Assembly: GCA_001824435.1 (NCBI GenBank)
Contig: MHXH01000023.1
Coordinates: 66,148-121,941, forward strand
From: Parcubacteria group bacterium RIFCSPLOWO2_01_FULL_48_18
Lineage (GTDB): Bacteria > Patescibacteriota > Minisyncoccia > UBA6257 > WO2-01-48-18
DNA: 55,794 nt
Direction of reading: 5' to 3'
Below are positions 1-55,794 of this stretch, one piece after another (the stretch's first letter is position 1; each line of letters begins with the position of its first letter). The notes beneath the pieces were generated by a model that worked only from the letters and a program-made list of their open reading frames with translations, did no database searches and was not told the DNA's origin. The position numbers were made by a program, and so were the translations under genes.

Positions 1-7
1 AATGGGA

Positions 8-736
8 TTATTCCTTCAGCCAATCTTCAAGGCCCGTAAGCGTCACCGAGCCGTTCCGGAACCGCGATAGTATAGTATAAATTCCTATGACGCATCCGCG
101 GGCGTCGATAACCGCTCCCCCTGACATTCCCCCACCGCCGAGATCTCCGCCGTTGCTGAAAATATACGCTGGGTGGTTCTTGCCTTGAATTCCCGCAATG
201 ACGTTTCTTATTACCGTAAGACGGTGGCCCGATGCCCTCGGATATCCCGCAATATATATCGTATCGCCAGTATGGTATTCGTTTGAGAAACAAATCGACG
301 CAGGAATCGTTGACGGAGAATCAGAAAGCGCGAGCAAGGCCGCATCTTTAAAAACTTTCATATCGACAGGCAATGCGGAAACCCTTAGGCCCTCCGATGC
401 GCCATCGGGAATATGCACAAGCCGCACCGCATAACATGCGCTGTCTGCAGCAAGGTTCGTCTCTGTAATCATCGGCGCAAATACATGGCGCGCCGTAAGC
501 GCTTTCCTGCCAAAAACTACCGCACTACCCCTACTAATCGTTTCTCCGCGGCATACGTTATCAACAGACAACCGATAAACTGATTTCACGGTCAGCGCAA
601 CCGCAGGAGGAAGGCTATCAGGCGGAATCCCATCTATCACCTTCTCTCCGTATGAAAATAAAAAGGCAAAAAAAAGAACTAATAAAAGAACCGATACGAG
701 CGCACCCCATCCCAACCGCTTACCCGACAAATCCAT
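8..736 (-). CDS. membrane-anchored trypsin-like serine protease
   Basis: A 242-residue protein with one N-terminal membrane segment (about residues 10-28) followed by a chymotrypsin-fold domain. The catalytic triad is readable: His84 in TARHVF, Asp131 in KDAALLAL and Ser205 in GMSGGAV. The domain should face outside the membrane and cleave exported or damaged proteins. There is no PDZ domain, unlike DegP/HtrA, so it is closer to stand-alone trypsin-like peptidases. The start at 736 is chosen because GGAGG lies five bases upstream; a start six codons earlier would place that Shine-Dalgarno sequence inside the gene. Substrate unknown. Confidence 0.85.
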   Translation of the reverse strand: MDLSGKRLGWGALVSVLLLVLFFAFLFSYGEKVIDGIPPDSLPPAVALTVKSVYRLSVDNVCRGETISRGSAVVFGRKALTARHVFAPMITETNLAADSACYAVRLVHIPDGASEGLRVSALPVDMKVFKDAALLALSDSPSTIPASICFSNEYHTGDTIYIAGYPRASGHRLTVIRNVIAGIQGKNHPAYIFSNGGDLGGGGMSGGAVIDARGCVIGIYTILSRFRNGSVTLTGLEDWLKE

Positions 737-843
737 GCATCCTCCATTTTTCAAATTTCAAGGAATAACCGCTCCTTATATCATGCCAAAATTGCTGTAT
801 AATGCAACGTATGAATCGGCGCTCCTCGGGGCCCGGCCTTTTT

Positions 844-1947
844 TTAAAAAAAACCGTGCAGCGGCCACGTAACCAATTCCAGCGCTTTCCGCACAAAAGG
901 ACGTCTTATCCACTCATATAACAATACCTCGTCCGAAAAATGAAAATCCTGAAAAAAATGATTTCTCAATTCTTGAACAAATGAGGATTCTACGCTGACG
1001 ATATTCGATTCATAGTTGAATAATAAACTCAAATTATCCAGATTTGCGCTTCCGGCTGTTGCCCAGCGGCCGTCGATGACAACGGTTTTCGCATGAAACA
1101 TGGAATCGCGATAAAGAAAAATCCTAATTCCCGCCTTTAGCGCAAGCGTAAAATACGATCCCGAAATCACATCCGCCGTTGCTATGTCCGATTTAACGGG
1201 GAGCAAAATTCTTACGTCTATTCCACGGCGTGCAGCCCCGCGAAGCGCGCGAAACACTCTTACGCTCGGAACAAAATACGGCGTCGCGAGATATATATAG
1301 CTGCGCGCTGCGCGAATGGCACGACGAAGCGCATGATAAATGAACCGCTGATAAATGCGCGGAGAATTCGTAAGAAGGCCGGCGGTTTCGTATGAGGATA
1401 GATGCGACTTTCGAAAACGGATAAATCGCTTGCCGCGCCTCGCACCTTCCCACATGCGATCAAAAACGCTTTGCATCTGCCTCACAATCGAACCCGCAAG
1501 TTTCATGTGCGTATCACGCCAGCCCTTCATCCGTGCATGAATCCCCACTCCACCGATATATCCTATGCCCGAATCGATAACAAGAATCTTACGATGGTCA
1601 CGCAAAAACCACGAAGAAATATTGTGAAGCTGCCATTTCCTGATAGGATTGAAAAATTGCGCCTCAATCCCCTCTCGACGTAACTCCTCGGGGTAGCGCG
1701 AATTACAAAAAGGAAAGCTCCCTGCGCCGTCAAGAAGCATGCGCACACGCACTCCTTCTCTAGCCTTCTTCAAAAACGCTTCAACAAACCGCTTCCCCAC
1801 CTCATCGTAATTAAAAATATATTGCTCGAAGTCAATTGAGTGCTTCGCGTTTTTGCAATCGGCAAGCATCGCCTCCCACGCAGCCTCGGAACGCAAGTAA
1901 AATTGGGTATTCAAGGGAAATTGCCCTTCTAGCATCAAGTCCGGCAC
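844..1947 (-). CDS. phospholipase D family protein, cardiolipin synthase-like
   Basis: A 367-residue protein with two HxKxxxxD motifs: His118/Lys120/Asp125 (HRKILVID) and His285/Lys287/Asp292 (HAKTVVID, followed by GSANLD). This duplicated PLD arrangement is typical of cardiolipin synthases, which join two phosphatidylglycerols. The usual N-terminal membrane segments are absent, so it is a short ClsB-like form. The GTG start lies where transcription is predicted to begin from the promoter at 1954-1982, so the message may be leaderless; the ATG four codons later is the alternative. Other PLD-fold activities, such as nuclease, cannot be excluded. Confidence 0.85.
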   Translation of the reverse strand: MPDLMLEGQFPLNTQFYLRSEAAWEAMLADCKNAKHSIDFEQYIFNYDEVGKRFVEAFLKKAREGVRVRMLLDGAGSFPFCNSRYPEELRREGIEAQFFNPIRKWQLHNISSWFLRDHRKILVIDSGIGYIGGVGIHARMKGWRDTHMKLAGSIVRQMQSVFDRMWEGARRGKRFIRFRKSHLSSYETAGLLTNSPRIYQRFIYHALRRAIRAARSYIYLATPYFVPSVRVFRALRGAARRGIDVRILLPVKSDIATADVISGSYFTLALKAGIRIFLYRDSMFHAKTVVIDGRWATAGSANLDNLSLLFNYESNIVSVESSFVQELRNHFFQDFHFSDEVLLYEWIRRPFVRKALELVTWPLHGFF

Positions 1948-1953
1948 CCCATT

Positions 1954-1982
1954 ATTATATACGCTCGTCTGATCGCGTACAA
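1954..1982 (-). promoter_or_regulatory. sigma70-type promoter of the PLD gene
   Basis: On the minus strand TTGTAC and TATAAT are separated by exactly 17 bases. The start point predicted seven bases downstream coincides with the GTG at 1947, implying a leaderless transcript. Confidence 0.6.
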
Positions 1983-2129
1983 AACGAAGTTTTTTCCGAT
2001 ACTAACAGCGCGGGGTCGTCCAAGCCTGGTGAATAATCCATCCCCAACAAGAAAGACGTATCACTTGGTAAATAAAAATGGAGGGAAGCCTTAAAATTTG
2101 CTTACGCCTACAAAAACGCATGAATTCTA

Positions 2130-2462
2130 TTACGGAGCCGGTACGTCTTTAAGGGTATAAAATTCGTCTTTGCCTCGTTTTCCGTGACGCATAACTCTCC
2201 CTTCTTTTTCAAGATCGTATAAAAGATTCACGGCAGCTTCTTCGGGGGTCTTGAGTGACTCGCTCACATCCTCGACGGTTATTTCCTCATTAGCCTTCAG
2301 AAACGCCATAATAAAATCTTTCGCTTCCTCTCTTTTTTGCCGCACAAAGCCCTGGGATCTCTTCAGCTCTACTTTCTTCTTTATCGCGAAAAACGCGCGC
2401 GTACAAAGTACACCCAGAACAAATCCGACTATCCCGACAACTATATAATCAAGGTAGGACAT
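2130..2462 (-). CDS. small membrane protein with winged-helix-like C-terminus
   Basis: A 110-residue protein with one N-terminal membrane helix (about 5-25), a short basic segment and a C-terminal region (about 48-106) with a helix-turn-helix and wing pattern (EEITVEDVSESLKTPEEAAV then LEKEGRVMRHGKRGKDEFY). This resembles small winged-helix domains that read peptide or DNA ends, but no family is recognised. It begins 19 bases after the MsrB-Gmad2 gene on the same strand, so the two are probably co-transcribed. Function unknown. Confidence 0.6.
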   Translation of the reverse strand: MSYLDYIVVGIVGFVLGVLCTRAFFAIKKKVELKRSQGFVRQKREEAKDFIMAFLKANEEITVEDVSESLKTPEEAAVNLLYDLEKEGRVMRHGKRGKDEFYTLKDVPAP

Positions 2463-2481
2463 GGTTCAACGTCTAATTCTA

Positions 2482-3603
2482 TTAAAACAAAACCGGAATC
2501 CGAAATGCATCCGCATGCTCCGGAAGACCGGAGGGATTATCTCTTTCCAATACCAGCGTTCCTTCCTTTGTTTCCGGCGGCGCAAACTGAAGAGTGGCCC
2601 GGAATGGCACAAATTCTTCGGTCATCCATTCTCCATCTGCTTGCGCAACGGCAACGCTAATCTCTTTCACGTTTCCGTCAAAAAGTCGAACCGGAAATGA
2701 CGCCTCAAAAAACCAATATCCCCGCGCCTCCCCTTGAACCAACAAAGGACTTTCAATTTTCGCGCCGGCCTGGGGCGTAAAAACACGAATAAGATTCGCT
2801 TTCTCTGCGCCGGATCGGAGGACAGTCTCCATAAGACGTTCCTGCTCTGCGTTCCTCATCTCTACCTGTTCTTTAATATCTTTCGCCTGCTTCTTTACGT
2901 CAAGTCCTTGCTCAAAAACCGTCTGTTGGTTTCCGGTTCTTGACGCATTAAAATAGAAACCTCCGAAAATCGCAACAGCAATGAAGGCAACGACCATGAT
3001 GATTTCAATCAATGCAAACCCCGTTAGATCCCCGCCCTGAATGGCGGGATTTTTTATCCCTCGGAACTGAGTCCCTTCGGGCCGTTCAGGTCTTCGACTC
3101 CGAGTCTCAGACTCGAGGAGCTCTGAGGAGCCCTCAGGACGTTCGTCTCCGAGAGACTCAGTCTCGACGAGCTCGAAGAGACGAACATCCGGCTTTAACG
3201 GAACATCCTGGTCCAGCTTCAAAGAAGCAGAATTAATACAGTAGCGCTTGCCTGTCGGTTTCGGACCGTCCTCAAACACATGCCCCAAGTGGCCGCCGCA
3301 ACTGCTGCAATGCACTTCGGTTCTGCGCGTATTCAAACTATCATCCGGCTCGGTTTCAACATGCGAATCCGAAACCGGCTCGCAAAAACTCGGCCAGCCA
3401 GTGCCAGAATCATATTTCGCATCAGAAGAAAACAATTCGTTGCCGCACGCGGCGCATCGATACATTCCCTTATCTTTGCAATTCCAATACGTACCGGTAA
3501 ACGCCCGTTCGGTTCCCTTCTGCCGCAGTACCTGAAACTGATCAAGTGCCAACTCTTTTTTCCATTCTTCATCGGTTTTAATGACCCTGGGCGCTCCTTT
3601 CAT
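2482..3603 (-). CDS. msrB: MsrB methionine sulfoxide reductase fused to membrane-anchored Gmad2 domain
   Basis: Residues 1-130 are a complete MsrB, which reduces methionine-R-sulfoxide: zinc cysteines 50, 53, 99 and 102, and catalytic Cys122 in RYCINSASL. Residues 283-373 form a Gmad2 immunoglobulin-like domain ([30 protein letters not shown]) preceded by a membrane helix (200-218) and a short coiled coil. The ORF is open throughout, but the linker (residues 145-195) is encoded by a block of palindromic repeats, which suggests that two genes were joined when repeats replaced the msrB stop. The Gmad2 part may also be made separately, from ATG at 2997 or TTG at 3012 (GGGG six bases upstream). 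The preceding [12 protein letters not shown] resembles a prepilin cleavage site. Confidence 0.8.
3019..3190. repeat. palindromic repeat block inside the MsrB-Gmad2 ORF
   Basis: Starts with CCCCGTTAG, the same end as the elements at 19209 and 37410, then a hairpin CCCGCC/GGCGGG followed by ATTTTTT on the plus strand, then consecutive palindromes containing CGAGTCTGAGACTCG and CTGAGG/CCTCAG. Similar blocks occur near 6110-6180, 37480-37600 and 51735-51795. Confidence 0.7.
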
Positions 3604-3775
3604 AAGCGTTACACAAATCTATTATGCAGCGATGTTCACTTTAAATCGTATCAATTCTTCAGACAGACAGAAAGCGCAATTGAATAATGTACACCCTCCA
3701 CCCGCCCGAGGCGAATGGAGGGGAATCTGTCTTCATGGGATCTTCGGACGAGGCCGAATGACGCCCCGAATCTAA

Positions 3776-3955
3776 TCATGAAAGACGCTTACGTTCACGT
3801 TCTGCGCTTTGTCCGACGCCGAATTCCTGATCCAGACGAGCCAGCTGTTCTTGCGGCGAGCGTTTGGATCGCTCGGCCTGAAGCTCCAGCGCTTTCAACC
3901 GCCGACGCTCACGACTAGCCCTACCGCGGACCTTGGTACGAGCACGAAACGACAT
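3776..3955 (-). CDS. small basic protein, 59 residues
   Basis: An ATG with a strong Shine-Dalgarno (AAAGGAGAAAAGA) opens a 59-residue, highly charged reading frame ending in TGA. It starts MSFRARTKVRGR and contains SPQEQLARLDQEFG and SAERERKRLS; the central part is predicted helical. From memory, similar short proteins with an (S/T)PQEQLARLD motif recur in Patescibacteria; function is unknown. A hairpin in the leader (TGTCCG near 4000 pairing with CGGACA near 3969) lies just upstream of the ribosome site and could influence translation. Confidence 0.65.
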   Translation of the reverse strand: MSFRARTKVRGRASRERRRLKALELQAERSKRSPQEQLARLDQEFGVGQSAERERKRLS

Positions 3956-4101
3956 TCTTTTCTCCTTTCACTTGTCCGCCACAAATGATTTTTGGACGGA
4001 CATCGGGGAGTTGCCGCAATTCTTGCGACGAGGACCACCGACCCATTCCGATGGTATAGTTACAATTCTAGCATATAATATAGCCCTTGTCAGGCAAGCG
4101 T

Positions 4102-4131
4102 AAATAAAACAACCCAAGCTCCGTGCTTGGG
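4102..4131 (-). terminator. terminator of the lipoprotein gene
   Basis: Minus-strand stem CCCAAGC/GCTTGGG with a five-base loop, followed by TTGTTTTATTT, directly after the stop of the 4148 gene. Confidence 0.75.
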
Positions 4132-4147
4132 CGTTAACCAAGAAAAA

Positions 4148-4564
4148 CTACCGCGAACGAGACAAGTGATACACCGCGGGCGGAATGGTACTTCGAAAAT
4201 TAGGAGCGATTTTCAGCAGAATACTAGAGCCCGGCTCTACGTAGATAGGACCAAGCGTCATGAACCTAGTCGACCCCGGCGTAAAATTGCTCGGCGCAGC
4301 TTCAAGAAGCAAATAAAAGCCATCGGCTCCAAATTTGCTTACGTGGAATTCTTTTTTAAAAGACGAGCCGCCGCTTACCTTTTCAATACGGCCAAGCTTC
4401 ACGCCAGCAGGACTCACAAGATAAATCTTCACATAATCTACGTAATTATTTTCGACCTGAAACATAACGGGCGCGTCATGGGGCGCCTCGGGAACGGGCG
4501 CGCGGTGAACGCATCCACCAAGAACCAAAGAAGCAAGCACGATGCCCGCATGCGACGTATTCAT
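4148..4564 (-). CDS. hypothetical lipoprotein
   Basis: A 138-residue protein with a lipoprotein signal peptide (MNTSHAGIVLASLVLGGC, lipid-modified Cys18). The mature part looks like a small beta-sandwich (VENNYVDYVKIYLVSPAG, ending in YVEPGSSILLKIAP). The layout resembles small secreted proteins that carry a modified residue-binding face, but no named family is recognised. The start at 4564 has AAAGGG nine bases upstream; a TTG six codons earlier is possible. It is followed by its own terminator, so it is probably a single-gene unit. Confidence 0.7.
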   Translation of the reverse strand: MNTSHAGIVLASLVLGGCVHRAPVPEAPHDAPVMFQVENNYVDYVKIYLVSPAGVKLGRIEKVSGGSSFKKEFHVSKFGADGFYLLLEAAPSNFTPGSTRFMTLGPIYVEPGSSILLKIAPNFRSTIPPAVYHLSRSR

Positions 4565-4653
4565 TTCAAACGACCCTTTCAACCATAATTTTCAAATTCC
4601 CCTAGTAAGTATAGATAAGATGTTAGGGAAAAACAAGACGCATGACGGACTTC

Positions 4654-5982
4654 TTATTGGCCGGCCGTGTATTCAATTTTATAAATCACTCCGGCTTTGT
4701 CGTCGGAAAGATACATCACTCCTCCGGGCTGGATTACAATATCTACCGGTCGGCCGTACGCGCTGCCGACGTTGATCGGATATCCTCGGGAAAGATCGGG
4801 CGGGCTTTGGGCATCTACAAGAAAGCCGGTGATAAAATCCTCCACGCCTTCATAGATATATCCTTTCTCCTGACGAGGGGTCAGTTTGTGGCGTACAACT
4901 TTATAGCCGGCTGGCACGCTTCGGTTCCATGAACCATGGTATGCCACAATCAAGTCATGCCAATACTCTTCGGGCCATCCGCCACCTGGCGGATCTTCCG
5001 ACACGAACGCCAAACCGAGCGGAGCCGAATGCGCCGGCACATCAATAAAGGCCGGTTCTTTTCCAATGCAGAGCGAGCCGGGAATATCTTTTCCAAATGG
5101 ATCCGGCACATTCTGGCCATAACAATACGGCCAGCCATAATCCCTTGCCCCGACCTCCATCAAGGGGGCATTCTCTTTTATGAGATTAATTTCGTCCGGC
5201 GGAAGATCATCCCCAAGCAAATCCCTTCCCATCTCGGTCGCAACCATATCTCCGAACACATAATCCCATGTGAAAAACACAGAATTGCGCAGACCGCGGG
5301 CATATATTTTGGATTGTTTCGACTCCGTATCATATTGAATGATTGTCGAGCGGCGCCCATCGGTTTCCACGCATACATTACAACTCGATCCTGTAGAAAT
5401 ATACAACTTATCATCCGGGCCGAAACCGATAGTGCGCGTATAGTGGCCATCGCAGCACGGCAGATCCAAAATCTTCTCGCGCTGATTCGTGTCCGGAAGC
5501 CTTACGCGGAACACTTTATCATCTTCGGCCACGTACAGCACATCCGGATCGCGATGATCAAATGCAAGCCCATGCGGCTTTCGAAGATTCGTAAAAACTT
5601 CCTTCTTCGCTATTCCCTTTTCGCTCATCATTAACTGTACTACCTTTCCTTCGCTCGTAAGCGAGACCCACATATTCCCCTTCGAATCAAACCGCATCAC
5701 TCGCGCGCCGGGCAGATCTTTCGCAAAAATCGAAATTCGAAATCCTGCCGGCAGAATAAACGGGAAATTAGTATCATTCTCTGCCGAAGGCAATGTGCCG
5801 CGTTCATCAAATCCTGCTTCCGGAAGAAGCTTTGCAATATCCTCCGGCGCCGGCCCAAAAACCGGCTTTACATTCACCGGCGCAATCCGGCACCAATCGC
5901 TCTGACAGCCATAAATCAAAAACCAAGCGGCAAACAATACGCATCCGACCGCTACTGTAAAAATAATCAAAGCTCGTTTCAC
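4654..5982 (-). CDS. PQQ-dependent sugar dehydrogenase / sorbosone dehydrogenase family protein
   Basis: About 442 residues: an N-terminal membrane anchor, then a six-bladed beta-propeller of the glucose/sorbosone dehydrogenase type (LPAGFRISIFAKDLPGAR, GLAFDHRDPDVLYVAEDDKVFR, GRDLLGDDLPPDEIN, VAYHGSWNRS). Such proteins oxidise sugars or aldehydes outside the membrane. The reading frame continues upstream to 6108, but those roughly 40 extra residues (rich in EEERRRRSR) are encoded by an inserted repeat element. I therefore prefer the GTG at 5982, with GAGAG seven bases upstream. A palindrome at 4977-4994 contributes PPGGG to the protein. PQQ synthesis genes are not in the window. Confidence 0.75.
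   Translation of the reverse strand: MKRALIIFTVAVGCVLFAAWFLIYGCQSDWCRIAPVNVKPVFGPAPEDIAKLLPEAGFDERGTLPSAENDTNFPFILPAGFRISIFAKDLPGARVMRFDSKGNMWVSLTSEGKVVQLMMSEKGIAKKEVFTNLRKPHGLAFDHRDPDVLYVAEDDKVFRVRLPDTNQREKILDLPCCDGHYTRTIGFGPDDKLYISTGSSCNVCVETDGRRSTIIQYDTESKQSKIYARGLRNSVFFTWDYVFGDMVATEMGRDLLGDDLPPDEINLIKENAPLMEVGARDYGWPYCYGQNVPDPFGKDIPGSLCIGKEPAFIDVPAHSAPLGLAFVSEDPPGGGWPEEYWHDLIVAYHGSWNRSVPAGYKVVRHKLTPRQEKGYIYEGVEDFITGFLVDAQSPPDLSRGYPINVGSAYGRPVDIVIQPGGVMYLSDDKAGVIYKIEYTAGQ
4977..4994. repeat. TCCGCCA/TGGCGGA palindrome inside a coding sequence
   Basis: ATCCGCCA and TGGCGGAT separated by two bases. The same palindrome occurs between genes at 13538, 19456 and 20014; here it encodes the PPGGG stretch of the sugar dehydrogenase-like protein. 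Confidence 0.65.
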
Positions 5983-5995
5983 AATTTTTCTCTCA

Positions 5996-6240
5996 GAAAC
6001 CGTAAAATAACCCCCTTTTTTTACTGCAATTGCGTGGTTTCGACTGCGCCTTCGTCGTTCCTCCTCGGCGTATATTCCATATACAACCTTGTCGTCCTTC
6101 GATTTCACTTAGGACGACCTCATCGAGTCTGAAGACTCTTCAGAGTCTGAATGACCTGAGCGAAGTCGAATGGGTCGTCGCTTCTCGGCTCGCACGAAAC
6201 CACACAATTTCGTGACGAAAAAGGGTTATTTAACGATTTC
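5996..6240. mobile_element. MITE-like element, TTA-target family, copy 1
   Basis: A 245-bp element with imperfect terminal inverted repeats GAAACCGTAAAATAACCC and GGGTTATTTAACGATTTC, flanked by TCA (5993-5995) and TTA (6241-6243). Its interior shares the CTCCTCGGCGTAT segment with the copies at 18747 and 24206, and it carries an extra palindromic block (about 6110-6180), which explains the greater length. It encodes no transposase. It supplies the last codons of the SET gene. Confidence 0.7.
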
Positions 6241-6736
6241 TTAGATAGGGGGAGTAAAAATTTTTATACTTTTCCTTAATCTCCAGTCTTTTCCAATCGT
6301 CAGGTTGTATCGTGCCCCTGCATTGCTTGCTTCCGCAATTGCATTTAAAAGTCCCGTGATATGTTTCGTTAAATGCGTAATCAAATACCAATTCTCGTCC
6401 TGGCTCTATGTCTTTTATGGCCATAAGAGTAATATTGTCCTTAAATCCTAAGTTCGGTTCGCAAGAATGATTGAAAACTCCTTTGTCTTCTAATTCTTTC
6501 CTGTCAGTCGGCACAATAAAAAAGTTGTCATTGATTTGAATTCCCACGTGTCCCATTGTCTTCCAATATTCTCGAATTTCTGATTTTGGAACGATAACTC
6601 CTCCCAAAACCCCGACTTCTTCGCCCGCCTTGATTGACGCTTTGGCAAAAACGCCTAATCCGTGGATTGGCGAACCTCTTACTTCAGCTTTCGAAGATAA
6701 CCATCTATGTTGCCATTTGTTATGTAAATCTTTCAT
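6230..6736 (-). CDS. SET domain protein-lysine methyltransferase
   Basis: A 168-residue SET protein: SPIHGLGVFAKASIKAGEE at 22-40, the cofactor and pseudoknot motif NHSCEPN at 89-95, ELVFDYA with catalytic-type Tyr120, and a post-SET zinc cluster (Cys132, Cys134, Cys139). It would transfer methyl groups from S-adenosylmethionine to lysines of an unknown target protein. The last four residues and stop (LRNR then TAA) are encoded by the terminal repeat of the adjacent element, so the original C-terminus was probably different. It is 17 bases from the HAD gene upstream on the same strand. Confidence 0.85.
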   Translation of the reverse strand: MKDLHNKWQHRWLSSKAEVRGSPIHGLGVFAKASIKAGEEVGVLGGVIVPKSEIREYWKTMGHVGIQINDNFFIVPTDRKELEDKGVFNHSCEPNLGFKDNITLMAIKDIEPGRELVFDYAFNETYHGTFKCNCGSKQCRGTIQPDDWKRLEIKEKYKNFYSPYLRNR

Positions 6737-6752
6737 TTAAAGTCACGGCTGT

Positions 6753-7394
6753 TTAAACGAGTTTCAAAATTTCTTTGAGCGATCCGCATACATAATCAGC
6801 GCGCGAAAAATCGTGAGAACGAGTATGCTGATTCGGCACCGCAGCGCAGTAAAGGCCGGCTGCTTTCGCGGCAGCCACTCCCACCTCGCTATCTTCGACA
6901 ACAAGTATTTCTTCCTCGGACAGCGCAATCCTCTGTTTTGCCAACAGATACACTTCGGGGTGCGGCTTTCTGTGCGTAACGTCCTCCTGCGTCAAAATCA
7001 ACGAAAAAAATCCATGAAGATCAAATGCATTAATAAACTTTTCAACCGTGTGTATTCTATTTGTAGTCGCAAGCGACAGCATTTTATTTCTTGATTTTAA
7101 AATCTCGAGTGTATTTTTGGCATCCGGCATAATGGTGGCTATTTCATCCCATAGCCCTTGGTATGCCTCTCTCTGGTTCTTTCGGATGGTTTCCGCAAGC
7201 TCAACCGGAATGCCGTATTTTTCCGCCAATATGGGGATATAATCTGCCGAGCTTCTGCCGACAACATATGAATGATCGTTTTCCAAAAGCCGGTAGCCAA
7301 AAGATTCAAACGCCTGCCGCGCTGCCGCAATATTCACATGTTCCGACTCGACGAGCGTACCGTCAAAATCAAAGATGAATGCTTTAAAATCCAT
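6753..7394 (-). CDS. HAD superfamily hydrolase, beta-phosphoglucomutase-like
   Basis: A 213-residue HAD protein: motif I DFDGTLVESEH with nucleophile and acid/base aspartates, a helical cap, motif II Thr (ATTNRIH), Lys in THRKPHPEVY and motif IV VVEDSEVGVAAAKAAG. This class acts on small phosphorylated metabolites such as sugar phosphates or phosphoglycolate; the exact substrate cannot be read. I chose the ATG at 7394 because the protein fold starts right after it; the frame continues upstream to 7460 without conserved sequence. The start lies beside the divergent promoter at 7413-7441. Confidence 0.85.
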   Translation of the reverse strand: MDFKAFIFDFDGTLVESEHVNIAAARQAFESFGYRLLENDHSYVVGRSSADYIPILAEKYGIPVELAETIRKNQREAYQGLWDEIATIMPDAKNTLEILKSRNKMLSLATTNRIHTVEKFINAFDLHGFFSLILTQEDVTHRKPHPEVYLLAKQRIALSEEEILVVEDSEVGVAAAKAAGLYCAAVPNQHTRSHDFSRADYVCGSLKEILKLV

Positions 7395-7412
7395 GGAAAT
7401 ATAGTCGCTGCG

Positions 7413-7441
7413 TTGACATAACCCCCAACGCAACATATAAT
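7413..7441 (+). promoter_or_regulatory. perfect consensus sigma70 promoter
   Basis: TTGACA, a spacer of exactly 17 bases, then TATAAT. Transcription should start near 7448, giving a leader of about 33 bases with GGAGGG at 7470-7475 before the ATG at 7481. It is the best promoter noticed in the window. Confidence 0.85.
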
Positions 7442-7480
7442 ACGTATAGAACGAATTCAAAAAATGATTGGAGGGTTTGC

Positions 7481-7747
7481 ATGCTTGCTGATTTGCTTGC
7501 TGATTGTATGTCGGGCAACCACAAGGATATTGCGGCCATCGGCATTATTACGTATTATTCTCCCAGTGCGCCAACGCTCGTTCATGCGCGTTATATGCTT
7601 ATCAGATGTAAGATCTGTGAAGAGCGCTTCGGCGAACCAAACGAAAGACGAGACAAGGCCCTTGCCGACGCGCGGCGCCATTCTGTCGCCGAACTGGCCC
7701 GTAATTCAAAAAATGAAGGATTTTTGAAACAAGAGTTTTCGAGCTAG
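7481..7747 (+). CDS. hypothetical small CxxC protein
   Basis: An 88-residue protein supported by a consensus promoter, a GGAGGG ribosome site five bases before the ATG, and a terminator after the stop. The middle carries RCKICEERFGE, a CxxC pair that could be half of a metal site or a redox pair; the C-terminal half is charged and helical (NERRDKALADARRHSVAELA). No family recognised. The unusually complete expression signals suggest high constitutive expression. Confidence 0.75.
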   Translation: MLADLLADCMSGNHKDIAAIGIITYYSPSAPTLVHARYMLIRCKICEERFGEPNERRDKALADARRHSVAELARNSKNEGFLKQEFSS

Positions 7748-7773
7748 AAATATCCTCCCGCAATCATATCCTG

Positions 7774-7797
7774 ATCCCCCTTGAGGGGATTTTCATT
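7774..7797 (+). terminator. terminator of the small CxxC gene
   Basis: Stem ATCCCC/GGGGAT with a five-base loop followed by TTTCATTT, 26 bases after the stop codon. Confidence 0.65.
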
Positions 7798-7811
7798 TAC
7801 ATCGGTAAGTT

Positions 7812-8375
7812 TTATAATCCTAACTCGCCAGCGTACTTCTGCAACGCCCTAAGGCTGATATCAAAAAACTGTTCGAGCGAAAGATTGATGTCGGCGCATT
7901 TTACAATATCCTCACGTTTTATGCCGCGGGCAAAGGATTTTTCCTTGAATCGATTTAACACGGTCTGCGGGGTTACCGACGCTAATTTCTTATCGGGCAG
8001 AATCAACGCTGCGGCAATAATAAGTCCCGAGATGGTATCGGCGACAAAAAGCGCTTTTTCCATGAGCGTTTCAAGGGGGAATCCGTGGGCTTCGTTGTGC
8101 ACCCGAACCGCTTTGACAATATCATCAGGATAACCGGCTGCCTCAAGCCATTGCGCGCCGACAAGACTATGCTTGGTGATATCATCTTTCATCTCTTCGT
8201 AATCGACGTCATGAAGCAATCCGGCGATCCACCACTTGTCTGTATCTTCGCCAAAATGCTCTGCCAACCCCTCCATGATCGCCGCGACCGCGATACAATG
8301 TTTCCTTAAATTTTCCGCGCGAAGATGCCCTATCAGTAATTCCCATGCTTTTTTTCTATCCTCGCCGTTGAACAT
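7812..8375 (-). CDS. HD-domain phosphohydrolase
   Basis: A 187-residue HD protein with metal ligands His26 (LRKHCIAVAAIMEGLAEHFG), His55-Asp56 (AGLLHDVDYEE) and His69 (ITKHSLVGAQWL). HD-domain proteins of this length hydrolyse nucleotides or other phosphate esters; substrate unknown. It lies downstream of nrdJ on the same strand but is separated from it by a terminator-like hairpin, so it probably has its own promoter. Confidence 0.85.
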   Translation of the reverse strand: MFNGEDRKKAWELLIGHLRAENLRKHCIAVAAIMEGLAEHFGEDTDKWWIAGLLHDVDYEEMKDDITKHSLVGAQWLEAAGYPDDIVKAVRVHNEAHGFPLETLMEKALFVADTISGLIIAAALILPDKKLASVTPQTVLNRFKEKSFARGIKREDIVKCADINLSLEQFFDISLRALQKYAGELGL

Positions 8376-8405
8376 ATTTTTCTATAGTAACACGCCGGAA
8401 ATAAA

Positions 8406-8438
8406 CTAAAAAGCCACCCCAATAATATTAGAGGCGGC
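8406..8438 (-). terminator. terminator of nrdJ
   Basis: Minus-strand stem GCCGCC/GGTGGC (one G-U pair), followed by TTTTTAG. Confidence 0.55.
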
Positions 8439-8478
8439 GCGCTCATGCACGCATTACTTCCGAGGAGATCCTTTCCTT

Positions 8479-10740
8479 TTACAAAGTCACCTCGCACACT
8501 CCAGAAACGCATGCGAACTCTCTCGCAACCTCAGTTTCGTCCTCTTTTTCATACGCCACGATACTGGCAAAATCAATCGGCGGGAACTTCGCCATCATTT
8601 CATTATATCGTTCTTCGGTAATTTCTTCGTAGGGCGCCAGGGCATAGACGTGTTCGCTTTTCGGCAAGAACGAAAGTCCTCCCAACATATCCCAATTCTC
8701 GTACAACCAATTAGCGACGCTGATCCATTCATTTTCGCTGATATAGATAGTAACCGAAGGATTATGTTCAACGAAATTCTGCTTTACCCTTTTCCAGTAT
8801 TCGAGTTGTTCAAGCGCGGTGAAATCATGACGGGTAATCGCTCCTTCCGGCGCCTTGACCGGAAATTCCAACACAAACGTGGTGGCCGAATCTATTCCTT
8901 GGCCGACTTCGGGATAATAAGGGACTTTTTGATCCTTCAACATGTGAAGAAGCGAATCGGTAGCCGAGATCCTGACTCTTCTGATATAGAATTTTGAGTG
9001 GCGCGGGTGGAGTCCGGAGGAAGCATCCACCGTTTGAGACAGGTTTCCGGACGGCTTCGTGCAAGTAATGCAGGTTGAGGGATTAATGCCGAATCTTTTG
9101 GAGTATTCTTGATTCACCCGAATCGCGTGTTCTTTTAGCTTAAGCAACACATCCGCTTCCCGAACCGTCGGACAATCCCACTGGCCGGTAATAGAAACGC
9201 CGAGAAGCCGTTCTTCCTCGCAACTCTGCCGCCATTCTCTTGAAAGATACGGAAGGTTAGTAAGCGTTGCCTGATAGGTGCCCAAAATGGTCGCAAGCCT
9301 GATTTTTCGAAGCAAACTCTCTTCCGTATCTTCGGGCCGGGCAACCACCTCGCTTAAATTGCAGAATTGCCGATTTCTCAATATTATTTCGCCGCACGGA
9401 TTGGTGCCGCTCGTGGCCCAATGCTTTGCAAAAACCTTCCATCTTCGCTCCGGCAATTGGTATTTCAGTCCGCCGCGGTTAAAAATACCCCTCTCGCCCG
9501 TACCGCTTTTGGCAAGAGAAAGCCACTCGCTCAAAAAATCAACCGCAGACGGCTTAGTATTGTACACAGCAGAATTATTGGCCAGACTGCGCTGATTTTC
9601 GGTCAAATAGAACTGGCCGGTTTTGGCATCGCGCATCTGGGAATCGTCTAAATCAGAAAGAGAGATTAAGGCGCTCCGGCGCACTCCGCCGGCAACCACT
9701 ACCTCACCGATCTTGCAGATAATATCGTGCACATCAATAGGCCGCAGGCGTTTCCCCTGTCGGGCTAAAACTTTTTGCCGGGCAAACTGCAATACGTCTC
9801 TTAAAGGATCCGGCCCGGAACTTTTCCCTCCCATGGTTTTAAGCCTTGCGCCGGCCGGCCGAAGCTTGGAAAAATCAAATTGAATATCTCTTCCCCTGAA
9901 CCATATTCTCAAACCCAACACCAATGCATCGGCCCACCCCTCTTTGGTATCGGAAATCGTATAGGTCCCGGCTGATTCTCCGGTCTGTCTTTTTATAAAG
10001 GGGAGTTGTTCGACCGTCTGGCTTTCAACCGAAAAACCCACTCCGGTACCGCACATCAAAATGTACATAATCTCCCCAAAATCTTCGAGCCGAGTCGGAG
10101 CGATAAAAGAACAGTTGTAGGCGCAGATATTGGTCCGACGGGCGGCCTTTCCGGAAAATTGCAGGAGCCTCATCGAAGGCATCGCCTCTTGCCGAAGAAT
10201 GCCTTGACGTAGTTCTTCATATTCATCGTTCGACAACGCCCTTCCTACATTCTCCCTCATAAAATTGATATAGCGGTCGACTGTTTCGATCCACGTTTCT
10301 CTTCTGTCCTCGTCTTCGTTCCAGCGGGAATAGGTTCGGTAGTACACGAATTCGGCAAGCGAATTGCGAAAATATTTTTTGCTTTCCCCTGCAAGCCGTT
10401 GGACGTGTTCGGGAATTTCTTTCCGCATGGCCCTGATCTGCGCGCGCTCGTTTCGGTACAAAATGTACGCTTTCGCGGTTTTGGGAAGATCCATCAAGAT
10501 GAGCGCGCTTTCAACACCATCCTGGACCTCTTCAATATTCGGCACGTAGCCGTACGGAAGTTTTTTCATGAGCTCGCGCACCGCGTAATCGGAAACTCTC
10601 CCCGGATCTTTAGTCAAATCGCCTTCGCCGGTTGCTTTCATGGCGCGAAAAATGGCATTCGTAATCCTCCCTTGATCGAATGGCACAATCCTTCCGTCTC
10701 TTTTCTTTACTTGGGCAAAATGTTGCTGGGTAATGGCCAT
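8479..10740 (-). CDS. nrdJ: adenosylcobalamin-dependent ribonucleoside-triphosphate reductase (class II)
   Basis: A 753-residue monomeric class II reductase that makes deoxyribonucleotides from ribonucleoside triphosphates using a B12-derived radical. Visible parts: an N-terminal ATP-cone (VKKRDGRIVPFDQGRITNAI), the barrel segments ICAYNCSFIAP, MCGTGVGFSVE and GERGIFNR, the finger-loop region NPCGEIILRNRQFCNLSE, TCTKPSGNLSQTVD, and a C-terminal cysteine pair (Cys744, Cys749) that would re-reduce the active site. No cobalamin synthesis gene is in the window, so the cofactor is probably scavenged. It lies downstream of ftsA-ftsZ on the same strand behind terminator hairpins. Confidence 0.95.
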   Translation of the reverse strand: MAITQQHFAQVKKRDGRIVPFDQGRITNAIFRAMKATGEGDLTKDPGRVSDYAVRELMKKLPYGYVPNIEEVQDGVESALILMDLPKTAKAYILYRNERAQIRAMRKEIPEHVQRLAGESKKYFRNSLAEFVYYRTYSRWNEDEDRRETWIETVDRYINFMRENVGRALSNDEYEELRQGILRQEAMPSMRLLQFSGKAARRTNICAYNCSFIAPTRLEDFGEIMYILMCGTGVGFSVESQTVEQLPFIKRQTGESAGTYTISDTKEGWADALVLGLRIWFRGRDIQFDFSKLRPAGARLKTMGGKSSGPDPLRDVLQFARQKVLARQGKRLRPIDVHDIICKIGEVVVAGGVRRSALISLSDLDDSQMRDAKTGQFYLTENQRSLANNSAVYNTKPSAVDFLSEWLSLAKSGTGERGIFNRGGLKYQLPERRWKVFAKHWATSGTNPCGEIILRNRQFCNLSEVVARPEDTEESLLRKIRLATILGTYQATLTNLPYLSREWRQSCEEERLLGVSITGQWDCPTVREADVLLKLKEHAIRVNQEYSKRFGINPSTCITCTKPSGNLSQTVDASSGLHPRHSKFYIRRVRISATDSLLHMLKDQKVPYYPEVGQGIDSATTFVLEFPVKAPEGAITRHDFTALEQLEYWKRVKQNFVEHNPSVTIYISENEWISVANWLYENWDMLGGLSFLPKSEHVYALAPYEEITEERYNEMMAKFPPIDFASIVAYEKEDETEVAREFACVSGVCEVTL

Positions 10741-10800
10741 GTATTGGAATTTAGAATCTGGAATTTAGAATCTTTGCTCTCGAAATTTCAAATTCTGGGT
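10741..10800. repeat. GAATTTAGAATC-type short-word repeat
   Basis: GGAATTTAGAATCT is repeated immediately upstream of nrdJ. The same words recur at 13515-13587, 19377-19480, 20030-20065, 42880-42895, 48246-48280 and 54880-55012, always between genes or at gene edges. Confidence 0.7.
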
Positions 10801-10834
10801 CCCGACTTACAAATTCATTTTCAAAAAATGGGGG

Positions 10835-10863
10835 ACGGCACGATATCATCGTGCCGTTCTTTT
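10835..10863. terminator. strong hairpin between ftsZ and nrdJ
   Basis: A perfect 10-bp stem ACGGCACGAT/ATCGTGCCGT with a three-base loop. TTCTTTT follows on the plus strand; on the minus strand CCCCCATTTTTTG follows. It may back up termination of ftsZ. Confidence 0.55.
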
Positions 10864-10915
10864 AAAAAACTCTACGTCTGCTATGAAATGCTGTTGTGGT
10901 TCTTTGCGCGAGCAT

Positions 10916-10947
10916 AAAAAAATTAAAGTATGCTAGTATACTTTAAT
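10916..10947 (-). terminator. terminator of ftsZ
   Basis: Minus-strand AT-rich stem ATTAAAGTAT/ATACTTTAAT followed by a run of seven T, about 45 bases after the ftsZ stop. Confidence 0.65.
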
Positions 10948-10992
10948 TTTACACGAAGCGCGTCCAATCGCAAGCTGTGGATAACCTCTTGT

Positions 10993-12246
10993 TCAACGTT
11001 TATTTTTCTTCCTCCTCAAAAAAGCAGGAATCTCCCATTTTGCGTCATCATCCGACAACTCCTCGGCATATTTTTTCTTCACGTCGGCATCATGAGAGCC
11101 GTTATTCGCTCCTTTTGCCGTCGAAGAACCCCCAAAAGCGCTTCCAAGCGGCGCGGGAGATGACGGAACCACCATCCGCGCCCCTTTATCGCCGTTCAAA
11201 AAGCCGCCGCTTACCTCAACCCGAACAGGATTTCCGAAAAGCCCGAGCGATTGATTGCTCTTTGCCGTATCATGGCCGTCAAATCCGGCTGCAATAACGG
11301 TAATTTTCATCGTTCCCGGCTTCAATCTACGGTCATGATAGGCTCCGAAGATTATTTTAGAAGCCGGGTCGGCCATGTCCGCAATAAGTTTTGCCGCGTC
11401 ATTGATTTCATTCATTCTCATATCGCGGCTTCCGGCCACAGAGAAAAGAATTCCGCGCGCGCCGTCAACTCCTATTTCCAGAAGAGGAGACGTAATTGCG
11501 GTTTTAGCGGCTGCCACAGCGCGATCTTCTCCTGAACCGATACCGGTTCCTACAATCGCCGTACCGGCATCCTGCATGATCGCCTTCACGTCGGCAAAAT
11601 CGACATTGATGACGCCCGGCGCAGTAACGAGCTCGGAAATGCCCTGCACCGCCTGCCGCAAGATGTCGTCGATTCTCTCAAAGGCTTTGAGGAGGGGCGT
11701 ATCTTTATCAATAATAGCAAATATGCGATCGTTCGGAATTGTAATCGCCGCATCAACTTTTTCCCGCAGCCGAAGCAGGGCATCTTCTGCAATTTTCATC
11801 CGCTGGGAACCCTCGAAAAAGAAAGGCTTGGTAACAACTCCTATAGTGAGCGCTCCGGTTTTTCGTGCCGCATCAGCGATCACCGACGAAGCGCCGGAAC
11901 CCGTTCCCCCTCCAAGACCGGCGGTTACGAAAATCATATCGGCCCCTTCAAGCGCGGCAGTAATTTCATCAAGGTTTTCTTCCGCCGCCTGGCGGCCAAG
12001 CTCCGGATTCATCCCGGCCCCGAGTCCTCTGGTTAGATTTTTTCCGATATGGATTTTCTTCTTCGCGACAATCGAATTTAAATCCTGCACATCGGTGTTT
12101 ATAGCGATGAACTCAACCCCTTTAAAAGAGGAGGTTGACATCCTGCTCACGACATTCCCGCCTCCTCCTCCGACGCCGACAACTTTAATACGAGCTGGAG
12201 ATGGGACTTGGAATTTTTCTGATCTTGTTTTTGATTTTTTTCCCAT
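10993..12246 (-). CDS. ftsZ: cell division GTPase FtsZ
   Basis: A 417-residue tubulin homologue that polymerises into the division ring. The GTP-binding signature GGGTGSGAS is at 112-120 (the usual GGGTGTG with Ser for Thr), the catalytic T7 loop is NVDFADVK, and the C-terminus ends in a conserved-type peptide (WEIPAFLRRKK) that binds FtsA and other partners after a variable Ser/Gly/Ala-rich linker. It lies 35 bases downstream of ftsA in the classic ftsA-ftsZ order and is followed by a terminator. Confidence 0.97.
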   Translation of the reverse strand: MGKKSKTRSEKFQVPSPARIKVVGVGGGGGNVVSRMSTSSFKGVEFIAINTDVQDLNSIVAKKKIHIGKNLTRGLGAGMNPELGRQAAEENLDEITAALEGADMIFVTAGLGGGTGSGASSVIADAARKTGALTIGVVTKPFFFEGSQRMKIAEDALLRLREKVDAAITIPNDRIFAIIDKDTPLLKAFERIDDILRQAVQGISELVTAPGVINVDFADVKAIMQDAGTAIVGTGIGSGEDRAVAAAKTAITSPLLEIGVDGARGILFSVAGSRDMRMNEINDAAKLIADMADPASKIIFGAYHDRRLKPGTMKITVIAAGFDGHDTAKSNQSLGLFGNPVRVEVSGGFLNGDKGARMVVPSSPAPLGSAFGGSSTAKGANNGSHDADVKKKYAEELSDDDAKWEIPAFLRRKKNKR

Positions 12247-12281
12247 TTTCTAATTCGTTAGGTTTGTCCCGTTAATGAGGT

Positions 12282-13514
12282 CTATGGCAGAAACTGCCTT
12301 AGGAATCGTAACACGCCGCTCCCCCTACTTGCAAGTGGAAAAGATTTGCGCGTTCTCTCTTCTGCGCCCCATAAAAACAGACCGAAGGCCAACGCCATTT
12401 CAGGATCATCAAAAGAATCCCTAAATTCTTTCGGCGGATTATCGAATGCGGCATTGGTCGGCACGCCAATCTGCGCAGGCAAACGCAATTCTTGTTTTAT
12501 AAAATCTACCATTCCCGGCAACTTTGCCCCTCCCCCGACCAGCACCGCCCCGCCAGGCAACTGAGCGTGGCGGCCGATATGTTTAAGCTCATTATTCACC
12601 ACATCGACTATTTCCGCAAGTCTCGTTTCGACAATCTCCGAAATGAAACGGCGGGAAATAATGCCGTCAATTCCTGCCGCCATCTTGGCCAGATCGATAT
12701 AGTCGCGCCGAGATATCTCTTTCGACTGCGCCGCGCCGAAGGACAATTTTATGCTCTCGGCAACGGCGATGGGAGCCTTGATTCCTATGGCAATATCATT
12801 GGTGACATGCGCCGAACCCAAGGGAAACACCTTCGCATGGAGCAGTTTTCCCTCTTCAAATACCGCGAGTCCGGTCGTGCTTGCGCCGAAATCCAAAAGA
12901 ACCGACCCCAATTCCATCTGCGTTTTCGATAATACTGCCTTTGCCGACGCGAGCGGACCGAAAATAAGTCCGAAGATTCGCAGTCCGGCTGATTCGGCGC
13001 ACTTATGGATATTCTTGAGCACCGGGCTAAACGCGCTGATGATAAAACTTTCCACCTCAAGGCGCGCGCCGGAGAGCCCTACTGCATCACGAATGTCGCC
13101 AATGCCGTCGACAACGAATTCCCGTGGAATGACATGAACCACTGTCCGATTAGCAGAAAGCGGAATTGCCTGCGAGGCTTGAATAACCCGTTCCACGTCT
13201 TCGTGGGAAATCACGTCATCCGCGCGGGAAACGACCACAAATCCTTTAGAATTTTTGACATCGACATGAGCGCTGCCGATATTGGCAAACACGTTCTTAA
13301 GCGCCAAACGAGAAATGGCCTGAATATCCGCCGCAACCTTCGCCAACGAAACAGACGCGTCTTCCATATCTACAATCATTCCTTTGCGCATTCCCGAAGA
13401 CGGCTGACGCACTGCTCTCAGAAACCGGTACTTTCCTTTTTTGCTCAAAATACCAACAACGCCTTTAATGCTGCTCGTCCCGATATCAAGACCAACAATG
13501 ATTGGTTGGGCCAT
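12282..13514 (-). CDS. ftsA: cell division protein FtsA
   Basis: A 410-residue actin-like ATPase: phosphate-1 VGLDIGTSSIKGVVG, an inserted 1C domain, phosphate-2 LLDFGASTTGLAVFEEG and the adenosine motif VLVGGGAKLPGMVDF. It tethers FtsZ to the membrane; the basic C-terminal tail (GVLRFLRQFLP) looks like the membrane-binding amphipathic helix. It is the first gene of the ftsA-ftsZ pair and is preceded by a repeat-filled intergenic region. Confidence 0.96.
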   Translation of the reverse strand: MAQPIIVGLDIGTSSIKGVVGILSKKGKYRFLRAVRQPSSGMRKGMIVDMEDASVSLAKVAADIQAISRLALKNVFANIGSAHVDVKNSKGFVVVSRADDVISHEDVERVIQASQAIPLSANRTVVHVIPREFVVDGIGDIRDAVGLSGARLEVESFIISAFSPVLKNIHKCAESAGLRIFGLIFGPLASAKAVLSKTQMELGSVLLDFGASTTGLAVFEEGKLLHAKVFPLGSAHVTNDIAIGIKAPIAVAESIKLSFGAAQSKEISRRDYIDLAKMAAGIDGIISRRFISEIVETRLAEIVDVVNNELKHIGRHAQLPGGAVLVGGGAKLPGMVDFIKQELRLPAQIGVPTNAAFDNPPKEFRDSFDDPEMALAFGLFLWGAEERTRKSFPLASRGSGVLRFLRQFLP

Positions 13515-13587
13515 GCAATAAAGAATCTAGAATCTAGTCCGCCATCTGGCGGATAGAATCTAGAATCTAGAATTTAGAATTTAGGAC
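13515..13587. repeat. short-word repeat cluster with embedded palindrome
   Basis: GAATCTAGAATCTAG-type words repeated several times, with a TCCGCCA/TGGCGGA palindrome at 13538-13553 in the middle. It fills the whole gap between ybeY and ftsA. Confidence 0.75.
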
Positions 13588-13917
13588 TTAGGACCCTATG
13601 ATTCGTTCAATGTTCTCCATTCTGTTCGCCGCTTTTTCCGTTGCATGATCGTAACCGAGAAGATGGAGCACGCCGTGCGCGATAAGCTTCGCTTCCCAAT
13701 CCCTTACTGCCATTTTAAACTTTCGGGCTTCCTGCTTCAAATAAAAACGGCATAATACAATTTCGCCGAGCGGCTCCGAATAATCCCTGGGATACTTAAA
13801 ATGTTTCGGTTCCAAAAAAGATAACACGGATGGCGGATGGTCAATCCGGAAGCGCTTCCGAAGCGCATCCATTGCCGTCTTGCTTATAAAATATATATGA
13901 ATGGCGGATGGGCGCAA
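13588..13917 (-). CDS. ybeY: endoribonuclease YbeY, short form
   Basis: A 109-residue protein with the zinc-binding motif HGVLHLLGYDH (His81, His85, His91) of YbeY, which matures 16S rRNA and takes part in ribosome quality control. It is shorter than the usual 140-160 residues because the N-terminal part is trimmed; the strand carrying GEIVLCRFYLKQEA is present. No better start is visible upstream, where short-word repeats begin immediately (13918-14015). Confidence 0.85.
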   Translation of the reverse strand: MRPSAIHIYFISKTAMDALRKRFRIDHPPSVLSFLEPKHFKYPRDYSEPLGEIVLCRFYLKQEARKFKMAVRDWEAKLIAHGVLHLLGYDHATEKAANRMENIERIIGS

Positions 13918-14018
13918 ATTTCTAATTTACAACTTCCAATTACCAATTCCTAATTTACAATTTAAATCTCGGCCGGAGACGAAACGAAAAAATGGATAGA
14001 AGTATTGGGAATTGGGAA

Positions 14019-14489
14019 TTATGAATCAAGGGTTGATAATCTTTCCTTCACTAACGCCGCAAGGGTGGCTCCGTCCGCCCGCCCTTTTAATTCCTTAGCA
14101 AGCCTCCCCATGACCCTGCCGAAATCTTTGGCATCTGTAACGCCGATTTCTCCAATCGCCTTCTGCACGATAACGCGGAGTTCTTTCTCGGATAACTGGG
14201 CCGGCAAATACGCCGTTATAATCGCTAATTCACGCAACTCCTTATCAACAAGGTCCTGCCTGCTGCCTTTTCTGAATGCTTCGGCTGCCTCCTTTCTTTT
14301 TTTAGCCTCGCGACTAAGAACCTCAATGACATCACCATCAGAAAGTTCCGCATTTTTTCCTACGCCGCGTTTTTCGATTTCCCGATTATGCAGCGCTGCG
14401 TTAAGCATTCGAAGCGTGTCAATTCGAAAAGAGTCGCCGGTCTTCATAGCAACCTTGAGGTCTTCGTTTATGTGAAAAGCTGCGTTCAA
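14019..14489 (-). CDS. yqeY: GatB/YqeY domain protein
   Basis: A 156-residue YqeY-family protein: an N-terminal helical part (MKTGDSFRIDTLRMLNAALHNREIE), then the YqeY tail domain (YLPAQLSEKELRVIVQKAIGEIG, DFGRVMGRLAKELKGRADGATLAALVKE). The domain resembles the tRNA-binding tail of GatB, but the free-standing protein has no firmly assigned role. It is adjacent to rpsU, a common arrangement for yqeY. Confidence 0.9.
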   Translation of the reverse strand: MNAAFHINEDLKVAMKTGDSFRIDTLRMLNAALHNREIEKRGVGKNAELSDGDVIEVLSREAKKRKEAAEAFRKGSRQDLVDKELRELAIITAYLPAQLSEKELRVIVQKAIGEIGVTDAKDFGRVMGRLAKELKGRADGATLAALVKERLSTLDS

Positions 14490-14508
14490 AATTCTACAAT
14501 CTCTAACC

Positions 14509-14721
14509 CTACACTTGACCTAGTTTTCTCTTCTTTTCGAACTCTATTCTTTTCCCCAATCGATGAAGCGCAGATAACTTAATTTTGAGCCGGTTGGGTG
14601 GCCGTTTCCTGAAACGCCTTTTCTTAACATCAAGCACAACGCCGCTCTGCTGAACGCGGCGAGAAAAACGATAAATCAGCGACGATATAGATTCTCCTTC
14701 TTTCCTTTTGACTTCGACCAT
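14509..14721 (-). CDS. rpsU: 30S ribosomal protein bS21
   Basis: A 70-residue basic protein beginning MVEVKRKEGESISSLIYRFSRRVQQSGVV, matching the start of S21, followed by KKRRFRKRPPNRLKIK. S21 helps the small subunit select initiation sites near the 16S 3' end. I take the start at 14721 rather than 14751 because the homologous sequence begins there; the upstream codons fall in a repeat region. Confidence 0.88.
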   Translation of the reverse strand: MVEVKRKEGESISSLIYRFSRRVQQSGVVLDVKKRRFRKRPPNRLKIKLSALHRLGKRIEFEKKRKLGQV

Positions 14722-14751
14722 TATGTTGATACGAAAAGCTAATACGTACAC

Positions 14752-14855
14752 CGATGCGGAAATCGCTCATGCGAAATATGCGAAAAGTTATTTCGCATTT
14801 TTCGCATTTAAAATTTTAGCATCGGTTTCGCATTTAAAGCTTTCGCATCGGTTAT
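14752..14855. repeat. ATGCGAAA-type repeat
   Basis: ATGCGAAA and its complement TTTCGCAT are repeated at least six times in both orientations between rpsU and the HIT gene. The repeat extends into the HIT 3' end, where it encodes the last residues (ALNAKPMLKF). Confidence 0.7.
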
Positions 14856-15248
14856 CTTTCTTGTTAATTCTTCTAGAGTTTCTTTTGGCGGATTATGCAC
14901 CACCGAGTGAACCGAACTGCCGCCATCTCCTTTAAATCTGGGAACAATATGAATATGAAGGTGGTCGACGGTCTGCCCGCTCGCCGATCCATGATTAATC
15001 CCTATGGTAAAACCGTCCGGTCGAAACGCTTGTTGCAACACAGCGGTCGTCTGCTTCGCGGCAGCGAACACTCCTTCAATATCTTCATCCCTAAGGTCTA
15101 ATATAGTATCGGCATGGCGCTTCGGCAATACCATCGTATGGCCCGGAGCAATCGGATGAATGTCCAACACCGATGTCGCCGCTTCATTTTCATATACTAT
15201 TTCGGACACCAGCTCCTTATTGGCGATTTTGCAGAATAAACAACCCAT
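14808..15248 (-). CDS. HIT family hydrolase
   Basis: A 146-residue histidine-triad protein: N-terminal FCKIANKELVSEIVYENE with Cys3/Cys6, then HPIAPGHTMVLPKRH and the triad HLHIHI (His96, His98, His100). HIT proteins of this HinT/Fhit type hydrolyse nucleoside phosphoramidates or dinucleotides. The last roughly ten residues come from the neighbouring short-word repeat and are unlikely to be conserved. Confidence 0.92.
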   Translation of the reverse strand: MGCLFCKIANKELVSEIVYENEAATSVLDIHPIAPGHTMVLPKRHADTILDLRDEDIEGVFAAAKQTTAVLQQAFRPDGFTIGINHGSASGQTVDHLHIHIVPRFKGDGGSSVHSVVHNPPKETLEELTRKITDAKALNAKPMLKF

Positions 15249-15319
15249 TCAAAAATTTCCAATTTCCAAAGACATTTATCTAAAAAACCATTGGGAATTA
15301 GAAATTGGCAACCGGAAAT

Positions 15320-16627
15320 TCATAAACGCCTGGCGAGTTTTCTCTTCACAATGGCGGCCACTTTTTCGATCGGCACCGTTTCTTGACTTCCCGAACGCAT
15401 GTCGCGAATAATCGCGTTATCTTCGTGCGCTTCTTTCTGCCCGATAATGAGGGCAAGGTCGGTTCCCTCTTTGTCGGCGATCCTCAACTGCGTCTTGATG
15501 GAATCTTTTCCGAACGACTCAAGCGCGCCCAGTCCGATTCTTCTAAAATCTTCCATGAGGAGAAGCGCCTTGCGCTTCGCTAAATCCCCAAGCTGAACAA
15601 TAAACAATCTCGGTTTCGTGCGGCTTAGTTTCAAAAGATTCTTTTCTCTTATGAACTCGATCAGCCGATCAAGCCCTATTGCGCCTCCTACCGCCGGCGT
15701 AGGACGCCCTCCCAGCAATTCGGCTAAGTAATCGAATCTTCCTCCGGAAGCAAGCGCATTCTGGCTCGTCGGGAGTGTGTCGATCGATCCTCGCGGCGGC
15801 ACGACTTCAAACACCGTCCTGCTGTAATAATCGAACCCACGCACCAAATACGGAACAAGCTGATACGATATACGCAAAAAGTCCAGAATTTCCAGAACGT
15901 TTTTAAAATGATTATGACAACTTACGCACAGGGAGTCAATGATCACCGGAGCCTTTTCCTTTATCGCCGCATCCTCTTCGTTCTTACAATCGAGGAGGCG
16001 GAGCGGATTCTTCGCAAATCGCCTTTTGCAGTCGCGGCATAACTTATCCGCCTTATTCCGATAATACGCCTTCAATCTCTCGCGATAATGATGGCGACAG
16101 CTCCGGCATCCAAGCGTATTGATCTGCACGATTGCGTCTTTTACTTTCAGCTCTTCCAATGCTTTCTGCACAACGAAAATAGCCTGGGCATCGTATACCG
16201 CGTCCGCATCGCCGATGATTTCAAAACCAGCGTGATGAAATTGACGATAGCGCCACCGCTGGGGATTATCGTGACGGAACATGGCTCCAATATAGTACAG
16301 CCGCACCGGCTGCGTCTGGGAGAAAAATCCATGCTGCAGATACGCGCGCATGATCGACGCCGTACCCTCAGGCCGAAGCGTCAATGCGTCGCCGCCCTTG
16401 GTCTTAAAAGAGTACATTTCTTTTTCAACCACATCGCTCGTTTCTCCGAGATTCCTCACAAAAAGACCGGTGTCTTCAAGAAGGGGTGTATCAATTCTTG
16501 AAAAATTATAAAATTCGGCAATTCCTTTAATGGTATGCCTTGCTTTCTCCCAATACAGCTCGTCGTCGGGCAAAATATCGTTCATCCCTTTCGGGTTTTG
16601 AAATAAAAGCTTTCTGGTTTTTTTCAT
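15320..16627 (-). CDS. hisS: histidyl-tRNA synthetase with zinc-ribbon-like insertion
   Basis: A 435-residue class II synthetase that charges tRNA-His. Motif 1 region NPKGMNDILPDD, motif 2 MFRHDNPQRWRYRQFHHAGFEIIG, the histidine-specific LVRGFDYYSRTVFEV and motif 3 GGAIGLDRLIEF are all present. Between them is a cysteine-rich segment with CRSC, CRDC, LDC and CVSC, probably binding zinc; other bacterial HisRS variants share this. The start at 16627 avoids overlap with lepB; the frame extends to 16660. Confidence 0.95.
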   Translation of the reverse strand: MKKTRKLLFQNPKGMNDILPDDELYWEKARHTIKGIAEFYNFSRIDTPLLEDTGLFVRNLGETSDVVEKEMYSFKTKGGDALTLRPEGTASIMRAYLQHGFFSQTQPVRLYYIGAMFRHDNPQRWRYRQFHHAGFEIIGDADAVYDAQAIFVVQKALEELKVKDAIVQINTLGCRSCRHHYRERLKAYYRNKADKLCRDCKRRFAKNPLRLLDCKNEEDAAIKEKAPVIIDSLCVSCHNHFKNVLEILDFLRISYQLVPYLVRGFDYYSRTVFEVVPPRGSIDTLPTSQNALASGGRFDYLAELLGGRPTPAVGGAIGLDRLIEFIREKNLLKLSRTKPRLFIVQLGDLAKRKALLLMEDFRRIGLGALESFGKDSIKTQLRIADKEGTDLALIIGQKEAHEDNAIIRDMRSGSQETVPIEKVAAIVKRKLARRL

Positions 16628-16640
16628 TGCTTGTCGCCCG

Positions 16641-17237
16641 TCAATAACTGGGCGCCTCAATAATATCTACGGCATCAATGGGCCACAGCCGTATTTTTGC
16701 AAGTCCTATAATGTTATCACGGGGCACCGTTCCCCAATTCCGAGAATCATAGCTTGCAGACCGATTATCTCCCAGCACCAAATATTCGCCGGGGCCCATC
16801 TCATACATTACCTCGCCGCCGGTAAGACCGCCGGAATTCGTATATGCTTCATTCAACGCAAATCCTTCCGGATAATCAGAATTTTTGATGGTAATTTGAT
16901 TATCCCTGATCGAAACAGTTTCCGCCGGAAGACCTATAATCCTTTTTATATAAAATGTCTGGGGGTCGCGGGGGAAACGAAATACCACCACTTCTCCGCG
17001 TTCTGGTTCGCGAAACCGCAGCGTAATCTCATCGACGAGAAGATAGTCGCCGCCGGAAAAATTGGGTTCCATGCTGACCCCCCTTACCAAAAACGGCTGA
17101 ACGATAAATGTCCGTATCACGATAACGCTCACGATCGCTATCACCGCAATTTCAAAAACTTCCCAGAGAAAAATAAGGACTTGCTTCACGAAATCAATTT
17201 TAAATTGAGAAATTGAAGTTGCGGACCGTAAAGGCAT
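16641..17237 (-). CDS. lepB: signal peptidase I
   Basis: A 198-residue membrane protease that removes signal peptides from exported proteins. One N-terminal membrane helix (about 24-43), catalytic Ser55 in RGVSMEPNF, catalytic Lys98 in FYIKRIIGLPAE, and the conserved box GDNRSASYDSRNWG. The first 13 or so residues lie in a short-word repeat, so translation may start at the GTG for residue 18 (17186). It lies 13 bases upstream of hisS on the same strand. Confidence 0.93.
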   Translation of the reverse strand: MPLRSATSISQFKIDFVKQVLIFLWEVFEIAVIAIVSVIVIRTFIVQPFLVRGVSMEPNFSGGDYLLVDEITLRFREPERGEVVVFRFPRDPQTFYIKRIIGLPAETVSIRDNQITIKNSDYPEGFALNEAYTNSGGLTGGEVMYEMGPGEYLVLGDNRSASYDSRNWGTVPRDNIIGLAKIRLWPIDAVDIIEAPSY

Positions 17238-17405
17238 TCAACTTACAACTTACAAACCGCTATATGAAAACTTACAGCCTAGTTTCTATTGTACGATATC
17301 CGTGATAAAATGCAACAAAAGCTCGATAGCCCCATAGCTTGATAGCGGTTTCGCCCCGAACTATACGCTTCCCATTGAAGCTTGGAACTCAACCGCTTAG
17401 CTACT

Positions 17406-17430
17406 GACGAGCTGACGAGCTGACGAGCTT
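17406..17430. repeat. three tandem GACGAGCT units
   Basis: An 8-bp unit is repeated three times directly before pth; the last unit runs into the TTG start codon. Confidence 0.75.
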
Positions 17431-17992
17431 GATTATCGTTGGTCTCGGCAATAGCACAAAAGAGTATGCAAACACGTACCACAACGCGGGTTTTTTACTC
17501 GTTGATTGGCTTGGGGAGCAATACGGCACAGAATGGAAAACAAATAAAAAAGTACATGCAACCGTAGCCACGTGCGATATATCATCAGCAACGGGAAACT
17601 CCAATATTACCCTGATAAAACCAACCGGTTATATGAATACATCCGGCCAGTCGGTGAAAGAAATCCTCAAGTATTTCAAATTGAATCCCGACGACCTCCT
17701 TGTTGTTCACGATGACTCTGATATTGAGTTGGGGAATTATAAAATTGTCTTTGGACGCGGTTCAGCAGGACACCACGGCGTACAATCAATCATTGACGCG
17801 CTTCGCACAAAAGATTTCCGCCGATTACGGATCGGGGTACGCACGCGCATCTCCCGCTCCCAACTCCTGAACTCCAAAAGAATACAGGCCGGTGATTTTG
17901 TGCTAAAGAAAATCAGTGCGGCTGACAAAAAAATATTACAACGGGTGTTTGAAAATATCCTGCCAAACCTCAATCGGAGCATCACGCTTTAG
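17429..17992 (+). CDS. pth: peptidyl-tRNA hydrolase
   Basis: A 187-residue Pth, which frees tRNA from abortive peptidyl-tRNAs. Conserved features: IIVGLGNSTKEYANTYHNAGF with Asn8 and catalytic His18, KPTGYMNTSG, and VVHDDSDIELGNYKIVFGRGSAGHHG. The start codon is TTG, immediately after the tandem repeat, with no clear ribosome site; no better start fits the conserved N-terminus. It is the first plus-strand gene after a long minus-strand run. Confidence 0.93.
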   Translation: MIIVGLGNSTKEYANTYHNAGFLLVDWLGEQYGTEWKTNKKVHATVATCDISSATGNSNITLIKPTGYMNTSGQSVKEILKYFKLNPDDLLVVHDDSDIELGNYKIVFGRGSAGHHGVQSIIDALRTKDFRRLRIGVRTRISRSQLLNSKRIQAGDFVLKKISAADKKILQRVFENILPNLNRSITL

Positions 17993-18019
17993 ACAAAAAA
18001 GTGATATAATATGAAGATC

Positions 18020-18193
18020 ATGAAAGCTTTTGTCACAAAAGATACGCCTATCACCGATGAGGCGTTGAACACAATAGCTCATCTTCCTACGCAAAGCCTT
18101 TCAGCTGTAGTAGAAGAAGGTTTTTTCAAAAAATTAAGAGACGAGGACTTTATGCGCATCGCTGTCCTATTGGCGCAAAAGGGATATTCTTGA
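18020..18193 (+). CDS. hypothetical small protein
   Basis: A 57-residue protein (MKAFVTKDTPITDEALNTIA..., ending in LLAQKGYS), possibly with three extra N-terminal residues from the ATG at 18011. TATAAT at 18005-18010 sits just before the start, but no matching -35 was found. No family recognised; the fold looks mostly helical. It ends 19 bases before the next gene, so the two probably form a unit. Confidence 0.45.
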   Translation: MKAFVTKDTPITDEALNTIAHLPTQSLSAVVEEGFFKKLRDEDFMRIAVLLAQKGYS

Positions 18194-18212
18194 AAAGCCA
18201 AGCGACACCGCA

Positions 18213-18671
18213 GTGATTTTGTATGACTATATAAACCAATATATTGACGGCAATGATATCGAAAACTTAGACGAATTTATACTTAGCTTTACTGAAAGGC
18301 TCAACGGCTTCGATTTCGCCGCATGGATAGAATTATATAGACTGCTCATCGTGGAAATGAACCAGACAATTGAACAAATGCCAGAAGCATTACAACCCCC
18401 TCCCGATACTCTATTAGGGTTTATACGGCCATGGAAAAACATGGTAAAGGCGCACCTCATACACGAAAATCCTTTTGCCAATAACTATATTTTGGAAAAA
18501 ATTGCCCTACAATGGAGAAACCGGTTTATCTTTAACAACATGAAAAGTATTGCAGACATCGCCGCCCGGGAGTGTCGCGATGTTGTCTTTATCATCGGCT
18601 TCCTCCACGTTCCCGAACTTTACGAAAAGCTTGGATCGAATTACCGGATTTTTACCGTTTCTGCCCCTTGA
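18213..18671 (+). CDS. hypothetical protein, possibly distantly TraB-like
   Basis: A 152-residue protein with a GTG start. The C-terminal half (LQWRNRFIFNNMKSIADIAA, then RDVVFIIGFLHVPELYEKLG) recalls the end of TraB/GumN-type proteins, where a glycine-histidine motif follows a beta-strand. This is only a pattern resemblance and the N-terminal half matches nothing I recognise. It follows the 18020 gene closely and is followed by an inverted-repeat element. Confidence 0.5.
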   Translation: MILYDYINQYIDGNDIENLDEFILSFTERLNGFDFAAWIELYRLLIVEMNQTIEQMPEALQPPPDTLLGFIRPWKNMVKAHLIHENPFANNYILEKIALQWRNRFIFNNMKSIADIAARECRDVVFIIGFLHVPELYEKLGSNYRIFTVSAP

Positions 18672-18746
18672 TATCTCTCGCCAGATTAAAGTCTTGCCCG
18701 CCAAATACCGTGACCATATCACGGTCTTTCTGTTTCCATTTCCTTA

Positions 18747-18908
18747 GAAACTGTTTAAAAACTCCCTTTTCTGCTGCAATTGCATCATTTCGGCTGTACC
18801 TTCGTCGCTCCTCCTCGGCGTATGCTACGCATACAACCTCGTCGTCGCTCCTCGGTTCGCTCGAAATGAATGCAATTTCGCTACGAAAAAGAGTTTTTAA
18901 ACAGTTTC
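18747..18908. mobile_element. MITE-like element, TTA-target family, copy 2
   Basis: A 162-bp element with perfect 18-bp terminal inverted repeats starting GAAACTGTTTAAAAACTC, flanked by TTA on both sides (18744-18746 and 18909-18911). The interior contains a CTCCTCGGCGTATGCTACGC segment shared with the other copies. It has no coding capacity for a transposase. Confidence 0.85.
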
Positions 18909-18964
18909 TTAGTCGCGCAGATGATTATTTGTAAAAACCGGCCCCCGATGCTACTCTTGTAAAT

Positions 18965-19201
18965 ATGGAACCTGTTTCGACCGAATCGCTGCTGCGGATT
19001 GTTTTTAATCCAAGACTGTTATTTCCGGTTGCCGGAACGGTTTTTATATTTTTTGGCGTTGTCAGCATTATCCTTTTGCACCATTGGAAAGCATACAGCG
19101 TACAGCCGCACAAGATTAGAAGAATAATTATTATCTATTTCGGGGTGGCGGGATTACTTATGCTCGGAATTTTAGGAACCGCGACAGTGATCGTGAAATA
19201 A
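18965..19201 (+). CDS. small two-helix membrane protein
   Basis: A 78-residue protein with two predicted membrane helices (about 18-39 and 54-76) separated by a basic loop (HHWKAYSVQPHKIRR). No family recognised and no clear ribosome site. It sits between two inverted-repeat elements. The hydrophobicity pattern makes it more likely real than random. Confidence 0.5.
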   Translation: MEPVSTESLLRIVFNPRLLFPVAGTVFIFFGVVSIILLHHWKAYSVQPHKIRRIIIIYFGVAGLLMLGILGTATVIVK

Positions 19202-19208
19202 GCGCTCG

Positions 19209-19308
19209 CCCCGTTAGAAATTTGCAGTAACGCCATGACTTTCCGGATCACTTTTTATACGAATAACATTAGATGAAACAAGACTACCAAATGATATTTC
19301 TAACGGGG
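19209..19308. mobile_element. 100-bp inverted-repeat element, CCCCGTTA family
   Basis: Exactly 100 bp bounded by perfect inverted repeats CCCCGTTAGAAAT / ATTTCTAACGGGG and flanked by a direct CTCG duplication (19205-19208 and 19309-19312). It shares its end sequence with the element at 37410-37617. No open reading frame of note. Confidence 0.8.
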
Positions 19309-19350
19309 CTCGCCGAGAATTTAGAATGTGGGGGCCCCGCTGCTAAAGCC

Positions 19351-19375
19351 CTGCCTGTCGGCAGGCAGGCAGGCA
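19351..19375. repeat. GCCTG/CAGGC palindrome
   Basis: CTGCCTGTCGGCAGGCAGGCAG-type palindrome; related copies at 32261-32282 and 46232-46272. Confidence 0.6.
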
Positions 19376-19455
19376 TGGCCCTCTGGTGTGTGGGTAGAAT
19401 CTAAAATTTAGGGGCTTGGATAGACAAAGAACCATTTAGCTAAATTCCAGATTCC

Positions 19456-19472
19456 ATCCGCCAGCTGGCGGA
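19456..19472. repeat. TCCGCCA/TGGCGGA palindrome
   Basis: ATCCGCCAGCTGGCGGA just upstream of the PH-domain gene, embedded in ATTCCAAATTCT-type words. The same palindrome is at 20014-20030 just after that gene. Confidence 0.7.
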
Positions 19473-19482
19473 CCAAATTCTA

Positions 19483-19989
19483 ATGATCAGCCTTGATGTT
19501 GGCGAAAAAATAGTCAAAGAAGCGCGCAAGCATTGGTATGCGTTTGTAAGCGAAACAACGGGCCTTGTACTTGCGGGTATTCTTCCGTTTCTGCTGTGGC
19601 CGGGAATTTTGATACTCGATGCGCCGGTGAAAGGAAACTACTATTTCTTCTACAGCCTCGTATGGTTTCTCTTCCTATGGGTCATATTATTCGTGGCGTG
19701 GACAAACTATTATCTCGATGTACTCGTCGTAACCAACAAAAGGATTATCGACATCGAACAGCACGGACTGTTCAAACACGACCTTGCCGAAGTGCGGCTT
19801 GATAAGATCGAGGATATCAAGGTCGAAATAAAAGGATTTCTACCTTCTCTCCTTAATTTCGGCAACATCACTCTGCAAACTGCTGCGGCGCAACAAGAAT
19901 TCGCCATCAAACAAATACCCAATCCCCATGCGCTCAAAGAAGCGATTTTCAAACAACAGGAAGAGTTAACGAAACCTCATGGGCCCTAG
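19483..19989 (+). CDS. PH-domain (bPH2/YdbS-like) membrane protein
   Basis: A 168-residue protein with two membrane helices (about 24-42 and 55-76) followed by a bacterial PH domain: LVVTNKRIIDIEQHGLFKHDLAEVRLDKIEDIKVE, then FGNITLQTAAAQQEFAIKQIPNPHALKEAI. Such proteins are of unknown function, often linked to the envelope. It is flanked on both sides by TCCGCCA/TGGCGGA palindromes. Confidence 0.85.
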   Translation: MISLDVGEKIVKEARKHWYAFVSETTGLVLAGILPFLLWPGILILDAPVKGNYYFFYSLVWFLFLWVILFVAWTNYYLDVLVVTNKRIIDIEQHGLFKHDLAEVRLDKIEDIKVEIKGFLPSLLNFGNITLQTAAAQQEFAIKQIPNPHALKEAIFKQQEELTKPHGP

Positions 19990-20013
19990 CTATACGACCA
20001 GGTCCCAAATTCC

Positions 20014-20030
20014 ATCCGCCAGCTGGCGGA
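20014..20030. repeat. TCCGCCA/TGGCGGA palindrome
   Basis: Same 16-bp core as at 19456 and 13538, followed by ATTCCAGATTCCAAATTCC words up to the stop of the next gene. Confidence 0.7.
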
Positions 20031-20064
20031 CTAAATTCCAGATTCCAAATTCCAGATTCTAAAA

Positions 20065-20763
20065 TCAGTCGCCCCGGTACACGCAGTACTCGCACCTCTC
20101 ATGCGCTCCCGGTTTCGGCCCGCTGACAATATCGCTCACTTTTTTAAGAATACTATATCCCCGCTCAGGGTTTATGTTCATTGGCACCAGCTCGGTTTCA
20201 AAACACGCCTCGTTTTGCTTGTACGACGAGGGCCAAAAAAATAAAAGATACCCAACGTCCGCAAGCGGGAGATTATTTTTCTCAAACAAAAGACCGTAAA
20301 GATCAAGTTGATTGCGGTAATGCTCATGCGTATCTTCCTTGGTGGGATAACCGCGGGTTTTAAAATCGAACAATATATATTTGCCGTCTGCGTCGACTAA
20401 AAGATCATCAATCGCTCCGCGGAGAAAAATGTTATATTCGGGAAATTCCGCGCGTAGGCCCCCGCGGCCAAAATCAATGTTGCGCCATTTCTCCAATTTC
20501 TCCATATCAGCAAAGAGTTTGGCATCGATCTTGCCATCGATTTCCGGAGGAAGCGTTCCGTCCTTCCGATGCACGTCAAAGTATTCCTTAAATACATTAT
20601 CCATGCCGTCCGGAAGCGACGGAAAAATGCCGCGCGGACGATTGACGCTTTCATTCACAAACAGCCATAAGCAGCGCGGACATTCCATCAGATATCCGAT
20701 TCCGGATGGAGAAATTTTTATCATCGAAGTTTTTTCGTTCCTCATGGAAGATGATTTTTTCAT
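20065..20763 (-). CDS. PD-(D/E)XK nuclease, RecB/Cas4-like
   Basis: A 232-residue protein with the nuclease core DDLLVDADGKYILFDFKTRG (D, then DxK) and a following YRNQLDLYGLLFE helix. An N-terminal ECPRC and a C-terminal CEYC pair could bind an iron-sulfur cluster, as in Cas4 and AddB-type proteins. There is no CRISPR array or Cas1 nearby, so a DNA-repair role is more likely than spacer acquisition. Start uncertain: ATG at 20763 or the one for MIKISPSG about 13 codons in. Confidence 0.8.
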   Translation of the reverse strand: MKKSSSMRNEKTSMIKISPSGIGYLMECPRCLWLFVNESVNRPRGIFPSLPDGMDNVFKEYFDVHRKDGTLPPEIDGKIDAKLFADMEKLEKWRNIDFGRGGLRAEFPEYNIFLRGAIDDLLVDADGKYILFDFKTRGYPTKEDTHEHYRNQLDLYGLLFEKNNLPLADVGYLLFFWPSSYKQNEACFETELVPMNINPERGYSILKKVSDIVSGPKPGAHERCEYCVYRGD

Positions 20764-20861
20764 TATTCACAACCCGTCCTGATTTTGCAAGCCCATAGAA
20801 GCCAATGCTTTTTACGTGGCAAGCGCCGAACGTTGAAGCGAGTTAGAACGCACAGAGAGAG

Positions 20862-20890
20862 TTGACGCGGTCAACAAATTAAACTACTAT
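20862..20890 (+). promoter_or_regulatory. sigma70-type promoter of the PDZ lipoprotein gene
   Basis: TTGACG and TACTAT with a 17-base spacer; transcription would start near 20897, 45 bases before the ATG. Confidence 0.6.
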
Positions 20891-20941
20891 CGTACCAGAA
20901 GGCTTGAAAAAAAACTAAACCCAGAATCCGAGGAAACCGCA

Positions 20942-21802
20942 ATGAAAGAAAGATTTGCGCAGTTCCCACTCATAGTCGCAAGTGCTATAATTCTTTCTTC
21001 GTGCGCGACTCACAACTCACGGCCCGGCGCCGCAACAGAACCAAGAAGAATAACGCCGGAAGTCGTTACTATTTATCAGCCTGGTGCCGAAGATAGTAAA
21101 AATGATCTTCTGGATGACATCGATTTCGTCCTACCAAGTCTCACCATAGACTCTCTCCTTAGCTTTGCACAAAACCTTGCATATACCGGTATCGGGACCA
21201 TATCCACGCCGGATGTAAAAGAACAGTCGGGGTCACTTGCTACCGGCCTTACTGTGCAACTCGCTTTTCGAGTAGTTAAGGTTCGAATCGGCTCTCCGGC
21301 AGACCTCGCGGGTTTTCAACCGGGAGATTGGATCATCGCCATCCAAGGAAAAACACTTTGCAGCAAGCCGTATGAATTTAAGCCCGATACATCTTCAACA
21401 GAAGCCACAGAATTGCAGTTCAAGTATTGGCTTCACATTATGCGGCTCTTACACAATGAATGCAAACCAACGCCTTCTAGCGCCATCGAAAGCGCAGAGA
21501 AAAACATCAAGGTAGAGGTTGAACGAAATAATAACAAGGCATTCATGCTGGTAACGCAGAAAACCCGTATAGGTTCCGAGGCAGAACAACTAGTAAGAAA
21601 CAACTACGAATCCTTCGTCGCACGGCTATCAGAAGTACGCGGACAGCTCGTTGCGCTTCGTACGGAAGTAGCCCGAACCACCCCAAGCGAAAAAGCAATC
21701 AGCGCTTTGACTGAAAAATACTATGCAATTGTACTGAAAGGAAGTCAGATATACGGAGAGGTTGAAAAATATTATAACTCCGATTCATTTTGGAGGAAGT
21801 AG
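20942..21802 (+). CDS. PDZ-domain lipoprotein
   Basis: A 286-residue exported protein with a lipoprotein signal (lipobox LSSC near residue 20). A PDZ-type domain spans about 95-140: VVKVRIGSPADLAGFQPGDWIIAIQGK is the typical carboxylate-loop and hairpin pattern. The C-terminal third is helical (AEQLVRNNYESFVARLSEVRGQL). No protease triad is seen, so it is probably a scaffold or adaptor. A promoter (20862), a GAGGAA ribosome site seven bases before the ATG and a terminator (21831) make it a self-contained unit. Confidence 0.8.
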   Translation: MKERFAQFPLIVASAIILSSCATHNSRPGAATEPRRITPEVVTIYQPGAEDSKNDLLDDIDFVLPSLTIDSLLSFAQNLAYTGIGTISTPDVKEQSGSLATGLTVQLAFRVVKVRIGSPADLAGFQPGDWIIAIQGKTLCSKPYEFKPDTSSTEATELQFKYWLHIMRLLHNECKPTPSSAIESAEKNIKVEVERNNNKAFMLVTQKTRIGSEAEQLVRNNYESFVARLSEVRGQLVALRTEVARTTPSEKAISALTEKYYAIVLKGSQIYGEVEKYYNSDSFWRK

Positions 21803-21830
21803 AACGGACAGAACGAAGCACATAAGACTT

Positions 21831-21857
21831 CGCGGGTTTACACTCGCGATTTTTTTG
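21831..21857 (+). terminator. terminator of the PDZ lipoprotein gene
   Basis: Stem CGCGGG/CTCGCG followed by A and a run of T. Confidence 0.7.
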
Positions 21858-22068
21858 TCTCGAACACCCGCGAGCGAAATACTTCAAAGCTTTCTACCCG
21901 CTCCACACAAGGCTTCAGAGGATCCTCCGATGCATCCAGCCGCTCCGGCGTTACGCCAGAACGTTTTCTTCTACCCACGCGCACCAACCGCCAGAAGCGA
22001 GCCTCGCCAAGGACGGAAGGGCCCGCGGCCTTAACCACGGGGTTTTCCACCACAAAGGATAAAAAATC

Positions 22069-22089
22069 GAGCCCGGGAAGGGCTCTTTT
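22069..22089 (+). terminator. terminator-like hairpin
   Basis: Stem GAGCCC/GGGCTC with a five-base loop followed by TTTT; no established plus-strand gene lies directly upstream. Confidence 0.55.
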
Positions 22090-22150
22090 AAATGATTTGC
22101 GTCGGCGAAGCTGATTCCTATTTTGATCTTCGTTTTCCCCAGGGCCCGTG

Positions 22151-22840
22151 TTACATCTTCAATTCCCTATTCTGTATCTGCCACAGAAGGGCGGCCAAAA
22201 GCACAAACCATACAAAACTAAAGACACTCACCTTGCCTGCGACAACGCCGATAAGCAAAAGGCCAAATAGAACCACGATAACAATCCTTGCAACTTTTAT
22301 GCTTTGCCGGCGCGCAATTTCCATATCCTTGCAGCGATCCCACAACGCACTGTGCAGCATCCTTCCGCCATCAAGGGGATACACGGGCAATATATTAAAG
22401 AGCGCCAACATCATATTCAGGAAGGTAAAGATAGAAAGCAGGTTCGAAACAAGAGGGGGCAACGCGTTCCCAAAAAAAACCTGTCCCGCCAAAGAGAGCG
22501 CCAGTCCAATGCCGGCAAGCAAAAGGCTTGAAAGCGGCCCGGCAATGGCTATAACGAACATCTCGCGCGGCCGCTTTCCCATCGACTCAAGCGTTGCGAA
22601 TCCGCCAAATAAAAGAAGAGTTATGCCTCGACAACCGATGCCATAACGGCTTGCGGCCAAAATATGCGCACGTTCATGAAAAAGAATAGAAAAAATCAGT
22701 GTTGCGGGAAGCAAGAGCGCTGAAACGACCCGAACGGCTGGGGTCTCTGCCGAAGCAATGGAAAAGCCATTAAGCGCCAAAATATAAATCAACAGCAACG
22801 CCGATACGTCAAATCTCACAGGAATGCCAAAGAATTTCAC
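22151..22840 (-). CDS. site-2 protease family (M50) metalloprotease
   Basis: A 229-residue multi-pass membrane protein. Zinc-site motif HERAH (His55, Glu56, His59) and the third ligand region NILPVYPLDGGR (Asp157) define the SpoIVFB-like M50 group, which cleaves proteins within the membrane, often anti-sigma factors. Five to six hydrophobic segments are visible. Substrate unknown. Confidence 0.9.
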   Translation of the reverse strand: MKFFGIPVRFDVSALLLIYILALNGFSIASAETPAVRVVSALLLPATLIFSILFHERAHILAASRYGIGCRGITLLLFGGFATLESMGKRPREMFVIAIAGPLSSLLLAGIGLALSLAGQVFFGNALPPLVSNLLSIFTFLNMMLALFNILPVYPLDGGRMLHSALWDRCKDMEIARRQSIKVARIVIVVLFGLLLIGVVAGKVSVFSFVWFVLLAALLWQIQNRELKM

Positions 22841-22975
22841 CTTCGGCCCCGCTTTCTATATATGGGTTTACAAGAAGCTTCTGCTACAAAGTATTGTACT
22901 ACTTTAAGGCCATACGTCAAATATCCTCACAACTTTGAAATATCTCTTTACACCATCATGCCGAATGGCCACCCC

Positions 22976-24196
22976 TCAAAAACCTGCCAGTTGCCGAATG
23001 CGGCCGATAACCCGATAAAACAATTCTTGATCACTGCTGGTAATCGGCTCTCCTGGCGGAACATCAATTGTAAACGGGTTTACGTACGCGCCGTTTTTGT
23101 GCATTTCAAAGTGAAGATGAGGACCCGTAGAATAACCGGAGGAGCCGACGTACCCCACTACCTGTCCTTGCGTTACGCGGACCCCGCGTTTTATGCCTCG
23201 GGCAAACGATTGGAAATGACCGTATACCGTCTTATAAGTATCATTATGCCGGACTTCAGCCGACCAACCAAGATATTTGTTCCAGCCGGCCCGAAGCACG
23301 ATGCCGTCTCCGACGCTGACGGCGGGAGTGCCATAGGAAGCCGCATAGTCAATCCCGCGATGGGGCCCCGAAAGACCCAAAGACGAAACCCTTCGAATTC
23401 TCGTCGTATATCCCGAGCTGATGTATTTATACTGGAGCGGGGATTTCAAAAATACTTTCTGCAGCGCATTGCCGTCCTCATCATAATACCCCTCACGACT
23501 CTCGCTGCCGCGGAAAAAGAATCCTCTATATGTCTTTCCGTTATTGATAAATTCTGCGGCGAGAATTCGACCGGGCATGGCATACGCTCCATCAAGATAC
23601 CGCTTCTCGTAATACACGCGAAAGCCGTCCCCCTTTTGTACGTCTGCTGCAAAGTCGATTTGCCACGCAAATATTTCCGACAGGGCAATCGCAAGCCGCT
23701 CGTCCAAGCCGGAAGAAACGATTGTTTCGTACAAAGAAGATTCAATCAAGCTGCTGGCAGTTTCATATACTACAGTATACGGTATTGACTCCCGCCTCCC
23801 TTCCCATGCGCCGCCTTCCTCTTTTTCTACAACCAGACGGCTTGTATCGTCTATGTGATATACAACGCGGGAGGTTTCACCCCCCTCGTCACGCGCAAAT
23901 GCCAGAACCCTGCCGCTCACAATGGTATTCAAGTCGTAAACCCTCTTAGCAGCAGCAAGAATTGCAGCGATTCCATCTCCGTTAACACCCGCTTCTTTTG
24001 CGAGCACATCAAAGGTTGCGCCCTCGGGCACGCTCTTTGAAATTTCCCTTACAATTTCCCTTGATTGAACCGCGGGCCCCGAAGAAACAAAGATGCGACT
24101 CTTTGCGGAAAAGAAAACGAGAAACGCGGCTGTCGCGCATACCAGAATAAACAAGACAATCTTTTTTCTTGAAAGGATATACAACGGCAATTCCAA
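22976..24196 (-). CDS. M23 peptidoglycan endopeptidase
   Basis: About 406 residues: an N-terminal membrane anchor (about 9-30), a middle domain resembling LysM/opacity-associated regions, and a C-terminal LytM domain with zinc ligands in HRGIDYAASYGTPAVSVGDG and HLHFEMHKNG. It would cut peptide cross-links in the cell wall. The TTG start at 24196 is only 7 bp from the inserted element at 24206-24366, so the original upstream region was displaced and the true start is uncertain. Confidence 0.9.
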   Translation of the reverse strand: MELPLYILSRKKIVLFILVCATAAFLVFFSAKSRIFVSSGPAVQSREIVREISKSVPEGATFDVLAKEAGVNGDGIAAILAAAKRVYDLNTIVSGRVLAFARDEGGETSRVVYHIDDTSRLVVEKEEGGAWEGRRESIPYTVVYETASSLIESSLYETIVSSGLDERLAIALSEIFAWQIDFAADVQKGDGFRVYYEKRYLDGAYAMPGRILAAEFINNGKTYRGFFFRGSESREGYYDEDGNALQKVFLKSPLQYKYISSGYTTRIRRVSSLGLSGPHRGIDYAASYGTPAVSVGDGIVLRAGWNKYLGWSAEVRHNDTYKTVYGHFQSFARGIKRGVRVTQGQVVGYVGSSGYSTGPHLHFEMHKNGAYVNPFTIDVPPGEPITSSDQELFYRVIGRIRQLAGF

Positions 24197-24205
24197 AATA
24201 ACTTA

Positions 24206-24366
24206 GAAGCTGTCCGAAAAGTTTTATTCGCAGCGAAATGGTTTCGATTCGAGCGAGCCAAGAAGCGACGACGAGGTTGTATACGGAGTATACGCCGAGG
24301 AGGAACGACGCAGGCGCAGCCGAATCGTAACCATTGCAGCAGAATAAGGATTTTTCGGACAGCTTC
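24206..24366. mobile_element. MITE-like element, TTA-target family, copy 3
   Basis: A 161-bp element with perfect inverted repeats GAAGCTGTCCGAAAA / TTTTCGGACAGCTTC flanked by TTA on both sides (24203-24205 and 24367-24369). The interior matches copies 1 and 2 in the opposite orientation (CGACGACGAGGTTGTATACG and CGCCGAGGAGGAACGACG). Confidence 0.85.
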
Positions 24367-24376
24367 TTAAGGGACG

Positions 24377-24799
24377 CTAAAAAAAGACAATGCCCCACAC
24401 AACCAGATTAATGCCTGCGGTAATCAGGCAAAGCTCGCACCATTCTTTGAGAATAAAATACTGAATACCCGCAAGCGCGGCAGACATAAAGAGCGCGGCT
24501 CCGGAGATAATCCTAAAGACGGCGGCGAGAGAGGCGCCGATGATCGAATCACCAAAGGGTACGGCAATATACGGCTGATCAAACGTAATATGAGCCGCGG
24601 CCAATCCGATTGCAACCACGTAATATGCGATGCCGAGAATTTCATTCGGAAATCCGAAGAGCCTCCCATATCTGCTTTTTACTACGCGGTCACAATCTTC
24701 TCCGATAAAACACGCCAGCGTTTTATTCTCAAGCTTGTGGCTCAGGATATATGCAGAAATAGCGGCTCCGACAACCGAAAGAACAATAACAAAAATCAT
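24377..24799 (-). CDS. vitamin K epoxide reductase (VKOR) family protein
   Basis: A 140-residue four-helix membrane protein. Cysteines 30 and 36 in the first loop and the CELC active-site pair (Cys120, Cys123) match bacterial VKOR, which reoxidises a DsbA-like partner and passes electrons to quinone to drive disulfide formation outside the membrane. No fused or adjacent thioredoxin domain is present. Start taken at 24799, where the first helix begins. Confidence 0.88.
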   Translation of the reverse strand: MIFVIVLSVVGAAISAYILSHKLENKTLACFIGEDCDRVVKSRYGRLFGFPNEILGIAYYVVAIGLAAAHITFDQPYIAVPFGDSIIGASLAAVFRIISGAALFMSAALAGIQYFILKEWCELCLITAGINLVVWGIVFF

Positions 24800-24940
24800 A
24801 TCCTCATTATATCTAAACCCAAAAGAGAATAACAAGGCAGGCGGAGTAGTATATAAATCAACCCTTCGACCATCATCTGTCTAAAGACCGTTGACAGGGT
24901 CTGATGCCTCAAGACAAAGCCCGGAGGGTTCTTTCGTGAT

Positions 24941-24967
24941 TAAAACGTAACCCCGCCGGGGGCGGGG
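24941..24967 (-). terminator. hairpin after the IPT/TIG protein gene
   Basis: Minus-strand stem CCCCGCC/GGCGGGG with a CCC loop followed by TTACGTTTT; an imperfect terminator. Confidence 0.45.
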
Positions 24968-25019
24968 GGATCAACTATAAATTCTTAGAAGTATATAATT
25001 CTGTAGAAAACGGTCTCCT

Positions 25020-26273
25020 TTACCGAGCATAGGTGCCGCTGAGCTCAACTGCGTCAAGGTTGATATAAGCAAGCTCGGGGCTCCTGTTTTGTTGATAGAT
25101 CCAGCGAAGCCGTAGTTCAGCGCCGTCCCACGTGGCTTTGTTTCCTGCAGATACGGTAGAAAAGACCACGTTCACGGTTGCAGGAAACAAAACGCTGTTT
25201 GAAGTAACAAGCTTTTCTTCAGTAAGCGGGGCATTTTCCAACCCATCATAAACCTGAATGTATAGACTGGAGTTATCATCGGTGCGCGGAGACTGAAGAG
25301 ATACGCGAAGCTTTGCAGCAAGCATTTCCATTGATACAAAATCGGCGGGCATATCGGAAAAATTGACGAACACATAGTCGGCGCCCCCTCTCCTCTTGTC
25401 CCCGTCTCCGTAAATAACTATTCCATCCGTAGAATCGGGGTCGTCATCGATTCTATCCCAGCATGTGTTCACACAGAAGACTCCGTTGTTGGTGCCGTCT
25501 GGCGCAACCGGACGCAGGGTAATTCCTAATCCAGCAATGAACTCGGCGAGCCTGCCTGTTAATAATTCAATCTGTCTTTGTATTTCGGAAATCTGATTTT
25601 TTATATCTTGAATCTCTGTTTGCTGAGTTGAGGTCGGTTCTGATAAAGGCGGGGGTGATTCTGTCGGAAGAGACGAGGGTAGTACACTTTCAATCGGGGT
25701 CACAGACTCAATGGCCTGGGGAAGAAGTGATGGTTCGGTTGGAGGAGGCGGCTCGGTCGGCGGAGGTGGCAGGGGTGGCGGGGGTTCAACAGGCGGAGGT
25801 AACGGGGGTGGCGGGGGTTCAGTAAGATAGAAAACCCGGGCATTGCTTATTCCGTTCTCGTTCACCACTTTAATCGGACATGCCGAACCAACAGAACACG
25901 TAAACGATTCTGAAAGAACGAACGTAAACAAGGTGCCACCAATGGATTCAACGCCAGACAAAACCGTCCTTCCATGAACAAAAATACTGTTGTCTAAAGC
26001 GAAGCCGGAGCCACTAACTGTTACGGCGGTTCCAACCGGCCCATATAAAGGCGAGAGTTCATATATTTTGGGTATTAACTTGAATTTCTCTACAATAAGT
26101 GAAACTTGTTCCCCAATCTCGTCAAGCTGCTCCTTGATTTGACCCGGGGCAGTTTCGTTACCAGGAAACGCATCGGGCATTGCCGCAAAAACGACAACTA
26201 CGAACGAAAAAATAACAGCAATGGCGGCAACTCCTGTTAACAAGGAAACGGCAGTGGCAAGATCTTTTCTCAT
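25020..26273 (-). CDS. surface protein with IPT/TIG domain and proline-rich stalk
   Basis: About 417 residues: an N-terminal membrane anchor, a short coiled coil (GQIKEQLDEIGEQVSLIVEKF), an IPT/TIG domain (LSPLYGPVGTAVTVSGSGF), a long proline/threonine/glutamate-rich stalk (PPPPLPPPVEPPPP), a second coiled coil (QDIKNQISEIQRQIELL) and a C-terminal beta-sandwich resembling carbohydrate-binding modules (LRVSLQSPRTDDNSSLYIQVYDG). It probably projects from the cell surface. The start at 26273 is where the anchor begins; no ribosome site. Confidence 0.75.
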   Translation of the reverse strand: MRKDLATAVSLLTGVAAIAVIFSFVVVVFAAMPDAFPGNETAPGQIKEQLDEIGEQVSLIVEKFKLIPKIYELSPLYGPVGTAVTVSGSGFALDNSIFVHGRTVLSGVESIGGTLFTFVLSESFTCSVGSACPIKVVNENGISNARVFYLTEPPPPPLPPPVEPPPPLPPPPTEPPPPTEPSLLPQAIESVTPIESVLPSSLPTESPPPLSEPTSTQQTEIQDIKNQISEIQRQIELLTGRLAEFIAGLGITLRPVAPDGTNNGVFCVNTCWDRIDDDPDSTDGIVIYGDGDKRRGGADYVFVNFSDMPADFVSMEMLAAKLRVSLQSPRTDDNSSLYIQVYDGLENAPLTEEKLVTSNSVLFPATVNVVFSTVSAGNKATWDGAELRLRWIYQQNRSPELAYINLDAVELSGTYAR

Positions 26274-26350
26274 GTATATACAATAACACGGCTCATTCAA
26301 AAAATCATGCTGATTTATCCACAATGCCCTAGAACTTTAAGACCACCCTT

Positions 26351-27748
26351 CTACTTGCGTTTATACAAACCAACTAGTTCGGCGCGATCCAAAATGTGCC
26401 CTTCCATTGCTTTTTCGACATCTATTTTCTTTGCCTTAACATCAAGGTCCAGCGTGGTATCGAGCGCGTAAAGCTTAAAGAAATATCGATGGGTTCCAGA
26501 AGGCGGGCACGGACCGCCATAGCCCGAATTTCCAAAACTGGTAATACCCTCCACCGTACCGGCAGGAACGGAATTTTCTCCAATCTCTGTTGTTTTCGGA
26601 CCAATATTCCACAACGTCCAATGCACCCATGTCCCCATGGGCGCGTCCGGGTCATCGTTAATCAATACGAAACTCTTCGTGCCCTCCGACGCACCGGAAA
26701 TCATAAAAGGGGGGTTTACGTTTTCGCCATCACAGGTGTATTTCGGCGGAATTGATTGGTTGTGCCCGAACGCAGGACTGCTTATTTTCATATTCTCTAT
26801 CGTAGTCTGTGCGTCTTCGCCGGTCAAGATTTGAGCTTGACATGTTCTGCTGAATCTTTCAAAAAATTTAGGATTGTTCCGAATTTGCTTTTTTATATCA
26901 GTCGCTCCGCTTTCCACTAATTCTCTTAAGCCCTGACACCACATTTCGTTCCTTTTTTGACGTGACCTATCAACTGTGCGCTTGCTCTTTTCACGCTTGC
27001 TGTCCCCGTCTGAATTTTCCCCGTTGCGCTTACGAACGTCTTCCGGCTCAAAAAGGGTTTCCTCTTCCGACCGCTCCTCATCAACATCCTCCCCTTTTTC
27101 TTCTCTTGTCCGAAGAGTTTCTTGCGGCCTTAATCCGGAATCTCCAACCGTCTTCCCCGATTGCGGTGCCTCTTCATGTTCATCCTTGTATTCCTCATCG
27201 CTTTTGTCTTCTTTTTCGCTTCCATGTTCATCTTCGGTTTCAAATTCATCTTGGCTTCCAAAATCAGCTTCCAGATCAACTTCGGACGCATCCCTTTCTT
27301 GATCGCCATTAATCGCTTCGAAGGAATTATAAAGAGCTCTGTCCAGGTCTTTCGAGAGATTTTCAATCCGAGGATTTTGCGGATTCTTCTCTTTCATCTT
27401 TTCTATTTCTTCAAAGCGGCGTTGGGCTAGTTTTAAATGGACAATCGGCTTTTCGCTTGGATCAACTAGCGTTACATCAACAATTTCTTTCGAGCGCTTG
27501 AGCGGATACAAAATGCTCTCCGGTCCGACATTTTTCTGATCAGCATAGGTGGCTGCCCCGCTGACAACAATCATAAGCGCGATTCCCGCAGCAAAGCCTC
27601 GTACATAATATCGCAAAGCATACAGCCGTCCGACCGAATGCATTGCCGGAAACTTTTTCCGAAACGCCGCAAGATACGCCGCCTTTGTTTTCTCAACAAA
27701 TTCTTGCGTCGGCGCATATTCTTTTTTCCAAAACGATTTTTTAAACAT
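26351..27748 (-). CDS. DUF5667 protein fused to a PEBP (YbhB/YbcL-like) domain
   Basis: About 465 residues. N-terminal: a membrane protein of the DUF5667 type (GPESILYPLKRSKEIVDVTLVDPSEKP, KLAQRRFEEIEKM) followed by a very acidic low-complexity linker. The C-terminal 146 residues are a complete phosphatidylethanolamine-binding-like domain (MKISSPAFGHNQSIPPKYTC, DDPDAPMGTWVHWTLWNI, SGYGGPCPPSGTHRYFF). The ATG overlaps the sigma-factor stop by eight bases, indicating coupled translation; DUF5667 proteins may act as anti-sigma or envelope partners. The Met before KISSPAF could also serve as an internal start for a free PEBP protein. Confidence 0.8.
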   Translation of the reverse strand: MFKKSFWKKEYAPTQEFVEKTKAAYLAAFRKKFPAMHSVGRLYALRYYVRGFAAGIALMIVVSGAATYADQKNVGPESILYPLKRSKEIVDVTLVDPSEKPIVHLKLAQRRFEEIEKMKEKNPQNPRIENLSKDLDRALYNSFEAINGDQERDASEVDLEADFGSQDEFETEDEHGSEKEDKSDEEYKDEHEEAPQSGKTVGDSGLRPQETLRTREEKGEDVDEERSEEETLFEPEDVRKRNGENSDGDSKREKSKRTVDRSRQKRNEMWCQGLRELVESGATDIKKQIRNNPKFFERFSRTCQAQILTGEDAQTTIENMKISSPAFGHNQSIPPKYTCDGENVNPPFMISGASEGTKSFVLINDDPDAPMGTWVHWTLWNIGPKTTEIGENSVPAGTVEGITSFGNSGYGGPCPPSGTHRYFFKLYALDTTLDLDVKAKKIDVEKAMEGHILDRAELVGLYKRK

Positions 27749-28313
27749 GGTTTTCCGGAGCATTATATTTACCGCGCAGTTTCCGGCTCAGCCGGCTCAC
27801 TGCAACTCGCAAAGCGCCTTCTGGTTTATTCGTTATCTTGGCAATATCTCGGTATGAAAGATCGACAACATAACGTAAGCGGAACAACTCCTGTTCTTCG
27901 ACGGTAAACGTTTTTATGATATCGCCGATAAGCTGTCGAGCCTCCACGCGTCCAGAGTCGTACTCCACATCGTCGGCCGCGATGCGCTCCGGCGCGCGCG
28001 CCCCTTCTAAATCCGCAAACGGTATTTCGTGCTGACGGCGATAATAATCGATGAGCGTGTTCCTGGCCATTTTCCAAAACCACGCGGAAAAACTTCCCTT
28101 CTTTGGATCAAACGTTTCTATGTTATCCACGAGTTTCAGAAAGATATCCTGCGCGAGATCTTCTGCTAATGCCTTATTTCCCACTCGATTCAGACAAAAA
28201 CCAAACACCTTGCCGACCAACGCTTGATAAAGGTCAGCTGCGGCCCTCTCGTTGCCCCGCTGCATTTCTCGCGCCAAACGATCCACATTGTTACCGAACA
28301 AAAGTCCTTTCAT
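27741..28313 (-). CDS. ECF-type sigma factor
   Basis: A 190-residue sigma-70 family factor: region 2 (LYQALVGKVFGFCLNRVG, AEDLAQDIFLKLVDNIETFDP, FSAWFWKMARNTLIDYYRR) and region 4 (FTVEEQELFRLRYVVDLSYRDIAKI, EGALRVAVSRLSRKLR). No region 3, as in ECF sigmas. It overlaps the downstream DUF5667 gene by eight bases. Upstream there is a possible ECF-like promoter (TGTAACAT, then CGTAT after about 17 bases), which would fit autoregulation, but this is weak. Confidence 0.93.
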   Translation of the reverse strand: MKGLLFGNNVDRLAREMQRGNERAAADLYQALVGKVFGFCLNRVGNKALAEDLAQDIFLKLVDNIETFDPKKGSFSAWFWKMARNTLIDYYRRQHEIPFADLEGARAPERIAADDVEYDSGRVEARQLIGDIIKTFTVEEQELFRLRYVVDLSYRDIAKITNKPEGALRVAVSRLSRKLRGKYNAPENHV

Positions 28314-28383
28314 TGATACTATACGCCTGTCAATGGGTTAATGTTACAAAAAATACAATACTGGCGGCTTTTTCGCAAGAATG

Positions 28384-28409
28384 AAAAAATCGCCCTCATT
28401 GAGGACGAT
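28384..28409 (-). terminator. terminator of the DUF1653 gene
   Basis: Minus-strand stem ATCGTCCTC/GAGGGCGAT (one G-U pair) followed by TTTTTT. Confidence 0.75.
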
Positions 28410-28420
28410 GCTCTTCCGCA

Positions 28421-28975
28421 TCAAAACTGACGCACCGGCCGAAAGCGCGGCCCTTTATATCCCTCTTTCTCAATCTCTTCGAAGAACTCCTTCCGCGGCC
28501 TCACCCATATGCAGCCGCCTCCTCCAAGATACGATCTATAAAACAACATTTCCTCTCCGGTATTCGCGTCAAGGGCGCTGCCGAAAACCAAATAATCGCT
28601 GCCTTTGTAGTGGCGGTAAACGCCGGGCCGAACCCTCGCCGGATCCAATCTATCACCGGAAAGCGATGCCCTGAATCCGATACAGCCGAGCAAAAACTCA
28701 TTCTCCGGCGGCACTCCAAAATACGGTTCCTCTAATCTCCCTCCGCGCGCGTTCCGCAGAATATTCACCGCATCCCACCAGCAAAGATTGTGCCCGTGCT
28801 GATCGGCGCAAATATCTATCTCGGAGCGAAAGCGAATCAGCTCTTCGCGCGCCTCGCTCGCCTCCTTGGATCTTTGCATCAACTCAAGCACTAATTCCTG
28901 GTTACGCTGTTTCAACGAATCAAGCTGCGCGCCAAGCTCGGCTATCCTCTCCAGCATCCGATTGAGTTCCTGCAT
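28421..28975 (-). CDS. coiled-coil protein with C-terminal DUF1653 domain
   Basis: A 184-residue protein: an N-terminal coiled coil (about 1-50, MQELNRMLERIAELGAQLDSL), a central region with DQHGHNLCWWDAVNILRN, and a DUF1653 domain (PGVYRHYKGSDYLVFGSALD, then EEMLFYRSYLG and IWVRPRKEFFEEI). DUF1653 is a small beta-rich domain of unknown function usually found alone. The coiled-coil extension suggests a multimer. Monocistronic, with its own terminator. Confidence 0.75.
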   Translation of the reverse strand: MQELNRMLERIAELGAQLDSLKQRNQELVLELMQRSKEASEAREELIRFRSEIDICADQHGHNLCWWDAVNILRNARGGRLEEPYFGVPPENEFLLGCIGFRASLSGDRLDPARVRPGVYRHYKGSDYLVFGSALDANTGEEMLFYRSYLGGGGCIWVRPRKEFFEEIEKEGYKGPRFRPVRQF

Positions 28976-29025
28976 TTACGCCCCCTCGTTTTTCGATACT
29001 ATTCCTCTGCTAACACAATTATGGC

Positions 29026-29172
29026 ATGCTCATTTATCCAGCGTCAACTGACTGGGAACGCCATTTAGAGACATTAAAAAACCTGCTTAGTATTGAATCC
29101 TCGCAAAATCCGTGGTCCTACGATTATCAGAGTATTGACTTAATCGCAATACGATTTCCGAACGGTTCCTAA
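29026..29172 (+). CDS. possible small protein or gene remnant
   Basis: A 48-residue frame (MLIYPASTDWERHLETLKNLL, ending in IAIRFPNGS) whose composition looks protein-like, but it has no ribosome site and no recognised family. It may be the remnant of a longer gene; it is the only coding-like stretch in the 278-base gap 28976-29253. Confidence 0.3.
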   Translation: MLIYPASTDWERHLETLKNLLSIESSQNPWSYDYQSIDLIAIRFPNGS

Positions 29173-29253
29173 ATCATTGATTTTTTAAGTGACTTCATAT
29201 AATAATGCATAGCTTCGACAAACATCGCCTTTACAACCGCATAGAGGCTGATC

Positions 29254-30111
29254 ATGGATATGGGGTGGCCGGAGGATTTCTGGCAAAAAAGCCGAGAACC
29301 GGAACATAACGATTGCCAAGCGCACGAGTATAGAGGGTATAAATTTGCAATCGATATCCAAAGAATCAGGGCGCTTCTTAGAAACATCGTGGACGAGTAC
29401 GAAAAAAAGGATGCCGCGGACTTCGTAAGTGTCCTTTGCGAAGGATTACCTCTTCCGGACATAAGAATTTTGGACGAGATAGTAGCGACAGGCTCATTGT
29501 TTGGAAGCGAGTTTAAGGCCGGGGGGCAGTACTGTCCCAAGAAGAAAGAAATTTCAATTTCGGCGCAGGCCGCCTATAAAAAGATTGTGGGAGAAGGATT
29601 TTCTGATGCGCAAAGATGGTTTTCGTATGCCGTAGCCCATGAACTGCGGCATTGGATTCAGGACGTCGCTAAAAATATACAACTTGGTTATGGCTTTCGG
29701 AGTCTCCTGCGCTATCTCTATTGGCCGCACGTCTTCTCTGTATTTGCCAGTTATTTTATCTGCTTTGCCGGGGCATTGATCTTTATATCCGTTTCTACAG
29801 GAATAGCCTTGACCACGCTCTACCCTTTCACGCCCTGGGCGTGGATTCAGGCTTCGCTGTTGATTTTTGCCGGATTCATATCTCTCACAGTTCTTATGCT
29901 ATTGCTTGGGGGGGTATTCACCGGATTACGGTCCATTAAATTCTTCAAAGATCTTTTGGCGCTTGCCGATAGCCTATATAACGTCATAGTGCATAAACTT
30001 ATCTCTTGGGAGGTTGATGCCGAAAGGTTCGGCCAATACGCCAGCAAAAACCCGGAGTGGCGGACGATCGTAAGCATCGAAGAGGTCGCAAACAGGCGGA
30101 CTGACGATTAA
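29254..30111 (+). CDS. membrane protein with HExxH zinc-metalloprotease motif
   Basis: A 285-residue protein with the motif HELRH (His129, Glu130, His133) in SYAVAHELRHWIQD, two long membrane segments (about 155-188 and 196-226) and a later WEVDAERFGQ (Glu253, Asp255) that could provide the third zinc ligand, as in M48-type peptidases. An N-terminal helical domain precedes it. I do not recognise a specific family. GAGG seven bases upstream supports the start at 29254; a terminator follows. Confidence 0.65.
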   Translation: MDMGWPEDFWQKSREPEHNDCQAHEYRGYKFAIDIQRIRALLRNIVDEYEKKDAADFVSVLCEGLPLPDIRILDEIVATGSLFGSEFKAGGQYCPKKKEISISAQAAYKKIVGEGFSDAQRWFSYAVAHELRHWIQDVAKNIQLGYGFRSLLRYLYWPHVFSVFASYFICFAGALIFISVSTGIALTTLYPFTPWAWIQASLLIFAGFISLTVLMLLLGGVFTGLRSIKFFKDLLALADSLYNVIVHKLISWEVDAERFGQYASKNPEWRTIVSIEEVANRRTDD

Positions 30112-30158
30112 AATTTCTCGCGAGCAAACAAAGCGCCAATGTTTAAGGAATGTCATCC

Positions 30159-30186
30159 GCGCGGTCTTCATGGGCCGCGCTTTTCT
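30159..30186 (+). terminator. terminator of the HExxH protein gene
   Basis: Stem GCGCGG/CCGCGC with a ten-base loop followed by TTTTCT. Confidence 0.7.
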
Positions 30187-30322
30187 ATTGGAGATCGCTA
30201 TAATTGCAATAAATTCAAAGGCCGGGAACATCCACAGCGCCGCTATGAGGAGTGTGTACTTATGATTATGAATTATGATGCTTCCACGGCTTCCAAGCAG
30301 CGCCACAAGCTGCAGCCAAAAG

Positions 30323-31999
30323 TTAGACAGCAAACTCAATTCTCTCCAAAGACCGCGGAGCCAGATAGAGCGAAAGAACAATGATACACAGCGAACCGAT
30401 CCCAAAAAGGACCAGGGGAACAAGTGAAACAACGGTCAGATAATGGTACAAGGACAGAGCTCCGGCAGCGCCGTACGCGAGCGAACCGAAGATGAATACC
30501 AAGCCCGGAAGCGTAGTCGTAAGCACTGCCGGATCGTCCGTCTCAAAATTGGGAAACAATGCTCCCAAGCCAAGGCCAAGGGCAGTAATTGCCGCAATGG
30601 AAAGGATAATATACGCCAGAAACAGGACAGCGCTCGCAAATGAAATTCCCACGATTGCCGAATTGATAAGTCCTACGCTCACGCCAAGTACCGTAAAAGC
30701 CGCTCCGTAAAAGAAAAACTTGCCCCAGAATATACGAGAAATAGCAATCGGAGAGGTCGCGATAATCCACGCTGTTTTACGTTCAACGCTGAAGGCCGGG
30801 AATGCAAACCGCAAGGCGAAGGCGCTGATAAAATATGCGACCGCGACAATCTGGAGCGCTTGAATAATATCCGGCACGCTTTCCGGCCGGACGCGGTACT
30901 TTACCATATTGTTTTTCAGAAAGAAATTAAGCGCGGTCTGCGCAAACCACACCGACAGCAAAAACCCGATCCACATCAGATCGCGCGCATTGCGCACGAG
31001 CATGAGCGCCTCTTTCTCAAAAACGGCGCCGATGGGAGTTTTGAAAAAACGAGGGAATGATTTGAGTGTGTGGCCATCTGCAACGCGCGTACGCGCTTCA
31101 AATCTGCCTTCTTGCAACGATTGCCAGAGGGGCAAGTACCAGCGCGACAAGAAAACGAAAACTGAAAAACTAAGAAGAAAAAGAACCAACAGTTTGCCCA
31201 TAGTAACAATAGCGCCACTCTGCTGATTTTCTTGCGCGGCAAAAAGAGTAAGAGCTGACAAATGAGATGGAAATATTCCAAACCGTTCCAAGATCACCTT
31301 GACGCCGGCAACTTCCGCTTTCATGTCATGGAGATCAAACAGTTCCAACACATCGGCAGTAGCCGACTGCTGCCAAGCTACATACGAACATGCAATAAAT
31401 AGTACCGAAACGGCCGCAATAAGCCTTCCCAACAATAATCCGGATGATGCGCCCTTGCGATGGAAAAAACGAAGAACAATACCCATGCCAAGAAGTACGA
31501 CAAGCGCAATGCAAACCGTAAACGCGATTAAAACAGAAACGGATATAAACGCGATAAGCAAATTGAACTGGGCAACGGCAAACACCTTTCGCATGGCCAC
31601 GAGCGCCGGCAAGGCAATCACCAAAAGCGGCCAGAACGATGAAACAAACACCCGCGCATACGCATAGAATGGCATGAAGCGGAATTTCGGCGAAGCCATT
31701 ATCCAGCCGTCATCTCCTGCTTTAAAAAGCTGGAACAATCCTGTGATCAGCGCGCTCGCAAACACCAAATACGTAATAATCAAAAGGAAAAGTTCATACA
31801 CATATAAGGGCAGGGCAGAGCGCAAAAACGGATCGGATACCATGAACTGAAAACTCGCCTTTAAGAAAACAAAAATTCCGGCGGCAACGCCGGCAAACAC
31901 TAACAAAAATATTCCGGCAGTAATCCACTTTGCCAGCCGTTGCGTCTGGAAATAACGAAGGATCTTCAACCAATGATATTGTAATAAGAGAAAAGTCAT
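30323..31999 (-). CDS. ABC transporter permease
   Basis: A 558-residue protein with about twelve membrane helices in two blocks and no cytoplasmic enzyme domain, resembling the large permeases of ABC-2-type exporters. It is partnered with the ATP-binding protein at 32344-33066 upstream on the same strand. A 315-bp element inserted between the two genes ends seven bases before this start codon, so its ribosome site (GAAGG) partly lies in the flanking duplication. Substrate unknown. Confidence 0.75.
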   Translation of the reverse strand: MTFLLLQYHWLKILRYFQTQRLAKWITAGIFLLVFAGVAAGIFVFLKASFQFMVSDPFLRSALPLYVYELFLLIITYLVFASALITGLFQLFKAGDDGWIMASPKFRFMPFYAYARVFVSSFWPLLVIALPALVAMRKVFAVAQFNLLIAFISVSVLIAFTVCIALVVLLGMGIVLRFFHRKGASSGLLLGRLIAAVSVLFIACSYVAWQQSATADVLELFDLHDMKAEVAGVKVILERFGIFPSHLSALTLFAAQENQQSGAIVTMGKLLVLFLLSFSVFVFLSRWYLPLWQSLQEGRFEARTRVADGHTLKSFPRFFKTPIGAVFEKEALMLVRNARDLMWIGFLLSVWFAQTALNFFLKNNMVKYRVRPESVPDIIQALQIVAVAYFISAFALRFAFPAFSVERKTAWIIATSPIAISRIFWGKFFFYGAAFTVLGVSVGLINSAIVGISFASAVLFLAYIILSIAAITALGLGLGALFPNFETDDPAVLTTTLPGLVFIFGSLAYGAAGALSLYHYLTVVSLVPLVLFGIGSLCIIVLSLYLAPRSLERIEFAV

Positions 32000-32005
32000 C
32001 CCTTC

Positions 32006-32320
32006 TACGAGTTACGCAGTTGAATTGTTGGGTTCCCCTCGGCAATTTCGAAATTATTATCCTGTTCGCTTGACGCTTCGGAGTGGACAAATAATAGTCG
32101 GCTCGCTACGCTGCGCGCAGAACTTGACCTCGTCCGCCCTTGGCGAACTCGGGACTCAAACAGGCTGTGCTCGCTACCCGCCTCCTTTATTTGTGACCAC
32201 TCCTTCACTATATCGCTCACAGGATAATAATTTCTTCGTTAGAAAAAGATCAAAAGATATGCCTGCCTGCCGACAGGCAGGCCTCGACCCAACAATATAT
32301 GCTCAACTGCGTAACTCGTA
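32006..32320. mobile_element. 315-bp foldback element in the ABC operon
   Basis: Outer perfect 18-bp inverted repeats TACGAGTTACGCAGTTGA / TCAACTGCGTAACTCGTA, flanked by the 5-bp direct duplication CCTTC (32001-32005 and 32321-32325). Inside are further nested pairs: ATTGTTGGGT/ACCCAACAAT, AAATTATTATCCTGT/ACAGGATAATAATTT and GGAGTGG...CAAATAA with its complement, plus a GCCTGCCT palindrome at 32261. Transcripts would fold into one long arm. No transposase. Confidence 0.85.
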
Positions 32321-32343
32321 CCTTCGATAAAGCCCGGGGTAGG

Positions 32344-33066
32344 TTAGCCGGTGAGGGTTTTATAAATGTCCTCAAGCGTTGCCGGGCGCTTTAATTGCGC
32401 CTTTGCCAGAAGCCCATCGAACGACTCTGAAGCGACGAGCCGGCCTTTTTTCAGCACGCCGATCCGATGCGAAAGCTCCTGAGCAACCGAAAGCGTATGC
32501 GTAGCTAAAATCACTGCGCCGCCGTTTTTTGCGAATCGAGCAAATTCTTTTTTTGCGGCTTCGGCGCTCGTCGGATCAAGACCGACAATCGGCTCATCGA
32601 TAAGCAAGAGTTTTGGCTCATGCAAGAACGCGGCCAAAATTGTAAATTTCTGTTTATTGCCCCGCGAGTATGATTCAAAGTACTCTTTTTCAATCCCTTG
32701 AAGATCAAATACTGAAAGCAGCCCCGGGATGCGTTGCGTGCGGGTTTTTTCATCAACGCCATACATCGCACCCACAAAATGAAGAAATTCCTCGCCGGTC
32801 ATTTTAGGCCAGACCGACGGTTCATCGGGAATATAGCCGATGAAGGATTTCGTCTTTATCGATTGCCGTACGACATCGAATCCTCCAACCTCAACACTGC
32901 CGCCGCTCGGCCGCAAAAGTCCGACGATCGTTTTAATGATCGTTGTTTTCCCCGAACCATTCGGCCCGATAATCGAATAAATCTCTCCGGGCCTAATTTC
33001 AAACGATACATCGTTGACTGCCGCATTCGTCCCGAATTGCTTGATAAGATTCTGTACGCGAAGCAT
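32344..33066 (-). CDS. ABC transporter ATP-binding protein
   Basis: A 240-residue ATPase: Walker A GPNGSGKTT at 34-42, a signature region YSRGNKQKFTI (a variant of LSGGQ), Walker B LLLIDEPIVGLD and switch histidine in ATHTLSVA. It energises export by the permease encoded next (30323-31999). The gap between the two is filled by the 315-bp foldback element, which could reduce or uncouple permease expression. Confidence 0.92.
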   Translation of the reverse strand: MLRVQNLIKQFGTNAAVNDVSFEIRPGEIYSIIGPNGSGKTTIIKTIVGLLRPSGGSVEVGGFDVVRQSIKTKSFIGYIPDEPSVWPKMTGEEFLHFVGAMYGVDEKTRTQRIPGLLSVFDLQGIEKEYFESYSRGNKQKFTILAAFLHEPKLLLIDEPIVGLDPTSAEAAKKEFARFAKNGGAVILATHTLSVAQELSHRIGVLKKGRLVASESFDGLLAKAQLKRPATLEDIYKTLTG

Positions 33067-33120
33067 ATAGAAATTATAACATAGCTCTTAATCAATCAGA
33101 TTAGCTTTGCGTTTTCCTGT

Positions 33121-33146
33121 AAAAAATCAACCGCGCGGGGCGGTTG
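33121..33146 (-). terminator. terminator of the deoxyribosyltransferase-like gene
   Basis: Minus-strand stem CAACCGC/GCGGTTG followed by ATTTTTT. Confidence 0.75.
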
Positions 33147-33157
33147 CTAGTGCTGAA

Positions 33158-33242
33158 TTAACTTAATTTTGATGCGGCCGTTGTCGCAAAACGTCCCATA
33201 AACACAGTATTTTTTATCACAGAGCAGGCAAAATTAAGTTAA
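33158..33242. mobile_element. 85-bp MITE-like element
   Basis: Perfect 14-bp inverted repeats TTAACTTAATTTTG / CAAAATTAAGTTAA, flanked by a TGAA direct duplication (33154-33157 and 33243-33246). It sits between a gene and its terminator. No relation to the other families is visible. Confidence 0.75.
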
Positions 33243-33261
33243 TGAAGTACTGGTTCTACGC

Positions 33262-33756
33262 TCAACGAGCAAGCTGTAACAGTTCGAGGGCCCTGCTGCA
33301 CGTATGTTCAAGCGTTGCGCACAAAGGAATGTCCGACGCTTTCTTGGAAATCGTTTTTACAAGATACCGCTGATTGGAAAAACCTTCTTCAATGCCAACA
33401 ACTATCTTAATTCCTTCGAGTCGATGCCGGCTCACTGCTTCGCCCAGCTCAAAGCGGGTTGTTTGAGCATAGGCCCTATCGCAGATATGATGGATTTCTT
33501 TCGCCAGCCAAAACAGCGTTATGCCCCTTTTTGCGGCCTCGTCAAGATAATGATGTTCCCAATTAACTTGCTCGTCATATAGATACTTCGGCAGCTCCCC
33601 TTCCCTGCGCGGAGAGGCAACAACGATATCGGGTATATTCCTAAAAAGATCAATGGCGACTGCCTGCCAGTCCGGTGCGCCTTGAATAGGACCTCCCAAG
33701 AATATCAGAGGGTGGTCAACTTCTTCGTAGTGCGGTGGTTTTAAAATTTTGGCCAT
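33262..33756 (-). CDS. nucleoside 2-deoxyribosyltransferase-like protein
   Basis: A 164-residue protein with the fold pattern of nucleoside deoxyribosyltransferases: IFLGGPIQGAPDWQ at the start, then SPRREGELPKYLYDEQVNWEHHYL, ITLFWLAKE and FELGEAVSRH. Such enzymes exchange or hydrolyse bases on deoxynucleosides, consistent with a salvage lifestyle. The start at 33756 has AGGA eight bases upstream; the frame runs to 33825 without conserved sequence. The 85-bp element separates the stop from its terminator. Confidence 0.75.
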   Translation of the reverse strand: MAKILKPPHYEEVDHPLIFLGGPIQGAPDWQAVAIDLFRNIPDIVVASPRREGELPKYLYDEQVNWEHHYLDEAAKRGITLFWLAKEIHHICDRAYAQTTRFELGEAVSRHRLEGIKIVVGIEEGFSNQRYLVKTISKKASDIPLCATLEHTCSRALELLQLAR

Positions 33757-33832
33757 ATATGTTCCTTTAGGTAAACTTCGGAAAGGAACTAAATATATTA
33801 TAACATGCGCAGTGGCTGCACCCAAGAGCTTG

Positions 33833-34546
33833 TTATCGAGAAATTCTTTTTTTCAGTTCGCCGGTTGCGGTGCGAAAATACACCTTTGACTCTCGTTTCG
33901 GTTTCGCCTCGAGCAGATCAAACGGATTGCCGGAATCGGTAAGACGGAAATGGTAGGTGGCCGCATCAAGGGCGGTTGAGGTGGCACGCACGGAGAATTC
34001 TATTTCCGTAAACGAGTTCGGCGGAAGCGTTATCGGATCGGTTGTATTGCCTTGATCCCTTATCTGGCCGCTTACGAAATGCGCGCCGGCATCCGTAAGC
34101 CCATCCGACAAATTTTCTGTCGCTGCGCCATCAACGATATGCGGCGAGTCCCATATCACCCAATGGCTTGTCGCACCCCAAGGGCCGACGACGCTCCATG
34201 GCCCCTCGGTGGATAATGCGTACTCAAATTGATAGCGGACAGCGTACGATGTTGACGACCCTTGATTCACCACTTCATACCGCAAGCGATATGTCGTAAA
34301 TTTCCCGATGCCGGTAACCGACATATCTTCGGCCGCTGCCCACGTTGCAGTACGTTCATCGCCATCATCATTCCTCCAGCGATAATGAATCTGGTTAAGG
34401 TGCGGCTGCCCGGACTCCTCGGGCGGCAACCGCACCAGCCAGCCAGCCAAAAAACTCAAACCGGCAAATGCAATAATAACACTGGCGAGTACGGCTGAAA
34501 TTCGTACCCATTCTTCTTTGTATAAACGCTCCAATAACGATCTCAC
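33833..34546 (-). CDS. membrane-anchored surface protein with immunoglobulin-like fold
   Basis: A 237-residue protein with one N-terminal membrane helix (about 16-38) and an exported beta-rich domain. It contains NQIHYRWRNDDGDERTATWAAAEDMSV split over residues 51-77, a motif I associate with surface proteins of CPR and related bacteria, followed by FTTYRLRYEVVNQG and FTEIEFSVRATS. No catalytic residues are evident. It may be a structural cell-surface protein or an adhesin. Confidence 0.65.
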   Translation of the reverse strand: MRSLLERLYKEEWVRISAVLASVIIAFAGLSFLAGWLVRLPPEESGQPHLNQIHYRWRNDDGDERTATWAAAEDMSVTGIGKFTTYRLRYEVVNQGSSTSYAVRYQFEYALSTEGPWSVVGPWGATSHWVIWDSPHIVDGAATENLSDGLTDAGAHFVSGQIRDQGNTTDPITLPPNSFTEIEFSVRATSTALDAATYHFRLTDSGNPFDLLEAKPKRESKVYFRTATGELKKRISR

Positions 34547-34611
34547 AATTTTAATTATATTCTATCTCAGGCCATCTGGCATCAAAACGTATACCCATGT
34601 TGTATCAAAAA

Positions 34612-34647
34612 GACTACTTTCTTATTCGCGCGAATAAGAAAGTAGTC
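34612..34647. repeat. perfect 36-bp palindrome with ATTCGCGCGAAT core
   Basis: Two 18-bp arms with no loop, starting GACTACTTTCTTATTCGC. It lies upstream of the 33833 gene. The 12-bp core is shared with a second perfect palindrome at 43947-43974 whose arms differ. Confidence 0.7.
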
Positions 34648-34685
34648 CACGCGCCTGAATATCTGAATAATTGAACGCGATTTTA

Positions 34686-34712
34686 ATTTAAAACAGCCGC
34701 CGGGGGCGGCTG
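34686..34712 (-). terminator. terminator of the NUDIX gene
   Basis: Minus-strand stem CAGCCGCC/GGCGGCTG followed by TTTTAAATT, 26 bases after the stop. Confidence 0.75.
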
Positions 34713-34737
34713 GTCGGATCATATAATCTTTCTTCAA

Positions 34738-35163
34738 TTACAACTGATCAACGATGCTCAAGAAAAACTCTTTATCTCTCGGATGCGTCAGTAAACCCGC
34801 AACCTTCTCCTTTTTCACCCACCGCGCCTCGGGATTGTGCGGATCAAGGGGCTTAAGTTTTAACTCATTAGTTTTAAAGAGAAACACGACGATCGTCTTC
34901 AACTCTGATCTGTCTTCGCCCTTTCCGTGTTTGCCTATTTTGTATCGTCGATAATTACCGAACCGTCTTATCAACTTCACTTTTTTTAGCCCCGACTCTT
35001 CATAAATTTCTCTTTTTGCCGCTTCAGCCGGATCTTCGCCTTTTTCAACGTGCCCCTTGGGAAGCGACCACGAATTTCCGCGTTGATTTACCACCAACAC
35101 CTCTCCGCGCGAATTTACCACCACTCCGCCGGCGCTATATGTATGTTTTACGTTTCGCCCCAT
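34738..35163 (-). CDS. NUDIX hydrolase
   Basis: A 141-residue protein with a complete Nudix box at residues 37-59 (GHVEKGEDPAEAAK then REIYEESGL). These enzymes cleave nucleoside diphosphates linked to another moiety, for example oxidised nucleotides, diadenosine polyphosphates or NADH. The short length and GNSWSLPKG context fit Ap4A- or MutT-like activity, not resolvable here. It is followed by a terminator. Confidence 0.9.
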   Translation of the reverse strand: MGRNVKHTYSAGGVVVNSRGEVLVVNQRGNSWSLPKGHVEKGEDPAEAAKREIYEESGLKKVKLIRRFGNYRRYKIGKHGKGEDRSELKTIVVFLFKTNELKLKPLDPHNPEARWVKKEKVAGLLTHPRDKEFFLSIVDQL

Positions 35164-35276
35164 ATATCGCTCCTCTTTCTCTTAAGCTCTTAAACGACCT
35201 GAAATTAAAATAACACGGCGTACATGGATTGTACAACCGGCTCTCAACAAGCTCGCGGCGCATGCCCGCTATTATT

Positions 35277-35561
35277 CTATTTCTCTTCTTGCAGCTGTTT
35301 TTTCATTTCTGTCTCAAATTCGGGAAAATAAAATCCGATTTGCTTGAGATTAAACGAGCGCAAGATAGAATCCTTTGATTCACGCGAGAGCAAAAACTCA
35401 AATGATTTTTTCACCAATTCTTCGGGAGATATTTTGTTCTCGGTAAGCTGCTCGTAATAGGCCTTCGCAAACTCAACGCGGTGCACGGTATTCGTCGATC
35501 CCTCGACCGCTTCCACGTTGAACGCGAAGATAGTGCTAAACTGCGATGGAGTTTTCGTCAC
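35277..35561 (-). CDS. conserved hypothetical protein
   Basis: About 94 residues (GTG start at 35561), VTKTPSQFSTIFAFNVEAVEG, then ISPEELVKKSFEFLLSRESKDSILRSF and FYFPEFETEM. The ending LLxRExKxxIL...F..xIxxYFPE recalls small hypothetical proteins of Patescibacteria; function unknown. The frame extends to 35693, but that part is encoded by hairpin-forming repeats (35575-35690) and is unlikely to be native. It lies downstream of the FAD-linked oxidase gene. Confidence 0.5.
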   Translation of the reverse strand: MTKTPSQFSTIFAFNVEAVEGSTNTVHRVEFAKAYYEQLTENKISPEELVKKSFEFLLSRESKDSILRSFNLKQIGFYFPEFETEMKKQLQEEK

Positions 35562-35574
35562 CTTGATACGTTCG

Positions 35575-35690
35575 ACGGCGCCCAAGCCTCGCCCCTTTAG
35601 AGCGAGGTTCAAGGCGCCGCTCAGTATCAATCCTGAGCATGCTCCGGCCCTTAGGCTGGAGGATCGAAGGATTGATTTGCGCAGGCAAGG
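35575..35690. repeat. two nested hairpin repeats
   Basis: GGCGCC(CAAGCCTCGC...GCGAGGTTCAA)GGCGCC as one imperfect hairpin, and CAATCCT...AGGATTG (35621-35668) as another. They lie between the FAD oxidase and the 35277 gene and are of the same style as the blocks at 3060 and 43830. Confidence 0.55.
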
Positions 35691-35714
35691 CACTGAATTG
35701 GTTTTTTTTCATGT

Positions 35715-37391
35715 TCATTCGCGCCTGATGTGTTGCAAGGCGAATTCCCTGTCGCCTCCTGTTTTCTTCCCGGGATTAAATATTCCGGCCGGATCGAAAA
35801 TCCGTTTCGTTTCCTCAAACAAGGCATAGACTTTTTCCCCGAACATTTGTTTAAGATACGAAGTCCGGGTGAGACCGTCATTGTGTTCTCCTGACATCGA
35901 ACCGCCGTATGCAAGCACGAGCTGATACACCTTGTCGGCAAGTTCAGGAATGATCTGCCGCTGCTCGTCTTTTTCCAAATTCATGAGCGGAATGATATGA
36001 AAATTGCCGTTGCCGATGTGCCCTGCCATTGTGTAGGTAATACGATTTTCATAGGGCTTTAAAATCTCATTGAGTTTTGGCAAAAATTCGGGAAGATGTT
36101 TCGGCTCCACGACAATGTCATCGATAAACGGGGCGGTCTTTTTATCTTTTATTTTGTGGCGCAGAAGGCCGAAACTTTCACGCCTGATAAGCCAATACTC
36201 CTGCGCTTCCCGCTCCGATTTAATCACCTCCAAATAACGAGGATTGAATTTTTTAAGCCGCTCGGCAAGCGACAAGGCCCGATCGCGCAATTCCTGCTTG
36301 TCGTTTCCATCGAACGTAATCTGCAACACAAGCCTGGGAAAACCATGTCTCAAAATAGAAACAAACTCTCCCATGGCATTAAACGCGATAGAGATAATGT
36401 GGCGCGCGCCTAACCTCTTAATAAACTGCCAGAAAAATTTTACTGCCAGCTTGAGCGTTTTGTCGTCGTATGATTCAAATGTGGTTGGCTTCAGTTCGAG
36501 CACGGTATTAACCAGATCGCCCAAGCTGTTCAATTCATCGAGAAAAAGAATCACCATCTGCGAATGTTTTTCCGGCGTTACGAGCTTGAGCGTCGCTTCC
36601 GTCATGATTCCCAGCGTTCCCTGCGCGCCGACAAACACTTTCGTCAAATCGAATACATCTTTTTCCTTATCCCAGATGTCCCACAAGAGGTAGCCGGAAG
36701 AATTTTTTGAAACCTTCGGTTTTGCGCGCTGAAGCAATTCGTGATTCTCCGTGACAAGTGCGTACATCTTCCGGTACAATTCGCCTTCAAAACCATCCAA
36801 CGCAAGCTTTACCGCTAACTCTTTACGACCCAGGGAACGGATCACATATTCGTTACCATCAGCAAGCACCGCTTTGAGTCCGACAACATAGTCCTTCGCC
36901 TGCCCGTACCTAAGCGTTTTTTCTCCGGCAGAATTGTTGTTCACGATCCCGCCCATGGCGCAGATATCCCGCGAAGCCGGATACGGCGGAAAAAGAAGAT
37001 TATGCTTTTCAAGTTCCCGGGCAAAATCGCGGTAATATACGCCCGGCTCAACCACGGCAGTTTTGTCTTCAGCCGATATGTTTTTTATGCGGTTGAAGTA
37101 TTTCGAAAACGCGACAACGACCGATTGGGAAAGCGGCCCGCCGGTCATATCGGTGCCGGCTGCGCGGGCGGTAAGAGAAAGGCGCGGTTCGTTCTCTCTT
37201 TTCTCAATCACGAACCGAACAAGGTTTTTTACGTCCTCCCCGTCTTTTGGAAAGACTACTGCCTGCGGCCGAACCACAAAAAGACTTGCATCGCGACTAT
37301 ACTGATCGAGTATCTTCTCGTCTTCCGACACGTCTCCCTTGATACATTTTTTAAGCTCAGAAATGGCGTCCATATCTTTTTCCCGTTGCAT
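35715..37391 (-). CDS. FAD-linked oxidase, D-lactate/glycolate dehydrogenase-like
   Basis: A 558-residue flavoprotein with a FAD_binding_4 domain (VFPKDGEDVKNLVRFVIEKR, SLTARAAGTDMTGGPLSQSVV, GGIVNNNSAGEKTLRYGQAKDYV, VGAQGTLGIMTEATL) and a C-terminal FAD-oxidase domain (FIDDIVVEPKHLPEF, GHIGNGNFHIIPL, SGEHNDGLTR). Members oxidise D-lactate, glycolate or related 2-hydroxyacids and pass electrons to quinone or cytochrome. The fermentative lifestyle usual for this group makes D-lactate a reasonable guess. No glcE/glcF partner is adjacent. Confidence 0.85.
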   Translation of the reverse strand: MQREKDMDAISELKKCIKGDVSEDEKILDQYSRDASLFVVRPQAVVFPKDGEDVKNLVRFVIEKRENEPRLSLTARAAGTDMTGGPLSQSVVVAFSKYFNRIKNISAEDKTAVVEPGVYYRDFARELEKHNLLFPPYPASRDICAMGGIVNNNSAGEKTLRYGQAKDYVVGLKAVLADGNEYVIRSLGRKELAVKLALDGFEGELYRKMYALVTENHELLQRAKPKVSKNSSGYLLWDIWDKEKDVFDLTKVFVGAQGTLGIMTEATLKLVTPEKHSQMVILFLDELNSLGDLVNTVLELKPTTFESYDDKTLKLAVKFFWQFIKRLGARHIISIAFNAMGEFVSILRHGFPRLVLQITFDGNDKQELRDRALSLAERLKKFNPRYLEVIKSEREAQEYWLIRRESFGLLRHKIKDKKTAPFIDDIVVEPKHLPEFLPKLNEILKPYENRITYTMAGHIGNGNFHIIPLMNLEKDEQRQIIPELADKVYQLVLAYGGSMSGEHNDGLTRTSYLKQMFGEKVYALFEETKRIFDPAGIFNPGKKTGGDREFALQHIRRE

Positions 37392-37409
37392 CGTACGCGC
37401 GTAATTTCA

Positions 37410-37617
37410 CCCCGTTACAACCCGGAAGCCCCAGTCTTCTCCGCCAAAGGAAGGTACAATACTGTACTTTCCAAAGGCGGATAAGCTCATCGAGTCTAAA
37501 GGCTCTTCAGAAACTCCTCGTCGTTCAAACCCTGATGGGTCTTCAGACCCGATGGGCTGAGGCTCGGAACCGAAGCGGTCTGAACGACCTTCGGCTGAAG
37601 GCCGGGTTGTAACGGGG
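37410..37617. mobile_element. 208-bp inverted-repeat element, CCCCGTTA family
   Basis: Perfect 16-bp inverted repeats CCCCGTTACAACCCGG / CCGGGTTGTAACGGGG, flanked by TTCA duplications (37406-37409 and 37618-37621). The right duplication contains the stop codon of the methyltransferase gene. The interior carries a hairpin (about 37440-37482) and a palindromic block (CGAGTCTAAAGGCTC, CCTTCGGCTGAAGG). Confidence 0.85.
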
Positions 37618-37618
37618 T

Positions 37619-38182
37619 TCATTTTTCCGCCACTATAACAAAACAAGGAAGTATATTTCTCGATTCAAAGGAAACGCGCGCCGATGTAAAATGTCTTCTT
37701 ACCGCGCCGAGTGACAACGGAGTGTATTGATGATAAATAATGAGAGTGCCGCCGCTGCGCAAGGATCGAGCAGTATGCCGGATAAGTTCATTTCGTTTCG
37801 TACCCCCCAAAAAAGAAAAGGGCATCGACGATATCACCGCGTCAATCCTCGGAAGACCTATTGCCGCGAGGTTTTTTGCTATTACAACAACGTCGCCCTC
37901 GATAACCGAAAGACGATCGTCTTTAATCTCTTTTAATGCGGCCGCAAAGCGTTTATTCAATTCAATAACCGCGATCCGGCCGTCCGAAGCAAGATGTCGC
38001 AACAGTTCCTTGGTTACCGCCCCGTCGCCTCCTCCATATTCGACTATGTATTTGCATTCCGGTTTGAGCGCGGCAATGATTTTCCTGGCCACATATTTTG
38101 AACTCGGGAACAACGCTCCAACGGTCTTGAGGTCTTGCAACGCCGTTTTTAAAAATTTGAGTTTCAACATGGGGTTTGGCAT
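37619..38182 (-). CDS. class I SAM-dependent methyltransferase, phospholipid methyltransferase-like
   Basis: A 187-residue methyltransferase: an N-terminal LKTVGALFPSSKYVARKII, motif I IVEYGGGDGAVTKELL, RIAVIELNKRFAAAL, and SMPFSFLGGTKRNELI near the active site. The layout resembles short phosphatidylethanolamine N-methyltransferases and rRNA-dimethylase-like proteins. The stop codon TGA lies in the target duplication of the adjacent element, which inserted exactly at the gene's end without damage. Confidence 0.8.
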   Translation of the reverse strand: MPNPMLKLKFLKTALQDLKTVGALFPSSKYVARKIIAALKPECKYIVEYGGGDGAVTKELLRHLASDGRIAVIELNKRFAAALKEIKDDRLSVIEGDVVVIAKNLAAIGLPRIDAVISSMPFSFLGGTKRNELIRHTARSLRSGGTLIIYHQYTPLSLGAVRRHFTSARVSFESRNILPCFVIVAEK

Positions 38183-38238
38183 ATTTCACGACGCCACTGT
38201 TGAAGAAGCCCGCTTGCAAACGGGTTCTCACGCATACA

Positions 38239-38316
38239 TTATCGGTGCCGCAAGCTTACTTTCTTTCCCTGTTTTTTTCTGTGTTTTTTGCGTGCTAATT
38301 TTTTAGATTTATTCAT
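38239..38316 (-). CDS. tiny basic protein, 25 residues
   Basis: ATG at 38316 opens MNKSKKLARKKHRKKQGKKV and ends at 38239, with 14 Lys or Arg residues out of 25. Very small, extremely basic proteins starting this way recur in Patescibacteria, and the composition suggests an RNA- or ribosome-associated peptide, as in the bTHX/AURKAIP1-like group. It starts 17 bases downstream of the sod stop, so the two are probably co-transcribed. Confidence 0.45.
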   Translation of the reverse strand: MNKSKKLARKKHRKKQGKKVSLRHR

Positions 38317-38332
38317 AATGTTATAAATTTCT

Positions 38333-38947
38333 TTATGCGCCGTATCGCTTGCCGACTTCTTCCCAGTTAACAATATTCCACCATGCCTCTATATGCTCGG
38401 CTCTGCGATTCTGATACTTGAGATAATAAGCGTGTTCCCAAATGTCGAGACCTAGAATGGGCTTTAGCCCACTTGAAACAGGACTGTCTTGATTGGGCGT
38501 AGAAATAATTTCCAAGGTACCTGCGGCATTCACTACAAGCCACGCCCAACCGCTGCCAAAAACTCCCAAGGCCGTAGAGGTAAACTTTTCCCGAAAAGAA
38601 GCAAAGCTGCCGAACGCCTTCGTAATTACTCCACCCAATACGCCTTGCGCCTCTCTCCCGCCTCCTTTGCCAGACGGAGCCATAGAAGGCCAAAACAGCG
38701 AGTGATTAAAGTGTCCGCCACCGTGATTGCGAACGGCACTCCGAATAGTTTCCGGCACAGATTCCGTAGATCTCAAAAGCTCTTCCAGGGGCCAAGCCCC
38801 CAAATCCGGGTATTTTTCCAAAGCCTGATTCAGTTTATCCACGTACGCCTGATGATGCTTGGTGTAATGAATTTCCATCGTGCGTTCGTCAATATGCGGT
38901 TCAAGCGCGTCGTATGAATAAGGAAGCGGGGGTAGAATATGTTTCAT
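38333..38947 (-). CDS. sodA: superoxide dismutase, Fe/Mn type
   Basis: A 204-residue SOD that converts superoxide to hydrogen peroxide and oxygen. Metal ligands His27 ([13 protein letters not shown]), His82 ([11 protein letters not shown]), Asp168 and His172 (LDIWEHAYY). The GGGHFNH stretch and NQDSP later in the protein are more typical of manganese than iron enzymes. Full length, no signal peptide, so cytoplasmic. Confidence 0.93.
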
Positions 38948-39028
38948 ATCATTTACTGTACGCCAATATAGCTAATGCTTGCATGCATTAGGTGGCAAAT
39001 ATTGAAAAAGGGATGGCTGCCTCAAACT

Positions 39029-39418
39029 CTAGCGCCCTTTCCGACGCGAAGCTGCCTTGCTCCGCCGAGACACAGCTGAACTCCTGGCAAGATGCTTACT
39101 GATATTTCTCCAATGCCCTTTTAATTCTTTCACGAGCTGCTGCAATTCTCGGGGGTCCACATTTTTTAAAGACCGATAGCGACGGGCAACGGCATCGACA
39201 ACCTGATGATATTTTTTTTCATTAACAGCTTTGAGCGCCTCGAGCTGCTCCAGCACTTCTCCTTTGGCTTTCAGGGTCCAGCTCTTTACGCGGCGGCGGT
39301 TTCTTGCTCCCTTGGGGCCGTATAAAAAGTACGCGCCTGCGGCTGCTGCCGCTGCCGCAACAAGGCCGAGTCCTACCCCAACAGCAACTTTCGTTTTTGT
39401 TGTTTTCTTATTCGCCAT
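39029..39418 (-). CDS. membrane-anchored basic protein, YtxH-like layout
   Basis: A 129-residue protein with an alanine-rich membrane helix (about 10-32, VGVGLGLVAAAAAAAGAYFL), a YGPKGARNRRR segment typical of YtxH-like envelope proteins, a helical middle, and a strongly basic tail (SRRSKAASRRKGR). Function unknown. The start at 39418 is chosen over 39478 because the sequence before it overlaps the upstream gene and is not conserved-looking. Forms a pair with the 39475 gene. Confidence 0.6.
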   Translation of the reverse strand: MANKKTTKTKVAVGVGLGLVAAAAAAAGAYFLYGPKGARNRRRVKSWTLKAKGEVLEQLEALKAVNEKKYHQVVDAVARRYRSLKNVDPRELQQLVKELKGHWRNISKHLARSSAVSRRSKAASRRKGR

Positions 39419-39474
39419 TTGTTTCTTTAGAGCATGTCTGCTGAAGAAATTGTTGTTTTCTAGAAACAGCAATC

Positions 39475-39747
39475 TCACTTCCGACCTTTCTTTTTTATTA
39501 TAAACAATTTCGTCAATGAATGGAAGAGGTATTTCAACTTCCCTCCTTCTTCTTTCGCCTCTGCGCGCAGCTCATCAATGTCCCCGGCAATCTTATCGGT
39601 TTCTTCTTTTGCCCTGCTTGAAATATATTTTACATCTTTTAAAATCTTCACGGCGTACACCAACGCCACCGCGAACATCCCGGCCACAATGATAATCGCA
39701 ACAGCTGTAATAAAGAAAAAAATGTCTGCCTTAAGAAGAGTTTCCAT
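39475..39747 (-). CDS. small membrane protein with coiled coil
   Basis: A 90-residue protein: one membrane helix (about 9-33), then a charged helical region (KYISSRAKEETDKIAGDIDELRAEAKEE) and a basic end. The layout is like DUF948-type stress-associated membrane proteins, often adjacent to YtxH-like genes, as here. Function unknown. Confidence 0.6.
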   Translation of the reverse strand: METLLKADIFFFITAVAIIIVAGMFAVALVYAVKILKDVKYISSRAKEETDKIAGDIDELRAEAKEEGGKLKYLFHSLTKLFIIKKKGRK

Positions 39748-39791
39748 GCGCGTTTTCCTATACCTTTATTATAAGCATATTCGAAGAATTT

Positions 39792-39823
39792 AAAAAACCG
39801 CTATTCAGCAAGGAATAACGGTT
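39792..39823 (-). terminator. terminator of the 39836 lipoprotein gene
   Basis: Minus-strand stem AACCGTTATTC/GAATAGCGGTT (one G-U pair) followed by TTTTAA. Confidence 0.8.
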
Positions 39824-39835
39824 ACTGCTTTTTTG

Positions 39836-40411
39836 TTATCTGTTGAAAATGGGTTCTCGTCCGCCTGCTACCGCATTCGAATCCGCTTTCGCTGTTAACG
39901 AAACAAATAATTCATTCTGCTTTTGATGAAGGACGGAATCAGCCGGAAACCAGTAGATGAAGAAGGTAGAATCACGGGGGACTACCACGATGCCGCCATC
40001 GTCCAGTTTTATCTGTGGGTCCATAAACGACAAGGCAGTCTTGCGGCCCAACGGAAATACTTCGCTGCACGGATCCCATACTTCGTAACCACGGGGGAGG
40101 CCTTGATCATTGCTCATATCCAGCACCAGCATTGCGGGTAGATCTAGATTCCCCGCAGAGTCAAAAAATATCCACGCACGCCCATGAGCGGTAATGGTGC
40201 CTCGAATTGTATTCTCCGGCCTCCACGAAGAAGGTCGCTCACCGAGCGGAAGCGCGAGGAAAACGGAGGTTCCTGCGGGAAGCAACGTTTTTTCCACCGC
40301 CTCAAAACATCCGTACGCTTGTCCGGCCTTTCCAGACTTATTCCACGTGTCGCATGCCGACGCAACAACCACCGAAATCACAATAGCCGCAGAAACAAAT
40401 CCCATCTTCAT
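39836..40411 (-). CDS. hypothetical lipoprotein
   Basis: About 191 residues with a lipoprotein signal (MKMGFVSAAIVISVVVASAC). The mature part is beta-rich (AWIFFDSAGNLDLPAMLVLDM, IKLDDGGIVVVPRDSTFFIYWFP). No family recognised. The ATG at 40411 has a strong GGAGAGGGGG upstream, which fixes the start; upstream frame to 40540 is not coding. A good terminator follows. Confidence 0.7.
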   Translation of the reverse strand: MKMGFVSAAIVISVVVASACDTWNKSGKAGQAYGCFEAVEKTLLPAGTSVFLALPLGERPSSWRPENTIRGTITAHGRAWIFFDSAGNLDLPAMLVLDMSNDQGLPRGYEVWDPCSEVFPLGRKTALSFMDPQIKLDDGGIVVVPRDSTFFIYWFPADSVLHQKQNELFVSLTAKADSNAVAGGREPIFNR

Positions 40412-40545
40412 ACAACCCCCTCTCCGCATATAGAACGCTGCAAAGGTGCCATAATCATCATACCACACAACAAACAAAACACAATTACACGGCATTCCAC
40501 TATACCAGTCACGGTTTTTGCGGATGAACCAGACTGGCACGCGCC

Positions 40546-40570
40546 AAAAAAAACCGGCCTAAACGACCGG
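40546..40570 (-). terminator. terminator of the nuclease-like gene
   Basis: Minus-strand stem CCGGTC/GGCCGG (one G-U pair) followed by eight T. Confidence 0.75.
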
Positions 40571-40581
40571 CACTATGTTTT

Positions 40582-40971
40582 TTACTCCTCTGTTTTATCC
40601 GGATTCTCATCCATATATGTCCGCACAAATCCCCTGGTTGCTCTTTTGATAATATGCCCTATCTTATTCGCAACTTTTTCCGGATTATCCCTGTCAATTT
40701 TCACATAAAATCCCCAACGATCTTTGTACCGCTTATAGTGTTTTAAAAGACCGGTGCGCGACGACTTTACTTCAAGTGGCAATGCCAATCGCGAAGCGAA
40801 CAAAACCAAAAAATCTATACCGGGCAGGTCAACGTGGAGAAAACCGGATATTCCTCCCCTGGATTTTAGAATTTTCAGGGCAGACTCGACTAAATCTTCG
40901 GCCAGTTTTCCTCTTTCGTTGTCGCTCCTGCCGTCCGGATTCGCCTCTCCCGCGTTCCGTCTTTTTCCCAC
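40582..40971 (-). CDS. small PD-(D/E)XK nuclease-like protein
   Basis: A 129-residue protein with RGKLAEDLVESALKIL, then GIDFLVLFASRLALPLEVKSS, matching the E ... D ... ExK arrangement of PD-(D/E)XK folds such as Holliday-junction or restriction-like nucleases. The GTG start has GGGGGG seven bases upstream. No partner methylase is nearby, so a repair role is more likely than restriction. Family not identified. Confidence 0.6.
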   Translation of the reverse strand: MGKRRNAGEANPDGRSDNERGKLAEDLVESALKILKSRGGISGFLHVDLPGIDFLVLFASRLALPLEVKSSRTGLLKHYKRYKDRWGFYVKIDRDNPEKVANKIGHIIKRATRGFVRTYMDENPDKTEE

Positions 40972-41022
40972 GCCGACCCCCCAACAACAGTATGGTGTAC
41001 ACGCAAGCCTCTATATGTAATA

Positions 41023-41931
41023 TTAAAGGTTTTTCACCATCTGATCAATCCGGTGGGTATCCGGATGAAATTCCAACTCGCTGTCGTCGTGAATAATCCG
41101 CGGCATATATCCTAATTCACTCTGCGCGTCTGGGCCCCGCGGACCGTCGGCGAGACTTTTCGTTATGCGCTGCTGCTGGTAAGCGCGCAGCCATCTTTCA
41201 ATGGCATCGCCCGCCGCTCCCCCAAGCATCCATTCGCCCAATCTTTTCCACCTTGAGCTATTCTCGTAATGTCTTCGGTCATTGGGAAATATTGCCCCGG
41301 CCCACGCATTCGCGCGAAAAAACTCGGCAAGCGCTTCAGCGCTGCCGTACAGCGGCACCAGATTCTTATATAATTGCGCCCAGTACATGTTATGCGGCGG
41401 GCGCAGGCAATACGCAGCCGGCGTAACAAAATGATTAAGGCAAATCTTATTGCTTGCTGAATCGTGATGGGACAGCTTTTTTCGCCTCTTTCTCAATGCC
41501 CCAAACAGCGCGATGCAAAAAAACCGTGTAGTAAAAATCCGGCCTTGCCGCGCACCGACAATAACGTCAAAGTCTGAAAGTTTCCCCGCGTTTCCCATTG
41601 CCATTGATCCTGCCGCGCACGCAAATTCAACAAAGGGAGTAAACCGAAACAGACGACGCGAGGCTAGAAACTCTCGCCACTTTTCATCGGTACAGACATC
41701 TTGCCGAATCCGCCATCTCGCAATCGATGCATCCGATACTATTCCATAGAAACCTCGCTGCTCATAGACCCTTTTTTTCGCCACAAGCGCATCCACGCAT
41801 TCAATAATCTCCAACAAAGAAACGCTTTCTAGACGATCAATGAGAAGCCGACGCAACTCCAAAAGCGTAAGCGGACGCGAGAGATTCGAATAAAAAAAGA
41901 GGAGTTGTAATATATGCGCTTCTGTATTCAT
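41023..41931 (-). CDS. nucleotidyltransferase-fold protein with winged-helix N-terminus
   Basis: A 302-residue protein: an N-terminal winged-helix-like region (LTLLELRRLLIDRLESVSL, AKKRVYEQRGFYGIV) and a polymerase-beta-like nucleotidyltransferase core (AAGSMAMGNAGKLSDFDVIVGA, the GS...DxD pattern). The C-terminal part is helical with tryptophans. Such proteins may modify nucleic acids or proteins; target unknown. Confidence 0.7.
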   Translation of the reverse strand: MNTEAHILQLLFFYSNLSRPLTLLELRRLLIDRLESVSLLEIIECVDALVAKKRVYEQRGFYGIVSDASIARWRIRQDVCTDEKWREFLASRRLFRFTPFVEFACAAGSMAMGNAGKLSDFDVIVGARQGRIFTTRFFCIALFGALRKRRKKLSHHDSASNKICLNHFVTPAAYCLRPPHNMYWAQLYKNLVPLYGSAEALAEFFRANAWAGAIFPNDRRHYENSSRWKRLGEWMLGGAAGDAIERWLRAYQQQRITKSLADGPRGPDAQSELGYMPRIIHDDSELEFHPDTHRIDQMVKNL

Positions 41932-42077
41932 GTTTCAGATGTGTATAACCCAACCGAGCATCCGTATAAAATAGTATATAATAAAAGCATGGGTCGAAAT
42001 GCGTCTATAATAAATTACCAGTAACATAAACGTATAACGGCGTTACGTTATTAGCGTTATTTGATTACTGGATCATT

Positions 42078-42284
42078 ATGGGCTTTCTTGATAAACTATT
42101 TGGAGGCAGCAAGAAATGCGGCAAGTGCGGAGGGAAAACCGGCGGGTGGAAATGCTCTGCATGCGGAGTCGAGGCAAGCACACATGACTCCGCGCATACC
42201 TGTGGCGGCGATAAATGCGTCCCGAAATGTACCGCCTGCAGCCAGGCAGAATCCAACTGTAGCTGTCCGACGCCTGCGAAATAA
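42078..42284 (+). CDS. small cysteine-rich zinc-ribbon protein
   Basis: A 68-residue protein with ten cysteines: KCGKCGGK, WKCSACG, HTCGGDKC, KCTACSQ and a final NCSC. The repeated CxxC pairs suggest two zinc sites. The N-terminus (MGFLDKLFGGSK) looks like a short amphipathic helix that could touch the membrane. No family assigned; monocistronic, with a terminator. Confidence 0.7.
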   Translation: MGFLDKLFGGSKKCGKCGGKTGGWKCSACGVEASTHDSAHTCGGDKCVPKCTACSQAESNCSCPTPAK

Positions 42285-42302
42285 TTCAACATTTACAATA
42301 TG

Positions 42303-42337
42303 ACACTCTCCGGCATTTGCCGGAGGTGTTATTTTTT
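42303..42337 (+). terminator. terminator of the cysteine-rich gene
   Basis: Stem CTCCGGC/GCCGGAG with an ATTT loop, followed by GTGTTATTTTTT; it overlaps the end of folA on the other strand. Confidence 0.8.
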
Positions 42338-42829
42338 AATCCTATCGTAAATAAAGAAAGAACAGTCATAAGGATTGTTTTCGTCGATACCGAGGGAGCG
42401 CCGTTCAGCTTCTCTCCAGTCCGCCATATCCACTTCCGGAAAAAATGAATCGCCTTCAAATTCATGATGGACAATCGTAAAATACAATTTATCAACGATG
42501 GGTAGCGCTTCCGTATATACCGCCGATCCTCCAATCACAAAAACCTCATCGGAGCCACGAGATGCGCGTGCGGCATCAATCGCTCCGGCAAACGTTCGAA
42601 CAAGCACACAGCCCTCCGGCGCAACATGCAACGTCTTCGAAAGAACAATGTTCGTCCTTCCGGGAAGCGGTTTGCCGATTGACTCAAATGTTTTCCGGCC
42701 CATAATTACCGGGTGCCCCATCGTAAGGGTTTTAAACTGTTTAAGATCTGCCGGCAGATGCCACGGAATCCGACTATCTTTCCCGATAACCCTGTTTTTA
42801 CCCATTGCAACAATAAGAGAAATGACCAT
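42329..42829 (-). CDS. folA: dihydrofolate reductase
   Basis: A 166-residue DHFR that reduces dihydrofolate to tetrahydrofolate with NADPH. Motifs: ISLIVAMGKNRVIGKDSRIPWHLPADLKQFK, PVIMGRKTFESIGKPLPGR, FVIGGSAVYTEALP. It lies downstream of thyA on the same strand, separated by 65 bases of short-word repeat; the two make dTMP and recycle the folate. Confidence 0.96.
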   Translation of the reverse strand: MVISLIVAMGKNRVIGKDSRIPWHLPADLKQFKTLTMGHPVIMGRKTFESIGKPLPGRTNIVLSKTLHVAPEGCVLVRTFAGAIDAARASRGSDEVFVIGGSAVYTEALPIVDKLYFTIVHHEFEGDSFFPEVDMADWREAERRSLGIDENNPYDCSFFIYDRIKK

Positions 42830-42894
42830 TTGAGAAGCCAGAAATTAGAAAATAGAATTAGGGTTTAGGTCCTCCAAATTCTAGATTCCAGATT

Positions 42895-43707
42895 CTAAAC
42901 TGCGATGGGCGCCCTAATCGGCGGATGCGGATCATAGCCGGTAAGCGCAAAATCTTCGTATTGAAAATCAAAGATTGAATGTACCGGACGGACGATTTCC
43001 ATTTTTGGAAAAGATCGGGGTTCGCGCATAAGCTGAAGATCAACCTGTTCAATATGGTTCTTGTATATATGAACATCGCCGAAGGTATGTATGAATTCGC
43101 CGGGTTTTAAACCAGTCACATGCGCAAACATCATCGTGAGGAGCGCGTACGAAGCTATATTAAACGGCACTCCCAGAAAAACATCTGCGCTCCGCTGATA
43201 CAACTGGCATGAAAGCTTGCCGCCTGCGACGTAAAACTGAAACATGGTATGGCACGGCGGCGGAGCAGTTTTCTTGCCACCTATCAGTTGCCGGAGATCT
43301 CCGACATTCCATCCGCTGACAATAATTCTTCTCGAAGTGGAATTGTCTCGAATCATCCGCTGGGCTTCGGCGATTTGGTTAATTGCAGTGCCGTCGCACG
43401 TTTCCCATCTTGTCCACTGTTTGCCGTAAATGGGTCCTAGTTCACCGCGCTCATCCGCCCACTCATCCCAAATATGCACGCCGTGGTCCTGTAGATATCT
43501 TACGTTCGTATCCCCTTTCAAAAACCACAGAAGTTCGTAGATTATCCCTTTGATAAAAACTTTTTTGGTGGTGAGCAACGGAAAGCCGTCCCCAAGATTA
43601 AAACGGAGCTGCCTGCCGAAAACGCTTATGGTGCCAACTCCGGTTCGATCGTCTTTGCCGACGCCGTTTGTTTTTATATCGCGGAGCAGTTCAAGGTATT
43701 GTTTCAT
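42895..43707 (-). CDS. thyA: thymidylate synthase
   Basis: A 270-residue ThyA converting dUMP to dTMP with methylene-tetrahydrofolate. Catalytic Cys152 in [27 protein letters not shown] and [19 protein letters not shown] are conserved. The start at 43707 gives the normal length; the frame runs to 43917 through repeats and terminators. Promoter spacing puts transcription initiation on the ATG, so the message should be leaderless. Confidence 0.96.
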
Positions 43708-43713
43708 TCCTAC

Positions 43714-43742
43714 ATTATAAATAGCCGCAAAATAATGCACAA
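43714..43742 (-). promoter_or_regulatory. sigma70-type promoter of thyA, leaderless
   Basis: Minus-strand TTGTGC, 17-base spacer, TATAAT. The predicted start is at or within a base of the A of the ATG at 43707. Confidence 0.7.
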
Positions 43743-43757
43743 GGAGAAAGCTTGAAC

Positions 43758-43791
43758 AAAAACCGCCCCGATTCAACCCGGAGCGATTTTT
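43758..43791 (-). terminator. terminator upstream of thyA
   Basis: Minus-strand hairpin AAAAATCGCTCCGG paired with CGGGGCGGTTTTT. Its two imperfect pairs are G-U on the minus strand but mismatched on the plus strand, so the minus transcript is the functional one. Confidence 0.7.
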
Positions 43792-43946
43792 ATTCTCCTT
43801 CGCCCCGTACCTAAGCTTGCGCATGGTGCGGGGCTTAGGAAGAATTCCGTTTGATACCGCGCAGCAAGCCTTCGGCCCTGAGGGGCTTAAACCCGTGGGC
43901 TGACGCGGAACAATCAAGTTTACCGATCAAGCAAGAATGAGGCCGC

Positions 43947-43974
43947 ATTCTCCGATTCGCGCGAATCGGAGAAT
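43947..43974. repeat. perfect 28-bp palindrome with ATTCGCGCGAAT core
   Basis: Arms of 14 bp (ATTCTCCGATTCGC and complement) without a loop; same 12-bp core as the palindrome at 34612-34647. Confidence 0.7.
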
Positions 43975-43975
43975 A

Positions 43976-44017
43976 GTGAAACTCCGCCGGCAGGAGCCGG
44001 CGGAACTTCACTTTTTT
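43976..44017 (+). terminator. strong plus-strand terminator
   Basis: Stem GTGAA, TCCGCCGGC / GCCGGCGGA, TTCAC with an AGGA loop, followed by TTTTTT. Confidence 0.75.
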
Positions 44018-44064
44018 CCCTTCTCTTTAGAAATTATTACTCTCTGAGCGATATACTGCGGCAG

Positions 44065-44724
44065 CTATATCTGCGTTTCAGGCAATCCTGCTTTTCGCTG
44101 AAGCTCGTTCAACTTCTTCAATAGTTCACGGATTTTCACCAAAAGATCTTCATTATGGCGATTGCGGCCGGTTACGTTATGAATGCGCTTTGCAGTAATT
44201 TTTCCGGTTACCGCATCTATGCTCCCCAATACATTCACTTTATCGCCAACCTTAAACTCCACTCCTTCAGGAACGCGCCTTGCTGATGATATGTCAACCA
44301 TCAAAGAAATGCCCCATATTTTTACGGTCAATAAAGTAATGGTTACCGGGGGTGGCGGAGGCAATGGCATCGTACTCGAAGCAGTACTCGTAGAATTGTC
44401 CGTGCTCGTTCCGTTTGCCGGAGGTGGCGGTGGCGGCGTCGATGACGCAAGGGCTAGCGCAGTTACTTCAGCGCGAATCATCTTCGCCTTACCCTTCGGA
44501 CCGACCACCAACATTTGCGGCAGATCTTTCGCGTCCTCAATGCTCGGCAAATCCAACGCCTCGATATCGTCTTCGTCAATCTTCACCACGCCCAGTCCCT
44601 TTCCTTTTTCTTTGCCCTTACCCTTACCGTTGTCTTCACGCGCAAACGCTTCAAGAGCCACAACACCCGCAAACGCCAATATAAGAACAACAATCGCAAG
44701 TTTTCTATGTAAAGATACAGACAT
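44065..44724 (-). CDS. exported DUF5666-like protein
   Basis: A 219-residue protein: signal peptide (about 1-28), a KGKGKEKGKG basic stretch, a first beta segment, a proline/serine/threonine linker (STPPPPPPANGTSTDNSTST) and a DUF5666-type beta-barrel (LTVKIWGISLMVDISSARRV, FKVGDKVNVLGSIDAVTGKI). It ends in a helical KIRELLKKLNELQRKAGL motif often seen at the C-terminus of CPR exported proteins. Probably cell-surface; function unknown. Confidence 0.7.
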   Translation of the reverse strand: MSVSLHRKLAIVVLILAFAGVVALEAFAREDNGKGKGKEKGKGLGVVKIDEDDIEALDLPSIEDAKDLPQMLVVGPKGKAKMIRAEVTALALASSTPPPPPPANGTSTDNSTSTASSTMPLPPPPPVTITLLTVKIWGISLMVDISSARRVPEGVEFKVGDKVNVLGSIDAVTGKITAKRIHNVTGRNRHNEDLLVKIRELLKKLNELQRKAGLPETQI

Positions 44725-44799
44725 AATATACGTAGTTATCTATCCGATCGACCTTTTGATAATGTCTTAATTATAAATACGACGCCGGCGATGATAATG

Positions 44800-45075
44800 T
44801 TACAGGGTGCGAAAATCGGCATAGGTGCTTTTTTCGATAGGTATTGTTTCATGGACGATGCGCTCCACGCGGGAAAATCGGGAACCGCGCTCTGCCGCGC
44901 GCAAAAATTTCTCAATTGCATCTTCCGGTCCCTGCGCCAAAATGGTTACGGAGCCGTCGGGATCGTTTCGCACATATCCTGTTAAACCGAGCGCATCGGC
45001 GCGCTCTTTAATCCAAGAACGGTAGAAAACTCCCTGCACGCGGCCATACACCGTAATGCGGATTTCGTACGCCAT
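44800..45075 (-). CDS. acyP: acylphosphatase
   Basis: A 91-residue enzyme that hydrolyses acyl phosphates such as acetyl or carbamoyl phosphate. GRVQGVFYRSW (catalytic Arg19) and GYVRNDPDGSV (catalytic Asn37) are diagnostic. Full length; the ATG is 47 bases after the rmuC stop, so possibly co-transcribed with it. Confidence 0.95.
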   Translation of the reverse strand: MAYEIRITVYGRVQGVFYRSWIKERADALGLTGYVRNDPDGSVTILAQGPEDAIEKFLRAAERGSRFSRVERIVHETIPIEKSTYADFRTL

Positions 45076-45122
45076 ATGCTATGACAAACCCCGCTGGGAT
45101 AAAAAACTGCGGCCCTTTTGAT

Positions 45123-46169
45123 TCACTGTTCCTCAACAGCCTCTTCGGGTTTACTCAAGACCAAGGGCTCAATATGCGTCGCCTCGCCGCTAATCTTTAA
45201 AACATCTTTGTCTATTTTTTTGAATTCTTTGTACGCGCTGTTATACGCGCTCACGGATGAGGCGAGATTTTTACCGAGCCGCTGCATATATTCATCGTAG
45301 CTTGCGAGATGCTTCCCGAGTTTTTCCACTTCCTTTATAATCTCCCGCGCCTGTTCGGAGATCTTTTGATTACGAAGGCCTTGAAGGACGGTCTGCAAGT
45401 ACGCCAAAAATGATGTGGGAGAAACGATAATCACCTTCTTCTGGCCGGCATAATGAATCAGGTTTTTTGTGTCATCGGTTACGGCCCCGACTTTATTGAT
45501 AAGCAGGTCGTAGTAGACCGCTTCAGAAGGGATGAACATGAAGGCAAAATCCATCGTGTTTTCTTCGGGTTTGACGTATTTCGACGTTTCATCAATACGC
45601 ATTTTCAGATCGGAAATGAACGCCGATTCATACCGCTTCCTCTCCGATTCGGTTTGCGCTTCCAATATGCGGTTGTAGTTTTCAAGGCTGAACTTGGAAT
45701 CAATCGGAATAATGCGCGCGTCAATGAATACGGCCGCATCCACTATCGTGCCGTCTCCAAACGCAAACTGCATCTGATAGCTCCCCGGAGGAAGCACATT
45801 TTTAAGGACGGTTTCGAGATAATATTCACCCAAGATGCCTCGCTGTTTCGGATTTTTGAGAATATCCTGAAGGTTTTTCAGCTGATCGGCGAAATTCACA
45901 ACCTGCCGATTCGTCTCATCAAGTTTGGTCAACCGCTCTGTCACGTCGCGGACAATACGCGCGCTCTCTCCGAATTGACGCTGAATAATCGAGGTCGACT
46001 CTCCCAATCGCATATCTAAGCGCCTGCCAATCTCGTTCATCTGGTTTTGAAGCATGAGGAGTGATTGCGAATCTTTTTCGGACCCCCCCCGCTGACGCAA
46101 GAGCCGATATATAAACCAAAAACCTCCCGCAAGAACTGCAATAATAATCAGAAAGAAATACGACTCCAT
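45123..46169 (-). CDS. rmuC: DNA recombination protein RmuC
   Basis: A 348-residue protein: an N-terminal membrane segment (about 4-20), a coiled coil (QNQMNEIGRRLDMRLGESTSI, VTERLTKLDETNRQV) and the RmuC domain (GILGEYYLETVLKNVLPPGSY, VDAAVFIDARIIPIDSKFSLENY, FMFIPSEAVYYDLL, VIIVSPTSFLAYLQTVLQGL). RmuC limits inversions at short repeats in E. coli, an interesting setting given the repeats here. Confidence 0.93.
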   Translation of the reverse strand: MESYFFLIIIAVLAGGFWFIYRLLRQRGGSEKDSQSLLMLQNQMNEIGRRLDMRLGESTSIIQRQFGESARIVRDVTERLTKLDETNRQVVNFADQLKNLQDILKNPKQRGILGEYYLETVLKNVLPPGSYQMQFAFGDGTIVDAAVFIDARIIPIDSKFSLENYNRILEAQTESERKRYESAFISDLKMRIDETSKYVKPEENTMDFAFMFIPSEAVYYDLLINKVGAVTDDTKNLIHYAGQKKVIIVSPTSFLAYLQTVLQGLRNQKISEQAREIIKEVEKLGKHLASYDEYMQRLGKNLASSVSAYNSAYKEFKKIDKDVLKISGEATHIEPLVLSKPEEAVEEQ

Positions 46170-46231
46170 TGCATCTATCGTAACACAAATGGGGTTTGCC
46201 TCAAAAATCTACCCGCGCACCAGAAGGCCAC

Positions 46232-46272
46232 GCCTGCCTGCCGACAGACAAACAGGCTATGGCGGGCAGGGG
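46232..46272. repeat. GCCTG/CAGGC palindromic repeat
   Basis: GCCTGCCTGCCGACAGACAAACAGGC and a following GGCGGGCAGG; related to 19351 and 32261. Confidence 0.55.
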
Positions 46273-46298
46273 CATGGCGGAGTCTTTGACTATCAACA

Positions 46299-47267
46299 CT
46301 ACCTTTCTTTTTTCACCGCCAGGATTGCAAGCAGGGAACCGGGGTAAGAAATAACCGAGTAGCCGAGGGATAATATATAACCGTCATCGGGAGAGAGCAC
46401 CTCCTCCCGTTTCCTTCCAAAGATATCCTTTACGACGCCGATAAGCTGTCCCCCCTTCACAAATTCTCCCGGTTTGACCCGATGGCTGATAACGCCGGAT
46501 TTTTGTTTCGTATAGATAGGTTTATCCATGAACGTATACGGCGCCGCAATCTTAGTAGGAGATACCCACGGCTCATAACGGTCATCGGCGATCATCCCAA
46601 GACGATGAAGAATATTCTTAATGCCGCTCGTGCCGGCCCGAACCATAGACTCATTAAACTCACGACCTCCCCCCAATTCGACCGTAAGTGCGGCGATTCG
46701 CGCTTCATTTACCAGCGCGCCGGTTAAACTATGATGCATATCATCTTTTAGATATTCCTCGCGGCTGTTATCATAACAGTGCGTCAGACCAAATACGTCG
46801 GCATGCTCTTCCAATCGCTTCTCAAACGAATGATCGGACCGCAACACCCAATCAATAAGGATAAACGGAATGGAGTTGAACGCATCGTTGTGAATATCCA
46901 ATACGATATCGGGTTCCGCTTTTTTGATAAATTGAAATATGCCGTGCGCGATGCGTTCGGACAACTCTCCGCTTGCGTCTCCGGGGAAGACCCTGTTTAA
47001 ATCTTTACGATCATAGGGAACCTCGCGCTGGACAAGCTCAAAGCCGAGCATGTTGACGATTGGCATCGCATACACCGTGCCTTTTTTAAGATCCACATTA
47101 TCGAACACGCGGTGGATGACCTCGAGTCCGACCACCTCATCGCCATGAATTCCTCCCACTAAAAAAACCCGCGGTCCTGCTTCGGGAGCTTTCTTAATCA
47201 TCAGAGGCGCGCGGAGCGAAGACTCGTCCACCAGCTCAAAAATATCTACGTAGGCATATTCAATCAT
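46299..47267 (-). CDS. succinylglutamate desuccinylase/aspartoacylase (AstE/AspA) family protein
   Basis: A 322-residue zinc hydrolase of the carboxypeptidase-A-like fold: FLVGGIHGDEVVGLEVIHRV (zinc His and Glu), IVNMLGFELVQREVPYDRKDLNRVFPG, DIVLDIHNDAF (third ligand), TVELGGGREFNE with catalytic Glu. Members cleave N-acyl amino acids; the C-terminal barrel (VKPGEFVKGGQLIGVVKD) is lipoyl-like. Precise substrate unknown. Confidence 0.85.
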   Translation of the reverse strand: MIEYAYVDIFELVDESSLRAPLMIKKAPEAGPRVFLVGGIHGDEVVGLEVIHRVFDNVDLKKGTVYAMPIVNMLGFELVQREVPYDRKDLNRVFPGDASGELSERIAHGIFQFIKKAEPDIVLDIHNDAFNSIPFILIDWVLRSDHSFEKRLEEHADVFGLTHCYDNSREEYLKDDMHHSLTGALVNEARIAALTVELGGGREFNESMVRAGTSGIKNILHRLGMIADDRYEPWVSPTKIAAPYTFMDKPIYTKQKSGVISHRVKPGEFVKGGQLIGVVKDIFGRKREEVLSPDDGYILSLGYSVISYPGSLLAILAVKKER

Positions 47268-47287
47268 GACGCTAATAATCCTAAAAC

Positions 47288-47316
47288 TTGCGTCGCCTGA
47301 CGCTTTATGGTTTAAT
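47288..47316 (+). promoter_or_regulatory. promoter of the 47328 gene
   Basis: TTGCGT, 17-base spacer, TTTAAT; transcription would start about five bases before the ATG, giving a nearly leaderless message. Confidence 0.5.
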
Positions 47317-47327
47317 ACAATAATAGC

Positions 47328-48245
47328 ATGAAAACCGCGAAGAAACTATCCAATATCTATCATCAGTTCAAGGTGCGGCTCGTCGGATCCCTTTTTATTG
47401 TCACCGTCAGTATTATGATATTTTTCTTCGCATTCAGTATACTGGTTGCGACATTTACCGAGGAGGAAAAGATAACAGTGCTCAACCGGCCCAAACCGCA
47501 TGTATCGGCCGAATTTGCCAAGCAGCCGATTGTCGCACGTGCGCTTACCGAACTGATCATTAAGGTAAAAGACGAAAACGGGAAACCGTTTAATCGCATC
47601 GCACCATCATACGGGAAATACATGCATATATTCGTTACGAACGAAGATTTCACCATGTACGGCCACGACCATCCGGACGACTACCAAAAATTCACGCAAG
47701 ACCTCATTGACAACGGCGAGCTGAGGATGCCGATATTATTTCCAAAAGCAGGGGTCTATTCGCTTGCGGTAAAATTCCTCACCAATCGAAACGAACAGGT
47801 CATCAAACTTTTCGCGGCTACGGTTGCCGACGAAGAGGGCGAATTTGAGGCGCTGCGAACGCCGCCGAAAAAAGATACACGTTCGACAAAAAACTTCAAC
47901 GACTATCTCATTACGTTCAGTGCCGAACCGGGGAAGATGAAAGCGTGCCAGACCGCTCGCCTTGAATATTTCATCGAAAGAAGAGGAAGAGCTGTAACGG
48001 ACATCGAGCCCTTGGACAGCGCCGCACTCACCATTGCAGCGTGGAGCGACGATCTTAATCACTTCATCAGTGCGCCGGCGATGCCGGATGAAACCATACC
48101 GATGCCGTCAACCAACCCCATTCTGGCAGCAAGCGTTGTGTTCCCGAAGCCGGGAAACTATCAAATTTTTTCAGAATTCAAACACAGAGGACAAATTGTG
48201 CCGGCGGTATTTTCCGCGGATGTCGATGGAGAACCGTGCCAATAA
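47328..48245 (+). CDS. membrane-anchored exported protein of the copper cluster
   Basis: A 305-residue protein: one membrane helix (about 21-42) and two similar beta-sandwich halves. The first half carries KYMHIFVTNEDFTMYGHDHPDD, the second NHFISAPAMPDETIPMP, each followed by FPKAGVYSLAVKF or FPKPGNYQIFSEF. The first matches the LHLxVVxxDLxxFxHxHP pattern of exported proteins found near copper and heavy-metal loci. The His- and Met-rich loops suggest metal binding, which is inference. Confidence 0.65.
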   Translation: MKTAKKLSNIYHQFKVRLVGSLFIVTVSIMIFFFAFSILVATFTEEEKITVLNRPKPHVSAEFAKQPIVARALTELIIKVKDENGKPFNRIAPSYGKYMHIFVTNEDFTMYGHDHPDDYQKFTQDLIDNGELRMPILFPKAGVYSLAVKFLTNRNEQVIKLFAATVADEEGEFEALRTPPKKDTRSTKNFNDYLITFSAEPGKMKACQTARLEYFIERRGRAVTDIEPLDSAALTIAAWSDDLNHFISAPAMPDETIPMPSTNPILAASVVFPKPGNYQIFSEFKHRGQIVPAVFSADVDGEPCQ

Positions 48246-48286
48246 GCTGGAATCTGGAATCTAGAATTTAGGATTTAACTCTGAAA

Positions 48287-48502
48287 TTAATCAACCGGTT
48301 TTGCGGTGTACCCGAGTTCTCCCACGCATTTAATTACCCGTTCAAGGGTAATTTTATTTTCGTCGAATTCGACTTCTCCTTTCTTCGTATTATAATCGAC
48401 GGTTACGGTTTTGACGCCGTCAGTGGTGGAAAGATACATCTGGATTCCCATGGCGCACGCCCCGCAATGCATACCGCCGATATCTAATACTTTTTTAGTC
48501 AT
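48287..48502 (-). CDS. copZ: heavy-metal-associated (HMA) domain protein, CopZ-like
   Basis: A 71-residue ferredoxin-like metallochaperone with the metal site GMHCGACAMGI and a typical beta-alpha-beta pattern (VKTVTVDYNTKKGEVEFDENKI). It would deliver Cu(I) to the ATPase encoded upstream. It is separated from copA by the DUF2007 gene. Confidence 0.9.
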   Translation of the reverse strand: MTKKVLDIGGMHCGACAMGIQMYLSTTDGVKTVTVDYNTKKGEVEFDENKITLERVIKCVGELGYTAKPVD

Positions 48503-48551
48503 AGTAAATTAGAAAAAAGGGGGAGAAAAGAGAGACAACAAAAGAATTTCT

Positions 48552-48767
48552 TTATTCCCTTAAATAATTATCCACAATTTCCTTTGCTTTATCAAGGTCA
48601 TTGGGCCAGACGTACAAATCGGCACCATAGGAATCCCCCAAATCTCCCGGAAATTCAACCCCGCTATTTAAAACATTACTTTTAATGCCCTGTGACTCCA
48701 ATGTATGCTTAGCTATTTTAGCTTCAGCAATTGAAATAAATCTTCTAATCAAAACCCAATCCTCCAT
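48552..48767 (-). CDS. DUF2007 small protein
   Basis: A 71-residue protein (MEDWVLIRRFISIAEAKIAK, ALESQGI-like TLESQGIKSNVLN, YVWPNDLDKAKEIVDNYL) of the DUF2007 type, a ferredoxin-like small domain sometimes called a putative signal-transducing protein. The start at 48767 avoids overlap with copA; a start at 48797 would overlap it by 17 bases. Located inside the copper cluster, suggesting a linked but unknown role. Confidence 0.75.
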   Translation of the reverse strand: MEDWVLIRRFISIAEAKIAKHTLESQGIKSNVLNSGVEFPGDLGDSYGADLYVWPNDLDKAKEIVDNYLRE

Positions 48768-48780
48768 AGATATTTTAACT

Positions 48781-51201
48781 CTACTTACTTGGGTCAAATT
48801 TCGGCTCTTTAAATCGCTTCAAAAGCAATGAGTTCATCACCACCGATACCGAAGAAAACGCCATTGCGAATCCGGCTATCTCCGGACGAAGAGATGTTTG
48901 TGAAAACGCATACAGAATCCCGGAAACGTTTTTGATAGAAAGCGCGATCTGGGTCGGCTCTCCCCCGCTTTGGGTAAACACCAGGTGAAATCCCGCAGCC
49001 AGGGGGATAGCAACGATGTTATAGATGAACGCCCAGAAAAGATTCTGCCATATTTTTCGTATCGTCTTGTGCGACAAATCAATGGAGGTAACGACATCGC
49101 GCAAGTCATCCTTAATTAGCACGATGGAGCCGGTCTCAATCGCTACGTCGGTGCCGGACCCGACGGCAATCCCCACGTCCGCCTTCGCAAGCGCCGGCGC
49201 ATCATTAATGCCGTCGCCGACCATGGCTACTTTTTTCCCTTCTTTCTGCAAACGTTCGATAAGCGCCTCCTTCTGGTCCGGCAATACTTTAGCAAAATAC
49301 CGATCAATCCCGATGCTGCCGGCAATAGCTTTAGCGGTTCTCTCGTTGTCGCCGGTAATCATGATAATCTCAAATCTCCGTTTTTTCAATTCTGCAATCG
49401 CTTCTTTCGCATAATCTTTGAGCGTATCGGCCATCGCCAGAAGCCCGATGACCCTCGCGTCATACGCGACAAACACAACCGTCTTTGCCTCGTCCTGAAG
49501 ACGATGGTAGTCGTTCATATACGCATCAAAGGCGAGGCCGTGTTCTTGCATTAACACCTCATTCCCGACGAGGATTTCCTTGCCGAGATGAACGGCTTTA
49601 ACTCCTTTTCCGGATATCGCTTTAAACCCTTCCGGTTCGGCAACGTCTATCCCTTTTTCTTTCGCCGACTTCACCACGGCAGTGGCAAGCGGATGCTCTG
49701 ATCCCCGCTCGACAATAGCTGCCAGACGCAAAAGTTCTTCTTGGCTGATCCCCTCGCCCGAGACCGCATCGGTCACTGCCGGCTCGCCCTTTGTCAGCGT
49801 ACCGGTTTTATCAAACGCGACTGACGTAAGATGGTGGGTCTTCTCAAGCGCTTCTCCGCCTTTAAGCAGCACTCCGTACTCGGCTCCTTTTCCGGTTCCT
49901 ACCATCACCGCAGTCGGCGTTGCAAGTCCCATGGCGCACGGACAAGAAACGACAAGCACGGCAACCAAGAACAAAAGAGAGGGCGTAAACGGCAGCCCTT
50001 CGGCAAAATACCAGTACCCAAACGCCAGAAGCGCAATGACAATTACCGCAGGCACGAATTTTTCCGTAATTCGGTCGGTGAAGTCCTGTATGGGCGCCCG
50101 CGCTGCCTGCGCCTCTTCAACCATTTGAACGATTTGGTACAACAAGGTGTCTTTCCCGACCTTCAACGCTTTGCATTTCAAAAGACCGTACGTATTCACC
50201 GTCGCGCCGATAACCTGATTGCCCGGCTGTTTCCCGACTGGCATTGATTCACCGGTAATAATCTTTTCATCCACCGACGATTCACCCTCGAGCACGATAC
50301 CGTCAGTAGGAACTTTCCCCCCGGGCTTAACCAGAAACACATCCCCCTCCTGAATATCACCAGCTTCAACTTCAACCTCCTGCCCGTCCCGAATAACAAC
50401 CGCCTTCTTGGGAGCAAGTTTTAAGAGCTTGCGAATCGCCGACGAAACGCCGCCGCGCGCCTTCGCCTCAAAATATCTCCCGAGGATTAAAAACGACATC
50501 AAGGCCGCGGAGGATTCCCAAAACGGATGATCAAAGCCTGCCCAAAAACTCTGCAGGTTAATCCCATTCGGATTGGTATAATGCGTAAAGTACGCAATGA
50601 ATCCGAAAAAGCTGTAAAAAAACGCCGTGCTAGTGCCGAGCACTACCAATACATCCATGCTCGTTGAACCAACCTTGACGGCTGTCCATGCATTCCGATA
50701 GAACGGCCACCCCACATAAAATTGCACCGGAATAGTAAGCAGAAGGAATATCCAATTAAAATCGAGCCAGGAGCCGCCTTGACAACCCGCGCCCTTACCG
50801 AATATCGTGGTTGCCGGATCTCCGAAACAGAACGCGTGAATATGGGTGAGATTAAACATATGCACCGCCATGTAGTACAAAATGATCGGCGATGCAAACA
50901 GAAAGCTGATAATCACCCGTTTTTTCAGCTGTGCGATCTCCTCGGCTCTCGTCTTTTCCGCCTCTGCTTCAGCCTCGGCTCCTCCTCTGGCAGAGATAAG
51001 AGAATACCCGATCTTAGCCAACAACTCTTTTACCGCATCAATCGTTATTTCATCGGGGTTATACTCGAGAACAAGTTTCTCCGAACCGTAATTGGCATTG
51101 GCGTTACTGACGCCCTTCTGCCGCACGAGCGTTTTATTGATAAGCACGGAGCACGAAGCGCAGTGCATGCCGTGGACCTTAAATACGTCGGTTTTTGTCA
51201 T
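48781..51201 (-). CDS. copA: copper-translocating P-type ATPase
   Basis: An 806-residue P1B ATPase: N-terminal HMA domain GMHCASCSVLI (residues 11-21), eight membrane helices, the metal site SCPCAMGLATP, phosphorylation site DKTGTLTKGE, the SEHPLATAVV histidine-proline motif, and GDGINDAPALAKADVGIAVG. The CPC and single HMA domain fit Cu(I) export. It is divergent from the cupredoxin gene (80 bp apart), and a shared regulatory region is likely. Confidence 0.93.
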   Translation of the reverse strand: MTKTDVFKVHGMHCASCSVLINKTLVRQKGVSNANANYGSEKLVLEYNPDEITIDAVKELLAKIGYSLISARGGAEAEAEAEKTRAEEIAQLKKRVIISFLFASPIILYYMAVHMFNLTHIHAFCFGDPATTIFGKGAGCQGGSWLDFNWIFLLLTIPVQFYVGWPFYRNAWTAVKVGSTSMDVLVVLGTSTAFFYSFFGFIAYFTHYTNPNGINLQSFWAGFDHPFWESSAALMSFLILGRYFEAKARGGVSSAIRKLLKLAPKKAVVIRDGQEVEVEAGDIQEGDVFLVKPGGKVPTDGIVLEGESSVDEKIITGESMPVGKQPGNQVIGATVNTYGLLKCKALKVGKDTLLYQIVQMVEEAQAARAPIQDFTDRITEKFVPAVIVIALLAFGYWYFAEGLPFTPSLLFLVAVLVVSCPCAMGLATPTAVMVGTGKGAEYGVLLKGGEALEKTHHLTSVAFDKTGTLTKGEPAVTDAVSGEGISQEELLRLAAIVERGSEHPLATAVVKSAKEKGIDVAEPEGFKAISGKGVKAVHLGKEILVGNEVLMQEHGLAFDAYMNDYHRLQDEAKTVVFVAYDARVIGLLAMADTLKDYAKEAIAELKKRRFEIIMITGDNERTAKAIAGSIGIDRYFAKVLPDQKEALIERLQKEGKKVAMVGDGINDAPALAKADVGIAVGSGTDVAIETGSIVLIKDDLRDVVTSIDLSHKTIRKIWQNLFWAFIYNIVAIPLAAGFHLVFTQSGGEPTQIALSIKNVSGILYAFSQTSLRPEIAGFAMAFSSVSVVMNSLLLKRFKEPKFDPSK

Positions 51202-51283
51202 AGCGGTTAAGGATATGGTATGCTATTTCGTATAGACTTATTATAACACAAGCGTAGAATTCTAGATTCTATTTTCGATTGAG

Positions 51284-51682
51284 ATGTCTAAAATCACCAA
51301 GCTTATCCTCTTCATTGTTTTTCTTGCTGCCAGCGGCTGGGTGTACGTCACATTCTATCAACCGGAGGCGATCAAGCCCGTCGCCGGATCCGGCCATACG
51401 GTAGAAATCAAAATGATCGCGCGGGAAAATCAATGGGTGTGGGATCCATCAACCGTCACGGCAAAAGTCGGCGACAAGGTAATTATCCGCATCTTCAATG
51501 AAGATAACTATGACCACGGCTGGGCGCTTGAAGCCTTCGCGATCAACCGCCGCTTATTCCCGAAACAAGAAACCGCCGTCGAATTTATCGCAGCCAAGAC
51601 GGGCACCTTCCAATTCTACTGCTCTGTCCCATGCGGAGATGGACACTATGGACAGGTGGGAACGCTTATCGTGGAAGAATAA
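51284..51682 (+). CDS. membrane-anchored cupredoxin, CuA-like, with Gln at the axial position
   Basis: A 132-residue protein with one membrane helix (about 5-22) and a cupredoxin domain. Copper ligands visible: His78 (NYDHGW), Cys113, Cys117 and His121 in FYCSVPCGDGHYGQVG. This is the CxxxCxxxHxxM pattern of CuA sites (cytochrome oxidase subunit II, nitrous oxide reductase), except that the final Met is Gln124. Gln occurs as axial ligand in stellacyanins. No oxidase subunit I is near, so a copper-storage or delivery role is more likely than respiration. Confidence 0.85.
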   Translation: MSKITKLILFIVFLAASGWVYVTFYQPEAIKPVAGSGHTVEIKMIARENQWVWDPSTVTAKVGDKVIIRIFNEDNYDHGWALEAFAINRRLFPKQETAVEFIAAKTGTFQFYCSVPCGDGHYGQVGTLIVEE

Positions 51683-51732
51683 ATTTAGCTTAAAAAAAAT
51701 CGAAAACCGAAACAAACAGATAATTTCGGGGC

Positions 51733-51960
51733 GCGAATCTCATCCTTCGACCCCGCTCAGGACGACCATGAGCTTGTCGAATGGGTCGAAACATGAAACA
51801 AATCGAAGCTAAATCCGAATATCGAAATACGAAATTCGAAGCAAATTCTAAAATCTTAATTACCAAATGTTCAAAACTTTCTTGTCATTTGAATTTTGAT
51901 CATTCGAATTTGTTTCGTGCTTCGTATTTCGGGTTTACCGTGGTATTTCCAATTTCGAAG
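51733..51960. repeat. palindromic and ATTCGAA-type repeats
   Basis: CCTTCGACCCCGCTCAGGACG followed by its approximate complement (51740-51793), then two arms of CGAAATACGAAATTCG / TTCGTGCTTCGTATTTCGGG that form a long imperfect inverted repeat. The right arm runs into the 3' end of the DoxX gene. Confidence 0.65.
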
Positions 51961-52477
51961 GCGGCAGCGTGAAGTCGTCGTCTTTTGTTGTTTCCCGTTT
52001 TTCCTCTTCTGTTCTTTCTCCGCGCGAAATTGAAATAAACCCTCCAGGTTTCCCTTTCTTACGGTTCATAAACTCTTCAATACTCCACGGTCCGGCTCCT
52101 AGCAACATAAGCGCAACAGCTGCGCCAAACAGTCCAATATCGCGGTAAATATCCGGATTGATACTCGCGCCATACGCACGCAGTATCGACGAAAAGATTC
52201 CCGCGATCATGACTGCGGCAACGCCTGCCAGCACGCGGACCTTAAAACCAATCAACAATCCCAGCCCCACGATGACTTCAATAAGACCCGTATAATAATT
52301 GATAACCGAGGCCGATCCCAGTCCCGCATCAAGCAGCAATTGGATTTCCGCGGTAGTCTGGGAAGGTTCGGACAATTTCTGATACCCGAACAAGAAAAAG
52401 ACAAACGCCAGCGTGACTCGCAAGAAAACCGGCGCCCACGAACACCAACGATCGCATAAAATGTCGAATTTATTCAT
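51935..52477 (-). CDS. DoxX family membrane protein
   Basis: A 180-residue four-helix protein of the DoxX type (FLRVTLAFVFFLFGYQKL, YYTGLIEVIVGLGLLIGF, DIGLFGAAVALMLLGAGPWS). DoxX-like proteins are linked to thiol and redox homeostasis and to quinone-dependent steps. The basic, charged tail after residue 145 partly overlaps the repeat at 51733-51960. It lies next to a thioredoxin-like gene on the same strand. Confidence 0.85.
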   Translation of the reverse strand: MNKFDILCDRWCSWAPVFLRVTLAFVFFLFGYQKLSEPSQTTAEIQLLLDAGLGSASVINYYTGLIEVIVGLGLLIGFKVRVLAGVAAVMIAGIFSSILRAYGASINPDIYRDIGLFGAAVALMLLGAGPWSIEEFMNRKKGKPGGFISISRGERTEEEKRETTKDDDFTLPPSKLEIPR

Positions 52478-52479
52478 GA

Positions 52480-52565
52480 CGCATCATCAACAAATAACGA
52501 ATTTCGCTCGAATAATCGAATAAACGTATTCGATCATTCGTAAATTCGCAACTTATTCGTTATTC
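52480..52565. repeat. ATTCG/CGAAT repeat cluster
   Basis: ATTCGTT, ATTCGAT, TCGAATAA and related words alternate in both orientations between the DoxX and thioredoxin-like genes and run into the 3' end of the latter. Confidence 0.65.
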
Positions 52566-52822
52566 GATGATCGTTTTAACTTTTCCCTTAGCGCTTTCTC
52601 GTTCACCGGGCCGACCGAAAAAAGCTCTCCGTTGATGACAATTCCAGGAGAAGCCATAATGCCGTGACGAGCAACAAGCTCTTGTCCCTCCGGCTCAATC
52701 GCGCTAATCTCTTCAAATTGCGCGTCGGAAAACTCCTTTGAAAGTTTCTCGACCCACAGCTTTTTAAACCGCGCGCAGTCCACGCAACCGGGAACGCTTA
52801 TTTCTTGCAAAACAACTGCCAT
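52553..52822 (-). CDS. small thioredoxin-like protein
   Basis: An 89-residue thioredoxin-fold protein with the redox motif CVDC (Cys13, Cys16) and a cis-proline loop ASPGIVING. Length and the GELFSVGPVN end resemble redox-active disulfide and glutaredoxin-like proteins. Together with DoxX and the copper genes it may keep copper-binding cysteines reduced. Confidence 0.85.
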   Translation of the reverse strand: MAVVLQEISVPGCVDCARFKKLWVEKLSKEFSDAQFEEISAIEPEGQELVARHGIMASPGIVINGELFSVGPVNEKALREKLKRSSNNE

Positions 52823-52824
52823 GT

Positions 52825-52878
52825 AAATTATTTCTGCGTATTTCTAATTATTTCTATTTATTTCTAATTATTTATACT
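52825..52878. repeat. TATTTCTAATTATTTCT repeat
   Basis: TTATTTCT and TAATTATT words repeated about five times between the thioredoxin-like and PilM-PilN genes. Confidence 0.65.
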
Positions 52879-54394
52879 GATCAAACTGCGATAAATCGGC
52901 GACCTTAAATGATATGCTAAATGACATAATCCCGCCTCCCCCGACAAACAGGCTTGACAGCGGCAGACTCACCTCGCTGATACCCGGTTCGTTCGCAAGC
53001 ATATTTTTGTATTCAATGGCAGCCTCTCGGCTCGAAACAGATCCGCCGATGGAGGCGCTGCCCCCTTCATTGATGGATATTCTTTCAATTGTTACAGAGC
53101 CCTTGCCGAGGGATTGCATCCGGCGCAAAAATGGAGTCCACCGGATCACTTGGCCGCTCACCTGGGAGGCGAAGCCGACCAACGCGTTGAATTCATTCGA
53201 AATTTTCTGCAACTCGCCAACCTTTACGGCGTAGTCGGATGCGGGACGGCCTTTTGCCTGAATGAGGGACCTGCTGTAATATTGTTCAAGAAAAATCCAT
53301 GTGGCGATGCATGCCGCCAGCAAAACCGTAAGCGACGTCCACCATAGATTCCTCCATAACTTAACGAACGCCGCGCCGCGGATGAGTTGATATTCTTCTT
53401 TCGCGCTGATGCCGCTTAAATTAATTTCAGCATCCATGTACCGTGGAATGTTCCCTCGAAGCGCTGCCCCCAAAGCTCCGTACCAATACACGGGGAGATC
53501 CTTGAATTTCTCAACCTCTAGCACCGCGACGGTCGGATTAAGCTTGCTCGCAAGGAGCAACCGTGAAATCTGATCATTAAAACCAGAAGCGACAAGCACG
53601 ATATGCCTGACCTCCACATTGAACCGAGATTGATAAAAATTCACCAGACGGACTGTTTCGTTCAGAATGAATTCATTGAACGCATCAACGGTAACGACGC
53701 GGCTCGCGCCGCGGATCGACGCCCACGAATGAAAATAATCGAAGTACAACTCCCCTCCCCTTGAAATGGTAAACTCTACGCCGTCGGCGGATACCATAAT
53801 CGTCACGCACGGACGCGCGGCGCCGATATTCGTCTTCAACGTCCTCGCCACGCGCATCACGCTCAAGGCGCCGAATTCAACGGCCACCGCCACGAATCCA
53901 TTCAACCGTAACGCCTCAATGAATTCATGCACAATATCCTTATTGACGACGGCGGCTAAAAATTCGATTTCTTCGCTGCGTGCCACTTCTTTCCTCTTCA
54001 CGGGCTGCCAATCGTAGTAGGCATTCTCGAACTTCAAAGGAGAAATCATCTGGATATTCAACCGCAATGCCTCCTCGATATTGGACTGCGCCACCTCCAC
54101 AAGAAAAACCGTCTGCGCGAATACATTCGCGCTTGGAATGGAGAGTACAATATGAATCGGCCTGTTTTTATTTTCGATCTTCGCGCGCAATTGGACAAGT
54201 GCCAGCGAAAAATTCCGTTTATCTTTGATGCGGCCGTCAACCACTATGCCGGCGGGTAATTTAAGCGACGTATGCGCCGCAATGGCGTTCGCCTTGCCCA
54301 AACGGACGTATCTCAAAGAAGCGTCGCTCACTTCCAAACCGCCGATCACGGCTTTCGGCGTCAATAGTTCGACGAGCTTGTAGAGAAAATTCAA
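52868..54394 (-). CDS. pilM: type IV pilus assembly protein, PilM-PilN fusion
   Basis: A 508-residue protein. The first 310 residues are an actin-like PilM (VIGGLEVSDASLRYVRLGKANAIAAHTSLKLPAG, HIVLSIPSANVFAQTVFL, EFGALSVMRVARTL, HIVLVASGFN). Then comes a membrane helix (about 345-365) and a PilN-like periplasmic part (QAKGRPASDYAVKVGELQKIS, WTPFLRRMQSLGKGSVTIERISINEGGSASIGGSVSSREAAIEYKNML). PilM and PilN are normally separate partners of the inner-membrane assembly platform; here they are covalently linked. Two pilin-like genes follow upstream on the same strand. Confidence 0.85.
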   Translation of the reverse strand: MNFLYKLVELLTPKAVIGGLEVSDASLRYVRLGKANAIAAHTSLKLPAGIVVDGRIKDKRNFSLALVQLRAKIENKNRPIHIVLSIPSANVFAQTVFLVEVAQSNIEEALRLNIQMISPLKFENAYYDWQPVKRKEVARSEEIEFLAAVVNKDIVHEFIEALRLNGFVAVAVEFGALSVMRVARTLKTNIGAARPCVTIMVSADGVEFTISRGGELYFDYFHSWASIRGASRVVTVDAFNEFILNETVRLVNFYQSRFNVEVRHIVLVASGFNDQISRLLLASKLNPTVAVLEVEKFKDLPVYWYGALGAALRGNIPRYMDAEINLSGISAKEEYQLIRGAAFVKLWRNLWWTSLTVLLAACIATWIFLEQYYSRSLIQAKGRPASDYAVKVGELQKISNEFNALVGFASQVSGQVIRWTPFLRRMQSLGKGSVTIERISINEGGSASIGGSVSSREAAIEYKNMLANEPGISEVSLPLSSLFVGGGGIMSFSISFKVADLSQFDQYK

Positions 54395-54480
54395 TCTAGC
54401 TTATTAGCTTGTTAGCTTGTAGCTTTTTAGCCTAATAAGATACAAATTTCTAATAAGCTAAGAAGCTGCCAGCTAAAAAA
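54395..54480. repeat. TTAGCTTG/CTAATAAG repeat
   Basis: TAGCTTATTAGCTTG words and their complement form an imperfect inverted repeat between the pilin-like gene and PilM-PilN. Confidence 0.7.
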
Positions 54481-54486
54481 GCTTAC

Positions 54487-54972
54487 CTAAAGGGGTATTT
54501 CTCCATACGATTCCATAATCAACTTTCCGGTTGTAGTATCGATACTGTATATCGCCTCAATCTTTTTGGAGAAAATCTTTGCCGCCCCTGTTGAACGAAT
54601 CCGCTTCTTACCGGAAGATGGTTCGTCCACGACTATCGTCGCCGTATTATTGCCCACGGATATCGTGTAGTCGCCGCCTCCGGTGGTAAAATTCTTATCC
54701 CGAGCGACTTTGATGACTGCGTCATTGACACCGGCTCGAGCCGCGGCCCATGCTTCTGCGCTGAGGCGCGCGCCAAAACCGCTGCTGGACAATAAATAAG
54801 AAATCAGCACGCCGGTAATGGCAATCTCGGCCACAATGCCGCTGATGATAAGAATAGTGGGTAGTGCAGTAATGCCCCTAATGGAATTTGGAATCTGGAA
54901 TCTGGAATTTAGAATGATGTTGCTGTTGGAATTTAGAATTTGGAATCGGGGTATCATGCTGCTAAATTCCAA
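54487..54972 (-). CDS. pilin-like/PilX-like protein
   Basis: Up to 161 residues. The core starts at RGITALPTILIISGIVAEIAITGVLI, a hydrophobic helix typical of minor pilins and PilX-like proteins (glycine just before the helix, glutamate inside it), followed by AEAWAAARAGVNDAV and a beta-rich part. The first 30 residues are encoded by ATTTAGAATTCCAAATTC repeats, so the real start is probably near residue 31, where AGGGG precedes an ATT codon; no ATG fits. Confidence 0.65.
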   Translation of the reverse strand: MEFSSMIPRFQILNSNSNIILNSRFQIPNSIRGITALPTILIISGIVAEIAITGVLISYLLSSSGFGARLSAEAWAAARAGVNDAVIKVARDKNFTTGGGDYTISVGNNTATIVVDEPSSGKKRIRSTGAAKIFSKKIEAIYSIDTTTGKLIMESYGEIPL

Positions 54973-55012
54973 CCTCCAGATTCCAACCTCCAGATTCCAG
55001 CTTCTAAAATTT
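54870..55012. repeat. GGAATTTAGAATC short-word repeats
   Basis: GGAATCTGGAATTTAGAAT words and complements (ATTCCAACCTCCAGATTCC) overlap the 5' end of the pilin-like frame and end at the next gene's stop. Confidence 0.75.
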
Positions 55013-55662
55013 TAGTATCCTTCCAAGATAATCGATCCGGTGCCTGTGCTGACGCCGCTGATATTGGTTGAAGTGGAAAAACGATTATCCGGGCTCGTCA
55101 GAACCCCGTCCTGGCCGGATCCGCCGCTCCAATCGGTTTGCCCGAACGCATCATTCTGCCATCGCGACAAATAATGAACGGTAGACAGCGACCGCGCCTC
55201 TCCTCCCCTGTACGTCCATGTGCTATACACCGTAATCTTCTGCGTAGAAGGATCGCCGGCGTCGCTTCCGCCGCAAGGAGCAACGGTAGTGATATTACCC
55301 GAAGTATCCCGACAAACATCCTCAATCGAAAAATATCTGGTAAACTCGATGGCGTCGATGCTGGAAGTTTCGCTTCCGGACTGAACCGCATACTGGGTTC
55401 CGGAGGCAGCAACACGATACGTGGTCGTTGCGCCCTTCGGAGAAAGATCATAGATCGCATGCCAATCGCTCTCGGCAATCACCTGAACGGTATCGACATA
55501 TTCTTGCAAAAAGAACGACGCGCTCTGCGCCTGCTTTGTTTCTTCATTCGATCGCAGCATAATCGCGAGCGCCACGGCCACCGAGCTAATAATAATCGCG
55601 GCAATGGTAAGCCCGATCAAGATCTCAAATATCGTTTGTCCCCGAACGTATTTTTTTCGCAT
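55012..55662 (-). CDS. prepilin-like protein with N-terminal cleavage site
   Basis: A 216-residue protein starting MRKKYVRGQTIFEILIGLTI: the glycine-then-hydrophobic helix with Glu at position +5 after the cut is the prepilin peptidase signature. The rest is a beta-rich pilin domain (YRVAASGTQYAVQSGSETS, KITVYSTWTYRGG). A PilV/PilW-like minor pilin is likely. It precedes the other pilin-like gene and the PilM-PilN gene, forming a pilus cluster. Confidence 0.85.
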   Translation of the reverse strand: MRKKYVRGQTIFEILIGLTIAAIIISSVAVALAIMLRSNEETKQAQSASFFLQEYVDTVQVIAESDWHAIYDLSPKGATTTYRVAASGTQYAVQSGSETSSIDAIEFTRYFSIEDVCRDTSGNITTVAPCGGSDAGDPSTQKITVYSTWTYRGGEARSLSTVHYLSRWQNDAFGQTDWSGGSGQDGVLTSPDNRFSTSTNISGVSTGTGSIILEGY

Positions 55663-55704
55663 ACATCTAGTATATCACATTTCGAAATATCGAAATGCCG
55701 CCTC

Positions 55705-55794
55705 CTACCTGCTCCAATTGAGCACGATGTCATCAACCCTCGGAGAGGCGGTTTGTTCTTCGTTCGTCCACAGAATGACTTTGTATCGATAGTA
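55705..55794 (-). CDS. C-terminal end of a surface or pilin-like protein (partial)
   Basis: The last 29 codons and TAG stop of a gene cut by the window edge: YYRYKVILWTNEEQTASPRV then DDIVLNWSR. The pattern (FRYKxxLxTxxxxxTPxxDDIxxNWS) is the closing strand of carbohydrate-binding or jelly-roll domains found at the end of CPR surface proteins. It would be part of the pilus/surface cluster. Confidence 0.6.
   Translation of the reverse strand, partial: YYRYKVILWTNEEQTASPRVDDIVLNWSR

Follow-up and report, generated by a model that had tools for sequence, protein, structure and literature searches.

A transposase-less fold-back element with IS701_2-like ends lies between the ATPase and permease genes of an ABC exporter in a Parcubacteria group bacterium

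Results

We analyzed a stretch of 55,794 nucleotides (the window) from Parcubacteria group bacterium RIFCSPLOWO2_01_FULL_48_18, in which a fold-back element of 315 bp is located between the genes for the ATPase and the membrane permease of an ABC exporter (Table 1). The original prediction had described a nested fold-back with perfect 18-bp ends, a CCTTC duplication, and three inner inverted pairs, which parts these two genes, and we re-found all of these components at this position. Besides the three nested pairs, the element contains a local GC hairpin. The longest ORF overlapping the element encodes 101 aa, and a transposase gene is absent. A 71-aa ORF on the minus strand of the element was rejected as coding because the second copy of the element in the genome carries a frameshifting indel.

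Table 1 Features of the fold-back element and of the flanking exporter genes (window positions)
Feature	Position	Strand	Remarks
Membrane permease gene, downstream of insert	30323..31999	-	558 aa, Pfam ABC_tran_2 PF16949
Target-site duplication, copy 1	32001..32005	.	CCTTC; from sequence
Fold-back element	32006..32320		315 bp
TIR TACGAGTTACGCAGTTGA, permease side	32006..32023	+	18 bp, 100% complementary to ATPase-side TIR
Inner inverted pair, left arm ATTGTTGGGT	32024..32033	.	partner 32287-32296, 10/10 complementary
Inner inverted pair, left arm, 16 nt	32050..32065	.	partner 32219-32234, 16/16 complementary
Inner inverted pair, left arm, 10 nt	32080..32089	.	partner 32194-32203, 9/10 (90%) complementary
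Inner inverted pair, right arm	32194..32203	.	
Inner inverted pair, right arm, 16 nt	32219..32234	.	
Hairpin GCCTGCCTG-TCGG-CAGGCAGGC	32261..32282	-	dispersed palindrome; terminator-like in operon direction, tail ATATCTTTTG
Inner inverted pair, right arm ACCCAACAAT	32287..32296	.	
TIR, ATPase side	32303..32320	-	
Target-site duplication, copy 2	32321..32325	.	CCTTC
ABC transporter ATPase gene, upstream of insert	32344..33066	-	240 aa, PF00005

The terminal inverted repeat (TIR) on the permease side is separated from the permease ATG by 6 nt. When the element and one CCTTC are removed, the gap between the ATPase and the permease genes is 24 nt. In a relative from the same order but another family, the homologous genes (ATPase 62%, permease 37% identical) overlap by 4 nt and carry no insert. 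Both observations support that the element was inserted into a compact operon. The empty site that had been proposed as a check was thus found in part, namely as an uninterrupted homologous pair in another family and not as an exact empty site; among the genomes covered, the source was the only one of its genus and family. The claim of an insertion as such is strongly supported by the TIRs, the 5-bp duplication, the second copy, the IS701-type ends described below, and the uninterrupted homologous operon. Since the permease gene is open across 558 codons, the insertion is tolerated by this gene.

The second copy is located on another contig (G000:C17:34665-34939), is 91% identical, and has lost about 40 bases of one end, so that the genome holds two copies, one of them truncated. 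It sits exactly between a 6-phosphogluconate-dehydrogenase-like gene and a putative membrane protein gene, both named from sequence only and unrelated to the exporter, and its orientation relative to the flanking genes is opposite. This copy, together with identical ends on real insertion sequences elsewhere, argues against a chance origin of the fold-back.

The exact 18-bp TIR TACGAGTTACGCAGTTGA recurs in unrelated bacteria from other phyla, where we found it in 28 contig stretches. We counted up to 105 occurrences of the core GNNTTACGCAGTTG in nine of these genomes, compared to one of the reversed control, and they often form inverted pairs 83-510 bp long. Exact 5-bp duplications flank 17 of 28 such MITE-sized inverted pairs, whereas the chance expectation is about 0.03 (28/1024, exact match required). 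A 1,047-bp element with the ends TAGGACTTACGCAGTTG in a Pyrinomonadaceae genome (locus L117) encodes a 332-aa transposase that matches the NCBIfam model transpos_IS701_2 (NF049921) with 356 bits (cut-off 250); this full insertion sequence has no exact duplication at its two ends. Plasmid-borne relatives of the transposase were identified in Gloeocapsa, Gloeocapsopsis, Meiothermus, Allomeiothermus (annotated as ISMesi2 family), and Methanosarcina. The ends common to these five are (T/C)AGGA(G/C)TTACGCAGTT, and four of the five insertion sequences show exact 5-bp duplications (ATGCT, TAGGA, GCGGA, ATGGT), while the flanks of the Allomeiothermus element share a 7-bp match. In an alignment of 22 ends from the window, insertion sequences, and MITEs, the columns TTACGCA and TT are invariant; position 3 of the TIR is C in the window, whereas it is G in most of the aligned ends. 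Matching IS701-type ends occur in Cyanobacteria, Deinococcota, Acidobacteriota, and Methanosarcina. Judged by this alignment, the ends of the window element are assigned to the IS701_2 (ISMesi2-like) group. The window element and the insertion sequences of this group share the 17-bp end motif TANGA(G/C)TTACGCAGTTG and 5-bp target duplications; for comparison, ISTth8, an IS701 member from Thermus, is listed with 4-bp repeats (PMC6352166). In contrast to these insertion sequences of about 1.04-1.14 kb, the element of 315 bp lacks a transposase gene and has an unrelated interior. Sequence similarity stops at the TIR and the interior has no detectable match to the IS701 elements encountered, which indicates that it did not arise by deletion from any of the insertion sequences found here. 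Literature searches, which covered the end motif, ISMesi2, and the MITEs known from this lineage, returned nothing relevant.

An IS701_2 transposase was not detected in the source genome, a draft that is 96% complete and consists of 29 contigs, either with NF049921 (E ≤ 0.001) or with the Pyrinomonadaceae transposase (E ≤ 10); the mobilizing enzyme is for this reason inferred. Assemblies often lose repeated insertion sequences where contigs break, and it is possible that one is concealed at such a break in this genome. Among 244 genomes of the order, the transposase search yielded one weak relative below the cut-off. The TIR motif was found neither in the other genomes of the order nor in 383 other genomes drawn from the class. 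The element DNA had no match in plasmids and phages, and the exact 18-bp TIR had none in viral contigs; 11 matches to a relaxed TIR in viral contigs were missing a convincing paired end and were judged to be chance. As neither a transposase was found in the genome nor the end motif in the other genomes sampled from the order and class, the element is most simply an orphan MITE, either taken up from elsewhere or a remnant whose partner has been lost, with horizontal acquisition being probable.

Searches with the element gave matches in 41 of the 244 order genomes. Nearly all of them consist of the CCTGCCTGCC/CCTGCCTGCCGNCAGGCAGG palindrome, and presence of the element in these genomes was rejected as the matches almost all represent the CCTGCCTGCC hairpin alone. 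In the source genome, the palindrome CCTGCCTGCCGNCAGGCAGG is dispersed, with occurrences at window positions 19359, 32262, and 46233. A dispersed CCTGCCTGCC palindrome within the element would be in line with a palindromic repeat of the REP/RAYT type rather than a product of TIR transposition. However, the palindrome accounts for only 22 of the 315 bp, and the 18-bp TIRs and the 5-bp duplication are the same in kind as those of IS701-group elements, which makes a REP/RAYT origin highly improbable.

Other inverted repeats were observed nearby and elsewhere in the genome. Just upstream of the ATPase gene, window positions 33149-33251 harbor an unrelated fold-back with 23-nt arms (87% complementary) and the core TTAACTTAATTTTG; by eye, G000:C11 (L078) holds a close copy of it and C19 (L090) a similar one, and it appears to represent a further small family of MITEs adjoining the exporter operon. 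An inverted-repeat element of about 98 bp with the related ends CACGACTTACGCAGTTG is present at G000:C21 about 13435-13540 (L011) and at G000:C19 about 4675-4775 (L090), with no clear 5-bp duplication.

The capacity of the element to fold on itself, which had been put forward originally, was confirmed by computational RNA folding, with values about 10 SD better than those of shuffled sequence. The predicted energies are -143.5 kcal/mol for the minus strand (z-score -10.1) and -127.3 kcal/mol for the plus strand (z-score -10.8) relative to dinucleotide shuffles, none of which equalled the element on either strand. Rfam covariance models gave no match at E ≤ 1 within 31900-32500. The hairpin facing the operon direction resembles a terminator, having a 9-bp stem with 7 GC pairs and a weak tail ATATCTTTTG. 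In the mRNA of the operon, the 3' arm of the stem falls into the ribosome-binding region. Between -20 and +12 of the permease start, bases have a mean probability of 0.21 of being unpaired with the element present, compared to 0.53 without it; nearest the start codon (-8 to +3), this value is hardly altered (0.32 vs 0.36). Due to the very stable stem just 5' of the permease start, lower permease expression, probably to a modest extent, is the likeliest effect predicted from RNA folding and the consensus scan. The terminator-like hairpin would act in the same direction, while a promoter-like site (TTGATC-18-TATTAT, minus strand, 32253-32224) could offset the reduction.

If functional, this site might supply the permease gene with a promoter. 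The match is weak, however, comprising 9 of 12 positions of a consensus that may not be that of this lineage, and three such sites are present in the region on both strands compared to 0.7 expected in shuffles; we therefore regard a promoter carried by the element as very unlikely.

The fold, the short distance to the permease start, and the orientation of the terminator-like hairpin would also suit an element co-opted for post-transcriptional regulation, be it as a stabilizer, an RNase target, a terminator, or a translation block, that sets the ratio of ATPase to permease. For ERIC and Neisseria MITEs, effects on the stability of mRNA or on its cleavage by RNase have been reported (PMC2229807, PMC10969869). 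Comparison of the two genomic copies points in the other direction. Substitutions affect 16 of 182 predicted paired and 5 of 91 unpaired positions and include one clear compensatory pair; although this is a weak test with two copies only, stems are no less affected than loops, so that a conserved RNA structure is unsupported and there is no sign of selection on it. Moreover, the absence of the element from the other genomes of the order and from the class sample speaks against a conserved role. In view of these data and of the opposite-facing copy among unrelated genes, a mobile element with incidental effects fits better than a regulator evolved for the exporter, and we consider co-option unlikely.

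Discussion

The element between the exporter genes is a MITE, i.e., a non-autonomous mini-transposon. It represents a known group of transposons, here in an uncommon host, and its arrival between the two genes is an ordinary event of mobile DNA. We consider it very probable that this IS701_2-ended MITE was inserted in trans at CCTTC, the likeliest consequence being a modest drop in permease output, for which there is no evidence of selection. Based on the anatomy of the element and on its relatives, a DDE transposase of the IS701_2 group would have been supplied in trans, recognized the ends of 17-18 bp, and placed the element between the two exporter genes under duplication of 5 bp. Lacking a transposase, the element is unable to move alone. 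In a co-transcribed mRNA, it would form a long hairpin whose 3' arm stops 6 nt short of the permease start codon and whose upstream part contains the weak terminator-like hairpin, and the close coupling of the two genes would presumably be lost. An effect on the exporter is plausible, as RNA effects have been reported for MITEs elsewhere, and the regulatory role originally envisaged for the fold-back is possible as a reasonable by-product of a mobile element. Correia/NEMIS and ERIC elements are likewise MITEs that fold and are co-transcribed with neighboring genes; they reside in other hosts, and their RNA effects have been studied experimentally (PMC10969869, PMC2229807). The Chunjie MITE of Geobacter uraniireducens was also inserted into an operon, the structure of which was undisturbed according to the title of the paper (Genetics 2008, cited in PMC10969869); it is likened here by operon insertion only.

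MITEs of Desulfatirhabdium, Desulfonema, other Desulfobacteraceae, Pyrinomonadaceae, and Chloroflexota MAGs share their ends with the window element and, like it, have 5-bp duplications and interiors rich in nested palindromes. They differ from it in that the interior varies from genome to genome and that several hosts contain far higher copy numbers. The same pattern of identical ends and differing nested palindromes was observed at loci L119-L136, L054, L065, L066, and L070. Palindromic cargo seems to be a general trait of MITEs with IS701-type ends. Depending on the host, the palindromes are of the CGTTCCCACGC, CACCCCCCGGCCCC, or CCTGCCTGCC type. The notion that these interiors are host repeats in their own right found only partial support: in a DNA sample biased towards TIRs, all CACCCCCCGGCCCC motifs were close to TIRs, whereas 6 of 35 CGTTCCCACGC and 7 of 9 CCTGCCTGCC motifs were located elsewhere. 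It is conceivable, though decidedly unlikely, that IS701_2-type ends serve as a cross-phylum carrier of palindromic DNA by which hairpins are preferentially captured or mobilized, with the window element being the sole example encountered in its class and its RNA altering the balance of the exporter subunits. As a separate observation, positions 2715-5888 of locus L117 form a 3,174-bp unit flanked by AAAAT/AAAAT, in which an IS701_2 element and a same-ended MITE occupy the two ends and which also holds a hydrolase-like gene; it apparently represents a composite transposon of insertion sequence and MITE.

Overall, a transposase group can now be named for an otherwise anonymous fold-back. The same 17-bp ends are found on autonomous elements of bacteria and archaea as well as on MITEs of several phyla, whose hosts now include one genome of a small-genome lineage, the sampled relatives of which lack the element. 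In addition, the exporter locus provides a simple test case for whether an insertion between two subunit genes changes their stoichiometry.
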